A stretch of 44,772 bases of DNA from contig JANXMB010000015.1 in assembly GCA_025354865.1 (NCBI GenBank), positions 1 to 44,772 of the forward strand, given 5' to 3'. Of this stretch, positions 1-44,772 are shown in pieces. The notes beneath the pieces are model-generated. The model had not been told where the DNA came from, did no database searches, and worked only from the letters and a program-made list of their open reading frames with translations. The position numbers were made by a program, and so were the translations under genes. Within the stretch, counting starts at the first letter, position 1. Every line of letters begins with the position of its first letter. This DNA comes from Acetobacteraceae bacterium (GTDB taxonomy: Bacteria > Pseudomonadota > Alphaproteobacteria > Acetobacterales > Acetobacteraceae).

Positions 1-180
1 GTGCATCGCGTCGTACAGCCGCGCAATCGAGCGGACAGAATTGCGAAACGCCGGGTGCACCGTGACATCGGGCACCCGCTCCCCGTCGATATACACCGCT
101 CGGCCGTCCCGCAGGCTGGCGATGTATTCCGCCCCGGTAAACGGGCGGGTTTTGTCGGCGATCGCATCTTCCGGGCGCAT
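1..180 (-). CDS. 4-hydroxyphenylacetate 3-hydroxylase (HpaB)-family flavin monooxygenase, N-terminal part only
   Basis: Only the first 60 codons are visible; the gene runs off the left edge. The ATG at 180 is preceded by an AGGAG-like ribosome site about 10 nt upstream. The N-terminus contains [20 protein letters not shown] (residues 15-34), then [19 protein letters not shown], the typical opening of the HpaB/4-hydroxybutyryl-CoA dehydratase acyl-CoA-dehydrogenase-like fold. Family members are FADH2-dependent oxygenases of the two-component type that hydroxylate phenolic compounds, or radical dehydratases with an extra iron-sulfur cluster; the visible part cannot decide between them. It lies 81 bp downstream of the Baeyer-Villiger-type monooxygenase on the same strand, so the two are probably co-transcribed and could act in one aromatic or ketone degradation route (inference). 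Confidence 0.8.
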
Positions 181-261
181 GCTGTCGGTCTCCTGACCTG
201 TGGGGAAAGCCCCCCAGGGTCCGATTGGAGTCGCCTTATAGCACCACGGCGGCCAAGTTTG

Positions 262-1905
262 TTACTTGAACACGAACTCCTGGTAGCCGCCCTTGGCCAC
301 AGTGTCGGTGGTGCGGCGGAAATGGGCGCCGTTGCCGTTGTAGCCCAGAACGCGGCGCACCTGCCGGCCCTCGACGTTGCGGTTGACGCCGGTCTGCCAG
401 CTATCGACCTTCGACGACAGCAACGGTTCGGCGGCCGCGATCACGATCTCGGTCCATTCGTCGACTTTATCCGGTCGGGTTTCCACCCGGGTCAGCCGGT
501 TTTCCAGCATGTGGCGCAGCATGCCGGTCTGGAACTGCACGCTGTGTTCGATCGCCTGCGGGATATTGCCGCGCGCGGTGTGGGGACCGAGCACCATGAG
601 CATGTTGGGAAAGCCCTCGGCGAGCATGCCGAGGTAAGTGCGAGGCCCATCCGCCCAGGCGTCGCGCAGCCGCAGCCCGTCCTTGCCGCGAATATCCATC
701 CGATCGAACGCCCCGGTCACGCCATCGAAGCCGGTGGCATAGATCAGGATGTCGAATGCGCGTTCTTTGACACTGGTTTTCACCCCGTTCGGGGTAATGC
801 ACTCGATCTGCTCGTCGTTAATGACATCGACCAGTTCGACATTGTCACGATTGTAAGCCTCGAAATACCCGCTCTCCAGCGGAACCCGGCGGGCGCCGAA
901 GCCGTGATCCCTGGGGATCAATTTCTCCGCCACGGCTTGGTTCTTGACCCGTTGGCGGATTTTGTCGGCGATGAAGGCGCTGATCAGCGCATTGGCCTTC
1001 TCATCGACCAGAATATCCCGGAAATTCCCCATCCAAATGCCGAACCCCGGCTCGGCGTACAGTTTCTCCCAGAAAGCGTCTCGTTCCTCGGGCGACACAT
1101 CCACCGCTTTGCGACGATCCGCTTCGTGAATGAACCAGCTCGGCGTCTGGGCGCAATGGGCGTAAATCTCGTCGTAGCGGGATTTGATCGCTTCCATTTC
1201 CTCTTTGGAGATTTTGGCATTGTGCAACGGGGCGGCCCAGTTGGGGCGGCGTTGGAACACGGTCAGATGCGCGGCCTGCTTGGCGATTTCCGGAATGGCC
1301 TGGATCGCGGTGGCGCCGGTGCCGATGATGCCCACCCGCTTGCCGGTGAAATCGACCGGCGTGTGCGGCCAGCGCGCCGGGTGGTAGGCTGGTCCCTTGA
1401 AACTGTCGCGGCCGGGAATGGACGGCAGCGTATAGGCGGACAGGATGCCGATCGCCGTCATCAGGAAGCGGGACGTCGTCTGCTCCCCGTTTTCCAGCGT
1501 CGTGGTCCATAGATTGGTGGCCTCGTCCCACACTGCCGATTTGACTGTGCTGCGGAACTGGATGTCGCGGCGCAAATCGAATTTATCGGCGACGTGGTTG
1601 AGATATTCCAGCGTGTCGGGTTGCGGCGAAAAATGCTCTTTCCAATCCCATTCCTGCATCAGTTCCTTGGAGAACGAATAGCCGTAGGTCCAGCTTTCCG
1701 AATCGAAACGGGCGCCGGGATAGCGGTTCCAGTACCAAGTGCCGCCGACGCCGGTGCCGGTTTCGAACACCTTGGCCGTCATGCCGAGTTCGCGCAGGCG
1801 ATACAGCATGAACATGCCGGAAATGCCGGCGCCGATAATTGTCGCGTCGAAATCCCCGGCGTTGGCGGCCCGAGGGCGCGCGGCGAGCGTGCCGATATCG
1901 TTCAT
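262..1905 (-). CDS. Baeyer-Villiger-type FAD/NADPH monooxygenase
   Basis: 547 aa flavoprotein of the cyclohexanone/phenylacetone monooxygenase class. It inserts one oxygen atom from O2 into a ketone to form an ester or lactone, using NADPH. The FAD-binding GAGISG is at residues 25-30, followed by GVGGTWYWNRYPGARFDSES, typical of the family. The Baeyer-Villiger signature FxGxxxHxxxWP is present as FKGPAYHPARWP, and the second Rossmann motif GIIGTGATAIQ follows. Length is as expected for a complete enzyme. The ATG at 1905 is the first plausible start and gives a normal N-terminus. A perfect 14-bp palindrome lies about 46-59 bp upstream and could be an operator. The natural substrate cannot be read from sequence. 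An HpaB-family oxygenase follows downstream. Confidence 0.88.
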   Translation of the reverse strand: MNDIGTLAARPRAANAGDFDATIIGAGISGMFMLYRLRELGMTAKVFETGTGVGGTWYWNRYPGARFDSESWTYGYSFSKELMQEWDWKEHFSPQPDTLEYLNHVADKFDLRRDIQFRSTVKSAVWDEATNLWTTTLENGEQTTSRFLMTAIGILSAYTLPSIPGRDSFKGPAYHPARWPHTPVDFTGKRVGIIGTGATAIQAIPEIAKQAAHLTVFQRRPNWAAPLHNAKISKEEMEAIKSRYDEIYAHCAQTPSWFIHEADRRKAVDVSPEERDAFWEKLYAEPGFGIWMGNFRDILVDEKANALISAFIADKIRQRVKNQAVAEKLIPRDHGFGARRVPLESGYFEAYNRDNVELVDVINDEQIECITPNGVKTSVKERAFDILIYATGFDGVTGAFDRMDIRGKDGLRLRDAWADGPRTYLGMLAEGFPNMLMVLGPHTARGNIPQAIEHSVQFQTGMLRHMLENRLTRVETRPDKVDEWTEIVIAAAEPLLSSKVDSWQTGVNRNVEGRQVRRVLGYNGNGAHFRRTTDTVAKGGYQEFVFK

Positions 1906-1950
1906 TCTGTCGATTCCATTCCGCTGCTTTGGACCGGTCGGTCGCGTTGC

Positions 1951-1964
1951 ATACCAGCTGGTAT
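1951..1964. promoter_or_regulatory. Candidate operator palindrome upstream of the monooxygenase
   Basis: ATACCAGCTGGTAT is a perfect 14-bp inverted repeat in the 127-bp gap between dnaQ and the monooxygenase gene, 46-59 bp before the monooxygenase ATG. Its size and position suit a dimeric repressor such as a TetR-family protein. No such regulator gene is adjacent, so this is an inference from symmetry and position only. Confidence 0.4.
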
Positions 1965-2032
1965 TTCAACCGCTTCGCCCCAACTCCGCAAGCCCCACGC
2001 GCCAAATTGCCGCTGTTGTAACGGAGGGAACG

Positions 2033-2710
2033 CTACCCCGCCCGCCAAAGCGGGTCCTTCAAGCGGGATACAAACGCCTCGTGCGCGGCAAGATCCACCT
2101 CGTTCGGTTGGAACAGCCGAGGCGTGCGCTGGCCGGCATGGGTGTAGACCGCGATCGCGGCGCGGCCGTTGCTGGCAGCCAAAGACAGGCCCCGTTGCCG
2201 CCCGCCGGTCAGCTCCACATACACATCGGCCAGCAATTTGCAGTCCAGCAGAGCATTATGGGTGCTGCGCGCGGACAGATCGATGTTGAACCGGCGACAC
2301 AGCGCATCCAGGCTGGCCGGCATGCCGGGGAAGCGCTGCTTGGCCAGCACCAGCGTGTCCACCATGCGGCTTTTATCCAGCGACGGCAGGCCGATGCGGG
2401 CGAACTCCGCGTTCAGGAAGCCGAAATCGAACGGCGCGTTGTGCGCAATCAGCTTGCCGTCGCCCATGAACGCCAGCAAATCGCCGGCAATCGCCGAAAA
2501 CAGCGGTTTGCCGACAACGTCGCCGTTGGAAATGCCGTGGATGCGGGTCGAATCGCTGGGAATGTCGCGTTGCGGGTCGATCGTCGCATGAAAATGCACA
2601 CCGGTCGGCAAATCGTTGAGCAATTCCAACGCCGCGACCTCGATCACCCGATCGCCGGTCAGCGGATCGAGGCCGGTGGTTTCCGTATCGAACAGGACGG
2701 AGCGGATCAT
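2033..2710 (-). CDS. dnaQ: DNA polymerase III epsilon subunit (3'-5' proofreading exonuclease)
   Basis: 225 aa. The product removes mismatched nucleotides during replication as part of the DNA polymerase III core. The DEDDh exonuclease motifs are all visible: DTETTG at residues 8-13 (Asp8, Glu10), IAHNAPFDFGFLN (Exo II), and THNALLDCKLLADVY (Exo III with the catalytic His and Asp). The ATG at 2710 overlaps the coaE stop codon (ATGA), so the two are translationally coupled. The open frame continues upstream, but that part is antisense to coaE coding sequence and is not used. Gene order aroE-coaE-dnaQ is common in alphaproteobacteria. Confidence 0.95.
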   Translation of the reverse strand: MIRSVLFDTETTGLDPLTGDRVIEVAALELLNDLPTGVHFHATIDPQRDIPSDSTRIHGISNGDVVGKPLFSAIAGDLLAFMGDGKLIAHNAPFDFGFLNAEFARIGLPSLDKSRMVDTLVLAKQRFPGMPASLDALCRRFNIDLSARSTHNALLDCKLLADVYVELTGGRQRGLSLAASNGRAAIAVYTHAGQRTPRLFQPNEVDLAAHEAFVSRLKDPLWRAG

Positions 2711-3336
2711 GACCGCAGGCTGCCGATGATGCGTTTCAACTGCCGCAGCGTCTCGTGCCGCGACAGCCCGGTGCGCACCACGATATCCGCTCGGCGCCGC
2801 TTTTCCACATCCGGCATCTGCCGCGCGATGACATTTTCGATGTCCTTGGCCGACATCTTCCCACGCAGCCCGACCCGATGCACCTGCACCGCTCGGGGTG
2901 CCGACACGGCAATCGAGAACGACAATTTCCGTCCGCCCGTCTCGAACAACAAGGGGATATCCAGCAACGCTGCGGGTTTCCCGGCGCGGCGGGCGCAAGC
3001 GAGGAAGCGGCGTTCGGCGTCGCGCACCATGGGATGGAGGATGCGTTCCAGCTTGGTCAGCGCCTCCCGATTGCCGAGCACGGCGGCGCGGAGGGCGGCG
3101 CGGTCGAGGGCGCCGTGGACGACGGTGCCGGGGAAAGTGGCTTCGATCGGTTTCAACGCCAGCCCGCCGGGGGCTTGCAGCCGGTGCACGCAGGCATCGG
3201 CGTCGAAGATGGGGATGCGAGCGCGGGCGAAGGCGGCGGCGGCGGTGGATTTGCCCATGCCGATGCCGCCGGTCAGGCCGATCACCTTCAGCGGGCCGGA
3301 CGGTTTGCGGGGGCGGATGCGGGGCACGAAAGGCAT
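2707..3336 (-). CDS. coaE: Dephospho-CoA kinase
   Basis: 209 aa. Catalyses the last step of coenzyme A synthesis, ATP-dependent phosphorylation of the 3'-OH of dephospho-CoA. The P-loop GGIGMGKST is at residues 23-31, followed by FDADACVHRL, LERILHPMV and LLDIPLLFETG, all typical of CoaE. I chose the ATG at 3336 because GGGAGG lies 11 nt upstream; this gives a short 17-residue extension before VIGLTGG. A GTG at the usual family start (codon 18) has no visible ribosome site. It sits between aroE (40 bp upstream) and dnaQ (4-nt overlap), evidently one operon. Confidence 0.94.
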   Translation of the reverse strand: MPFVPRIRPRKPSGPLKVIGLTGGIGMGKSTAAAAFARARIPIFDADACVHRLQAPGGLALKPIEATFPGTVVHGALDRAALRAAVLGNREALTKLERILHPMVRDAERRFLACARRAGKPAALLDIPLLFETGGRKLSFSIAVSAPRAVQVHRVGLRGKMSAKDIENVIARQMPDVEKRRRADIVVRTGLSRHETLRQLKRIIGSLRS

Positions 3337-3376
3337 GGACGGGGACGACCTCCCGATATCGATGGCAGGGTGACTG

Positions 3377-4210
3377 TTACAGCAGGTCGGCAGCGACGAA
3401 GCGGCGCAAATCCTCATCCACGACCGGCTCGACGCCGAACCATGCCGCAAAACCGGGTACGGCCTGATGCAACAGCATGCCCAACCCCTCCACCGTGCGC
3501 AGCCCGTGGGCGCGGGCGTCGGCGAGCAGCGGGGTTTCTAGCGGCACGTAGACGATGTCGCTGACCGCCGCGCCCTTGGCGGCGCGCGACAGGTCGATCT
3601 CCACCGGGTTCTGCCCGTGCATGCCCAGGGATGTGGTGTTCACCAGCAAGGCGTGGTCCGCCAAGGCATCCGACCGACGATCCCAATCGACAACGGCAAG
3701 GCCCGGCAGGTCCTTGGCCAGCGCATCGGCGCGATCGCGGGTGCGATTGGCCACCGTCACCCGCACCCCCAGCGCCTGCAACACCGGCACAATCGCTCGG
3801 GCCGACCCGCCGGCGCCCAGCAGCAGCGCCGGTCCGGCAGCGGGATCGACCGCATTGGCGCGCAGATTGGCCAGAAAACCCCAGCCATCGGTGTTGCTGC
3901 CGGAGATTTTGCCATCCTTGAACACCAATGTGTTCACCGCACCGGCCTTGCGCGCGCTCTCATCGACGATGTCGCAGACCTCGAACGCGGCGATTTTGTT
4001 GGGGATGGTGATGTTGGTGCCGGCAAATCCGGACAGCATCAGGCCGCGGATGGCGGCGGGGAAATCCGCCGGCCGGATCGGCAGCGGCACATAGGCGCCG
4101 TCGATTTTGTGCCGTTCCAGCCAAAACCCATGCAACCGGGGGGAGCGGGAGTGGCTGACCGGCCAGCCGACGATTCCCGCGAGGCGGGCGTGACCTGAAA
4201 GTATGGGCAT
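3377..4210 (-). CDS. aroE: Shikimate dehydrogenase (NADP+)
   Basis: 277 aa. Reduces 3-dehydroshikimate to shikimate with NADPH in the aromatic amino acid pathway. The N-terminal domain has the substrate motif VSHSRSPRLHGFWL; the conserved NITIPNK carries the catalytic Lys. The NADP-binding loop is LLGAGGSARAIVPVLQALG followed by NRTRDRA, the Arg pattern that selects NADP. NTTSLGM and the C-terminal VEGLGMLLHQAVPGFAAWFG are also typical. The start ATG at 4210 gives the usual short N-terminus. It is the first gene of the aroE-coaE-dnaQ operon and is transcribed divergently from the IMPase-family gene across 133 bp. Confidence 0.95.
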   Translation of the reverse strand: MPILSGHARLAGIVGWPVSHSRSPRLHGFWLERHKIDGAYVPLPIRPADFPAAIRGLMLSGFAGTNITIPNKIAAFEVCDIVDESARKAGAVNTLVFKDGKISGSNTDGWGFLANLRANAVDPAAGPALLLGAGGSARAIVPVLQALGVRVTVANRTRDRADALAKDLPGLAVVDWDRRSDALADHALLVNTTSLGMHGQNPVEIDLSRAAKGAAVSDIVYVPLETPLLADARAHGLRTVEGLGMLLHQAVPGFAAWFGVEPVVDEDLRRFVAADLL

Positions 4211-4343
4211 GCAGCAGGATTGCCGCAGCGGCGGCGGGAGATCAAGGGTCCGACTGCGGCGGTAGCGGCTTGCCGGTCCGACCGGATCGCGGCATGCACG
4301 GCAGCGAACCGCCCCCCGCAACGTCTGCGCATCGGAGACCGGC

Positions 4344-5114
4344 ATGCAAGCCCTCGACCGTCGATTGGACACTGCCATCCGGCTTGCTGGCGAAGCCGGT
4401 GCCATCGCCATGCGCCTGCGCCCCCCGCCCGGCGGGCCGCAAGCCACGCTGAAAGGCATCCAGGATTGGGTGACGGAAGCCGACGGCACCGTCGAACGCT
4501 TCCTGTCCGACCGCCTGCGCGAGGCCTTCCCCGAGGACGGATTCCAGGGTGAGGAAGCAGGCGTGGGCCGCGCCGGCCGGCTGCGCTGGGTGGTCGATCC
4601 GATCGACGGGACGGCCAATTACATGCGCGGGGCGAACCGGTTCTGCGTCTCCCTGGGCTTGCTGGAAGATCGCACCCCGCTGGTCGGTGCCATTTTCGCG
4701 CCGGCTTTGCACGAGATGTTTGCCGCCCGCAAAGGGGCCGGGGCGACGCTCAACGGGGTGGCGATCCGATCCGCCGATACCGCCGATATGTCCCGAGCAA
4801 CGGTGGAAATCGGCTGGTCGGCGCGACGGCCGGATGCGGATTTCATCGCCCTCTGCGCCAGGGTCAAAGCCAGCGGCGCGGTGCTGCGCATGGGCGGATC
4901 CGGCGCGCTGGGGCTGGCCGATGTCGCCGCCGGGCGGCAGGACGCCTATGGCGAAATGCACATCAATCTTTGGGACGTGGCCGGCGCGCTGGCGATCCTG
5001 GCGGAGACCGGGGCTGTCGTCGGCGACTTCATGGCGAACGATGGCGCCACCGCCGGCAATCCCATCCTGGCCTGCGCCCCCGCTATTGCCGAGGCGATGG
5101 CTGCTTTGTTTTAG
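4344..5114 (+). CDS. Inositol-monophosphatase-family phosphatase
   Basis: 256 aa, Mg2+-dependent phosphatase of the IMPase/SuhB/HisN superfamily. Metal ligands are visible: the GEE pair at residues 69-71, WVVDPIDGTANYM at 82-94 (DPIDGT at 85-90), and the C-terminal LWDVAGALAILAETG (209-223). Such enzymes hydrolyse inositol-1-phosphate, or histidinol phosphate in the HisN branch; 3'-phosphoadenosine 5'-phosphate is another known superfamily substrate. Nothing in the context decides which. The ATG at 4344 gives MQALDRRLDTAIRLAGEAG, a normal amphipathic first helix. It is transcribed divergently from aroE. A weak hairpin (stem CATCGC, 5120-5135) followed by a T-rich run lies just after the stop. 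Confidence 0.88.
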   Translation: MQALDRRLDTAIRLAGEAGAIAMRLRPPPGGPQATLKGIQDWVTEADGTVERFLSDRLREAFPEDGFQGEEAGVGRAGRLRWVVDPIDGTANYMRGANRFCVSLGLLEDRTPLVGAIFAPALHEMFAARKGAGATLNGVAIRSADTADMSRATVEIGWSARRPDADFIALCARVKASGAVLRMGGSGALGLADVAAGRQDAYGEMHINLWDVAGALAILAETGAVVGDFMANDGATAGNPILACAPAIAEAMAALF

Positions 5115-5202
5115 AAGCGCATCGCCCCAGCGATGGCGGGGTTGTTTTGACAGGCGGCGCCGGGGGCGCTTTCCTGCCGGCGATATCAGGAGGAAACATC
5201 GC

Positions 5203-6390
5203 ATGCAGCCCCATGGTCGCCCGCTGGAGGGCATGCGCGCCATCGCGCTGGAACATGCCGTCGCCGCACCGTTGTGCAGCCGCCACCTCGCGGATATGGG
5301 CTGCGACGTCATCAAGATCGAGCGGCCGGGCGTCGGCGATTTCGCCCGCGACTACGATAGTTTCGTGCACGGCCAAAGCAGCCATTTCGTCTGGCTCAAC
5401 CGTGGCAAGCGCAGCGCGACCCTCGATGTCAAACAGCCGGCCGCCCGAGCGGCGTTGGCGAAATTGATCGGGGGGGCGGATGTGCTGTTGCAGAATTTGG
5501 CCCCCGGCGCCGCCGCCCGTTTGGGCCTGAGCTACGAGGCGCTGCAACAAGCCAACCCCAAGCTGATCGTGTGCGACATCTCCGGCTACGGCGAGAGCGG
5601 GCCGTTCGTGCAGAAAAAGGCCTACGACCTGCTGATCCAGGCCGAATCGGGGCTGATCGCGGTGACCGGATCGCCCGACGCGCCGTCCCGCGTGGGGATC
5701 TCGGCGGCCGATATCTGCACCGGCATGTATGCGCTGACCGGCATCTTGGGCGCGCTGGTGCGGCGTGGCCGGACCGGCGAGGGCGCCAATGTCAAGATCG
5801 CCATGCTGGATGCGCTGGCGGAGTGGACCACCCAGCCCATGCTGCGCAAAGCCTATGCCGGCTCGCTGGTGCCGCGGTCCCCCACCAACCACCCGGCCAT
5901 CGCCCCCTATGGCGCGCACCAGACCAAGGACGGGCAGGTGATTTTCGGCATCCAGAACGATCGCGAATGGACGGTGTTCTGCGAGAAAGTCATGCAGCAG
6001 CCGGAGATGCTGACCGATCCGCGCTATGGCTCCACCAACGCGCGGCGGGAAAACCGGGTGGCGCTGACCCAACAGATCGAGGACCGCTTCGCTGCCCTGT
6101 CGTCGCTGGAGGTGGTGCGCCTGCTCGACGACAACGGCATCGCCAACGGTCGCCTCAACGACGCCCAGGACGTCTGGGACCATCCGCAACTCGCCGCGCG
6201 CGACCGCTGGCGGGAGGTGCAAACCGAGCACGGACCGTATCGCGGGCTGCTGCCGCCGTTTACGTTTGCGGATGTGGAAATGGGCATGGGACCGGTGCCG
6301 GCGATCGGCGAGCATACCGACGCCATTCTGGCCGAATTGGGCTACGCAGCGGCGGAGATCGCCGCCATGCACGCATCGGGTGCGGTATGA
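5203..6390 (+). CDS. CaiB/BaiF family (class III) CoA-transferase
   Basis: 395 aa. Class III CoA-transferases move CoA between carboxylic acids through an aspartyl-CoA anhydride. The N-terminal LEHAVAAPLCSRHLADMGCDVIKIERPG is the family opening. The likely catalytic Asp is D170 in SAADICTGMYA, matching the formyl-CoA transferase position. IVCDISGYGESGP and GRTGEGANVKIAMLDALAEW are further family blocks. The start is set by AGGAGG at 5188-5193, 9 nt before the ATG; the open frame extends upstream but there it overlaps the preceding phosphatase gene. The stop overlaps the MaoC-like gene (ATGA), so the two products are probably made together, activating an acid to its CoA ester and then hydrating or dehydrating it. 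The substrate is unknown. Confidence 0.9.
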   Translation: MQPHGRPLEGMRAIALEHAVAAPLCSRHLADMGCDVIKIERPGVGDFARDYDSFVHGQSSHFVWLNRGKRSATLDVKQPAARAALAKLIGGADVLLQNLAPGAAARLGLSYEALQQANPKLIVCDISGYGESGPFVQKKAYDLLIQAESGLIAVTGSPDAPSRVGISAADICTGMYALTGILGALVRRGRTGEGANVKIAMLDALAEWTTQPMLRKAYAGSLVPRSPTNHPAIAPYGAHQTKDGQVIFGIQNDREWTVFCEKVMQQPEMLTDPRYGSTNARRENRVALTQQIEDRFAALSSLEVVRLLDDNGIANGRLNDAQDVWDHPQLAARDRWREVQTEHGPYRGLLPPFTFADVEMGMGPVPAIGEHTDAILAELGYAAAEIAAMHASGAV

Positions 6391-6866
6391 CCGCGTTCGA
6401 CCCCGCCGAACACCGCATGGTGCCCGAACAGCGCTGGTTCGAGGATTTCCGCCTGGGCGAGCGCTTCCTGCTGCCCAGCCGCACCATGACCGAGGCCGTG
6501 TTCCTGGCCTTCCAGGGTGCCAGCGGCGACGCCCATCCGATCCATTATGATGTCGAATTCTGCAAGGCCCGCGGCATGCCCGGCCTGCTGGCGCACGGCC
6601 TGCAGACCTTGGCCCAAACCGCGCCGGGCGCCGGGTTGTTCCCTTATTATACCGAGGAATCGATCGTCGGATTCATCGAACAATCCAGCAAATTTCTAAA
6701 ACCCGTATTCGCCGGCGACACGCTGTACCCGGCCCTGGAAATCGACGAGCTGACCCCCGGCCGCACCACCGGCGTACTGGGCTTTCACAGCACCATCCAC
6801 AATCAACGGCGCGAACTGGTGCTGGAGGGCAAGCAACGCTACCTGCTGCGCAAACGGCCGGGTTAA
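6387..6866 (+). CDS. MaoC-like (R)-enoyl-CoA hydratase/dehydratase
   Basis: 159 aa hot-dog-fold protein of the MaoC-like family. The hydratase-2 type motif is visible as AFQGASGDAHPIHYD near residues 42-56, with the Asp/His pair used by (R)-specific enoyl-CoA hydratases. Upstream DFRLGERFLLPSRTMTEA is the usual entry strand. The start codon overlaps the CoA-transferase stop by 4 nt. Fusion or adjacency of a CaiB-type transferase and a MaoC hydratase is seen in mesaconyl/itaconyl-type C4-C5 dicarboxylate pathways and in fatty-acid-like routes; the exact substrate here is not established. Confidence 0.87.
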   Translation: MTAFDPAEHRMVPEQRWFEDFRLGERFLLPSRTMTEAVFLAFQGASGDAHPIHYDVEFCKARGMPGLLAHGLQTLAQTAPGAGLFPYYTEESIVGFIEQSSKFLKPVFAGDTLYPALEIDELTPGRTTGVLGFHSTIHNQRRELVLEGKQRYLLRKRPG

Positions 6867-6881
6867 TCTGCGACCGATCGG

Positions 6882-7025
6882 TTAATCGGCCCGGCGCGTG
6901 GCAGGCTCCGCCACGCGCACAGCGGCCGCAAGGTCCCAAATATCGGCCGGGCGGAACGGCACGGTGGGATCGTTCAACAGACGGTCGAGTTCCTGCAATT
7001 TCCGTTCGAGATCAATGGCGAGCAT
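6882..7025 (-). CDS. Small conserved protein, copy 1
   Basis: 47 codons beginning MLAIDLERKLQELDRLLND. The sequence is mostly charged helix followed by PFRPADIWDLAAAVRVAEP. I do not recognise the family. That it is a real gene is supported by its duplicate at 9173-9316: same length, and within the coding part only two residues differ (Ala27/Val, Arg37/His) while most other base changes are silent. There is no signal peptide or membrane segment. It converges on the MaoC-like gene, with its stop 15 bp past the MaoC stop. Confidence 0.6.
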   Translation of the reverse strand: MLAIDLERKLQELDRLLNDPTVPFRPADIWDLAAAVRVAEPATRRAD

Positions 7026-7054
7026 AACGGTTGTCCAACTGTGTTGCGTTGCCG
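6882..7054. repeat. Left copy of a 173-bp direct repeat (carries a 47-codon gene)
   Basis: This segment aligns without gaps to 9173-9345. I count 11 differences in 173 positions (about 94% identity). The copies are in direct orientation and flank a 2.1-kb segment of lower GC content. Just outside the repeat both sides also share GACCGATCGG (6872-6881 and 9145-9154), with extra bases between it and the gene on the right. Confidence 0.9.
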
Positions 7055-7072
7055 CACGGTCAGAATCTTGGG

Positions 7073-7102
7073 TTGACATAGCAGGGGCACAGGACATAAA
7101 TT
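7073..7102 (+). promoter_or_regulatory. Candidate sigma-70-type promoter for the MBL gene
   Basis: TTGACA (7073-7078) matches the -35 consensus exactly. TAAATT (7097-7102) matches 4 of 6 positions of the -10 consensus, with an 18-bp spacer. It lies at the left end of the low-GC segment and points toward the MBL gene. A GGAGG followed by ATG at 7124 sits just downstream but opens only a 12-codon frame in a different phase. Confidence 0.45.
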
Positions 7103-7364
7103 AGTTACCCTGGCGGAGGTCAGATGTTCTGTCGGCAGGTGCAAAGAGGCGCCCGAAGTTAGGGAGGGCGCAGTCTTCTTCTTTTTTTTCTTCACAGCTG
7201 ATAGACCGAAGTTTCCGCGCAGAAACCTGTATGGACGGATCTCCCGGATTGACGAGCTGAGCCAAAGTCTTCATCAACGGGTATCGTTCGAGTTTGACAC
7301 GATCGACGCTGATGTTGCCGATGCAGCGGACCAGCACACCGGACTGCTTTTCCGCAAAGACCAA

Positions 7365-8471
7365 ATGGAGCCCTTCGCTCTGCTCCGGATCGTCACGACC
7401 TGGAGACGGTTTTTCGACTTTGCTGCTGCGGTCCCCGCTCCAGGAGACTGGTTCAGGTTAGAGATTGCGCCCACAGGTGAAGGACTGCCGACTTGGCATT
7501 CTCAGCTCGGCTCAGGTGGATACACAAGCCATTCGCGGGGTGTGACAGTACGTGCCCAGAGGCTGGCCTCTGACGACGACGACCCAAAGTTGCCTTCACC
7601 TAAGAGCGTTGGCGCTGCTGCGGCGCCGGTACTCAGACTCCCTAAGCACATCGATGATATTTGTCGGCTTCCGTCTGTACCCGCGAGCATCGACGCCATC
7701 CAGGCGGCGGTCTGCGGTATTGTCCGGCCGGCCTCTATCGTGGTTCGTGACGTCGGACAGGCGAGTTTCTCGACCATTTATGATGACAAAGGGGCGCCAC
7801 TTCTTCATTTCGATGTTGGGTTTCCAACATCATTCAATCGGCGCACCTTCCCGAAGGCACTCGACGTGTCATCGCTCCACTGCCGAGGCAAGAATCCGGT
7901 CGTGATTCTTTCGCATTGGGATTGGGACCACCTTCATGCAGTACAATCATTGCCAAGCCTCCTCGATTCCAAATGGATCGTACCAAGCCAGCGTATTGGG
8001 CCAGGTGCAGCTCGGCAGGCTCTGGCGCTTACGGCTAGAAATAATTTATTGGTTTGGCCGGCGAATAGTCAGCTCGCTTATTCTGGCGGCACGATCATGC
8101 AGTGCGTAGGCTCGCCGACCAGCACAAACGATACCGGCCTCGCGCTGTACACGCGGCTCACGAGCGGTAAAACCGTGCTACTGACAGGAGATAGCGACTA
8201 TCAGTTCTTACCATCCGCTTGCACTTCGCTGGGGCCGGTCAATTACCTAATTGCTACACACCACGGAGCCCGCTTCAAGTCGCCGGTCTCTGCGATCCCG
8301 AGACCGCTTGGCTCCGAGTGCACACTGGTGGTCTCGTACGGCACAGACAACGTGTACCGCCATCCGCATGCCGATGCGCTTTGCCGACATTATGCAGCTG
8401 GGTGGACAAACGTGCTCTCAACAGCTGGGAGGCAAGGTATCCTGCGCCGTGGCGACCGCCAGCTGCAATAG
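7365..8471 (+). CDS. ComEC-like metallo-beta-lactamase-fold hydrolase (N-terminus uncertain)
   Basis: 368 aa from the first in-frame ATG. The C-terminal two thirds match the ComEC/Rec2 type of MBL domain: DVGQ at residues 129-132, HFDVG at 148-152, the metal motif SHWDWDH at 183-189, TGDSD at 274-278, THHG at 298-301, SYGTDNVYRHPH at 324-335. There are no membrane segments, so this is a free-standing domain, not a DNA uptake channel. Such soluble domains occur in conflict and defence-type gene sets and are thought to cleave nucleic acids or other phosphodiesters (family knowledge; function here unproven). The frame stays open back to 7077 with no ATG, GTG or TTG, and upstream residues such as RISRIDELSQSLHQRVSFE look coding, so the start may be lost or lie across a frameshift. 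No partner gene is next to it. Confidence 0.75.
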   Translation: MEPFALLRIVTTWRRFFDFAAAVPAPGDWFRLEIAPTGEGLPTWHSQLGSGGYTSHSRGVTVRAQRLASDDDDPKLPSPKSVGAAAAPVLRLPKHIDDICRLPSVPASIDAIQAAVCGIVRPASIVVRDVGQASFSTIYDDKGAPLLHFDVGFPTSFNRRTFPKALDVSSLHCRGKNPVVILSHWDWDHLHAVQSLPSLLDSKWIVPSQRIGPGAARQALALTARNNLLVWPANSQLAYSGGTIMQCVGSPTSTNDTGLALYTRLTSGKTVLLTGDSDYQFLPSACTSLGPVNYLIATHHGARFKSPVSAIPRPLGSECTLVVSYGTDNVYRHPHADALCRHYAAGWTNVLSTAGRQGILRRGDRQLQ

Positions 8472-8673
8472 GATAAGCTTTAGGCTAATCCGAGCTGCAT
8501 ATGCGAGAGAGCAATCGAGCCGGTGGCACCTGTACAAAAAGACCATACTACTGGTCCCCCCGCCATCCCCAATTCGATCAACCAACGATCAGCGTTTCGG
8601 ACTGCGGATTCCTGCGTGTTTTTCGTATCCGGATGATCTCGTGGCCGCCGCACCAACTAGGCTCCACACTCAA

Positions 8674-9009
8674 TCAGGTCCACCAGATCGTCAGAACTGC
8701 GAGAATAACAGTCGCGGTGAAGTTCCTCGCCAGTTTGTCGTATCGGGTGGCGACGCGTCGCCAGTCCTTGAGACGCGAGAATGCTCGTTCGATGATATTG
8801 CGTCCCTTATAAGCTTGCTCGTCGAACGGGTGGAGACTCTTTCTGGTTGGGTTCTGTTCGATGACCGGGGTCGTTTCGCGGATTTCCAGGAATGTTCTGA
8901 AGGCATTGCTGTCGTAGGCGGCGTCCGCAAGCAGGGTTCGGGCCACCGGAAGCGGTGCGATCAGATTCGCCCCGGTTTCACGCCAGGACGGTCCATCGGG
9001 ATCAAAGGT
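8674..9009 (-). pseudogene. IS5-family transposase, C-terminal remnant
   Basis: The frame from 9009 to 8674 encodes the C-terminal end of an IS5-family DDE transposase. LLADAAYDSNAF carries the second catalytic Asp, and NIIERAFSRLKDWRRVATRY contains the final Glu, followed by the usual LARNFTATVILAVLTIWW ending. The N-terminal half with the first Asp is missing: a stop (TGA at 9010-9012) ends the frame and the preceding bases are not transposase-like. I cannot identify terminal inverted repeats. It sits inside the low-GC segment and is evidence of past transposition there, not an active element. Confidence 0.82.
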
Positions 9010-9134
9010 TCAATTGCCAGCTAACTTTCATCATCCAGCCCGAACAAATTCAACATGGGTAAAGCTCCCTCATTGAGGAGTCTTGAATCGAACCCGCCGT
9101 GACCAAGGCAAGGACTAATCGGGTTTGGAGCCGT

Positions 9135-9174
9135 AGACCGCGATGACCGATCGGATACGATCGCATCGCGGTCT
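9135..9174. repeat. Perfect hairpin, possible member of the GCGAT/ATCGC palindrome family
   Basis: AGACCGCGATG (9135-9145) and CATCGCGGTCT (9164-9174) form a perfect 11-bp stem around an 18-nt loop. The arms resemble the tail hairpin at 28583-28616 (GGGCTGCGAT / ATCGCAGTCC) and its nasA counterpart. It abuts and partly overlaps the end of the right-hand small gene copy (stop at 9173-9175) and is absent at the left copy. Confidence 0.6.
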
Positions 9175-9316
9175 AATCCGCCCGGCGCGTGGCAGGCTCC
9201 GCCACGTGCACAGCGGCCGCAAGGTCCCAAATATCGACCGGGCGGAACGGCACGGTGGGATCGTTCAACAGACGATCGAGTTCTTGCAATTTCCGTTCGA
9301 GGTCGATGGCGAGCAT
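9173..9316 (-). CDS. Small conserved protein, copy 2
   Basis: 47 codons, the duplicate of the gene at 6882-7025, differing at two residues (Val27, His37). The open frame continues upstream of the chosen ATG at 9316 for about 57 codons, but similarity between the two loci ends soon after the ATG, so the short start is preferred. The family is unrecognised. This copy lies between the low-GC segment and the tRNA-Gln gene and may be the original locus, since the tRNA side is ordinary chromosome; that is inference. Confidence 0.6.
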   Translation of the reverse strand: MLAIDLERKLQELDRLLNDPTVPFRPVDIWDLAAAVHVAEPATRRAD

Positions 9317-9345
9317 GGCGGTTGTCCAACTGTGTTGCGTCGCCG
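9173..9345. repeat. Right copy of the 173-bp direct repeat
   Basis: Partner of 6882-7054, ungapped, about 94% identical. Homology starts at the stop codon of the small gene and stops about 29 bp upstream of its ATG, after which the two loci are unrelated. Confidence 0.9.
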
Positions 9346-9513
9346 GCAACACAGCAAACCGCATGCCAAATTTTCCGCGCCCCAGACCCGCAGAATGCGT
9401 CGGCGCCTGCCCTAACCGGTGCAAATTGCGATGCAAAATGCGAAACGGCGGACAGCATATGCCGCAAATGCGCCTTCCAGCGAACAATCGACCAAGGATG
9501 CAACGGGAGGAAT

Positions 9514-9587
9514 TGGCTGGGGGACCTGGATTCGAACCAAGGATGCCCGGGTCAGAGCCGAGAGTTTTACCGCTAAACTATCCCCCA
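9514..9587 (-). tRNA. tRNA-Gln (anticodon CUG)
   Basis: 74 nt folding as a full cloverleaf. The acceptor stem is TGGGGGA/TCCCCCA, discriminator G73, with encoded CCA. The D arm is GTTT-AGCGGTA-AAAC. The anticodon arm is CTCGG-CTCTGAC-CCGGG with anticodon CTG at positions 34-36. The T arm is CTTGG-TTCGAAT-CCAGG. The U1-A72 pair and G73 are identity features of glutamine tRNAs. Confidence 0.95.
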
Positions 9588-9687
9588 ACGCCGCCTGTTC
9601 GTGGCGCGGGCCGATGCAATAGCATGGCCCCCGGACCGGGGCAACATCCAATCGGTCGCCGACGCGCCCTGCCCCACACAAGCTGCG

Positions 9688-10617
9688 CTATTTCAGCAAA
9701 AACCAGATGCGGAAAAGCAGGGTCTCCAGCCAAGTTTGCCGCCGAAAAGCAGGCATGCCCAGCACCCGCAGCCGCCGGATCGGCCCGCCCGCCAGACCCC
9801 AGGCGATATACGCCAGTTGCTCCCGCTCCCGCGCACCCATCGCGCCCAAATTCGCCGACAGCGCCGCGACGAAACCGCGCAGCAGGCGCATGAACGGCTC
9901 CGGCCCGCGCCGCAGAGCGGCCAAAGCGCGACGCCAGGCGCTGCGGGGGGCGCCGACGGTGTTGGACGCGTGCTGGCGGTACAGCACCGTCGGCTCGTTG
10001 TCTGCCAGCAGCCGACCGCTATGGGCGGACACGACAATATAGCTCCACCAATCGTGCAAACTCCCTGGCGGAGCGTCCCGCTCGGCCAGCAGCCCCATCG
10101 CGGCGCGGTTCATCATCACGGTGCAGCCGGTCGCGAGGTTCTGGGTCAGCGACGCTGGGAAGCCGGGCGGGCGACGCACCCGATACGACAACGCGATCCG
10201 GCGCAGGCTGGCATCGACCAGCACCTGACGCGCGAAATAAAGCCCGGGGATCTCATCCGGCACGGTCGCGAGTTCGGCGACGCCGCGCGAGAGCTTCTCC
10301 GGCAGCCAGACATCGTCCTGGTCGGCGAAGGCCAGCACCGGTTTGCCATCGGCATAAGCCCGCCGCAACAGCCGCATGTAGCTTTCCGTTGCCCCGACGC
10401 GGACGTTTTCCTCCAGCACCACCACGCGATCCCGGCCGATACGACTGAGGAAATCCCGCATGACCTTGCGCGTGCCGTCGCGCGATCCGTCGTCGCGCCA
10501 ATACAGGACCCAATCCCGATGGGTTTGGCTCAAAAAACTGTGCAGTTGCGGGATCAGATATCGCTCGCCCTCGAACGTCGATAGCAGAATCGCGACCGTT
10601 GGCGGGGGCGCAAGCAT
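9688..10617 (-). CDS. Family 2 glycosyltransferase
   Basis: 309 aa, GT-A fold. The N-terminus VAILLSTFEGERYLIPQL is the nucleotide-sugar-binding beta strand, followed by YWRDDGSRDGTRK and the metal-binding region FADQDDVWLPEKL (DxD-like). HDWWSYIVV and VLYRQHASN are typical of rhamnosyl- and related transferases of this family. The ATG at 10617 is chosen because upstream codons overlap rfbD and read as non-coding. It is the last gene, 11 bp after rfbD, of the dTDP-L-rhamnose operon, so it probably adds rhamnose, or a neighbouring sugar, to a surface polysaccharide (inference). Confidence 0.88.
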   Translation of the reverse strand: MLAPPPTVAILLSTFEGERYLIPQLHSFLSQTHRDWVLYWRDDGSRDGTRKVMRDFLSRIGRDRVVVLEENVRVGATESYMRLLRRAYADGKPVLAFADQDDVWLPEKLSRGVAELATVPDEIPGLYFARQVLVDASLRRIALSYRVRRPPGFPASLTQNLATGCTVMMNRAAMGLLAERDAPPGSLHDWWSYIVVSAHSGRLLADNEPTVLYRQHASNTVGAPRSAWRRALAALRRGPEPFMRLLRGFVAALSANLGAMGAREREQLAYIAWGLAGGPIRRLRVLGMPAFRRQTWLETLLFRIWFLLK

Positions 10618-10628
10618 GCGGCGCCGAC

Positions 10629-11516
10629 TCAGATCCCGCCGGCGGCGAAGATCGCGGCCGTGGTGCGACGCAGACCCTGGCGCCAATGCGGCAGACGCAC
10701 ACCGAACACGTCGGCCAATCGGGTGCAATCCAGCCTGGAATCGGCCGGGCGCCGCGCCGGTGTCGGCCAATCCGCCGTCGCGATCGGCGCAATCGACGGC
10801 ACGTTCCATCCCTGGGCGGCGGCATCCTCGAACACCGCCTGGGCGAGGCCGAACCAGGTGGTGTCCCCGGTGCCCGCCGCATGGAACACGCCCGCGTATT
10901 CATCGCGCCAACCGTCCGCCATACGAGCGGCGACAATCAGCACGGCGTCGGCCAGATCGGCGGCGGCGGTCGGGCATCCCTGCTGGTCGGCGACCACGGT
11001 CAAGCGGTCGCGGGTCTTGCCCAGGGTCAGCATGGTGCGGACGAAATTCTTGCCGGTGTGGGAGTGCACCCAGGACGTGCGCAAGATCGCCGCGCGGGCA
11101 CCCGATGCCAGAACCGCCTGCTCCCCGGCCAGTTTGCTGGCGCCATAGACCCCGGTCGGCGCCACCGGATCGGCTTCGGTGTAGGCGGCGCCCTTGTTCC
11201 CGTCGAACACATAGTCGGTGGAGATATGGACGATCGGCACCCCGGCCTCAGCGCAGAGATCGGCCAGAATCGCCGGACCGTCGCGATTGGCGCGGAAGGC
11301 GGCGTCGGCGTCGGTTTCGGCCGCATCCACTGCCGTATAAGCCGCCGCATTCACCACCAACCCCGGCTGCACCGCTCGGAATGTCGCAGCAATGCTGTCC
11401 GGGCGATCGAAATCGAAGCCCGGCCGGCCCACCACCCGCACCAAGGGCGACGCCGCAGCCAAGGCGGAGGCCAATTGCCCTGCCCCGCCGGTCGCCAGGA
11501 TGGGGCGTTCAGACAT
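10629..11516 (-). CDS. rfbD: dTDP-4-dehydrorhamnose reductase
   Basis: 295 aa. Performs the last step of dTDP-L-rhamnose synthesis, NAD(P)H reduction of dTDP-4-keto-L-rhamnose. The N-terminal Rossmann loop is LATGGAGQLASAL, followed by NAAAYTAVDAAE and HISTDYVFDG. The short-chain-dehydrogenase pair Tyr124-xxx-Lys128 lies in YGASKLAGE. RTSWVHSHTGKNFVRTML and VADQQGCPT are RmlD-specific. The ATG at 11516 overlaps the end of rfbC by 8 nt. Confidence 0.95.
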   Translation of the reverse strand: MSERPILATGGAGQLASALAAASPLVRVVGRPGFDFDRPDSIAATFRAVQPGLVVNAAAYTAVDAAETDADAAFRANRDGPAILADLCAEAGVPIVHISTDYVFDGNKGAAYTEADPVAPTGVYGASKLAGEQAVLASGARAAILRTSWVHSHTGKNFVRTMLTLGKTRDRLTVVADQQGCPTAAADLADAVLIVAARMADGWRDEYAGVFHAAGTGDTTWFGLAQAVFEDAAAQGWNVPSIAPIATADWPTPARRPADSRLDCTRLADVFGVRLPHWRQGLRRTTAAIFAAGGI

Positions 11517-12066
11517 GAAACCAGGCGTCGCAATCGGCGAAGCGCGGCAGCAACTTGTCCTTGTCGGACAGGATCGCGGCACCGGGTTCGACCGGCCAGG
11601 GCACCGCCAACGTCGGATCGTCCCACACCACCCCGCGCTCCGCCGCTCGGTCGTACGGCGCGGTGACTTTATAAATAACCTCGGTTTCGGCGGTCAGGGT
11701 GCAGTATCCGTGCAGGAAGCCGGGGGGAACCCAGATTTGCGACCAGTTGTCGGCGGTGATTTCTGCCGCCGCATACTGTCCGAAACTGGGGGAGCCATGC
11801 CGCACATCGACCGCCACATCCCAGATAGCGCCGCGCACGACCCGCACCAGCTTGCCCTGGGCATTCGGCCCGATCTGCAAATGCAGCCCCCGGACCACGC
11901 CGCGTTCGGTCGAAACCGCGTGGTTGTCCTGGATGAACGGGCCGGGCACGCCGGCTTCGGCAAAACGCCCCTGGTTCCAGGTCTCGGAGAAAAAGCCGCG
12001 GGCATCGCGATGGCGCACCGGCGTCAGCACTTTGACATCGGGGATCGATAGGGAGACGACGTTCAC
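11509..12066 (-). CDS. rfbC: dTDP-4-dehydrorhamnose 3,5-epimerase
   Basis: 185 aa cupin-fold epimerase acting on dTDP-4-keto-6-deoxyglucose. RGFFSETW at residues 23-30 and RGLHLQ at 59-64 (catalytic His62) are diagnostic, with FLHGYCTL carrying the conserved aromatic residues near the active site. It begins with GTG at 12066, whose GTGA overlaps the rfbA stop by 4 nt; the frame is open further upstream only as an antisense shadow of rfbA. Middle gene of the rfbBACD cluster. Confidence 0.95.
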
Positions 12067-12938
12067 GCGTGCGCCCCCATGGCCAGATCCATCAGCACCC
12101 GGCCGAGTTCGGTCTTGCCCAACCGGCTTGCTTGTTCCTTCAACCGGTCGGCGTCGATGAAGCCCATGCGGAACGCGACCTCCTCCGGGCAGCCGACCAA
12201 CATGCCGGTGCGGGATTGGATCGTTTGCACATAGGTCGCCGCTTGCAGCAAGCTGTCCGGGGTGCCGGCATCGAGCCACGCATACCCGCGTGAGAGCTTG
12301 TCCACCATCAGCGTCCCGGCTTCGAGATAGACGCGGTTGAGGTCGGTGATTTCCAACTCGCCGCGCGCGGAGGGGGCGATGCGCGGGGCGATGTCGCTGA
12401 CCTGTTTGTCGTAGAAATAAAGGCCGGTGACCGCCCAGTTCGACTTCGGTTGCGGCGGCTTTTCGACGATCTCGGTGGCCTGCCCGTCCGCCCCGAACGA
12501 CACCACGCCATAGCGTTCGGGATCGCGGACCTGATAGGCGAAGACCGTCGCGCCGAGGGGCCGAGCGGCGGCTTCGCGCAAAAGGGCGGAGAGATGGTCG
12601 CCGTGGATGAGGTTATCGCCCAGTGCCAGCGCGCAAGCCTCCCCGCCGATCCAATCGCGCGCGATCAGGAACGCCTGCGCGATGCCGTCCGGGCTGGGCT
12701 GTTCGGCATAGGCAAAGCGCACGCCGAAGCGGCTGCCATCGCCCAGCAGGCGGCGGAACTGCGGCAGATCCTCGGGCGTGGAGATCAGCATGATGTCCTG
12801 GATGCCGGCCAGCATCAGGGTGGACAGCGGATAATACACCATCGGCTTATCGTAGACCGGCAGCAATTGCTTGGACGCGGCCATAGTCATGGGATGCAAT
12901 CGTGTGCCGGAACCCCCAGCCAGGAGAATACCTTTCAT
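12063..12938 (-). CDS. rfbA: Glucose-1-phosphate thymidylyltransferase
   Basis: 291 aa. Makes dTDP-glucose from glucose-1-phosphate and dTTP. The nucleotidyltransferase signature GGSGTRLHP at residues 8-16 and the [12 protein letters not shown] block are present, as are [12 protein letters not shown] (metal Asp), [19 protein letters not shown] and the C-terminal GRGYAW-like segment (here [15 protein letters not shown]). Length matches RmlA. It lies 37 bp after rfbB and overlaps rfbC. Confidence 0.95.
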
Positions 12939-12975
12939 CGAATCGAAGCCTTATCTATGATAATTGACAAAATAC

Positions 12976-14031
12976 TCATGGGGCTGTGCCCAATCTTTGT
13001 CCCGCGTAACGCGCCGCACGTAGGGCTGTCCACCACTCTTCGTGCGCCAGATACCAATCGATCGTGCGTGCCAGCCCGGTTTCGAAATCGTGCGGCGCTT
13101 TCCAGTGCAAGGCTGCCTCGGTCCGGGCGGGGTCGATCTCGTAGCGGAAGTCGTGCCCGGGGCGATCGGTCACGTAGCGGATCAGCCGCACGCGCGGGCC
13201 GGCGGGATCGGGCACCCGCGTGTCCAGATGGGCGCAGATGGCCTGCACGACCTGCAAATTGGTGCGCGGCTGCCGCCCGCCGATCGCATAGGTCGCCCCA
13301 GACTGGCCGTTTTCCAGCACCCGGACCAGCGCCTCGGCATGGTCTTCGACGAACAGCCAATCGCGGATATTGGACCCGTCGCCGTAGACCGGCAGGTCCT
13401 TGCCTTGCAAAGCATTGAGCGTGACCAGCGGGATCAATTTCTCGGGAAACTGCCACGGGCCGTAATTGTTGCAGGTGTTGCTGACGATGGTGGGCAGCCC
13501 GTAGGTGTGGTGCCACGCCCGCACCAGATGATCCGACGCCGCCTTGGTCGCCGAATAGGGGCTGCGCGGATCGTAGGATGTGGTTTCGGTGAACGGCGGA
13601 TCGCCGTGGTCGAGCGCGCCGAACACCTCATCGGTGGAGATATGATGGAAGCGGAAGGCCGCCTTTCGCGCCGCCGACAGCCCAGCGTAATGCCCCCGCG
13701 CGGCTTCGAGCATGGCGAAGGTGCCGACGACATTGGTATTCACGAAGTCGGAGGGGCCGTCGATCGACCGATCCACATGGCTCTCCGCCGCAAGGTGCAT
13801 GACCGCGTCCGGATCGTGGGTGGCGAAAATCGACCGCATGGCAGCGGCGTCGCAGATATCGGTGCGCAGCAGAATGTGGCGGCGATGGGTGCGCCCGTCC
13901 TCCAACGCGTCTTCCGAGGCGGCGTAAGTCATTTTGTCGACGTTTACGACCGTATGATCCGTCGTGCGCAACAGATGCCGCACCACGGCGGATCCGATGA
14001 ACCCGCAGCCACCGGTCAGCAAAATCTTCAT
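12976..14031 (-). CDS. rfbB: dTDP-glucose 4,6-dehydratase
   Basis: 351 aa extended short-chain dehydrogenase that converts dTDP-glucose to dTDP-4-keto-6-deoxyglucose with bound NAD+. TGGCGFIGSAVVRHL at residues 6-20 binds NAD; the active-site STDEVFG is at 132-138; the Tyr159-xxx-Lys163 pair is in SPYSATKAASDHL. RDWLFVEDHAEAL is also typical. First gene of the rhamnose operon rfbBACD-glycosyltransferase. Confidence 0.95.
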   Translation of the reverse strand: MKILLTGGCGFIGSAVVRHLLRTTDHTVVNVDKMTYAASEDALEDGRTHRRHILLRTDICDAAAMRSIFATHDPDAVMHLAAESHVDRSIDGPSDFVNTNVVGTFAMLEAARGHYAGLSAARKAAFRFHHISTDEVFGALDHGDPPFTETTSYDPRSPYSATKAASDHLVRAWHHTYGLPTIVSNTCNNYGPWQFPEKLIPLVTLNALQGKDLPVYGDGSNIRDWLFVEDHAEALVRVLENGQSGATYAIGGRQPRTNLQVVQAICAHLDTRVPDPAGPRVRLIRYVTDRPGHDFRYEIDPARTEAALHWKAPHDFETGLARTIDWYLAHEEWWTALRAARYAGQRLGTAP

Positions 14032-14107
14032 CGGGGGATGGACTTTCGTTCGGGGAACATCGCGCTCGGGGGTTTAACACTTGCGTCGGGGCCGGCTCAA
14101 TCGATCA

Positions 14108-14485
14108 TTACAGCCGCCCCAGCAACCAGCCGCCCCATGCCGCCAGCAGGCACAGCGCAACCGACGCTGCGATGTAGCCCATGGCCGGCGCGACATCGCC
14201 GGCCTGGATCAGTTCCAACGTTTGCAGGCTGAACGCCGAAAACGTGGTGAACCCGCCGCAGATGCCGGTCATCAGGAAAATGCGAACCTCGGGGTGCATC
14301 CCCATGCGCGCCGGCGTCAGCGTAATTCCCGCCACCAGCCCGATGACCGCCGATCCCAGGATGTTGATCGCCAGCGTGCCCCAGGGAAACCGAGCGCCGG
14401 TCAACGCGGTCATCGCGCCGGTCATCCAAAACCGAGCAACGCTGCCGATGGCGCCGCCGACCGCGACGGCCAGATAGGCGCCCAT
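14108..14485 (-). CDS. crcB: Fluoride ion channel CrcB/Fluc
   Basis: 125 aa with four predicted membrane segments. Small dimeric channel that exports fluoride from the cytoplasm. The family blocks GGAIGSVARFWMTG, PWGTLAINILGSAVIG and GICGGFTTFSAFSLQ (the Phe/Ser/Thr-rich pore segment) are intact. The start codon overlaps the stop of the upstream solute-binding protein gene by one base (TGATG), so translation is coupled. I see no fluoride riboswitch-like sequence in front of the pair. Confidence 0.92.
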   Translation of the reverse strand: MGAYLAVAVGGAIGSVARFWMTGAMTALTGARFPWGTLAINILGSAVIGLVAGITLTPARMGMHPEVRIFLMTGICGGFTTFSAFSLQTLELIQAGDVAPAMGYIAASVALCLLAAWGGWLLGRL

Positions 14486-16065
14486 CAGGTTTTCGCCACG
14501 TTCCAGAAGATCGGCACCGGCCCCTTGAGGAACCCCGACAGGTTTTTGCGCCACGCCGAGGACAGGAAGTACTGCCCCAGCGGGACATAGGGCGCCTCAA
14601 TAAACACTTCCTCCTGCAACGCCGTTGCCAGCTTCTTCCGCTCGGCTTGGTCCGTCGATTCCATCCAGGCGTCGTGCAGTTGCTCCAGCTTGGGATCGTC
14701 GGGCCAGCCGAACCAGGCCTTGGCGCCGTTGCCGCGCGCCGCCGGGGCGGCCAGGGGATCGAGGTAATCGACCGCCGGGAACGACGCGCAGAACATCGAC
14801 CAGCCGCCTTTGTCGATCGGTTCCTTGCTGGCACGGCGTTGCACCACGGTGCCGAAATCCATCGACTGGTCGTCCACCGCGATGCCGATCTTCTTCAGCG
14901 TCGCGGCCAGCACCTGCGACATGGCATCGTAGAACGGTTGATCGGTGGGATGCAGCAGGACCAACTTCTCCCCCGCATAGCCGGCGGCATGCAGCATGGC
15001 CTGGATCTCGGCGACCGACTTCTTGCCGCCCAACCGGTCCATCCCGGCGGTGTTGGCGGATTCGGTGCCCGGCAGGAAAGTGCCGATCGGCGCGTTGTAG
15101 CCCGACGCATCGTCGCCCATGACGGCCTGCATGACCTCGATTGGGTTCACCGCCGCCAGGATGGCCTGGCGCACGCCGCGATTGGCGGTCGGGCCTTGCA
15201 GCGCGTTGAAACGCGCCACCGGATACAATCCGTAGGGGTCGAGCCGATCCACCACCACGTCCTTGTTCTTGCGCAGCAGCTCCAACAAATCGGGCAACGG
15301 CTGCTCGATCCAATCGACCTCGCCGGCGCCGAGCGCACTGACGGCGGTGGAGGCGTCGGGAACGATTTTCCATTCGACCCGTTCCACCAGTGCGCGGCGG
15401 GCGCCGGCGGTGAAGTCGGGGGCGTCGTCGCGCGGCTTGTAGGCCGCGAACCGGGTGAACACCGCGCGACTGCCGGAGTTGTATTCGGCAGCCTCGAACC
15501 GGAATGGGCCACTGCCCACGACCTCGGCGATTTGCTTGAACGGGTCGGTCGCGGCAATGCGGGCCGGCATGATGAAGGCGGGGCTGGGCTGCGTTTTGGC
15601 CAGCGCGTAGGGCAGCGCGGCAAACGGCTTGGACAGGCGGAATACCAGCGTACGGTCGTCCGGTGCCTCCAGCGCATCCAACCGGCTGGCGATAATCTGC
15701 CCCACCGCATCCCGTTTCATCCAGCGGTTCAACGAGGCGACGCAATCTGCCGCGGTCGGCTTGGTGCCGTCGTGGAACGCCAGCCCGTCGCGCAGGCGGA
15801 TGGTCCAGCGCTTGCCATTGTCCTCGATCGTATGGCCTTCCGCCATCTGCGGCCGCGGGTTGAGCTTGGCATCCATGCCGTACAGCGTCTCGAACACCAT
15901 CGTCGCGTAGTTGCGGGTGACGGTGGCGGTGGTCCAAATGGGGTCGAGGCTCGCAAGATTGCCCTGCGGCACGAAAATCAGCGGCTTGATGCCCTGCGCG
16001 ATGGACGGGCGGGCCAGCCCCAATCCGGTTGCTGCGGTTGCCTGCAAAAATATGCGTCGCTTCAC
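14485..16065 (-). CDS. Periplasmic peptide/nickel-type ABC transporter solute-binding protein
   Basis: 526 aa, extracellular solute-binding protein family 5 (DppA/OppA type). The GTG start at 16065 follows a GGGGAC ribosome site and gives a Tat-like leader, VKRRIFLQATAATGLGLARPS, cleaved near SIAQG. FVPQGNLASLDPIWTTATVTRNYATMVFETLYG and AFHDGTKPTAADCVASLNRW are typical opening blocks. No permease or ATPase genes are adjacent, so it is an orphan binding protein that must work with a transporter encoded elsewhere. It is followed by crcB in a coupled pair, which does not suggest a shared function. Confidence 0.9.
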   Translation of the reverse strand: MKRRIFLQATAATGLGLARPSIAQGIKPLIFVPQGNLASLDPIWTTATVTRNYATMVFETLYGMDAKLNPRPQMAEGHTIEDNGKRWTIRLRDGLAFHDGTKPTAADCVASLNRWMKRDAVGQIIASRLDALEAPDDRTLVFRLSKPFAALPYALAKTQPSPAFIMPARIAATDPFKQIAEVVGSGPFRFEAAEYNSGSRAVFTRFAAYKPRDDAPDFTAGARRALVERVEWKIVPDASTAVSALGAGEVDWIEQPLPDLLELLRKNKDVVVDRLDPYGLYPVARFNALQGPTANRGVRQAILAAVNPIEVMQAVMGDDASGYNAPIGTFLPGTESANTAGMDRLGGKKSVAEIQAMLHAAGYAGEKLVLLHPTDQPFYDAMSQVLAATLKKIGIAVDDQSMDFGTVVQRRASKEPIDKGGWSMFCASFPAVDYLDPLAAPAARGNGAKAWFGWPDDPKLEQLHDAWMESTDQAERKKLATALQEEVFIEAPYVPLGQYFLSSAWRKNLSGFLKGPVPIFWNVAKT

Positions 16066-16088
16066 GAGCTTGTCCCCTATGCTGTCAC

Positions 16089-16144
16089 CGTCGGCGGGGG
16101 CAATGGGTAAACCGTGGCCCCGTCGGCGGGGCGATGGGTAAACC
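16089..16144. repeat. Two-copy direct repeat in the divergent promoter region
   Basis: A 24-25-bp unit (core GTCGGCGGGG then ATGGGTAAACC) occurs at 16089-16113 and again at 16121-16144. It lies in the 153-bp region between the solute-binding protein gene and the RND adaptor gene. It could be a pair of regulator sites or a local duplication. Confidence 0.55.
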
Positions 16145-16218
16145 AAAGCCACGGTTGACCGCAAACCATTCGACTCCCTATTGCCGGCGCACGCCACGGC
16201 CCGAAGGACTTTACGACG

Positions 16219-17394
16219 ATGCGTTCGGTTATGATTCGCGCTGCGATCGCGCTGCCGCTGCTTTCCGGCGTCGCCCTGGCCCAAATGCCGGGCGGACCGC
16301 CGCCAGCCGTGGGGGTGGTGAAAGTGCTACCGACGGCGATCGTCGAAACCGCCGATTTCATTGGCCGCATCCAGGCGGTGGATCGGGTGGCGCTGACCGC
16401 GCGGGTCACCGCCTTCCTCGACCAGCGCCTGTTTACCGAGGGGGCGGAGGTCGTGGCCGGCGATCTGCTCTACCGGCTGGAACGCGCCCCGTTCGAAGCC
16501 GCCGTCGCCCAGCAGGAAGCCGCCGTCGCCGATGTCGGCGCCCGTCTGACCAATGCCGTCGCCCATCTCGCTCGGGCCCAGAAACTATTGGCGACGCCGG
16601 CTGGGTTGCGCGCCACGTATGAGGACGCGCAGGCCAGCCAGGAATCCTTGGCGGCGCTTTACGCGGCGGCGCAGGCGCAATTGCAAACCGCCCGCATCGC
16701 GCTGAGCTATACGGAAATCCGCGCACCGGTCGGCGGCAAGATCAGCCGTGGCAGCGTGACGCCGGGCAATGCGGTGTCGCCGACCAGCGGCACGCTGGCG
16801 ACGATCGTCAGCCAGGACCCGATGTATGTGGTGTTCCCCGTGGCCTCGCGCACCCTGACCGCCTTGCAGACCCGCTACGCCGCCAAGGGCGGGATCGGCG
16901 CGGTGGCGGTGCGGTTGAAGCTGCCGGACGGATCGCCCTACGCCCAGACCGGCGAGATCGATTACATCGACCCCACGGTTTCCCCCACGACCGACACCGT
17001 GACGGTCCGCGCCCGCATCGCCAACCCGGCCCTGCGCCCGCCCGAACCGGGCAAATCGGTGGATCGGCCGTTGCTCGACGGCGCGTTCGTCGCGGTCTCG
17101 GTCGAGGGCATTCAACCCGTCGCCGCCTTGGGCATCCCCCGCGCGGCAGTGCTGTCGGACCAGCAGGGCGATTACGTCTATGTCCTCGGCGATGGCAACA
17201 AGGTCGAGCAACGGCGCATTCGGCTGGGGCAATCGACGGCAGCGATGGCGGTCGTGGCTGCGGGGCTGAAGGACGGCGAAACCGTCGTTGCCGAGGGGAT
17301 CCAGAAGGTGCGCCCCGGCGCGGTCGTGGCGCCAGCGCCGATCGGGGCACCGCCCAACCCGACGGCCCCCCCTGCCGCGCCGGCAGGAAAATAA
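16219..17394 (+). CDS. RND efflux pump periplasmic adaptor (membrane fusion protein)
   Basis: 391 aa. The signal peptide is residues 1-21 ([18 protein letters not shown] core). Then come a beta-barrel/lipoyl half ([20 protein letters not shown]), an alpha-hairpin rich in Ala and Gln (about residues 90-155), the second lipoyl half ([14 protein letters not shown]) and beta-barrel domains up to [21 protein letters not shown]. It links an inner-membrane RND pump to an outer-membrane channel. The start has a GAAGGA site upstream. The pump gene begins 4 bp after its stop. No outer-membrane factor gene is nearby, so a shared TolC-like protein is probably used. Confidence 0.93.
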
Positions 17395-17398
17395 CCGC

Positions 17399-20300
17399 AT
17401 GATCTCGTCCATTTTCGTCGATCGGCCGCGCCTCGCGACCGTCATTGCGATCGTGATGACCCTCGCCGGGGTGCTGGCGTGGTTCCGCATCCCCGTGTCC
17501 CAGTTCCCCGACATCGTGCCGCCGCAGGTGCAGGTGTCGGCCAACTTCACCGGCGCCTCCGCCCAGGTGATCGAAGCCACTGTGGCGCAGCCGCTGGAAG
17601 CGGCCGTCGTCGGCGTGGACAAGATGATCTACATGAAGTCGAACAGCGCGAACGATGGCAGCTACAGCCTGACCGTCAGCTTCGAGCTGGGCACCAACCC
17701 CGACATCGATACCGTCAACGTCAACAACCGGGTGCAACAGGCGCTGGCGAAACTGCCGCCGGAGGTGCAGCGCGCCGGGGTCAACGTCCGCAAACGCTCC
17801 ACCGCCGTGCTGGCGTTCCTGCAATTCTACGCCGAGGACGGCAAGTACGACCCGCTGTTCATCAGCAACTACGTCACCATTAACGTGCTGGACCGGCTGT
17901 CCCGCACGTCCGGCGTGGGCGATGCGCAGTTGTTCGGGCGGCTCGATTATTCGATGCGAATTTGGTTCGACCTCGACCGCCTGACGGGGCTCAATCTCGC
18001 CCCCGCCGACGTCATCGCGGCCATCCAGGGACAGAACGTGCAAGCCGCCGTCGGCCGCATCGGCGCCCGTCCCACCAGCGATGCCACGCAATTCCAGCTT
18101 AGTGTGCAGACCCAGGGCCGGCTGGTCACGCCCGAGGAATTCGGCGCGATCGTGATCCGAGCGGGGAACGATGGGTCGCTGTTGCGGGTGCGGGATGTGG
18201 CGCGGGTCGAACTCGGCGCCGCCAATATGGATACCGAGAGCCGGCTGAACGGCAACCCCGCCGTTTCCATCGGCCTCTATCTCGCCCCCGGCGCCAATGC
18301 GGTCGATACATCCGCAAGGGTGCAATCCGTGCTGACCGAGATGTCCAAGCGCTACCCGCCCGGATTGAACGCCCGCATCTTCTACGACAGTTCCACCTTC
18401 GTCTCCCTGACCCTGACCGAGGTCAAGAACACCCTGCTGATCGCCTTCGGGCTGGTGGTGTTGGTGGTGTTCGTGTTCCTGGGCAATTGGCGCGCCACCA
18501 TCATTCCGATGGTCGCCATTCCCGTCAGTCTGGTCGGCACCGTCGCCGTGCTGCTCGCCGCCGGGTTCTCCCTCAACACCATCTCCCTGCTGGCAATGGT
18601 GCTGGGCATCGGCATCGTGGTGGACGATGCCATCGTGGTGGTGGAAAACGTCGAGCGCGTGATGGCGGAGGAACCCGAACTCTCGCCCAAAGACGCCACC
18701 AAGAAGGCGATGCACCAAATCACCGGCCCGGTGATCGCGATTTCCCTGGTGCTGCTGTCGGTGTTCGTGCCGGTGGGCTTCATTCCCGGCGTGTCGGGCA
18801 CGCTGTTCCGCCAGTTCGCGGTCACCATCAGCGTGTCCATGCTGATTTCGGCGATCGTCGCGCTGACCCTGTCGCCGGCCCTGTGCGGGGTCTTCCTGCG
18901 CCACGCCGGGCCGCCCCGAGGCATCCTGGGCGCCATGCTGCGCGGCATCGACAATCTGCGCGACGGCTACGCCTGGATCGTGCGCGGGCTGTTGCGGGTG
19001 TCCCTGCTGTCGGTGCTGGTTATCGCGGCCTCTGGCGCCGGCATTCTGACCCTGTCGAAACTGACCCCCACCGGCTTCCTGCCGGAAGAAGACCAGGGCG
19101 CCTTCTTCGTCGCCGTGCAACTGCCCGACGGCGCATCGGTCAACCGCACCCGCGCGGTGGTGGAGCAGGTGGAGAATATGATCCGCCCGATGCCGCAGGT
19201 GCAGGGCGTGCTGGCGATCGTCGGTTTCTCCCTGCTGGATGGCGGCAATCAGCCCAACGCCGCGTTCGTGGTGGTGAAGCTGAAACCGTTCGAGGATCGC
19301 ACCGCCGCCGCCGAAAGCGCCCAGGCCACCATCGGGCGGATATTCGGCGGGGCTCGGCAAATCCGCAATGCCAACGTCTTCGCCTTCAACCTGCCGCCGA
19401 TCATCGGGCTATCGACCGGCGGCGGCTTCGAATACCAGTTGGAAAACCTGGAGGGGCAGGACCCCGCCGCGATGGCATCCGCCGTGCAAGGATTGCAGGC
19501 GGCGGCGAACCAGGACCCGCGCCTCAGCCGGGTGTTTTCCACCTTCACCGCGTCCAACCCGTCGATCTGGCTGGATATCGATCGGGAGAAGGCGCAGGCG
19601 CTGGGATTGGCCATCGCCGACGTGTTCAACGCGCTGCAAACCACGTTGGGCGGCTTCTACATCAACGATTTCAACCTGTTCGGACGCACTTGGCAGGTCA
19701 ACATCCAGGCCGACGCCGCCGATCGCGGCGACCGCACGGCGTTCGATCGGATCAATGTGCGCAACAAATCCGGCGAAATGGTGCCCCTGCGCGCCATCGC
19801 CACCCCGCGCATCGTGCTGGGGCCGCAGGTCATCAGCCGGTTCAACAATTACCGAGCGGTGACGGTGAACGGATCCCCGGCGCCGTTTGTGTCGTCGGGC
19901 GATGCGTTGCAGGCGATGGACGAGATCTCCACCCGCACCCTGCCCCAGGGCTATGGGTTCGAGTGGTCGGGCACCGCCTACCAGGAAAAACAGGCGGCCG
20001 GGCAGACGCTGGCGATCCTCTCGCTGGCGGTGCTGTTCGCCTATCTGTTTCTGACCGCGCTGTACGAAAGCTGGATGATCCCGGTGCCAGTGCTGCTGTC
20101 GGTCGCGGTCGGCGTCCTCGGCGCGTTCGGCGGGCTGTTGATCTTCCAACTGCCGCTCGATCTCTACGCGCAGATCGGCATGGTGGTGCTGATATCCCTG
20201 GCCGCGAAGAACGGGATTCTGATCGTCGAGTTCTCCAAGGGCGCGCGGGAACAGGGCCTGTCCATTCGCGACGCCGCCTTGCTGGGCGCGCGCATGCGGA

Positions 20301-20527
20301 TCCGCGCCGTGCTGATGACCTCGATCGCCTTCATCTTCGGGCTGATCCCCCTGGTCTGGGCGGAGGGCGCGGGCATGCTCAGCCGTCGCGCCGTCGGCAC
20401 CGCCGTGTTCACCGGCATGATCGTCGCCTCCAGCCTGGGCGTGTTCCTGATCCCGATGCTGTATTCCGTGTTCCAAACCCTGCGGGAGTGGATGAAAGCC
20501 AAATTCGGCGGGAGTGCCGCGCATTGA
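17399..20527 (+). CDS. RND (HAE1-family) multidrug efflux transporter
   Basis: 1042 aa, the usual length for AcrB-type pumps. Twelve membrane segments in the standard order, with two large periplasmic loops. The N-terminus [20 protein letters not shown] and the [18 protein letters not shown] segment are family hallmarks. Proton-relay Asp residues lie in [18 protein letters not shown], and the relay Lys in [16 protein letters not shown]. It exports hydrophobic compounds using the proton gradient. Cotranscribed with the adaptor gene upstream. Confidence 0.95.
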
Positions 20528-20545
20528 TCGCCCCCGGCCGGTAAC

Positions 20546-22093
20546 ATGGCAGCGCCAGCCTGCGCCCTGGCCGACAGCCTGCACGCCGCCGGTCGCCTGC
20601 CGGAGGCAATCGCCGCCTACCGCGCCGTCCTGCGCCAGACGCCGGGCCTCTACCCCGCCTGGTACGGCCTGGGCTGCGCGCTGTATACCGCCGGCTGTTT
20701 CGCCGACGCCATTGCCGCGCTGCGCCGGGCGGTCAAAATCCTGCCAGGGGCCTTGCCCGCCCGCGCGACCCTGGGCGAGGCGCTCTATGCGCTGGGGCAC
20801 GTCGGCGAATCCAACCAGCAATACAGCCGCATCGCCCGCGACGGGGATGCAACGCTGCGGCACCTCGCGCTGGGCAACATCGCCTGCGCCGCCCCCTCCG
20901 ACCCCAGCATGGACAACGCCGCCATCCGCCATGCGCGGGAGGCTTGGATCGCCGCCGAAGCCGCCGCCATCCGCCCCCTGAACACCCCGGCTCGGCTACG
21001 CGACGGCAAAATTCGGATCGGCTATCTCGGCGCGTTTTTCGGCTCCAAAAACTGGATGAAGGGTTACTTGGGCACCATCAACGCCCACGATCGCGATCGG
21101 TTCGAGGTGCATTTCATCGCCGACCGCGCCGTGCCCACCGCCGCCGCCGGCTACCGCGACCATCCCGACGATCGCATCTGGGGGGTGACCGGCGTTTCGA
21201 ATGAGAAACTGGCATCGTTACTGGTCGAAAACGGCATCGACGTGCTGGTGGATCTGAACGGCTACAGCTTCCAACGCCGGCTGCCGTTGTTGCTGTATCG
21301 TGCCGCGCCGGTGCAATTCTCTTGGGTTGGAATGTACGGCACCACGGGGATCGCCGGGCTGGACGGGGTCATCGGCGATGCCGCCGTCGCCCCGCCGGCC
21401 GAGGACGCCTGCTACAGCGAACCCATCCGCCGGGTGCCGCATAGTTATTTAACCTTCGATATGTTCTACGAGACCCCCGCCGTCGTCCCGGCCCCCTATC
21501 TGACGGCGGGTTGCGTCACCTTCGGCAGCCTCGCCTCCGCCTACAAAATTACCGACGCCGTCGTCGCCGCTTGGGCGCGCATCGTGCTGGGCGTTCCCGG
21601 CTCGCGGCTGCTGCTGCGCAATCGTGCGTTGGGCGAGGCCGGCAATCGCGCCGCCTTCGCCGCCCGCTTCGCCGCCCATGGCCTGACCGGCGACCGCCTG
21701 CTGCTGGAGGGCGGTGCAGAACACGTCGAATTCCTGCGCACCTACGACCGGATCGATATCGCGCTGGATGCGTTTCCCTACAATGGCGGCACGACAACGG
21801 CCGAGGCGATCTGGCAGGGCCTGCCACTGCTGACCTTCGACGGCGACCGCTGGGCCAGCCGCACCAGCCGCACCATCCTGCTGGCGGCGGGTCTGGGGGA
21901 ATACGTGGCGCCGAACGTCGCGGGCTTCGTGGCGCTGGGGATCGAACACGGCCGATCCCCCCATGTGGCCGCCGAACGCCGGAAGTCCCAACGCGCGCGG
22001 CTTGCTCAGACGCCGGCCTTCGATCCGATCGGGCTGTGCCGGACGCTGGAGGCGCTATACGAACAGACCCTGCGCGACCGTCTGGCGGGCTAA
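20546..22093 (+). CDS. TPR / O-GlcNAc-transferase-like (GT41, SPINDLY-type) glycosyltransferase
   Basis: 515 aa. The N-terminal ~100 residues form two or three TPR helices (for example LADSLHAAGRLPEAIAAYRA, GLGCALYTAGCFADAIAAL). From about residue 155 a GT41 catalytic region follows: IRIGYLGAFFGSKNWMKGYL, DVLVDLNGYSFQRRLPLLLY, RAAPVQFSWVGMYGTTGI, and the C-terminal LDAFPYNGGTTTAEAIWQGL-PLLTF block that binds the UDP-sugar. Known members glycosylate proteins; in bacteria the acceptor is often a surface or flagellar protein. It lies 18 bp after the RND pump on the same strand; a functional link is not evident. Confidence 0.88.
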   Translation: MAAPACALADSLHAAGRLPEAIAAYRAVLRQTPGLYPAWYGLGCALYTAGCFADAIAALRRAVKILPGALPARATLGEALYALGHVGESNQQYSRIARDGDATLRHLALGNIACAAPSDPSMDNAAIRHAREAWIAAEAAAIRPLNTPARLRDGKIRIGYLGAFFGSKNWMKGYLGTINAHDRDRFEVHFIADRAVPTAAAGYRDHPDDRIWGVTGVSNEKLASLLVENGIDVLVDLNGYSFQRRLPLLLYRAAPVQFSWVGMYGTTGIAGLDGVIGDAAVAPPAEDACYSEPIRRVPHSYLTFDMFYETPAVVPAPYLTAGCVTFGSLASAYKITDAVVAAWARIVLGVPGSRLLLRNRALGEAGNRAAFAARFAAHGLTGDRLLLEGGAEHVEFLRTYDRIDIALDAFPYNGGTTTAEAIWQGLPLLTFDGDRWASRTSRTILLAAGLGEYVAPNVAGFVALGIEHGRSPHVAAERRKSQRARLAQTPAFDPIGLCRTLEALYEQTLRDRLAG

Positions 22094-22288
22094 CGCCGGG
22101 CTTTACGGCACGGGCGACCGGGCGCGGCACCGCCCTGGCCGCAATGCCGCGCTAGCTGCACCCCCGACCGAGTTCCCCTGGAAACCACCCCCAGAACAGC
22201 CGGAATCCTCCACGACCTCACCTAAAATAGTTAAAATTTCTTTTTATCCGTCCATCACTTGCATTCCATAGAAAAATATCCTTCTAAA

Positions 22289-22312
22289 GGCCTCGAACCA
22301 CCACCCGAGGCC
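22289..22312 (+). promoter_or_regulatory. Leader hairpin covering the likely ribosome site of the SUMT gene
   Basis: GGCCTCG (22289-22295) and CGAGGCC (22306-22312) pair perfectly around a 10-nt loop. The downstream arm contains GAGG (22307-22310), the only Shine-Dalgarno-like sequence before the ATG at 22322. The 228-bp region upstream of this ATG also has an AT-rich stretch around 22225-22250 that could hold the promoter. Confidence 0.4.
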
Positions 22313-22321
22313 CTCTTCCAC

Positions 22322-23140
22322 ATGATTCCCTCCCACCTCCAGCCGCCGGCTTTCGATCGGGGATCGGTGTGGCTGGTCGGGGCCGGACCCGGCGATCCCG
22401 GGTTGCTTACCCTGCATGCGGCCCACGCCCTGACCGAAGCCGACATCGTCCTCCACGACGCGCTGGTGTCCGACGATGTGTTGTCCCTCGCGCCGCAAGC
22501 CATTCTGGAATCCGTCGGCAAACGGGCTGGCGGGCGGCGCACCCCGCAACTGCGGATCAACCAGCGGCTGATCGACCTCGCGCGCCAGGGCCTCAAGGTC
22601 GTGCGGCTGAAAGGCGGCGATCCCCTGACATTCGGGCGCGGCGGGGAGGAAGCTCTCGCGCTCGCAGCGGCGGGAATCCAGTTTCGCTTCGTGCCCGGCA
22701 TCGGCGCCGGCATCGGCGGCACCGCCTCGGCCAGCATTCCGACCACGCATCGCGGCCTCGCCCGCTCGGTTGCCTTCGCCACGGGCCACGATTCCAGCGG
22801 CCAACTGGCCGACATCGACTGGGCATCGCTTTCGAAAGGGGCCGAGGTCCTGGTCCTGTACATGGCACAACGCCGGATCGGCGCCATCGCCGAGCATTTG
22901 ATCGCCGCCGGACGGCCGCACACCGAGCCGGTGGCGCTGATCGCGCATGCCAGCACGGCACGCCAGACCGTTGTTATTACGACTTTGCTCGATGCCGAGC
23001 GGGATGCGGCCATGGCGGGTTCGCCACTGCTGATCGTGGTGGGGCCGGTGGTCGCGCTGCGCCCGCTGCTCGCGCCCTGGCAGCAAACCGAACCCATGAC
23101 GGTCCGCGCCGCTGTGCGCCAGACACGAAGGAACGCCTGA
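22322..23140 (+). CDS. cobA: Uroporphyrinogen-III C-methyltransferase (SUMT), copy 1
   Basis: 272 aa. Uses two S-adenosylmethionines to methylate uroporphyrinogen III to precorrin-2, the precursor of siroheme and cobalamin. GAGPGDPGLLT is at residues 20-30, the DxxxYD-equivalent is ADIVLHDALVS, and VVRLKGGDPLTFGRGGEEAL and GIGAGIGGTASASIPTTHRG follow. Only the methyltransferase domain is present (no CysG dehydrogenase part). The ATG at 22322 is chosen; an in-frame TTG at 22259 would add 21 residues without a visible ribosome site. Its stop overlaps the cysJ start (TGATG). In this operon it feeds siroheme to the sulfite reductase CysI. Confidence 0.9.
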   Translation: MIPSHLQPPAFDRGSVWLVGAGPGDPGLLTLHAAHALTEADIVLHDALVSDDVLSLAPQAILESVGKRAGGRRTPQLRINQRLIDLARQGLKVVRLKGGDPLTFGRGGEEALALAAAGIQFRFVPGIGAGIGGTASASIPTTHRGLARSVAFATGHDSSGQLADIDWASLSKGAEVLVLYMAQRRIGAIAEHLIAAGRPHTEPVALIAHASTARQTVVITTLLDAERDAAMAGSPLLIVVGPVVALRPLLAPWQQTEPMTVRAAVRQTRRNA

Positions 23141-24861
23141 TGCCCCTACTGCCGAAAACCGCCCCCTTCGCCGACGATCAGATCGCGGCCCTGAACAGCG
23201 TGATGTCCGCCAGCACCGCCGATCAACGGACATGGCTGGCCGGGTTCCTCGCTGGATTCGCCGCCGCCAACGATCCGCAGCCGCTCAATCTGCCGACAGC
23301 GACCGCCCCGGCCCGCCGCATCCCGCTGACGATCCTGTTCGGGACCGAATCCGGCAACGCCGAGGCCCTCGCCGCCCAAGCCCGCAAGGTCGCCACCCGG
23401 CTGGGTTTCGCCCCGAAAGTCGTGGATATGGCCGATATTTCGCTGGAGCAGTTGGCCGAGATGGACAACGTGCTGGCGATCGTCAGCACCTGGGGGGAAG
23501 GCGATCCGCCGCAACGCGCCATCGATTTCCAGGACGCGCTGATGGCCGAGGGCGCCCCGAGGCTCGACCGCGTGCGGTATGCCGTGCTGGCGCTGGGTGA
23601 TCGCGCCTACGCCCAGTTCTGCGCGGTCGGCCAACGCATCGACGATCGTTTTTCCGAGCTCGGCGCCACCCGCATCGCCGCTCGGCTGGAGTGCGACGTC
23701 GATTTCGAGGCATCGGCCAACGCCTGGATCGACGCCACCCTGCCGATCCTGAAACCGGCCGACGAACCCGAAGCCAATCACGCCGTGATCCATGTCGATT
23801 TCGCCCGCCCCTCGACGGACGGCCCGACCCGCGCCAAACCCTTCACGGCGGAGGCCACGGATCGCGTGCGCCTGACCGGCAGCCGGTCCACATCCGACAC
23901 CCATCATATCGAATTATCGCTGGAGGGATCGGGCATTGCCTACGAGCCCGGCGATGCGCTGGGGGTGGTGCCGCGCAACGATCCGGCTCTGGCCGATGCG
24001 GTGCTGACGGCGGCCGGCCTGTCCGGCGATGCCGCGCTGCGCACCGCGTTGATCGAGCGGCTGGACATTACCACCCTGACCGGCAAGCAGGTCGCGGATT
24101 TCGCGGCGCTGACCGGTTTCGCCGCCGATCCCGGTTGGGAAACCGGCCGGCAGATCGTCGATCTGCTGGAAGCCGGCGCGTCCAAGCTGACGGCGGACCA
24201 ACTAACCGGCCTGCTGCGCCCGCTGCCGCCGCGCTATTACTCGATCGCGTCGTCTCGCAAAGCCGTCGGGGAAGCCGCCCATCTCCTGGTCGCCGGGCTG
24301 CGCTACACATCGTTCGGGCGTGCTCGGCAAGGGGTCGCGTCGATCGACCTGACGCAGCGCACGCGGGATCGGGCGCAGGTGTTTTTGCGGCCGAACCCGC
24401 ATTTCCGTTTGCCCACCGATCCGAACCGGCCGGTTATCATGATCGGCCCCGGCACCGGCGTCGCCCCTTTCCGCGGCTTTCTGCAAGAGCGGGAGGCCGT
24501 GGGCGCCACCGGCAAGAACTGGCTGTTCTTCGGCCATCGCAACTTCACCCACGATTTCCTGTATCAGCTGGAAATGCAGGATTGGCTGAAGGACGGCGTG
24601 CTGCATCGGCTGGATGTCGCGTTTTCCCGCGACCAACCGCAGAAGCGCTACGTGCAAGATGCGATGTGGGACCAGCGCGCGGCCCTGGCCGGCTGGCTGC
24701 GCGACGGCGCCGCACTTTATGTCTGTGGCGATATGAATGCGATGGCCAAGGATGTGCACGCGACGCTGATGCGGATCCTCGGTGAGACGGGATCGAAGGA
24801 TGCCAAGGCCGAACTCGACGCGATCCGTCGCGACGGGCGGTATCTGCGGGATGTTTACTAA
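23140..24861 (+). CDS. cysJ: NADPH-sulfite reductase flavoprotein (alpha) subunit
   Basis: 573 aa diflavin reductase. It passes electrons from NADPH through FAD and FMN to CysI. The flavodoxin domain starts with LFGTESGNAEALA (66-78) and continues with STWGEGDPPQRA and LALGDRAYAQFC. The FAD domain has GDALGVVPRN and RYYSIASS. The NADP domain has MIGPGTGVAPFRGFLQER, FFGHRNFTHDFLYQ and YVCGDMNAMAKDVHATL. The C-terminal Tyr after RYLRDV is characteristic of CysJ. Translationally coupled to the SUMT gene before it; cysI follows after 53 bp. Confidence 0.95.
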   Translation: MPLLPKTAPFADDQIAALNSVMSASTADQRTWLAGFLAGFAAANDPQPLNLPTATAPARRIPLTILFGTESGNAEALAAQARKVATRLGFAPKVVDMADISLEQLAEMDNVLAIVSTWGEGDPPQRAIDFQDALMAEGAPRLDRVRYAVLALGDRAYAQFCAVGQRIDDRFSELGATRIAARLECDVDFEASANAWIDATLPILKPADEPEANHAVIHVDFARPSTDGPTRAKPFTAEATDRVRLTGSRSTSDTHHIELSLEGSGIAYEPGDALGVVPRNDPALADAVLTAAGLSGDAALRTALIERLDITTLTGKQVADFAALTGFAADPGWETGRQIVDLLEAGASKLTADQLTGLLRPLPPRYYSIASSRKAVGEAAHLLVAGLRYTSFGRARQGVASIDLTQRTRDRAQVFLRPNPHFRLPTDPNRPVIMIGPGTGVAPFRGFLQEREAVGATGKNWLFFGHRNFTHDFLYQLEMQDWLKDGVLHRLDVAFSRDQPQKRYVQDAMWDQRAALAGWLRDGAALYVCGDMNAMAKDVHATLMRILGETGSKDAKAELDAIRRDGRYLRDVY

Positions 24862-24914
24862 AGCGCACGACTGAATACGGAGCGCCAGTCGCGCGCACGT
24901 CGGAGATTCGGAAC

Positions 24915-26618
24915 ATGGACGTATTGGAACGGCCGCCCTCGGCCAACGAAGGCATCAAAATCCGCAGCAACTACTTGCGCGGAACCCTGGCCGAGGGGCT
25001 GGATCGGATCGAAACCGGCGGGATCGCCGACGACGATCAGCAAGTGGTGAAATTCCACGGCATGTATTTGCAGGACGACCGCGATCTGCGCGCCGAGCGC
25101 GGGAAGCAGCGGATGGAAAAGGCGTTTTCGTTCATGGCGCGGCTGCGGGTGCCGGCCGGTATCCTCTCGCCTGCGCAATGGTTGGCGGCGGAGAAAGTGG
25201 CGTTGGAACGGGCCAATGGCACACTCCGGTTGACCACCCGCCAGACGATCCAATTCCACGGCATTCTGAAGTCCAATCTGCGGGCGGCGATCCAGGCGTT
25301 GAACACCGAATTGCTCGACACGATCGCGGCTTGCGGCGACGTCAATCGCAACGTCGTTGCATCCGTGCAACCCTGGACCGGCCCACTGCATAAAGCGGTT
25401 TCGGACATGGCCGATGCCATCGCCACCCATCTGCTGCCGAAAAGCCGTGCCTGGCACGAGATTTGGGTGGGTGAGGAACGGGTTGCCGGCGGGGAGGAAA
25501 TCGCCGAACCCATCTATGGCAAAACCTATCTGCCGCGAAAATTCAAAATCGCTGTGGCGTTGCCGCCTTACAACGATGTCGATGCGCTGGCCCAGGATTT
25601 GGCCTTCATCGCGGTGGTCGAAAACGATCGTATCGTCGGATACAATGTCGCCGCCGGTGGCGGCATGGGCATGACCCACGGGGAACCCGATACCTATCCC
25701 CGCGCCGCAACGATCGTGGGATTCTGCCCGCCAGAACAAGTCACCGAAATCGCCGAGAAAATCGTCTCCGTCCAACGCGATTTCGGCGATCGTTCCGATC
25801 GTAAACATGCGCGGCTTAAATACACCATCGACCGCATGGGCATCGATGTCTTCCTCGGGTCGGTCGATGCCCGCCTGAGCACCCCGCTGCAACCCGCCCG
25901 CGATGTCGCGTTCGTTTCTGCCGGAGACCGGTTGGGCTGGCACGAAAGCGCCGATGGATGCGCCCATTTTGCGATGTATGTCGAAAGCGGGCGCATCGCC
26001 GGACGACAATTGCAAGGCCTGCACGCGGTTGCCGCCTGCGATGCCGGTCGGTTCGTCATCACACCGAACCAGAATTTGGTGCTGGCCGACATACCCCCCG
26101 ACAAGCGCGCGGCCGTCGCGGCGATCGTTGCCGAATACGAATTGGACCACACAGCCGGCGGCCTGCGCCGCAGCGCGATCGCCTGTGTGGCACTGCCAAC
26201 ATGCGGCCTCGCACTGGCCGAGAGCGAACGCTATCTGCCGCATCTGCTCACCCGTCTAGAAAGCGTGCTCAACCGCCTCGGGCTGGCAGAGGAAGAAATT
26301 GTCATCCGCATGACCGGTTGCCCGAACGGATGCGGGCGCCCCTACATGGCGGAAATCGGCTTGGTCGGACGCAGCCCGGGTCTCTACAACCTGTATCTCG
26401 GCGCGTCTCGCACGGCGATGCGGATGAACAAGCTGTACAAGCGCGACGTCGGGGAGGAGGCGATCGTTGCTGCCCTGACACCGTTGTTCGAGGCCTTTGC
26501 CCAGACCCGCCAGCCCGGTGAGGCATTCGGCGATTTCGTCGTTCGTACCGGCGTTGTGGCCGAAACGATCGCCGGCCTCGATTTTCACGAAAACCTATCG
26601 CCCGAACTCAGGAGTTGA
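24915..26618 (+). CDS. cysI: Sulfite reductase hemoprotein (beta) subunit
   Basis: 567 aa, siroheme/4Fe-4S enzyme reducing sulfite to sulfide with six electrons. FLRG-type opening SNYLRGTLAEGLDR, VKFHGMYLQDDRDLRAERG, LRLTTRQTIQFHGILK and YLPRKFKIAVALPP are close to CysI of enterobacteria. Cluster-ligand cysteines are Cys424-x5-Cys430 and Cys469-x3-Cys473 (TGCPNGCGR). Its position right after cysJ and full-length similarity favour sulfite over nitrite as substrate. A GGAG site precedes the ATG. Confidence 0.95.
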   Translation: MDVLERPPSANEGIKIRSNYLRGTLAEGLDRIETGGIADDDQQVVKFHGMYLQDDRDLRAERGKQRMEKAFSFMARLRVPAGILSPAQWLAAEKVALERANGTLRLTTRQTIQFHGILKSNLRAAIQALNTELLDTIAACGDVNRNVVASVQPWTGPLHKAVSDMADAIATHLLPKSRAWHEIWVGEERVAGGEEIAEPIYGKTYLPRKFKIAVALPPYNDVDALAQDLAFIAVVENDRIVGYNVAAGGGMGMTHGEPDTYPRAATIVGFCPPEQVTEIAEKIVSVQRDFGDRSDRKHARLKYTIDRMGIDVFLGSVDARLSTPLQPARDVAFVSAGDRLGWHESADGCAHFAMYVESGRIAGRQLQGLHAVAACDAGRFVITPNQNLVLADIPPDKRAAVAAIVAEYELDHTAGGLRRSAIACVALPTCGLALAESERYLPHLLTRLESVLNRLGLAEEEIVIRMTGCPNGCGRPYMAEIGLVGRSPGLYNLYLGASRTAMRMNKLYKRDVGEEAIVAALTPLFEAFAQTRQPGEAFGDFVVRTGVVAETIAGLDFHENLSPELRS

Positions 26619-26622
26619 TCGC

Positions 26623-26943
26623 ATGGCCTTCTTGACCGAACGCGCTTCCTCCACCCCCGGCCGAGCCGACAAGACGTGGTCGGCGGGTTTGCCGCATGTC
26701 GTGGCAGCCGGCATCGCCGCGCCGATCTGGGGCATTGGGCCGACCGTCGCCGGATTGTTGATGGCGACGCTGATCGGCTTCGTCGTTTACGTGCCGTTGA
26801 TGGTTCTGGCGCTCAACGGCGGCGCCGCATTGCCCGAGGACAGCGACCCGCCGGCCGCCCCCCCGCTCGCCCGCATCGGCCTCCTGCTCCTATGGACCGC
26901 CACCGCCTGGACCGTCGCCGCTCGGGCCGCCGCACTGGGTTGA
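26623..26943 (+). CDS. Small membrane protein of the sulfite-reductase operon
   Basis: 106 aa, unrecognised family. Two predicted membrane segments, about residues 25-65 (possibly a re-entrant pair, AGLLMATLIGFVVYVPLMVL at its core) and 86-104 (IGLLLLWTATAWTVAARAA), joined by a Pro-rich loop. The start ATG at 26623 has AGGAG 9 nt upstream and lies 4 bp after the cysI stop, so it is cotranscribed. The position suggests a role linked to sulfite or sulfide handling, but no motif supports a specific function. Confidence 0.7.
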   Translation: MAFLTERASSTPGRADKTWSAGLPHVVAAGIAAPIWGIGPTVAGLLMATLIGFVVYVPLMVLALNGGAALPEDSDPPAAPPLARIGLLLLWTATAWTVAARAAALG

Positions 26944-26978
26944 GGCACCGCCCCGACCGGACGCGCCCGCAGCGAGCG

Positions 26979-28085
26979 CTAGCGCAGCACGGTTTCCGTC
27001 TTGCGGGCGATCAGGTCGAAGTCGATCCGACTGCCGATGCCCGGTTCGGTCGGGGCGTGCATTAAACCGTTGGCATCCGGCACCAGTTCCACCGCCATGC
27101 CGTATTTATGCGCCCCGTCCGGCAGCAGGACCTCCCACATGGTGGTGTTACGCAGCGCCATGCACAAGTGCAGATTGGCGAGGTTATTCAACGAGTTGCC
27201 GGAATGATGCACCTCGTACCGCATGCCGAACGCCTCCGCCAGATGGGCGGTTTTCAACATCGTCGTCAGACCGCCCTTGTTGGGGATGTCGCCGCGCAGA
27301 TAATCGGTGGCCTTTTCGGTCAACCAGATCGGGTAAGTATCGAGCCCGCCGGCCGGATACTCGGTCGCTACGATCGGAATATCCAGTTTCTGGCGCAATT
27401 TGACGTAGCCGTAGATATCCTCGTCGGCCAAGGGGTCTTCGAACCAGTAATACCCCATTTCCTCGATCGCCCGGCCCACCCGCAGAGCATCGGTGTATTC
27501 GTACGACCAAGTGGAATCGAGCATCAAACGATACCCGTCCCCCACCGCCTTGCGCACCGCGACGCAGACCGCGATATCCTCATCGGGATCGCGCGGCGGA
27601 TGGATTTTGTAGGCCTGCCAACCGGCGGCTTTGAAGGCCAGCGCCTGTTCGACATAGGCGCCGGCATCCGGCAACACCTGCGAACTGGCATAGGCCGGAA
27701 TCGATCGGCGGTAGGTGCCCATCAGCGCATGCACCGGCAGGCCGGCGATCTTGCCGCAGAGGTCCCACAACGCCGTATCCACCGCACCGATCGCGCGGTA
27801 GCCGACATTGCGCGATAGCAAGCGCATGCTGGCGTGCAGCCGCTCCCGCTCCAACGGGTTCTGCCCCATCAGCAACGGTTTCAACGCACGGATCAATTGC
27901 GCGCCGTCCGCACCGCCGGGGTTGGAGGCGGAACCGAGGAAGGCAAAACCCTCCAGCCCGGAATCGGTTGCGATCCGCAATAACCCGAGATTGCTGACCG
28001 ACGACGCCTTCGATCCCTGATGATAGCTGGTGGCCGGAATACCGTCCCAGGTAAAAACGGTCAGCGCGACGTCGTCGATCTTCAT
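26979..28085 (-). CDS. Enolase-superfamily (mandelate racemase/muconate-lactonizing-like) enzyme
   Basis: 368 aa with the capping domain (1-125) and TIM barrel. Catalytic and metal residues expected for the superfamily are visible: Lys160-x-His162 (YKIHPP) on strand 2, Asp190 (LMLDSTW), Glu216 (WFEDP), Glu242 (ATEYPAGG), and a His-rich VHHSGNSLNN near residue 290. The K-x-H pattern is used by some sugar-acid dehydratases of the mandelate-racemase group. The substrate is unknown. It starts 9 bp after the CDGSH gene and converges on the small membrane protein gene across 35 bp. Confidence 0.87.
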   Translation of the reverse strand: MKIDDVALTVFTWDGIPATSYHQGSKASSVSNLGLLRIATDSGLEGFAFLGSASNPGGADGAQLIRALKPLLMGQNPLERERLHASMRLLSRNVGYRAIGAVDTALWDLCGKIAGLPVHALMGTYRRSIPAYASSQVLPDAGAYVEQALAFKAAGWQAYKIHPPRDPDEDIAVCVAVRKAVGDGYRLMLDSTWSYEYTDALRVGRAIEEMGYYWFEDPLADEDIYGYVKLRQKLDIPIVATEYPAGGLDTYPIWLTEKATDYLRGDIPNKGGLTTMLKTAHLAEAFGMRYEVHHSGNSLNNLANLHLCMALRNTTMWEVLLPDGAHKYGMAVELVPDANGLMHAPTEPGIGSRIDFDLIARKTETVLR

Positions 28086-28094
28086 GGCAGGTCC

Positions 28095-28340
28095 TTACGG
28101 CAGGTTCTTGTGGTTACCATCGCAGCGCGGGGCTTTGCCGGTCGCCTTGCAACCGCAGAAGCTGACGACGCCGGACGTTTCGGCTTCGAATTTCAGCGGC
28201 GCGAACGAGCCGCCTTTGTGCGATCCGTCGCAGAACGGCTGCTTGCCGCTTTTGCCGCAGGAACACCACCAATAGGACTTCCCGGCCTCGACTTCGACTT
28301 TATACGAGCCCTTTTGGGCAACGACGGCTGTTTCCGACAT
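28095..28340 (-). CDS. Double CDGSH iron-sulfur domain protein
   Basis: 81 aa with two [2Fe-2S] CDGSH motifs. The first has Cys26, Cys28, Cys37 and His41 (CSCGKSGKQPFCDGSH); the second has Cys62, Cys64, Cys73 and His77 (CGCKATGKAPRCDGNH). Each binds one redox-active cluster by three Cys and one His. Bacterial tandem-CDGSH proteins are soluble electron or cluster carriers with poorly defined partners. It lies directly downstream, in its transcription direction, of the four-unit hairpin array and upstream of the enolase-superfamily gene. Confidence 0.93.
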   Translation of the reverse strand: MSETAVVAQKGSYKVEVEAGKSYWWCSCGKSGKQPFCDGSHKGGSFAPLKFEAETSGVVSFCGCKATGKAPRCDGNHKNLP

Positions 28341-28356
28341 GCTATTTCCCCCTTAA

Positions 28357-28580
28357 GCGCGATGACCGGAGGTGGAATCACCGGAGGTCTGAATCGCGCG
28401 ACCTAACATAGAGCGCGATGACCGAAGGTGGAATCACCGAAGGTCCGAATCGCGCGACCCAACATAGCGCGCGATGACCGGAGGTGAAATCACCGGAGGT
28501 CTGAATCGCGCGACCCAACATAGCGCGCGATGACCGGAGGTGAAATCACCGAAGGTCCGATCGCGCGACCGACCAAAGCG
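28357..28580. repeat. Tandem array of four 56-bp hairpin-forming repeats
   Basis: Units start at 28357, 28413, 28469 and 28525, an exact 56-bp period. Each folds on itself: GCGCGAT pairs with ATCGCGC, GACC with GGTC, and GGTG with CACC around a 4-nt loop (GAAT or AAAT). The symmetric internal loops are GGA/GGA or GAA/GAA; unit 2 has the change in both arms. Units differ at only a few positions. The array fills the hyuB-CDGSH gap together with the tail hairpin. There is no unique spacer between units, so this is not a CRISPR. Confidence 0.92.
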
Positions 28581-28582
28581 TT

Positions 28583-28616
28583 GGGCTGCGATAGGTAAGC
28601 GTACGCATCGCAGTCC
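28583..28616. repeat. Tail hairpin of the repeat array
   Basis: GGGCTGCGAT (28583-28592) pairs with ATCGCAGTCC (28607-28616) with one G-T wobble, around a loop containing the palindrome GCGTACGC. It lies 4 bp beyond the hyuB stop codon. A related tail follows the single repeat inside nasA (38287-38326). Confidence 0.75.
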
Positions 28617-28620
28617 GGTA

Positions 28621-30315
28621 TCATGCCGCGCCGTATCCATAGTCTCGACGCGCGGCGGCCAGCGTAACGTAGCCGTCCAGCAGGTCTTCGCAAAGGGCGG
28701 CCGGATCGCGCCGGCTTGGGTCGCCATAACCGCCGGACCCCGGGGCCTCCAGGGTCACCGACGCCCCCGCTGGCACCGCAAACCCGCCTTTGCTGTTGAG
28801 TACCCGAGCCGGTGCGCCCGGCGCATGAAGGGTCGCGATGGCCGGCGCGCCGGTCAGGCCGCCATCCAGGCCGAACGGCGGGGTGACGCTGCGTTCGCAG
28901 CAAACCGCCGCCTGCGCCGGTTTTTCCAGGATCCGCCACGTGCGCCGCACCCCCAAGCCGCCGCGATATTGTCCGGCCCCGCCGCTGTCGGGGATCAAAG
29001 CGTATTCCTCGACCCGTAGCGGAAAGCTCATTTCCAGGATTTCGATCGGGGTGTTGCTCATGTTCGACACGGTGCTGGCGACCGCGTTGATGCCGTCCTT
29101 GGTTGGGCGAGCGCCGAAGCCGCCCTTGACAGATTCGTAGCTGACGAAACGATCGCCGGTCCGGTAATCCTGGCCGCCGAAGGTGATCACGGCCGAGGTT
29201 CCCTGCGACCCCGCCATTACCGTGCGCGGCACGATCTGGAACAGCGCCGCCATGACCATATCGGCTACGCGATGCGACATTTCGTGATTGGCATAGACCA
29301 CCGGGGACGGGTGCTGGGCGTTGACCACCGATCCCGGCGGCGCGACCACGCTAACCGGACGCCAGCATCCGGAATTCGGCGGGATCAGGCTGCGGGAATC
29401 GACGATCATCTTCAGTGCGCAGAAAACGCCGGACGCGGTGACGGTCAGCGGCGCGTTCATCGGCCCGGCGACGGCGGGGTCGGACCCGGCGAAATCGGCC
29501 AGAATGGTGTCGCCGCGTTTGACGATGCGCAGCTTCACCGTGAACGGCGCATCCACCGTTTCTCCGGGTGCGAGGATCCCGTCGCCGTCGAATATATCCT
29601 CGAACGACGCCTCCCCGTCCGGCATGGCGGACAGCGCGGCGCGCATCATGGTTTCGGAGTAGTCCAACACCTCGTTCAAAATCTGCAGGCAGGCTTCGGT
29701 GCCGTATTTCGCCGCCAGCTCGGTCAGGCGCTGGGTGCCGCGCCAGCATGCCGCGACCTGCGCCCGTAGATCGCCCAGGCGTTCGGCGGGGGTGCGCACA
29801 TTGGCGAAGATGATGGCCTCGATGGACGGATCGGGCTTGCCGTCGCGATATAGGCGGATGGGCGGCAGACGCAGCCCCTCGCCGTAGATTTCGGTCACCG
29901 CGCCGTAGGACCCGGGGGAGGCACTGCCGATATCCGGCCAATGCGCTCGCACGCAGCCGAAGCCCAGCAACTGCCCTTCGTGGAAGGCCGGCGCGACCAC
30001 GTTCACATCGGGCAAATGCGAGCCGCCGTCGTAGGGATCGTTGTGGATGAACACATCGCCCTCCGCCACGTCGGGGAAGGCGCGCACAATCGCGCGCACG
30101 GCGTCGGGCATCGACCCCAGATGGATCGGCAGGTCGGGGCCTTGGGCCACCATGTCGCCGCGCGCGTCGAACAGGCCGCAGGAATAATCGCCGGCCACTT
30201 TCAACAGCGGCGAATAGGCGGTTTTGGCGAGGACGATCTTCATTTCCTCGGCGGCGGCGAACAATGCGTTCTTGACCACTTCGAAACGGGCGGGATCGGT
30301 CTTCGGGGCAGCCAT
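28621..30315 (-). CDS. Hydantoinase B/oxoprolinase-family protein, without a HyuA partner
   Basis: 564 aa, the HyuB/acetone-carboxylase-alpha-like family. MKIVLAKTAYSPLLKVAGDYSCGLFDARGDMVAQ, FIHNDPYDGGSHLPD and the C-terminal GGAGQYRGGLGVRRTWRI and GSGGYGDPSRRD are typical. HyuB proteins normally work with HyuA in ATP-dependent hydantoin or oxoproline hydrolysis, or in carboxylation of ketones. No hyuA gene is adjacent here, so either it is elsewhere or the protein acts alone. It begins 14 bp after the hybrid kinase gene and precedes the repeat array. Confidence 0.9.
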   Translation of the reverse strand: MAAPKTDPARFEVVKNALFAAAEEMKIVLAKTAYSPLLKVAGDYSCGLFDARGDMVAQGPDLPIHLGSMPDAVRAIVRAFPDVAEGDVFIHNDPYDGGSHLPDVNVVAPAFHEGQLLGFGCVRAHWPDIGSASPGSYGAVTEIYGEGLRLPPIRLYRDGKPDPSIEAIIFANVRTPAERLGDLRAQVAACWRGTQRLTELAAKYGTEACLQILNEVLDYSETMMRAALSAMPDGEASFEDIFDGDGILAPGETVDAPFTVKLRIVKRGDTILADFAGSDPAVAGPMNAPLTVTASGVFCALKMIVDSRSLIPPNSGCWRPVSVVAPPGSVVNAQHPSPVVYANHEMSHRVADMVMAALFQIVPRTVMAGSQGTSAVITFGGQDYRTGDRFVSYESVKGGFGARPTKDGINAVASTVSNMSNTPIEILEMSFPLRVEEYALIPDSGGAGQYRGGLGVRRTWRILEKPAQAAVCCERSVTPPFGLDGGLTGAPAIATLHAPGAPARVLNSKGGFAVPAGASVTLEAPGSGGYGDPSRRDPAALCEDLLDGYVTLAAARRDYGYGAA

Positions 30316-30329
30316 GGCGGAGAACTCCC

Positions 30330-33300
30330 TCAGGTAATTAGCAAGGCGTTCAATCGTTCGAGCGCCGCGGCAACGGCGGGTTCGAACGTCGCGATATGCG
30401 TCGCGGCCGTCGCCAGGTCGCCCGCCCGGCAGGCGCGTTCGATCTCGCGCGCCAGAGTGCTGACCGCCACGGCACCGCAGTTTCCGGCGACCGAGACGAT
30501 GTCGTGCGCTTCCCGCGCGGCCGTGGCACCGTCGTTGGCGTCGATGCTGGTGCGCAGGCGGGTTGCCCGAGCGGCGATGTCGTCGATGGATTCGGCGAGG
30601 AATTCGGTGAATTGGTTGCCGGGTAGGATGTCGCGCAGGTTCTGCACCGCTGTTTCGTTCACGATCGGGGTCGCGGCGGACACGACCGGTCGGGGTTCCG
30701 ACGCCTGCCCGGTGGTCTGCGCCAGTTTTTCGAACAGGATCGCGGGGTCCAGCGGCTTGCTGACATAGGCATCCATACCCGCCGCCCGATACCGTTCGTC
30801 CGCCCCGGCCAAAGCGTCGGCGGTCACCGCAATGATGGGCACGCCCGATCTCGGCGCCGGCAGCGCTCGTATCCGCCGTGTAGCTTGCACCCCGTCCATC
30901 ACCGGCATCTGCACATCCATCAGGATCGCGTCGAAATCTTCGAGCATGGCGGCTTCGACCGCTTCCCGCCCGTTCGATGCCACAGAGACACGATGCCCTT
31001 CGGTTTCCAGCAATACCGTGGCCAGCCGACGATTGATCTTGTTATCGTCCACAACCAGAATATTCAACTTCCGCCCGGCGGGCAGCGCCGGCAATGCGGG
31101 CGCGTTCTGTTTCGGTGCGGAGTCGCTGGTTTTGCCATCCGCTTTCGGTAGTTTTAGAACGAAGTAAAACCGGCTCCCCTGCCCCAGAACGCTGTCCACG
31201 CCGATGGTGCCGCCCATCAATTCCACCAGTTCCCGACTGATGGCAAGCCCGAGCCCGGTGCCACCGAAACGGCGGGATATGGAGCTGTCGGCCTGGGTGA
31301 ATTTCTGGAACAGGCGGGATTTGCTGTCTTCGGTCATACCGATTCCGGTATCGACCACTGCGAAACAAATATCCCCAGCCTCGCCCTCCGCCGGGTGCGA
31401 AACGATGACATCGATCTGGCCGCGTTCGGTGAATTTCAAAGCGTTGCCGATCAGGTTCAACAAAACCTGTCGCAACCGCACGGGGTCGCCGTGTGCGGTG
31501 TAGCGAACCTCCGGCGCGATATCGACGTGCAGGCCCAGTCGTTTCTCTCGGGCACTGAGTTCGAGAAGCCCGACCGCCGCCTCGATCGTACCGACGAGGT
31601 CGAAATCGCGCCGCTCCAATTCCAGCCGGCCGGCTTCCAGCTTGGAAATATCGAGGATGTCGTTAATCACATCCAACAACGCTTTGGCGGAATCGCGCAC
31701 CCCCTCGGCGTATTCCTGCTGCCGCGGATCGAGTTTGCCGCGCAACAGAACCTCGGTCAGGCCGATGATCCCGTTCATCGGGGTGCGTATTTCGTGCGAC
31801 ATATTGGCGAGGAAATCGGTCTTCGCCCGGTTCGCTGCCTCCGCCTGCGTGCGCGCCGCTTCTGCCTGCGCTCGGGCATTGTCGGCGCGGGCTTCGGTCG
31901 CCTTGCGTTCCGTCACATCCGCGTAAATTCGCACGATGCCACCGCTGGGCATCGGCGCGCTGCGAATTTCCAGCACGCTGCCATCGGGGCGCTGACGCTC
32001 GTAAACATGCGGGGTGTCCAATATCCCGCCCGCCCGCACCATCTCCACGATGTCGGGCGCGGTCTGGGAAAATTCGTTCGTGCGCCATTGATAGGCCAGG
32101 ATCTCGGCAAAATGCGGCCGTCTGGCCAGAAGTTCGGCGGGGAGATCGAGCAATTCCATCGCCCGTTTGTTGCAGACCGCCACCGTCCGGTTGGCGGTAA
32201 CCAGCATGATCCCTTCGTCCATGTTTTCGAGCGTCGTTTCGAGCAAGTCCGATTTTTCCGCGACATTGCGTTCGCTGGCGCGCAATGCTTCGGCCGTAGC
32301 GCGCAGTTCGTGCGCCTGTTCGGCCAACAGGGCACTGTTGCGCTCCAGCTCGGTATTGCGTTGCGACAGCGAAAATTCCGACCGCGACAACCGGCTGAAC
32401 TGGGAGCGCAGAATGGTGTACAGGACGCACAGCGACGAAATCATCGCGACGGTGCCGGCAGCGATATAAAACGTCTGATGGCGCCAGGGCGTCAGCGCGG
32501 CGTGCACCCCGACCACGACATCGATCAGCAGCGGAAAATCGCGTAGCCGCTGGACCCAGACCGATCGCAGTTCGCTATCGCCAAGCCCGTCGGACATGTA
32601 ATGCCCGCCGCCGGCCGCCGCGACGCGATACCAACCGAAGCTGGTCGGGATGCGCCCACCGATCGTCACCCGCCCGTCGTCGGGATGGTGCAGCAGGATG
32701 GTGCCGTCGTCGCGGACGATCGACACGCTGCCTTCGGCATCCGGCCGCGCCGCTTCGAACAGATCGCGGAAATAGCGCAGCGATATCGCCGCCGTGACGA
32801 TGCCCAGCAACTGCCCGTCTCGACCGACCGCGCGGCGCGCCAGATAGACGGTCCAATCCTGGGTCACGTCGTTCTTCTGCGGGCTGCTGATATAGGCGCC
32901 GTTATCGCTGATCGATTGAAAATGCACGAAAACATCGGAATCCGCATCGACCGAACCGGACGGCGGCCAGGCGCGGGAATCGGCGATCGTGCGCCCGGTG
33001 GCGTCCATCACCGCGAGGGCTTCGAGTTGCGGCATCCGCTCCTGTCGGATCTGCAGGTGCTGGAACATTGCCTCGTTCGACAGGAAGGCGCGGAACCGTT
33101 CGGGGCTGTCGATGCCCTCATCGACGATTTCCTGCCTGATCCCCTGCACCACCAGATCCACGACCTGCAAGGCTCGGGTTGTCTGCTCCGCCAGCACAAG
33201 GCCCATTTTGGTCTGGTTGGTTTGGAACTGGGCGATGGCGGTTTGCCGCGAGTCCCAGATCGCCAGCCCGGCGCCGACGATCAACAAAGTCGCGAACATG

Positions 33301-33386
33301 ACGAACGCGATCGACAACCCATGCCGCGTGACGCCCATACCCAACGCAATGTCGCTGTCAGCCCCCCGCTCCGGCGTGTCCGCCAC
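30330..33386 (-). CDS. Hybrid sensor histidine kinase (periplasmic sensor, PAS, HisKA, HATPase, REC, HPt)
   Basis: 1018 aa. Membrane segment at about residues 24-45, a periplasmic dCache-like sensor (about 46-300), a second segment near 308-330, a short coiled coil, then PAS (about 385-490). HisKA has the phospho-acceptor His531 in FLANMSHEIRTPMNG. The ATP-binding domain shows GNALKFTERG, DTGIGM and RFGGTGLGLAIS. The receiver has DDNKINRR and phospho-acceptor Asp824 (LMDVQMPVMDG). The C-terminal HPt has His961 (EAHDIVSVAG). No separate response regulator is next to it. It follows msrP and a small membrane protein by 5 bp, reminiscent of the HprSR-msrPQ neighbourhood in E. coli, so it may sense oxidative or hypochlorous stress (inference). 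Confidence 0.93.
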   Translation of the reverse strand: MADTPERGADSDIALGMGVTRHGLSIAFVMFATLLIVGAGLAIWDSRQTAIAQFQTNQTKMGLVLAEQTTRALQVVDLVVQGIRQEIVDEGIDSPERFRAFLSNEAMFQHLQIRQERMPQLEALAVMDATGRTIADSRAWPPSGSVDADSDVFVHFQSISDNGAYISSPQKNDVTQDWTVYLARRAVGRDGQLLGIVTAAISLRYFRDLFEAARPDAEGSVSIVRDDGTILLHHPDDGRVTIGGRIPTSFGWYRVAAAGGGHYMSDGLGDSELRSVWVQRLRDFPLLIDVVVGVHAALTPWRHQTFYIAAGTVAMISSLCVLYTILRSQFSRLSRSEFSLSQRNTELERNSALLAEQAHELRATAEALRASERNVAEKSDLLETTLENMDEGIMLVTANRTVAVCNKRAMELLDLPAELLARRPHFAEILAYQWRTNEFSQTAPDIVEMVRAGGILDTPHVYERQRPDGSVLEIRSAPMPSGGIVRIYADVTERKATEARADNARAQAEAARTQAEAANRAKTDFLANMSHEIRTPMNGIIGLTEVLLRGKLDPRQQEYAEGVRDSAKALLDVINDILDISKLEAGRLELERRDFDLVGTIEAAVGLLELSAREKRLGLHVDIAPEVRYTAHGDPVRLRQVLLNLIGNALKFTERGQIDVIVSHPAEGEAGDICFAVVDTGIGMTEDSKSRLFQKFTQADSSISRRFGGTGLGLAISRELVELMGGTIGVDSVLGQGSRFYFVLKLPKADGKTSDSAPKQNAPALPALPAGRKLNILVVDDNKINRRLATVLLETEGHRVSVASNGREAVEAAMLEDFDAILMDVQMPVMDGVQATRRIRALPAPRSGVPIIAVTADALAGADERYRAAGMDAYVSKPLDPAILFEKLAQTTGQASEPRPVVSAATPIVNETAVQNLRDILPGNQFTEFLAESIDDIAARATRLRTSIDANDGATAAREAHDIVSVAGNCGAVAVSTLAREIERACRAGDLATAATHIATFEPAVAAALERLNALLIT

Positions 33387-33391
33387 CTGGG

Positions 33392-33700
33392 TCAGCTCCC
33401 GCGGCGGGAACGTTGGGCGGTCTTACGCCCCGACCGCGAAAGAGCCAGCCCGACCGCCACCACCGCCAACGCGACGGGAAACAGCCAAGCCGGGCGTTGC
33501 AGCAGCGGCAGCGCCATCCGGGCCCAGGCCCAATTGCCGAACCACCGCGCCACGACATCGTGCAGGCGGTCGAGCAAGCCGCTGTCCATCCGGACCAGCA
33601 ACCGGTCGAGCGCGATCGGATGGACCTCCACCGTGCCGAGGGCCACCGCGCATACGATCATGACAGCCGCGAAAACGGCCAGGGAGCGTTGGGTATTCAC
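33392..33700 (-). CDS. Small membrane protein coupled to msrP
   Basis: 102 aa, unrecognised. Membrane segments at about residues 6-24 and 71-88, with a Trp-rich middle (RWFGNWAWARM) and a very basic C-terminus. The ATG overlaps the msrP stop by 4 nt, so the two are translated together. It occupies the place where msrQ normally stands, but MsrQ is a larger heme protein with about six membrane segments and this is not it. Its two histidines (27, 47) are too few for the usual MsrQ heme sites. It could be a membrane anchor or electron donor for MsrP; no motif proves this. Confidence 0.72.
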   Translation of the reverse strand: MNTQRSLAVFAAVMIVCAVALGTVEVHPIALDRLLVRMDSGLLDRLHDVVARWFGNWAWARMALPLLQRPAWLFPVALAVVAVGLALSRSGRKTAQRSRRGS

Positions 33701-34611
33701 ATGAACAGTTTCTCGCTCTTTCGCCCTTCATACAAGCCGGCGACGAATTCCCCATAGCCGTTATAAATCTGCGTCGGCACCATCTCGTTGGAGCCGAGCA
33801 GACGTTCGCGTGCTTGGGACCAGCGGGCGTGGGAGACGGCGGGATTCACGTTCGCCCAGAACCCGTATTCGCTGGGCTGGATGCCTTCCCAGAACGTCAT
33901 CGGTTTCTTCTCGGCGAAGGTGATCTTCACGATCGATTTGGCCGATTTGAAGCCGTATTTCCACGGCAGCGCGATGCGCAACGGCCCGCCATTCTGCGGC
34001 GGCACTGGCTTGCCATACAGCCCGGTGACCATGAACGCGAGGTCGTTCGCCGCCTCATCCATCGCCAGACCTTCGATATACGGCCAGGGATAGAACGGGC
34101 TGGCGATGCCCGGCATGTTCTTTTTGTCCGACGCGGTTTCGAACACCACGTATTTCGCCGAAGCCAGCGGTTCGGCGATTTTCAGCAACTGCGCCAGGGA
34201 AAAACCGGTCCAGGGCACCGTCATCGCCCAGGTTTCCACGCAGCGATGGCGGTAGATACGTTCCTCGGTCTGCACCTGCTTCAGCAAATCGTCGAGGTCG
34301 ATCGTGCGCGGCGTCTTGAGCAAACCCTTCAGCTCGATCGTCCAAGGCCGCTGCGGCAGCGCCTGCGCCTGCTTCGCCACGTTCTTGCTGTCGTTAAACT
34401 CGTAATAGTTATTGTAGGTGGTGGCGTATTTTTCCTCGGTCATATCCCGACCGGCAACGAATTTCGGGTTCGACTCGGCGTGCGCCGCGAAGCCGCCGCC
34501 GATCGTCAGCGCGCCAGCACCGGCCAAAAGACCGCGGCGGTTGAGCATGGCGGATTCGGATGTCACGCGACTTTCGGGGATTTCCCATCCGCGGCGGCGG
34601 GCGATAAGCAT
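33697..34611 (-). CDS. msrP: Protein-methionine-sulfoxide reductase catalytic subunit MsrP (YedY), molybdoenzyme
   Basis: 304 aa periplasmic enzyme that repairs oxidised methionine in envelope proteins using a molybdopterin cofactor. A Tat leader is present (LNRRGLLAGAGALTIGGG, residues 23-40). The molybdenum-ligating Cys is Cys124 in YRHRCVETWAMTVPWTGF. NGGPLRIALPWKYGFKSAKS and FWANVNPAVSHARWSQA are MsrP blocks. The N-terminus MLIARRRGWEIPESRVTSE supports this start. Transcribed divergently from the PLP enzyme gene. The gene for the heme partner MsrQ is absent from the operon. Confidence 0.94.
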   Translation of the reverse strand: MLIARRRGWEIPESRVTSESAMLNRRGLLAGAGALTIGGGFAAHAESNPKFVAGRDMTEEKYATTYNNYYEFNDSKNVAKQAQALPQRPWTIELKGLLKTPRTIDLDDLLKQVQTEERIYRHRCVETWAMTVPWTGFSLAQLLKIAEPLASAKYVVFETASDKKNMPGIASPFYPWPYIEGLAMDEAANDLAFMVTGLYGKPVPPQNGGPLRIALPWKYGFKSAKSIVKITFAEKKPMTFWEGIQPSEYGFWANVNPAVSHARWSQARERLLGSNEMVPTQIYNGYGEFVAGLYEGRKSEKLFM

Positions 34612-34627
34612 GTCTTGGCTCCTGTCC

Positions 34628-34676
34628 GGTGTGTAGTTCCGATTGTATGACGCACCAGAATAAGGAACATTACACC
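34628..34676. promoter_or_regulatory. Imperfect inverted repeat between divergent msrP and PLP-enzyme genes
   Basis: GGTGTGTAGTTCC (34628-34640) and GGAACATTACACC (34664-34676) are inverted copies matching at 10 of 13 positions (GGTGTnnnGTTCC). They fill the 88-bp divergent promoter region. This spacing suits one regulator acting on both sulfur-related genes; inference from symmetry. Confidence 0.4.
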
Positions 34677-34699
34677 CCTTCCCTGCTCAGGATACGAAA

Positions 34700-35719
34700 A
34701 TGCATCTCGCTCGGTTTCCCCGCGTTCGCCTGTTCCCGTCGCCGACCCCGCTGGAGAAGCTGGAGAATTTCTCGCGCGCGGTCGCCGGCCCCAACGGCGG
34801 GCCGGAGATCTGGATCAAACGCGACGATTGCACCGTCGTCGCCACCGGGGGCAACAAGGTCCGCAAGCTGGAATGGCTGATCGGGGAGGCACGGGCGCAA
34901 GGCGCCACCCATATCGTGACCCAGGGCGCGGTGCAGTCCAACCATGTGCGCCAGACCGCCGCCGTGGTCCGCCGCTTCGGCATGAAATGCACGGCGCTGC
35001 TGGAACACCGGATCGAAACCAACGACCGCGACTACCTCAACAGCGGCAACGTGCTGCTGGATAAGCTGTTTGCCTGCACGATCGAGTATCGGGCGAGCGG
35101 GCTGGATATGAACGCCGAGGCCGAGAAGAAAGGCGCCGAACTGCGCGCGGCCGGTGAAAATGTCTATGTCATCCCCGGCGGCGGTTCGAACCCCGTCGGC
35201 GCGCTGGGCTATGTGTCCTGCGCCCAGGAACTGATGCAGCAGGCCGACGAAATGGGGCTGAAGATCGATCTGCTGGTCACCGCCACCGGCTCGGCCGGCA
35301 CCCATGCGGGCCTCGTCGTCGGCCTCCACGGCATCAACGCCGGGGTTCCCGTGCTCGGCATCGGCGTGCGCCTGCCGAAGGACCGGCAGGAAGCCAACGT
35401 GCATAAGCTGGCGGAAGCGACGGCCGCGTATCTGGGCATGCAGGGCGGCATCCCGCGCGAAGCAGTCGAAGCCAATTGCGACTATGTCGGCGCCGGCTAC
35501 GGCATCCCGACCGAGGGCATGGCCAAGGCGGTGCAATTGCTCGCCCAGGAAGAAGGCATCCTGCTGGACCCCGTCTACTCCGGCAAGGCGATGGCCGGGA
35601 TGATCGATCTGATCCGCACCGGCAAAATCGGCGCCGCAAAGACCGTGGTGTTCCTGCACACCGGGGGCGCTGTCGGCCTGTTCGGCTATACCAGCTACCT
35701 GGAAGGGGCAATGGCCTGA
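34700..35719 (+). CDS. PLP-dependent lyase, L-cysteate sulfo-lyase / D-cysteine desulfhydrase type
   Basis: 339 aa, tryptophan-synthase-beta fold, ACC-deaminase/DcyD branch. The PLP lysine is Lys53 in [58 protein letters not shown] and [19 protein letters not shown] follow. The opening [12 protein letters not shown] and [10 protein letters not shown] and the GLDMNAE segment are closer, from memory of the family, to CuyA (L-cysteate sulfo-lyase) than to ACC deaminase. CuyA releases sulfite, ammonia and pyruvate from L-cysteate; DcyD releases sulfide from D-cysteine. A CAGGA ribosome site precedes the ATG. Its stop overlaps the next start (TGATG). Confidence 0.82.
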
Positions 35720-36891
35720 TGCTCAGCAGCGAACACCGCATTCTCACCACCCATACCGGGTCGCTGCCGCGATCCTTGGCGTTGACGACGCTGTATGCGC
35801 AGCGCGCTGCCGGGGCGGCGATCGACGAAGCTGCTTTGGCCGCCGCCGGCAAGGCCGCCACCCGTCATGTCGTCGCCAAACAGATCGAGGCCGGGATCGA
35901 TATCGGCAACAACGGCGAACAAATGCGGGAGGCGTTTTTCCTCTATGTGCGCCGCCGCATGACCGGCTTCGGCGGCAATTGGAACCGCAAACCGATGGCC
36001 GATATCGCCAAATACCCCGGCTTCGCCGCCTGGGGCCACGCCGAGAACCGCCCATCCGTCAGCAACCGCGACGGCGTGCCGGAAGCGATTGGCGCCGTCG
36101 AATACCTGGACCCCGCATTGGTGCAGGAGGAATGCGACGAATTCTCGGCCACGCTGCGCGAAGCGGCGCCGGGCGGATTCGCCGAACCCTTCATGACCGC
36201 GCCGTCGCCGGGCATCGTCGCGACCGCCATGCGCAACGCCTATTACGATACCGAGGACAAGTATCTCGCCGCCCTCGGCAAGGCTTTGCAGGTCGAATAC
36301 GAAGCGATTGTCCGGTCCGGTTTTCTGCTGCAAATCGACGCGCCGGATCTGGCGCTGGAACGGCATGTGGCGTTCCAGGACCAACCGCTGAGCGATTTCA
36401 TCGATTTCGCGGAGAAAGTGGTCGGCGTCATCAACGACGCACTGATCAACATCCCGCGCGATCGCGTGCGCATTCACGCCTGCTGGGGCAATTACGAGGC
36501 CCCGCACGACTGCGACGTCGCCATGCACGAGATCCTGCCGGCGATTTCCCGAGCAAAGGTGGGCGGTTGGGTACTGCCGATCGCGAATCCGCGGCATCAG
36601 CACGAGTATCGTTGTCTGAAGGACCTACCGTTCGGCGAGGGTCAGGTCGTGGTTGCCGGCGTGATCGACCCGCTGACCAACTTCGTCGAGCACCCGGAAA
36701 CCGTGGCCGATCGGCTGGAGCGTGTGGCTCTCACCATCGGCGACCCCACCCGCCTGATCGCCGGCACCGATTGCGGCTTCGACACCTCGGCCGGGCGCGG
36801 CCGGGTGCCGGAGGAAATCGTCTGGGCCAAGCTGGCCGCCATGGTCGAGGGCGCCAAAATCGCCTCCAAACGCCTGGGTATGCGCGGCTGA
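35719..36891 (+). CDS. MetE C-terminal-like / EaCoMT-like zinc thiol methyltransferase (or alkyltransferase)
   Basis: 390 aa, cobalamin-independent methionine synthase II family. The zinc-ligand pattern H-x-C plus distal Cys is intact: His253 and Cys255 (RIHACWGNY) and Cys352 (AGTDCGFDT). The N-terminal TTHTGSLPRSLAL and the GNNGEQMREAF block are characteristic of this branch, which includes epoxyalkane:coenzyme M transferase as well as uncharacterised methyltransferases. It lacks the N-terminal half of MetE, so it is unlikely to use methyl-tetrahydrofolate polyglutamate as MetE does. One-base overlap with the PLP enzyme gene implies a shared pathway. Confidence 0.85.
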   Translation: MLSSEHRILTTHTGSLPRSLALTTLYAQRAAGAAIDEAALAAAGKAATRHVVAKQIEAGIDIGNNGEQMREAFFLYVRRRMTGFGGNWNRKPMADIAKYPGFAAWGHAENRPSVSNRDGVPEAIGAVEYLDPALVQEECDEFSATLREAAPGGFAEPFMTAPSPGIVATAMRNAYYDTEDKYLAALGKALQVEYEAIVRSGFLLQIDAPDLALERHVAFQDQPLSDFIDFAEKVVGVINDALINIPRDRVRIHACWGNYEAPHDCDVAMHEILPAISRAKVGGWVLPIANPRHQHEYRCLKDLPFGEGQVVVAGVIDPLTNFVEHPETVADRLERVALTIGDPTRLIAGTDCGFDTSAGRGRVPEEIVWAKLAAMVEGAKIASKRLGMRG

Positions 36892-36917
36892 CAGGCGATC
36901 GGCGGCCGGCGCAATCG

Positions 36918-37721
36918 CTACGCCGCCAAACGCTCCAGCGCCGTCCGCTCCTCGGCCAGACCGACGACTGCGCCGATCAGCACCAGGGTCGGGCCGACGA
37001 AACCGGCCTTTGTCAGTGCCGCCGGTAAATCCGCCAGCGTGCCGAACAGCCGCCGCTCGTTCGGGCGGGCGGCGTTCTCCACCGCGACCGCCGGCGTAGC
37101 ACCAGACATGCCCGCCGCGATCAGCCGTTCCGCCACCGCCGGAAGCGTCCGACCCGCCATGTAAGCAGCCAGGGTGCCGCCGGACCGCGCCAAGGCCGCC
37201 CAGTCGTGGTTCGGCAGGCTACCATCGCTGCCATGGCCGGTGACGAAATGCAGGGAGCGGGACATATCCCGATGGGTCAGCGGAATTTGCAATGAGGCTG
37301 CGGCCGCACAGGCGGCGGTGACGCCCGGCACGACCGCGACCGGGACGCCGGCCAGACGCAGGGAATCCAACTCCTCCCCGCCGCGCCCGAACACGAGGGG
37401 GTCGCCGCCTTTCAGCCGCACGACATGCGCACCGGCCAGTGCTTCTTTTACAATCAATCGGTTGATGGCGGTTTGTTGCATGGCGTGTCGGCCGCAGCGC
37501 TTGCCGACATCGATCCGCCTTGCGCCGATCGGTGCGAGGTCGAGGATCGCGGGATCGATCAACGCGTCGTACAGCACGACATCCGCCGACTGGATCGCCC
37601 GCACGGCGCGCACCGTCAGCAGATCGGCGTCCCCCGGACCCGCACCGACCAGGGTTGCACGCCCCAATCGGGCCAGGGTTACGCCGACTGGGCCTGTTTC
37701 AACTGGCGGGCATGCGGACAT
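36918..37721 (-). CDS. cobA: Uroporphyrinogen-III C-methyltransferase (SUMT), copy 2
   Basis: 267 aa, methyltransferase domain only. LVGAGPGDADLLTVRAVRAI, ADVVLYDALIDPAIL, HVVRLKGGDPLVFGRGGEEL and PGVTAACAAAASLQIPLTHRD are the SUMT blocks. It is clearly divergent from copy 1 at 22322. The ATG at 37721 lies inside the end of nasA (23-bp overlap), so it is the last gene of the nitrate operon and likely supplies siroheme precursor for nitrite reductase. A later in-frame GTG (VGVTLARLG) is a possible alternative start. Confidence 0.9.
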   Translation of the reverse strand: MSACPPVETGPVGVTLARLGRATLVGAGPGDADLLTVRAVRAIQSADVVLYDALIDPAILDLAPIGARRIDVGKRCGRHAMQQTAINRLIVKEALAGAHVVRLKGGDPLVFGRGGEELDSLRLAGVPVAVVPGVTAACAAAASLQIPLTHRDMSRSLHFVTGHGSDGSLPNHDWAALARSGGTLAAYMAGRTLPAVAERLIAAGMSGATPAVAVENAARPNERRLFGTLADLPAALTKAGFVGPTLVLIGAVVGLAEERTALERLAA

Positions 37722-40437
37722 CGCGCAGAATCTCCTCGATCTCGGGAATGCAAGACCCGCAATTGGTGCCGGCGCGCAGCCGCACGCCGATTTCGGCGAC
37801 GGAACGCAACCGGTGGGTGACGGCCGCGTGCCGAATGGCGTCGCGGGAGACGGCGAAACAGGCGCAGATCCGCGGCCCCTCCGACATTGTCCCGGCATCG
37901 CCCCGCCCGGCCAGCAGACGCGCCCGTCCGGCGTCGGGGATCGCGGTGCCGAGGATGGGGACGACGGCGGCCTCGGAGGGAAGACCCACGGGGTTGCGGG
38001 CCAGAAACAAGCAGGCCTCTAGGACCCCATCGACCAGGATGGCCACACGCAGCATACCGCGTGCCGGGTCGGCGGCCTCGATCCAGTCCGCAGCAGGCGG
38101 CGGGTCCAGCAGCACGCGGGCGAAGCGATCCAGATCGTCCCCGGTCGGCATCGCCCGCAGGCCGGTCAGGCGAAACAACTGCCCGGTGTCCACCGGCACC
38201 CGCACCCAATGGCAGATATCCGGTAACGCGCGATGATCGGAGGCGGAATCGGCGGAGGTCTGAATCGCACGATCCAACAACGGGTTGGACTGCGATACGG
38301 GCGCGAACGCGAACGCATCGCGGTTCAAAGCCAAGCCAGACCGCCGCAGCAGCAATCCGTGGAAATGGGTGGCGACCGGGGACAGGCTGACCGGGGTCGC
38401 CTTGGTTTCCGGCTGCCCCGACACCGGGTCCACGCGCGCGCTCACCGCCCGACCGATCGGCCCGGTGGATGCGAACAGATCGGTCCAATGCATCGGGGCG
38501 AAAACCTCCCCGCGCCGCTGGGTATGGCGGAGGTCGGCGCGCAGCACGACCTCCCCCTCATCGGTGGACAGCCGCACGAGAGCGTTGGGTTCGATGCCCA
38601 AGGCGGCGGCATCGGCCGGGTGCAAGGTCGCCAGCGGTTCGGGGGTGTGCGCCATCAGCGACGGCGCCAACCCGGTGCGAGTCATGGTGTGCCACTGGTC
38701 GCGCACCCGCCCGGTGTTCAACAGGAAGCCGTGTCCGCCGCGATCCGGCAGGCCCTGGAACGGGGTGGGCACGCAGCGCGCTTTGCCGTCTGGGGTCGGG
38801 AATCCGCCCTCGGCGAACAGGCGCCCGCCCTCCTGCGTCGCCCCCGCCGGCAGCGGCCAGCGCACCGGCTGCATCGCGTCGTAGGCGGCGTCGTCCCCAT
38901 CCGCCAATGCGCCGATGTCGAACACCCGGCGCCCCGCATTCTCGAACCCCGACAAAGCGGCGTGCTCGCGGAACACGGCGGCGGGGCTTTCCCAGGCGAA
39001 GGCGGCTTCCCAACCCATCCGCCGGCCGACCTCGGCGAACATCCACCAATCGGGCCGAGCCTCGCCGGGCGCGGGACGGAAGGGGCGCTGGCGGGAGATG
39101 CGGCGTTCGGAGTTGGTGACGGTGCCATCCTTCTCCCCCCAAGCGGCGGCAGGCAGGACCACGTCGGCGTAGACCGAGGTATCGGTCGGCCAGCAATCCG
39201 ATACCGCGACGAAGGGGCATGCGCTCAACGCCGAGCGCACCCGATCTGCGCGCGGCAGGCTGTCGGCGGGGTTGGTCGCGACGATCCACAGCGCCTGGAT
39301 TTTCCCGGCAGCCACGGCTTCGAACAGTTCCACCGCTTTCAGGCCGGGTTTCGGGGTCAGGGCCGGCGCCTGCCAGAACCGGGTCAGCGCGTCGCGATCG
39401 GCGGGATCGTCGAATTTCATGTGCGCGGCAAGCTGGTTCGCCAAGCCCCCGACCTCCCGCCCGCCCATCGCATTGGGCTGGCCGGTGACCGAGAACGGCC
39501 CCATGCCCGGCCGCCCGATCCGCCCGGTGGCAAGATGGCAGTTGACGATGGCGTTGACCTTGTCGGTCCCGACCGAGGACTGGTTTACCCCCTGCGAATA
39601 CACTGTCATGACCCGTTCGGTGCGGGCGAACATCTCGAAGAAGATCTCCACCAACTCCGGATCCAGGCCGCAGCGCGCGGCGGTTTCCTCGATATCGTCC
39701 GGGCCGGCGGCGGCGATTGCGGCGCCCAGGCCGGCGGTATGGCGGGCGGTCCAATCCCGATCAACCCGTCCCGCCGCATGAAGAAATGCCAGCAACCCGT
39801 TGAATAAGGCAACATCGCTGCCGATGGTGAGGGGCAAGTGCAGATCGGCGGCCTCGGCCGTCGCGGTGCGGCGGGGATCGAGGACGACGATCTTCGTCCC
39901 CCGCGCCGCCTTCGCCGCCAGCAGCCGTTGATGCAGCACCGGATGGCACCAGGCAGCATTGCTGCCGACGAGGACCACGAGATCGGCTTCCTCCCAATCC
40001 TCGTACACCCCGGGCACGATATCCTCCCCGAAGGCGCGATTGTGCCCGGCAACCGAGGACGCCATGCACAGGCGGGAATTGGTGTCGATATTGCCGCTGC
40101 CGATGAAACCCTTCATCAGCTTGTTGGCAACGTAGTAATCTTCCGTAAGACATTGCCCCGACACGTAAAAGGCAACGCTATCCGGCCCGTGGCGCTCGAT
40201 CGTGCGGCGGAATTTGGCGGCGATCAGCCCCAACGCGTCGTCCCACGATGCCGGCTTGCCGCCGATCTGGGGTTGGGTCAGCCGCCCGCTGTCGTCCAAT
40301 GTCTGCGCCAGCGCCGCCCCCTTCGAGCAGAGCCGCCCGCGATTGGCGGGATGCGCGATATCGGCGGCGATGGCGCCGTCGGGTCTCGCGACGACGCCGC
40401 AGCCGACACCGCAATACGGGCAGGCGGTGTGGATCAT
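37699..40437 (-). CDS. nasA: Assimilatory nitrate reductase catalytic subunit with C-terminal [2Fe-2S] domain
   Basis: 912 aa molybdenum enzyme reducing nitrate to nitrite in the cytoplasm. The 4Fe-4S ligands are Cys6, Cys9, Cys13 and Cys37. The bis-MGD region shows GRLCSKGAALAQ, VYSQGVNQSSVGTDKVNAI, GRIGRPGMGPFSVTGQPNAM and MHWTDLFAS. A BFD-like [2Fe-2S] domain ends the protein with Cys858, Cys860, Cys893 and Cys896, as in Klebsiella NasA. Residues about 705-737 are an extra 33-residue insertion encoded by a palindromic repeat related to the array at 28357. The ATG at 40437 overlaps the FAD subunit stop. Length and frame are otherwise normal. Confidence 0.94.
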   Translation of the reverse strand: MIHTACPYCGVGCGVVARPDGAIAADIAHPANRGRLCSKGAALAQTLDDSGRLTQPQIGGKPASWDDALGLIAAKFRRTIERHGPDSVAFYVSGQCLTEDYYVANKLMKGFIGSGNIDTNSRLCMASSVAGHNRAFGEDIVPGVYEDWEEADLVVLVGSNAAWCHPVLHQRLLAAKAARGTKIVVLDPRRTATAEAADLHLPLTIGSDVALFNGLLAFLHAAGRVDRDWTARHTAGLGAAIAAAGPDDIEETAARCGLDPELVEIFFEMFARTERVMTVYSQGVNQSSVGTDKVNAIVNCHLATGRIGRPGMGPFSVTGQPNAMGGREVGGLANQLAAHMKFDDPADRDALTRFWQAPALTPKPGLKAVELFEAVAAGKIQALWIVATNPADSLPRADRVRSALSACPFVAVSDCWPTDTSVYADVVLPAAAWGEKDGTVTNSERRISRQRPFRPAPGEARPDWWMFAEVGRRMGWEAAFAWESPAAVFREHAALSGFENAGRRVFDIGALADGDDAAYDAMQPVRWPLPAGATQEGGRLFAEGGFPTPDGKARCVPTPFQGLPDRGGHGFLLNTGRVRDQWHTMTRTGLAPSLMAHTPEPLATLHPADAAALGIEPNALVRLSTDEGEVVLRADLRHTQRRGEVFAPMHWTDLFASTGPIGRAVSARVDPVSGQPETKATPVSLSPVATHFHGLLLRRSGLALNRDAFAFAPVSQSNPLLDRAIQTSADSASDHRALPDICHWVRVPVDTGQLFRLTGLRAMPTGDDLDRFARVLLDPPPAADWIEAADPARGMLRVAILVDGVLEACLFLARNPVGLPSEAAVVPILGTAIPDAGRARLLAGRGDAGTMSEGPRICACFAVSRDAIRHAAVTHRLRSVAEIGVRLRAGTNCGSCIPEIEEILRDVRMPAS
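38228..38326. repeat. Palindromic repeat inserted in frame inside nasA
   Basis: The first 50 bp match the 56-bp unit at 28469 at about 85% (GCGCGATGA opening, AGGTCTGAATCGC block). It continues into a tail like 28581-28616 (GTTGGACTGCGATA, then GAACGCATCGCGGT). The 99-bp length is a multiple of three, so the nasA frame is kept. It encodes about 33 Ala/Ser/Asp-rich residues between a conserved LLRRSGLAL and ICHWVRVPV, where related nitrate reductases have no such segment as far as I recall. Confidence 0.78.
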
Positions 40438-41702
40438 GACGCCACCGCCAGCTCGGCGGCGACGGGATCGCTCGCGCCCCCCTCCGGCGGCGGCCCGAAC
40501 ACCAGCAAATCCCGCTGTTCGGCGATATCCGCAGCATCCAGGATAAGCCCGAAATACCATCCGGCATCGCTGGCATCGCCGTATAGCACCGCACCGATCA
40601 GCCGATCGTCGCGCAGGACCAGCTTCTTGTGCACGCCTGCGGCGGCGTCGCGGTAGACAACGGTTTCGGTCGTGTCGTCGCCCACGAAATCGCCGGCCGA
40701 GAACATGTCGATCCCCGTCACCTTCAAGCGTGTGCCCGACACCGCCGGCCGGTAGTCGGTTTCGGCAACTTCGGAAATCCGGTCGGCCGCGACCTTCGCC
40801 ATGTCCCACAACGGCGCCACAAGGCCGAACAGCGCGCCGCGATGTTCCACGCATTCGCCCACCGCATAGATCGCGGGATCGGACGTGCGCATGCCGTCGT
40901 CGACGACAATGCCTCGGTTGCACGCCAAACCGGCGTCGCGGGCGAGGGCAGCGGCCGGGCGGATGCCAACCGCCATCACCACCAGATCGGCCGGCAGAAC
41001 GGTGCCATCGGCGAGTTGCACTGCCTCCACCCGATCGGTGCCGAGGAACGCGGCGGTGTTGGCCTGCAGGATGGTGCGCAGGCCCCGGTCCACCAGATCC
41101 GCCCGCAGCATCTCGGACGAGACGGGATCGAGTTGGCGTTCCATCAGACTGGGCATCAGATGCAATACGGTGGTGTGCATACCGTTGCGCAGCAGGCCGT
41201 TCGCCGCCTCCAGCCCCAACAGGCCGCCGCCGATCACCACCGCGTTGCCGCCGCCTTGTCCCGCCGCCGCGATCATGGATTCGACATCGGCGATATCGCG
41301 GAAGGCAACGACGCCCGGCAGCTTATGCCCTGGGATGGGCAGAACGACCGGCGTGGACCCGGTCGCGATCAGCAGCACATCGTACGGGCGAACGCTGCCC
41401 AGCGCCCCGGTGACGGTGCGGGCGTCGCGATCGATGGCGACGGCCGCTTCCCCGGCGATCAACGCGATCCCGTTGCTGCGGTACCAATCGCGGTCGTGGG
41501 TGACGATATCGGCGAACCGCTTCTCCCCGGCGAGGACCGGCGACAGCATGATCCGATCGTAATTGCCATGCGGTTCCGCCCCGAACACCGCAATGTCGAA
41601 CCGATGCGGTGTGCGTTGCAGGATTTCCTCCAGCGTGCGGACGCCGGCCATACCGTTGCCGATAAGGACCAGCCGCCGGCGCCTGGGTGCGATGTGGTTC
41701 AT
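40434..41702 (-). CDS. Assimilatory nitrate reductase FAD/NAD(P)H electron-transfer subunit (NirB N-terminal-like)
   Basis: 422 aa pyridine-nucleotide-disulfide-type oxidoreductase. FAD motif LVLIGNGMAGVRTLEEIL near the N-terminus, VLLIATGSTPVVLPIPG, the NAD-binding NAVVIGGGLLGLEAANGL, and YAVGECVEHRGALFGLVAPL typical of the NirB/NasC/NasB FAD module. It lacks the siroheme and 4Fe-4S part of NirB. It corresponds to NasC of Klebsiella (called NasB in Bacillus), which feeds electrons from NADH to nitrate reductase. It overlaps nasA by 4 nt and starts 22 bp after the transporter gene. Confidence 0.9.
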   Translation of the reverse strand: MNHIAPRRRRLVLIGNGMAGVRTLEEILQRTPHRFDIAVFGAEPHGNYDRIMLSPVLAGEKRFADIVTHDRDWYRSNGIALIAGEAAVAIDRDARTVTGALGSVRPYDVLLIATGSTPVVLPIPGHKLPGVVAFRDIADVESMIAAAGQGGGNAVVIGGGLLGLEAANGLLRNGMHTTVLHLMPSLMERQLDPVSSEMLRADLVDRGLRTILQANTAAFLGTDRVEAVQLADGTVLPADLVVMAVGIRPAAALARDAGLACNRGIVVDDGMRTSDPAIYAVGECVEHRGALFGLVAPLWDMAKVAADRISEVAETDYRPAVSGTRLKVTGIDMFSAGDFVGDDTTETVVYRDAAAGVHKKLVLRDDRLIGAVLYGDASDAGWYFGLILDAADIAEQRDLLVFGPPPEGGASDPVAAELAVAS

Positions 41703-41724
41703 CGATCCGCCCCCCCGCCCGCGA

Positions 41725-42933
41725 TCAAACCCGCGCCGCGCCGTAAAGCTCGGTCCAAGTCGTGCGCCAACGGTTGCGCACTGTGCCGATGCAGACCAAT
41801 GCCACGGCGGCGAGACCGGCGAAGATCAGGAAGCCCGGGCCGTAGCTGCCGGTGAGCTGCTTGGAATAGCCGAGGCTGGACGCGAGGTAGAACCCGCCCA
41901 GGCCGCCGGTCATCCCGACCAGACCGGTCATGACCCCGATCTCCCGCCGGAAGCGCTGCGGCACCAACTGGAACACCGCGCCGTTGCCCATGCCCAGGCA
42001 GAGCATCCCGATCAGGAACACCGGCATGGCCAGCGCCAGCGCCTGGATGCCGGTGCTGATGGTCGCGAAGGCGCACGCCGCCACCGCGTACAGGATGGTG
42101 AGCGCGCGCACTCCGCCGAACCGATCCGCCACCGCGCCGCCGAGGGGCCGCACCATCGAGCCGACGAACACCACCGCCGCCGTGCAATAGCCCGCCACTA
42201 CCGGGCTGACCCCGTATTGGTCGTTGAAGTAGATCGTCAGCGAGGAGGCCAGCCCGACGAAGCCGCCGAAGGTCACGCTATAGAAGAACATGAACCACCA
42301 GGCGTCGGCGACCTTCAGCAGATCGAGGTAGGCGGCAAAGGATTTGCGCGGCGCCGGATTCGGGCTGTCTTTGGAGAACACGACGAACACCAGCAGGGCA
42401 ATCGACAGCGGAATGGCGGCCAAACCGATCACATTCTGCCAACCGAAAGCCAAGGCCAGACCGGGCGCAAACAACGCCGCCAACACCGTCCCCGAATTCC
42501 CCGCCCCTGCCAAACCCAAAGCGGTGCCCTGATGCTCGGGAGGATACCAGGCCGAGGCCATGGGCAGCGCAACGGCGAAGGACGCGCCAGCCAAACCGAG
42601 GACGCAGCCCACGATCAACGTTGCCTCGAAGCTTTGGATGCCGATCGTCCAGGCCGCCAGCAGCCCGACAATCACGACGATCTGCGCGCCGATGCCGACC
42701 CGCTTCGGCTTGTAGCGATCGACCAGCACACCGATCAGCACCCGCAGCACGGCACCGGCCAGCACCGGGGTTGCGACCATCAGCCCCTTATGGGCGGGAT
42801 CGAGATGCAGTTGTTTGGCAATGGCGACGCCGAGCGGGCCGAGGAGCACCCAGGCCATGAAGCTGAGGTCGAAATAGAGGAAGGCCGAGAACAATGTCGG
42901 CAGATGGCCGGCTTTGAGAAAACCTTTGTGCAT
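41725..42933 (-). CDS. NarK/NasA-type nitrate/nitrite MFS transporter
   Basis: 402 aa with twelve predicted membrane segments. LLGPLGVAIAKQLHLDPAHKG, GLAGASFAVALPMASAWYPPEHQGTALGLAGAGNSGTVL (the nitrate signature region) and GMGNGAVFQLVPQRFRREIG are hallmarks of the nitrate/nitrite porter family. The ATG at 42933 gives MHKGFLKAGHLPTLFSAFL; a GTG at 42990 would add 19 residues. First gene of the operon that continues with the FAD subunit, nasA and SUMT. A sigma-54 promoter lies about 130-146 bp upstream of this ATG. Confidence 0.93.
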   Translation of the reverse strand: MHKGFLKAGHLPTLFSAFLYFDLSFMAWVLLGPLGVAIAKQLHLDPAHKGLMVATPVLAGAVLRVLIGVLVDRYKPKRVGIGAQIVVIVGLLAAWTIGIQSFEATLIVGCVLGLAGASFAVALPMASAWYPPEHQGTALGLAGAGNSGTVLAALFAPGLALAFGWQNVIGLAAIPLSIALLVFVVFSKDSPNPAPRKSFAAYLDLLKVADAWWFMFFYSVTFGGFVGLASSLTIYFNDQYGVSPVVAGYCTAAVVFVGSMVRPLGGAVADRFGGVRALTILYAVAACAFATISTGIQALALAMPVFLIGMLCLGMGNGAVFQLVPQRFRREIGVMTGLVGMTGGLGGFYLASSLGYSKQLTGSYGPGFLIFAGLAAVALVCIGTVRNRWRTTWTELYGAARV

Positions 42934-43034
42934 GATCGGTCTCGATGCAGGCGGGGCGCCGTTGACCCGCCGGTCGATGGGGTGGGGCACGCTGGCCCCC
43001 CTGTGTCACGCGATCCGTCGTTGTTTCGCGTCCG

Positions 43035-43050
43035 GGGTTCGGTGGAACCC
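43035..43050 (-). promoter_or_regulatory. Hairpin at the predicted 5' end of the nitrate-operon mRNA
   Basis: GGGTTC and GAACCC form a 6-bp stem with a 4-nt loop, beginning 3 nt after the start site predicted from the sigma-54 promoter. The rest of the ~120-nt leader also contains ACGCGA/TCGCGT complementarity. It may stabilise the mRNA or take part in leader control; the hexaloop pattern of ANTAR (NasT/NasR) targets is not evident. Confidence 0.35.
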
Positions 43051-43064
43051 TGTTCGCTTATGCA

Positions 43065-43079
43065 GCAAGAGCCGTGCCA
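43065..43079 (-). promoter_or_regulatory. Sigma-54 (RpoN) promoter of the nitrate assimilation operon
   Basis: Reading the minus strand, TGGCACGGCTCTTGCT has the -24 TGGCAC (43079-43074), a 5-nt spacer and the -12 TTGC (43068-43065), a complete consensus match. Predicted transcription start is near 43053, giving a ~120-nt leader before the transporter ATG at 42933. Sigma-54 control by NtrC is common for nitrate assimilation, which supports the call. Confidence 0.85.
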
Positions 43080-43154
43080 AGTTTGTTTTGTGCATATGAT
43101 CGCGGTTTAGGCAGATTGGCTTGGGATTGAATGGCGTAATTTAAGGCAGTTTTG

Positions 43155-43213
43155 AACGATTATCGATCGTTTGTCGGATATTCCACCGCATATCGGCGGC
43201 GGAATGGCCGATA
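43155..43213. promoter_or_regulatory. Inverted repeats upstream of the sigma-54 promoter (candidate activator sites)
   Basis: AACGAT-5-ATCGTT (43155-43171) and TATCGGC-9-GCCGATA (43191-43213) lie about 100-160 bp upstream of the predicted start, where sigma-54 activators bind. Neither matches the enteric NtrC consensus closely. The remainder of the 374-bp gap between the transporter and amidohydrolase genes shows no gene. Confidence 0.35.
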
Positions 43214-43307
43214 GATCGAGCATATGCCGCATTCTGCATCGATCCAGACGCGCCTCCGCCCATCCCTACCGCAACACAACGGCCCCAACCCGTCGAGGTA
43301 GAAGACC

Positions 43308-44558
43308 TCAGAGCGTCCGGTTCGCCCGGGCGACGATGGCTTCGAACAGCACCTGACAGCCGGCTTCGGCTTCCGAAGGCTCGATGCTCTCGGCCTCGTT
43401 GTGCGACAGGCCGTCCTTGCAGGGGGTGAAAATCATTGCCGTGGGGATATGCCGAGCAACGTAGACAGCATCGTGCCCGGCGCCGGAGACGATTTCGCGG
43501 GCGGGATAGCCCAGCCGGGCGGAGGCTTGGCGCACCAGTTCGACGCAGGCGGGATCGAAGGGCTGGGCGGCGTATTTGAACAGCGTCGTCAGTTGCAGAT
43601 CGACGCCGCAGGCGCGGGCGATGGCCTCGGCGTCGTGCGGGAATTGCGCTTCGATCCGATCCACCTCGGCACTGTCGGGATGGCGGAATTCGACCGAAAA
43701 TCGCACCTCCCCCGGGATCACGTTGCGGCTGTTGGGGGATACCAGCACCTGCCCCACCGTGCCGCGCCCGTCCTCGCCCCGGGCACGCATCGTGCGGTCC
43801 ACGAGATCGATGATCCGAGCGGCACATACCAGCGCATCCTTGCGGGCGGAGGGCGGCGTCGTCCCGGCGTGGCTGTCCTGGCCCGTCGTCACCGCGTCGT
43901 ACCAGATCTGCGACTGCGCCCCGGTGACGATGCCGATGGTCTTTTGCTCCCGCTCCAGGATCGGGCCTTGCTCGATATGCAGTTCGAAATAGGCATCGGC
44001 GGCGAAGCGGGTGGCCGGTTCCGTCCCGCGATAGCCGATTTCGTCCAGGCATTCGCCCACGCTGCGCCCGTCCACGTCTTTCAGACCGAGGATCTGTTCT
44101 TCCGGATAATCGCCGGTCCACACGCCCGATCCGGCCAGGCTGCGGCCGAAGCGGGCGCCTTCCTCATCGGTCCAGTTGATCAGTTCGACCGGCGCTTCGG
44201 TGGCGATGCCGAGATCGTTCAGGCTGCGCATGACCTCCAACCCGGCCAGCACGCCCAAAGCGCCGTCGAATTTGCCGCCCGAGGGCTGGCTGTCGAGGTG
44301 GGAGCCGAACAGCACCGGCAGCCGATTCGGATCGCGCCCGGCGCGGCGGGCGAACATATTGCCGATCGCATCGACCCGGACGGTCAGGCCCAAAGCCTCG
44401 CAATCGGCGCGAAACCGGTCGCGTCCGCGCTTATCGACCGCTGACAAAGCCAGCCGCCGCACGCCGCCCTTCGCGGTGGCGCCGATCTCGGCATAGCCCA
44501 TCAGCGTGTCCCACAGGCGTTTGGCATCGATGCGCTGATTGGTCTGAACGGCGGCCAT
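43308..44558 (-). CDS. M20-family amidohydrolase (allantoate amidohydrolase / N-carbamoyl-L-amino acid hydrolase type)
   Basis: 416 aa, binuclear-metal enzyme that hydrolyses carbamoyl or allantoate-type amide bonds, releasing ammonia. Metal ligands are visible: His87 (GSHLDSQPSGGKFDGALGV, with Asp98), Glu132/Glu133 (WTDEEGARFG), His in AYFELHIEQGPILE, and the C-terminal His in SGAGHDAVYVA. Family blocks GQDSHAGTTPPSARKDAL and SPNSRNVIPGEV are intact. The ATG at 44558 has GGAG upstream. Substrate (allantoate, N-carbamoyl amino acid or beta-ureidopropionate) cannot be decided; proximity to a nitrate operon fits nitrogen scavenging. Confidence 0.9.
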   Translation of the reverse strand: MAAVQTNQRIDAKRLWDTLMGYAEIGATAKGGVRRLALSAVDKRGRDRFRADCEALGLTVRVDAIGNMFARRAGRDPNRLPVLFGSHLDSQPSGGKFDGALGVLAGLEVMRSLNDLGIATEAPVELINWTDEEGARFGRSLAGSGVWTGDYPEEQILGLKDVDGRSVGECLDEIGYRGTEPATRFAADAYFELHIEQGPILEREQKTIGIVTGAQSQIWYDAVTTGQDSHAGTTPPSARKDALVCAARIIDLVDRTMRARGEDGRGTVGQVLVSPNSRNVIPGEVRFSVEFRHPDSAEVDRIEAQFPHDAEAIARACGVDLQLTTLFKYAAQPFDPACVELVRQASARLGYPAREIVSGAGHDAVYVARHIPTAMIFTPCKDGLSHNEAESIEPSEAEAGCQVLFEAIVARANRTL

Positions 44559-44625
44559 GGGAATTCTCCGGTAAAGCTGGTGCCGCATCTTGCCCGCGCG
44601 CCCGCTTCCTGCAAGCCTGCATCGC

Positions 44626-44772
44626 ATGAATACACCCCGCCTTAGCGATCTGGACCGCCCCGCAGTGTGGCAGGCCCGCGTCGATCTCGCCGCCTGCTTC
44701 CGTGCCGCCGCGCGCCTCGGCCTGCACGAGGGCGTGTGCAACCACCTGTCCTTCATGGTTCCCGGCCGCGAC
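44626..44772 (+). CDS. Class II aldolase/adducin-family protein, N-terminal part only
   Basis: 49 codons before the right edge. DLAACFRAAARLGLHEGVCN followed by HLSFMVPG is the standard start of the class II aldolase/adducin fold (fuculose-phosphate aldolase and relatives). The metal-binding histidines lie beyond the window. It diverges from the M20 amidohydrolase gene across 67 bp. Specific activity is unknown. Confidence 0.8.
   Translation, partial: MNTPRLSDLDRPAVWQARVDLAACFRAAARLGLHEGVCNHLSFMVPGRD

Follow-up and report, generated by a model that had tools for sequence, protein, structure and literature searches.

The nitrate assimilation locus and an insertion in nasA

The window, that is, the whole stretch of 44,772 nucleotides analysed here from an Acetobacteraceae bacterium, carries a set of nitrate assimilation genes on the minus strand, and one of them, nasA, contains a copy of a palindromic element that also makes up an intergenic array. 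The features are as follows (window coordinates).

28353..28520, plus strand: three 56-bp left-half units (hairpin 1) in tandem, intergenic array
28521..28617, plus strand: degenerate full element copy at the end of the array
36921..37667, minus strand: uroporphyrinogen-III C-methyltransferase gene, siroheme synthesis (TIGR01469, 291.7 bits against a cut-off of 185)
37699..40437, minus strand: nasA, 912-residue molybdopterin assimilatory nitrate reductase with a C-terminal BFD [2Fe-2S] domain
38224..38327, plus strand: palindromic element copy within nasA, TA to TA, 104 bp, with two hairpins and both GANTC sites
38224..38325, read on the minus strand: net insertion in nasA, 102 bp or 34 codons, NasA residues 705-738
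40437..41702, minus strand: NirB-like FAD/NAD(P) reductase gene adjoining nasA (TIGR02374 positions 1-409 of 794, 442.8 bits, below the cut-off of 578)
41728..42933, minus strand: NarK-family nitrate/nitrite transporter gene (TIGR00886, 283 bits, below the cut-off of 311.7)

Since nasA is surrounded by genes for a NarK-type transporter, a NirB-like reductase and a siroheme methyltransferase, the locus was classified as an assimilatory nitrate cluster. The NasA protein has Pfam domains Molybdop_Fe4S4 (residues 2-47), Molybdopterin (61-472), Molydop_binding (571-682) and Fer2_BFD (857-905), and thus combines the Fe4S4, molybdopterin and C-terminal BFD domains of such an enzyme within a nitrate gene cluster. 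It does not attain the NCBIfam equivalog cut-offs for NasA/NasC (392.9 against 1100 bits for NasC), and the name NasA therefore rests on domains and context.

When nasA was aligned at the DNA level with its counterparts in 10 congeners, the extra DNA was found to be exactly 102 bp. The protein reads RRSGLAL-[34 aa]-PDICHW where the congener NasA proteins aligned with it continue without interruption, that of G008, for instance, as RRTG-AAL-PD, and the added residues run NRDAFAF...DHRAL. An initial annotation of the sequence had recognized an in-frame palindrome copy here, which was borne out, but had drawn it too short: the 99 bp at 38228..38326 and the roughly 33 residues (705-737) given there become a 104-bp element at 38224-38327 and 34 residues (705-738). 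Its view of the segment as an insertion relative to orthologues also held. The segment was sought in distant NasA proteins, where its presence would mark it as ancestral, and was absent from all 79 named NasA loci reaching the site (80 were named; L177 stops short of it). The best segments of the named loci are 48-82% identical to the window NasA, and in the closest, L139 (82%), the site is cleanly empty. At the same place G003 (L017) has a 4-residue addition and L148 carries a different, longer insert. The nasA copy differs from the family consensus at 22 of 104 positions, too many for it to have slipped in during assembly from an almost identical repeat. The insertion sits in the linker that joins the catalytic body to the C-terminal [2Fe-2S] domain: it lies beyond residue 690, by which the 60 listed PDB relatives end, and ahead of the BFD domain at 857. 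Tryptic peptides DAFAFAPVSQSNPLLDR and AIQTSADSASDHR are predicted from the insert.

A family of 104-bp palindromes widespread in the Acetobacteraceae

The element unit measures 104 bp from TA to TA, has the consensus TAGAGCGCGATGACC...CATCGCGATCTA and folds into two hairpins. Within the genome of the window, blastn yielded at least 46 match rows with 40 of 194 candidates scored, a pattern search returned 123 matches against none for the reversed control pattern, and a covariance model gave at least 143 matches (150 of 4044 candidates scored). All three approaches, blastn, pattern and covariance model, agree with the earlier assignment of the nasA segment to the palindrome family of the array. 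The annotated agreement in orientation was likewise confirmed, as the array (28353-28617) and the nasA copy are both plus-strand elements, and the genes concerned, nasA and the two that flank the array, lie on the minus strand. For the study of insertion sites, 87 of the 143 matches were taken, and 86 of these, all but one, had a fetched stretch and entered the analysis as sites; the remaining 56 matches have lower scores, and many of them are array units. The copy is exactly 104 bp long at 50 of the 86 sites and near-full (100-108 bp) at 68. Rfam at its gathering score recognizes only a tRNA in the window and leaves the element unmatched.

Both hairpins covary strongly. When 29 copies drawn from 11 genomes were aligned (25 of 40 short fetched congener stretches plus four copies from the window's genome), 92.1% of cells were paired and 157 had both partners changed. 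Not one of 500 shuffles scored as high, and partners slid by 1-3 columns give at most 32, a comparison in which the structure is favoured over its slid versions by having been derived from copies of the window's genome. This covariation could mean that the element acts at the RNA or DNA level, as a 3' end stem-loop, in mRNA stability or through GANTC/CcrM methylation, with the nasA copy as a by-product. Many copies do lie directly 3' of genes, and the first loop carries GANTC in 62 of 86 copies in the window's genome and in 10 of 10 in G010. However, the loop motif is found in only 1 of 7 copies in G015, 1 of 5 in G018 and none of 6 in G046. Moreover, because the second hairpin sequence tends to be species-specific, the covariation may mirror the amplification by each species of its own palindrome as well as selection. 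A function of this kind is conceivable, and we consider it rather unlikely as the explanation of the nasA insertion.

In a first sample of 59 genomes, the element was detected in 24: 23 of 33 from the genus, neither of two from other genera of the family, and one of 24 from other families, all of the same class. The genus-only distribution that this suggested was overturned by a sample of the family, in which 88 of 200 Acetobacteraceae genomes and 51 of 102 genera had matches, the model E-values being rough and the weakest matches possibly due to chance. No match lay on a named plasmid. The family is thus widespread in the Acetobacteraceae.

Target site and candidate transposase

If TA is the duplicated target, a 104-bp unit measured from TA to TA adds 102 bp, which matches the net gain over the empty site observed against the 10 congeners. 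Two tandem full copies on C171 (12059-12162 and 12161-12264) have one TA in common. Of the 68 near-full copies, 55 have a pyrimidine (C or T) just outside the left TA and 65 have G or A just outside the right one; directly inside, the bases are mostly G (54 of 68) and C (64 of 68). Because the outer bases differ between the two ends and from the inner ones, the target is YTAR, with a duplication of TA only. The terminal inverted repeats, TAGAGCGCGATG and CATCGCG(A/C)TCTA, are short and imperfect in many copies. With its 104 bp, at least 143 matches in a single genome and no transposase, the element has the character of a miniature inverted-repeat transposable element (MITE). IS630/Tc1-mariner elements as a rule duplicate TA. 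Among the works cited in PMC2170065 is one whose title speaks of an IS630-associated transposon moving preferentially to the TA in CTAG.

A candidate for the mover was found in congener G042, where a 1060-bp IS630 (L309) has the inverted ends TAGAGCGTGAT, given as TAGAGCGTGATCG and TAGAGCGTGATTG. It has T-TA on one side and TA-A on the other, and the transposase that it encodes is divided between frames. The element ends, TAGAGCGYGAT, have 11-13 bp in common with the ends of this IS, which is the sole locus with such an end pair among the IS630 loci fetched from eight congeners. The two G042 copies of the MITE that were compared resemble the IS ends less than copies from the window's genome and G010 do. 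The window's own genome, a 190-contig draft, yielded three partial IS630 matches and no intact IS630 with the element ends; one of the three, a remnant (L221), is 72% identical to the G042 IS over 321 bp from the first base of the IS and begins TAGAGCATGAT. Together, the G042 IS630 and this remnant speak well, if not conclusively, for this kind of mover, and the element would be a MITE of the IS630 type, most likely moved by an IS630-family transposase.

Copies lie between genes and often on stop codons

Sites were classified using a simple purpose-built gene finder trained on the fetched stretches, with overlaps of up to 45 bp allowed. Despite a coding fraction of 0.867 (86.7% of the stretches), 83 of the 86 sites in the window's genome are intergenic, two overlap the end or start of a gene, and one, in nasA, is inside a gene. 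About 70 of the 86 would be expected inside genes for insertion uniform over TA, and about 35 for insertion over YTAR. The sites considered in G010 and G015, the better-scoring 20 of 62 and 20 of 64 matches, respectively, are all intergenic (40 of 40).

At 31 of the 86 sites the first base of the element is the first base of the stop codon of a flanking gene. This zero offset accounts for 33 gene ends (18 left, 15 right; two of them belong to weakly called genes), and any other offset on either side for at most two. The stop codons concerned are TAG in 29 cases, TAA in three and TGA in one. The same arrangement occurs at 16 of 20 sites in G010 and 8 of 20 in G015. In the window's genome the observed share of 36% compares with 24% expected from the available YTAR sites (p 0.008) and 14% expected from all TA sites (p 3e-7). 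Many copies lie exactly on stops because YTAR covers TAG and TAA stop codons and the element's own terminal TAG restores termination; most of the pattern is accounted for by the targets on offer together with selection against insertions that damage genes. In the two of the 33 edge-stop genes whose C-termini were checked, a thiolase and GcvT, alignment to solved relatives extends through the last residue and through residue 364-365 of 366, respectively, showing natural, full C-termini.

Further copies inside genes were sought among 36 long frames spanning an element, 20 of which were scanned with Pfam, and no gene besides nasA had domains flanking the element on both sides. One candidate, L100, was discarded when the element was found to fall between a CoA-transferase gene and a ParA gene. 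Another, L130, most likely reflects a misplaced start, as its frame leads into MAKTNTVQIKLIS..., which we take to be the start of a ribosomal L33-like protein. In a PAS-HisKA-HATPase histidine kinase (L058) the element copy supplies the last ~20 residues and the stop, a C-terminal addition only.

Codon phase and the survival of the nasA copy

Inside genes, YTAR was counted 87 times in phase 1, where it forms Leu codons CTA/TTA, 35 times in phase 2 and never in phase 0, where it would be a stop. The element consensus has one open reading out of six, the phase-1 open orientation, which reads DRDAFALAHVSRSNLLFVRAIQTSGDSTFGHRAL. In the window's genome 50 of the 68 near-full copies add a net 102 bp, and the frame used in NasA is open in 49 of the 50 copies of 104 bp. 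It is also open in 8 of 10 copies from G010, 4 of 5 from G018, 3 of 4 from G041, 1 of 6 from G046 (five of the six being 103 bp), 0 of 7 from G015 and 0 of 2 from G042. The nasA copy has phase 1 and the open orientation, at the Leu of AL-PD. Its upstream Leu codon now reads TTG, the TA there (on the coding strand) having since changed to TG, and the downstream one reads TTA; because C comes after the downstream TTA the copy misses the right-hand R of YTAR.

That in-gene targets are mostly Leu codons and that one orientation is readable explains how the nasA insertion could survive. Since nasA took exactly the single open reading, tolerance rather than selection appears to be the best reading of the insertion. 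The nasA segment is thus very probably a copy of an Acetobacteraceae-wide MITE, likely moved by IS630, that inserted at a Leu codon in a linker and was tolerated. In mechanistic terms, an IS630-family transposase would move the 104-bp element, which, with its 2-bp TA duplication, entered at a YTA Leu codon in the NasA linker. There it presented its one open reading, following a YTA codon and in one orientation, and added 34 codons. The product would be a 34-residue, probably exposed loop that leaves the enzyme working, and elsewhere selection keeps the family out of genes.

Third-position changes in the nasA copy are AT to GC in 10 of 11 cases, which suggests coding evolution, though other copies differ from it only weakly in this respect (p 0.04 to 0.10). 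The insert has 17 changed codons, 11 of them non-synonymous. Selection on the insert peptide was therefore set aside, the codon-position test yielding no more than this weak GC-ward signal. The encoded peptide, which the initial annotation proposed to look for in all proteins of the genome, was not found in any other predicted protein: among 5.8 billion proteins, one set of 25 candidates contained only NasA and another of 23 contained none. This is a weak test, because a 34-residue peptide scores only if nearly identical.

A second palindrome in NasA linkers

The longer insert in L148 (G059) is different from the 34-residue insert of the window NasA; it adds more than 80 residues in frame in the same linker. 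The NasA proteins of G018 and G011 have inserts near residue 246. A second palindrome is present whole in the G059 and G018 inserts and as a half in that of G011. Searches with the G018 insert, in which both palindrome strands were counted and up to 40 candidates were scored per genome, gave at least 92 match rows in G018, 70 in G011, 44 in G059, 14 in G017 and 13 in G015; among the candidates scored, G012 and G010 had one each and the window's genome none. CGTCAT and ATGACG ends occur together in L148 and in four of the five stretches L222-L226, L222 being the nasA insert of G018. The second palindrome thus bears CGTC tags, contrary to the account in PMC3733652, which reports CGTC repeats as missing in the Acetobacteraceae. 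It is not the source of all NasA inserts, since those at residue 246 in G017 (L151) and G012 (L173) match no compared copy; neither do they match the 104-bp element.

Unrelated palindromes have thus been taken up by two linkers of NasA within the group, with an in-frame CGTC-tagged palindrome in the linker of the 34-residue insert (L148/G059) and in the residue-246 linker (whole in G018, half in G011). This recurrence, along with the GC-ward third positions, would fit an adaptive loop that alters regulation, stability or partner binding. Yet few of the 80 named NasA loci have an insert of at least 12 residues in either linker (L148; L149, L151, L152, L154 and L173), most changed codons of the insert are non-synonymous, and linkers are places where neutral insertions survive. 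An adaptive role for the loop is accordingly quite improbable, and toleration of the inserted MITE is the reading that we retain.

Relation to known palindromic repeats

No published description of the 104-bp family was found in the literature searched. Its behaviour is closest to that of RUP of Streptococcus pneumoniae, a 107-bp element associated with IS630-Spn1 and a TA target (PMC2229807), which it resembles, as described there, in length, a copy number of about 100, TA target, ends common to an IS630-family element and mostly intergenic location. It differs in lineage and sequence, in the YTAR target and in that its ends often lie on stop codons. By this analogy the element would work like RUP, as an IS630-linked MITE; its behaviour is not that of a Rickettsia palindromic element (RPE).

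The initial annotation had likened the insertion to RPEs. The likeness extends to a dispersed palindrome readable in frame inside a metabolic enzyme (PMC10969869, PMC2229807); an RPE-like invader of proteins does not emerge. RPEs are described in many genes, and nearly half of 44 integrations in R. conorii are in ORFs with fusion potential (PMC10969869, PMC2229807), whereas frequent in-frame insertion in unrelated genes is absent here, with one internal copy among 86 sites and none among 40 in congeners. The CGTC tag of RPE-4 and RPE-6 is also absent from the element, which ends in TAGAGC...GCTCTA or ATCTA. That the open frame and a length of 3n were selected for spread inside genes, as the 102-bp net length and the open frames of the window's genome, G010, G018 and G041 might suggest, is mostly refuted and highly improbable given this near-exclusive intergenic location, the closed or shifted frames in G015, G042 and G046 and, as a weak test, the peptide's absence from other predicted proteins.

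Like the GTAG/CGTC REPs described in PMC3733652, the element is an intergenic palindrome found by the 3' ends of genes; in that account, some REP copies fall within ORFs and GTAG REP ends often supply a TAG stop. It differs from them in having TA duplications and neither a GTAG nor a CGTC tag. A G precedes the left end in 4 of the 68 near-full copies, and the GTAG tag is scored as absent on that ground. Caulobacter CIRs are about 100 bp long. They too are alphaproteobacterial intergenic stem-loop repeats with GANTC in a terminal loop, and are reported never to be intragenic and to have stops in all frames (PMC2229807), whereas the present element has one open frame, one intragenic copy and a loop GANTC that varies across species. 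A CIR-like methylation element was considered, and this lack of conservation speaks against it. QMITE1 and QMITE2 of Coxiella are similarly MITEs that give flanking genes a stop codon or in-frame residues (PMC5896051); the host differs, and the likeness is one of description.

Palindromes inside genes had already been reported outside Rickettsia. Intragenic REPs and MITEs have been published (PMC3733652, PMC10969869), among them REPs in O. terrae, Thauera and Xanthomonas, with in-ORF REPs at about one site of recB in two Xanthomonas species (PMC3733652), and in-frame ERIC fusions are described in enterobacteria (PMC2229807). Likewise, stop codons from repeat ends and in-ORF repeats are on record for GTAG/CGTC REPs, RPEs and QMITEs (PMC3733652, PMC10969869, PMC2229807, PMC5896051). 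The nasA case is a well-documented new example of an event type known from other bacteria. It is a clean, testable instance of transposon sequence turned enzyme sequence, for which sister species supply the empty-site controls. That unrelated palindromes entered NasA in different species, once in the same linker, points to insertion-tolerant linkers in this molybdoenzyme.

The frequent insertion on stop codons offers a simple explanation of how such elements can persist where genes are densely packed. Tentatively, and against our own expectation, the element ends and the YTAR preference might jointly be a damage-avoiding device. Phase-0 YTAR offers stop codons only, where TAG ends restore termination from either side, and phase-1 YTAR, the commonest in genes, is a Leu codon from which one orientation is readable for 34 codons. 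If this is true, selection for such ends would let a family spread cheaply in gene-dense genomes and occasionally donate protein sequence, as in nasA.

Copies of the 104-bp element beyond nasA

One copy of the 104-bp palindromic element lies at the end of a PAS-HisKA-HATPase histidine kinase gene in the same genome and supplies the final ~20 residues of the protein together with its stop codon. Other members of the family form a tandem array in the window, and similar spacing is also found on contigs C65, C163, C171, and C187.

Copies and other repeats
L058 1543-1646 (G000 C113:100642-100745): element copy, histidine kinase gene end
Window 28353-28617: tandem array of the element family, three 56-bp left-half units plus one degenerate full copy
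Window 6883-7054 and 9174-9345: direct repeat pair, 172 bp each, 94% identical, 2291 bp apart
Window 9517-9587: tRNA gene, close to the 172-bp direct repeats
Window 22598-22650 and 37372-37424: inverted match pair, 53 bp, 91%

The second arm of the 53-bp match is inside the uroporphyrinogen-III methyltransferase gene, and the first may lie in a paralogue.

Inserts in other NasA proteins

The NasA proteins of L151 (G017) and L173 (G012) carry in-frame inserts of ~35–50 residues near residue 246, which matched none of the palindrome copies with which they were compared. NasA of L148 (G059) is 69% identical to that of the window's Acetobacteraceae bacterium, and the record's title, Nitrosovibrio sp. 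Nv4 (MAG), looks wrong. Inverted palindromes of ~85–90 bp with CGTC tags, a different family, were found in G018, G011, and G059 (L222-L224), and such palindromes reach high copy number in genomes of the window organism's group. Their presence in these three genomes is contrary to PMC3733652, where CGTC-type repeats are stated to be missing in Acetobacteraceae.
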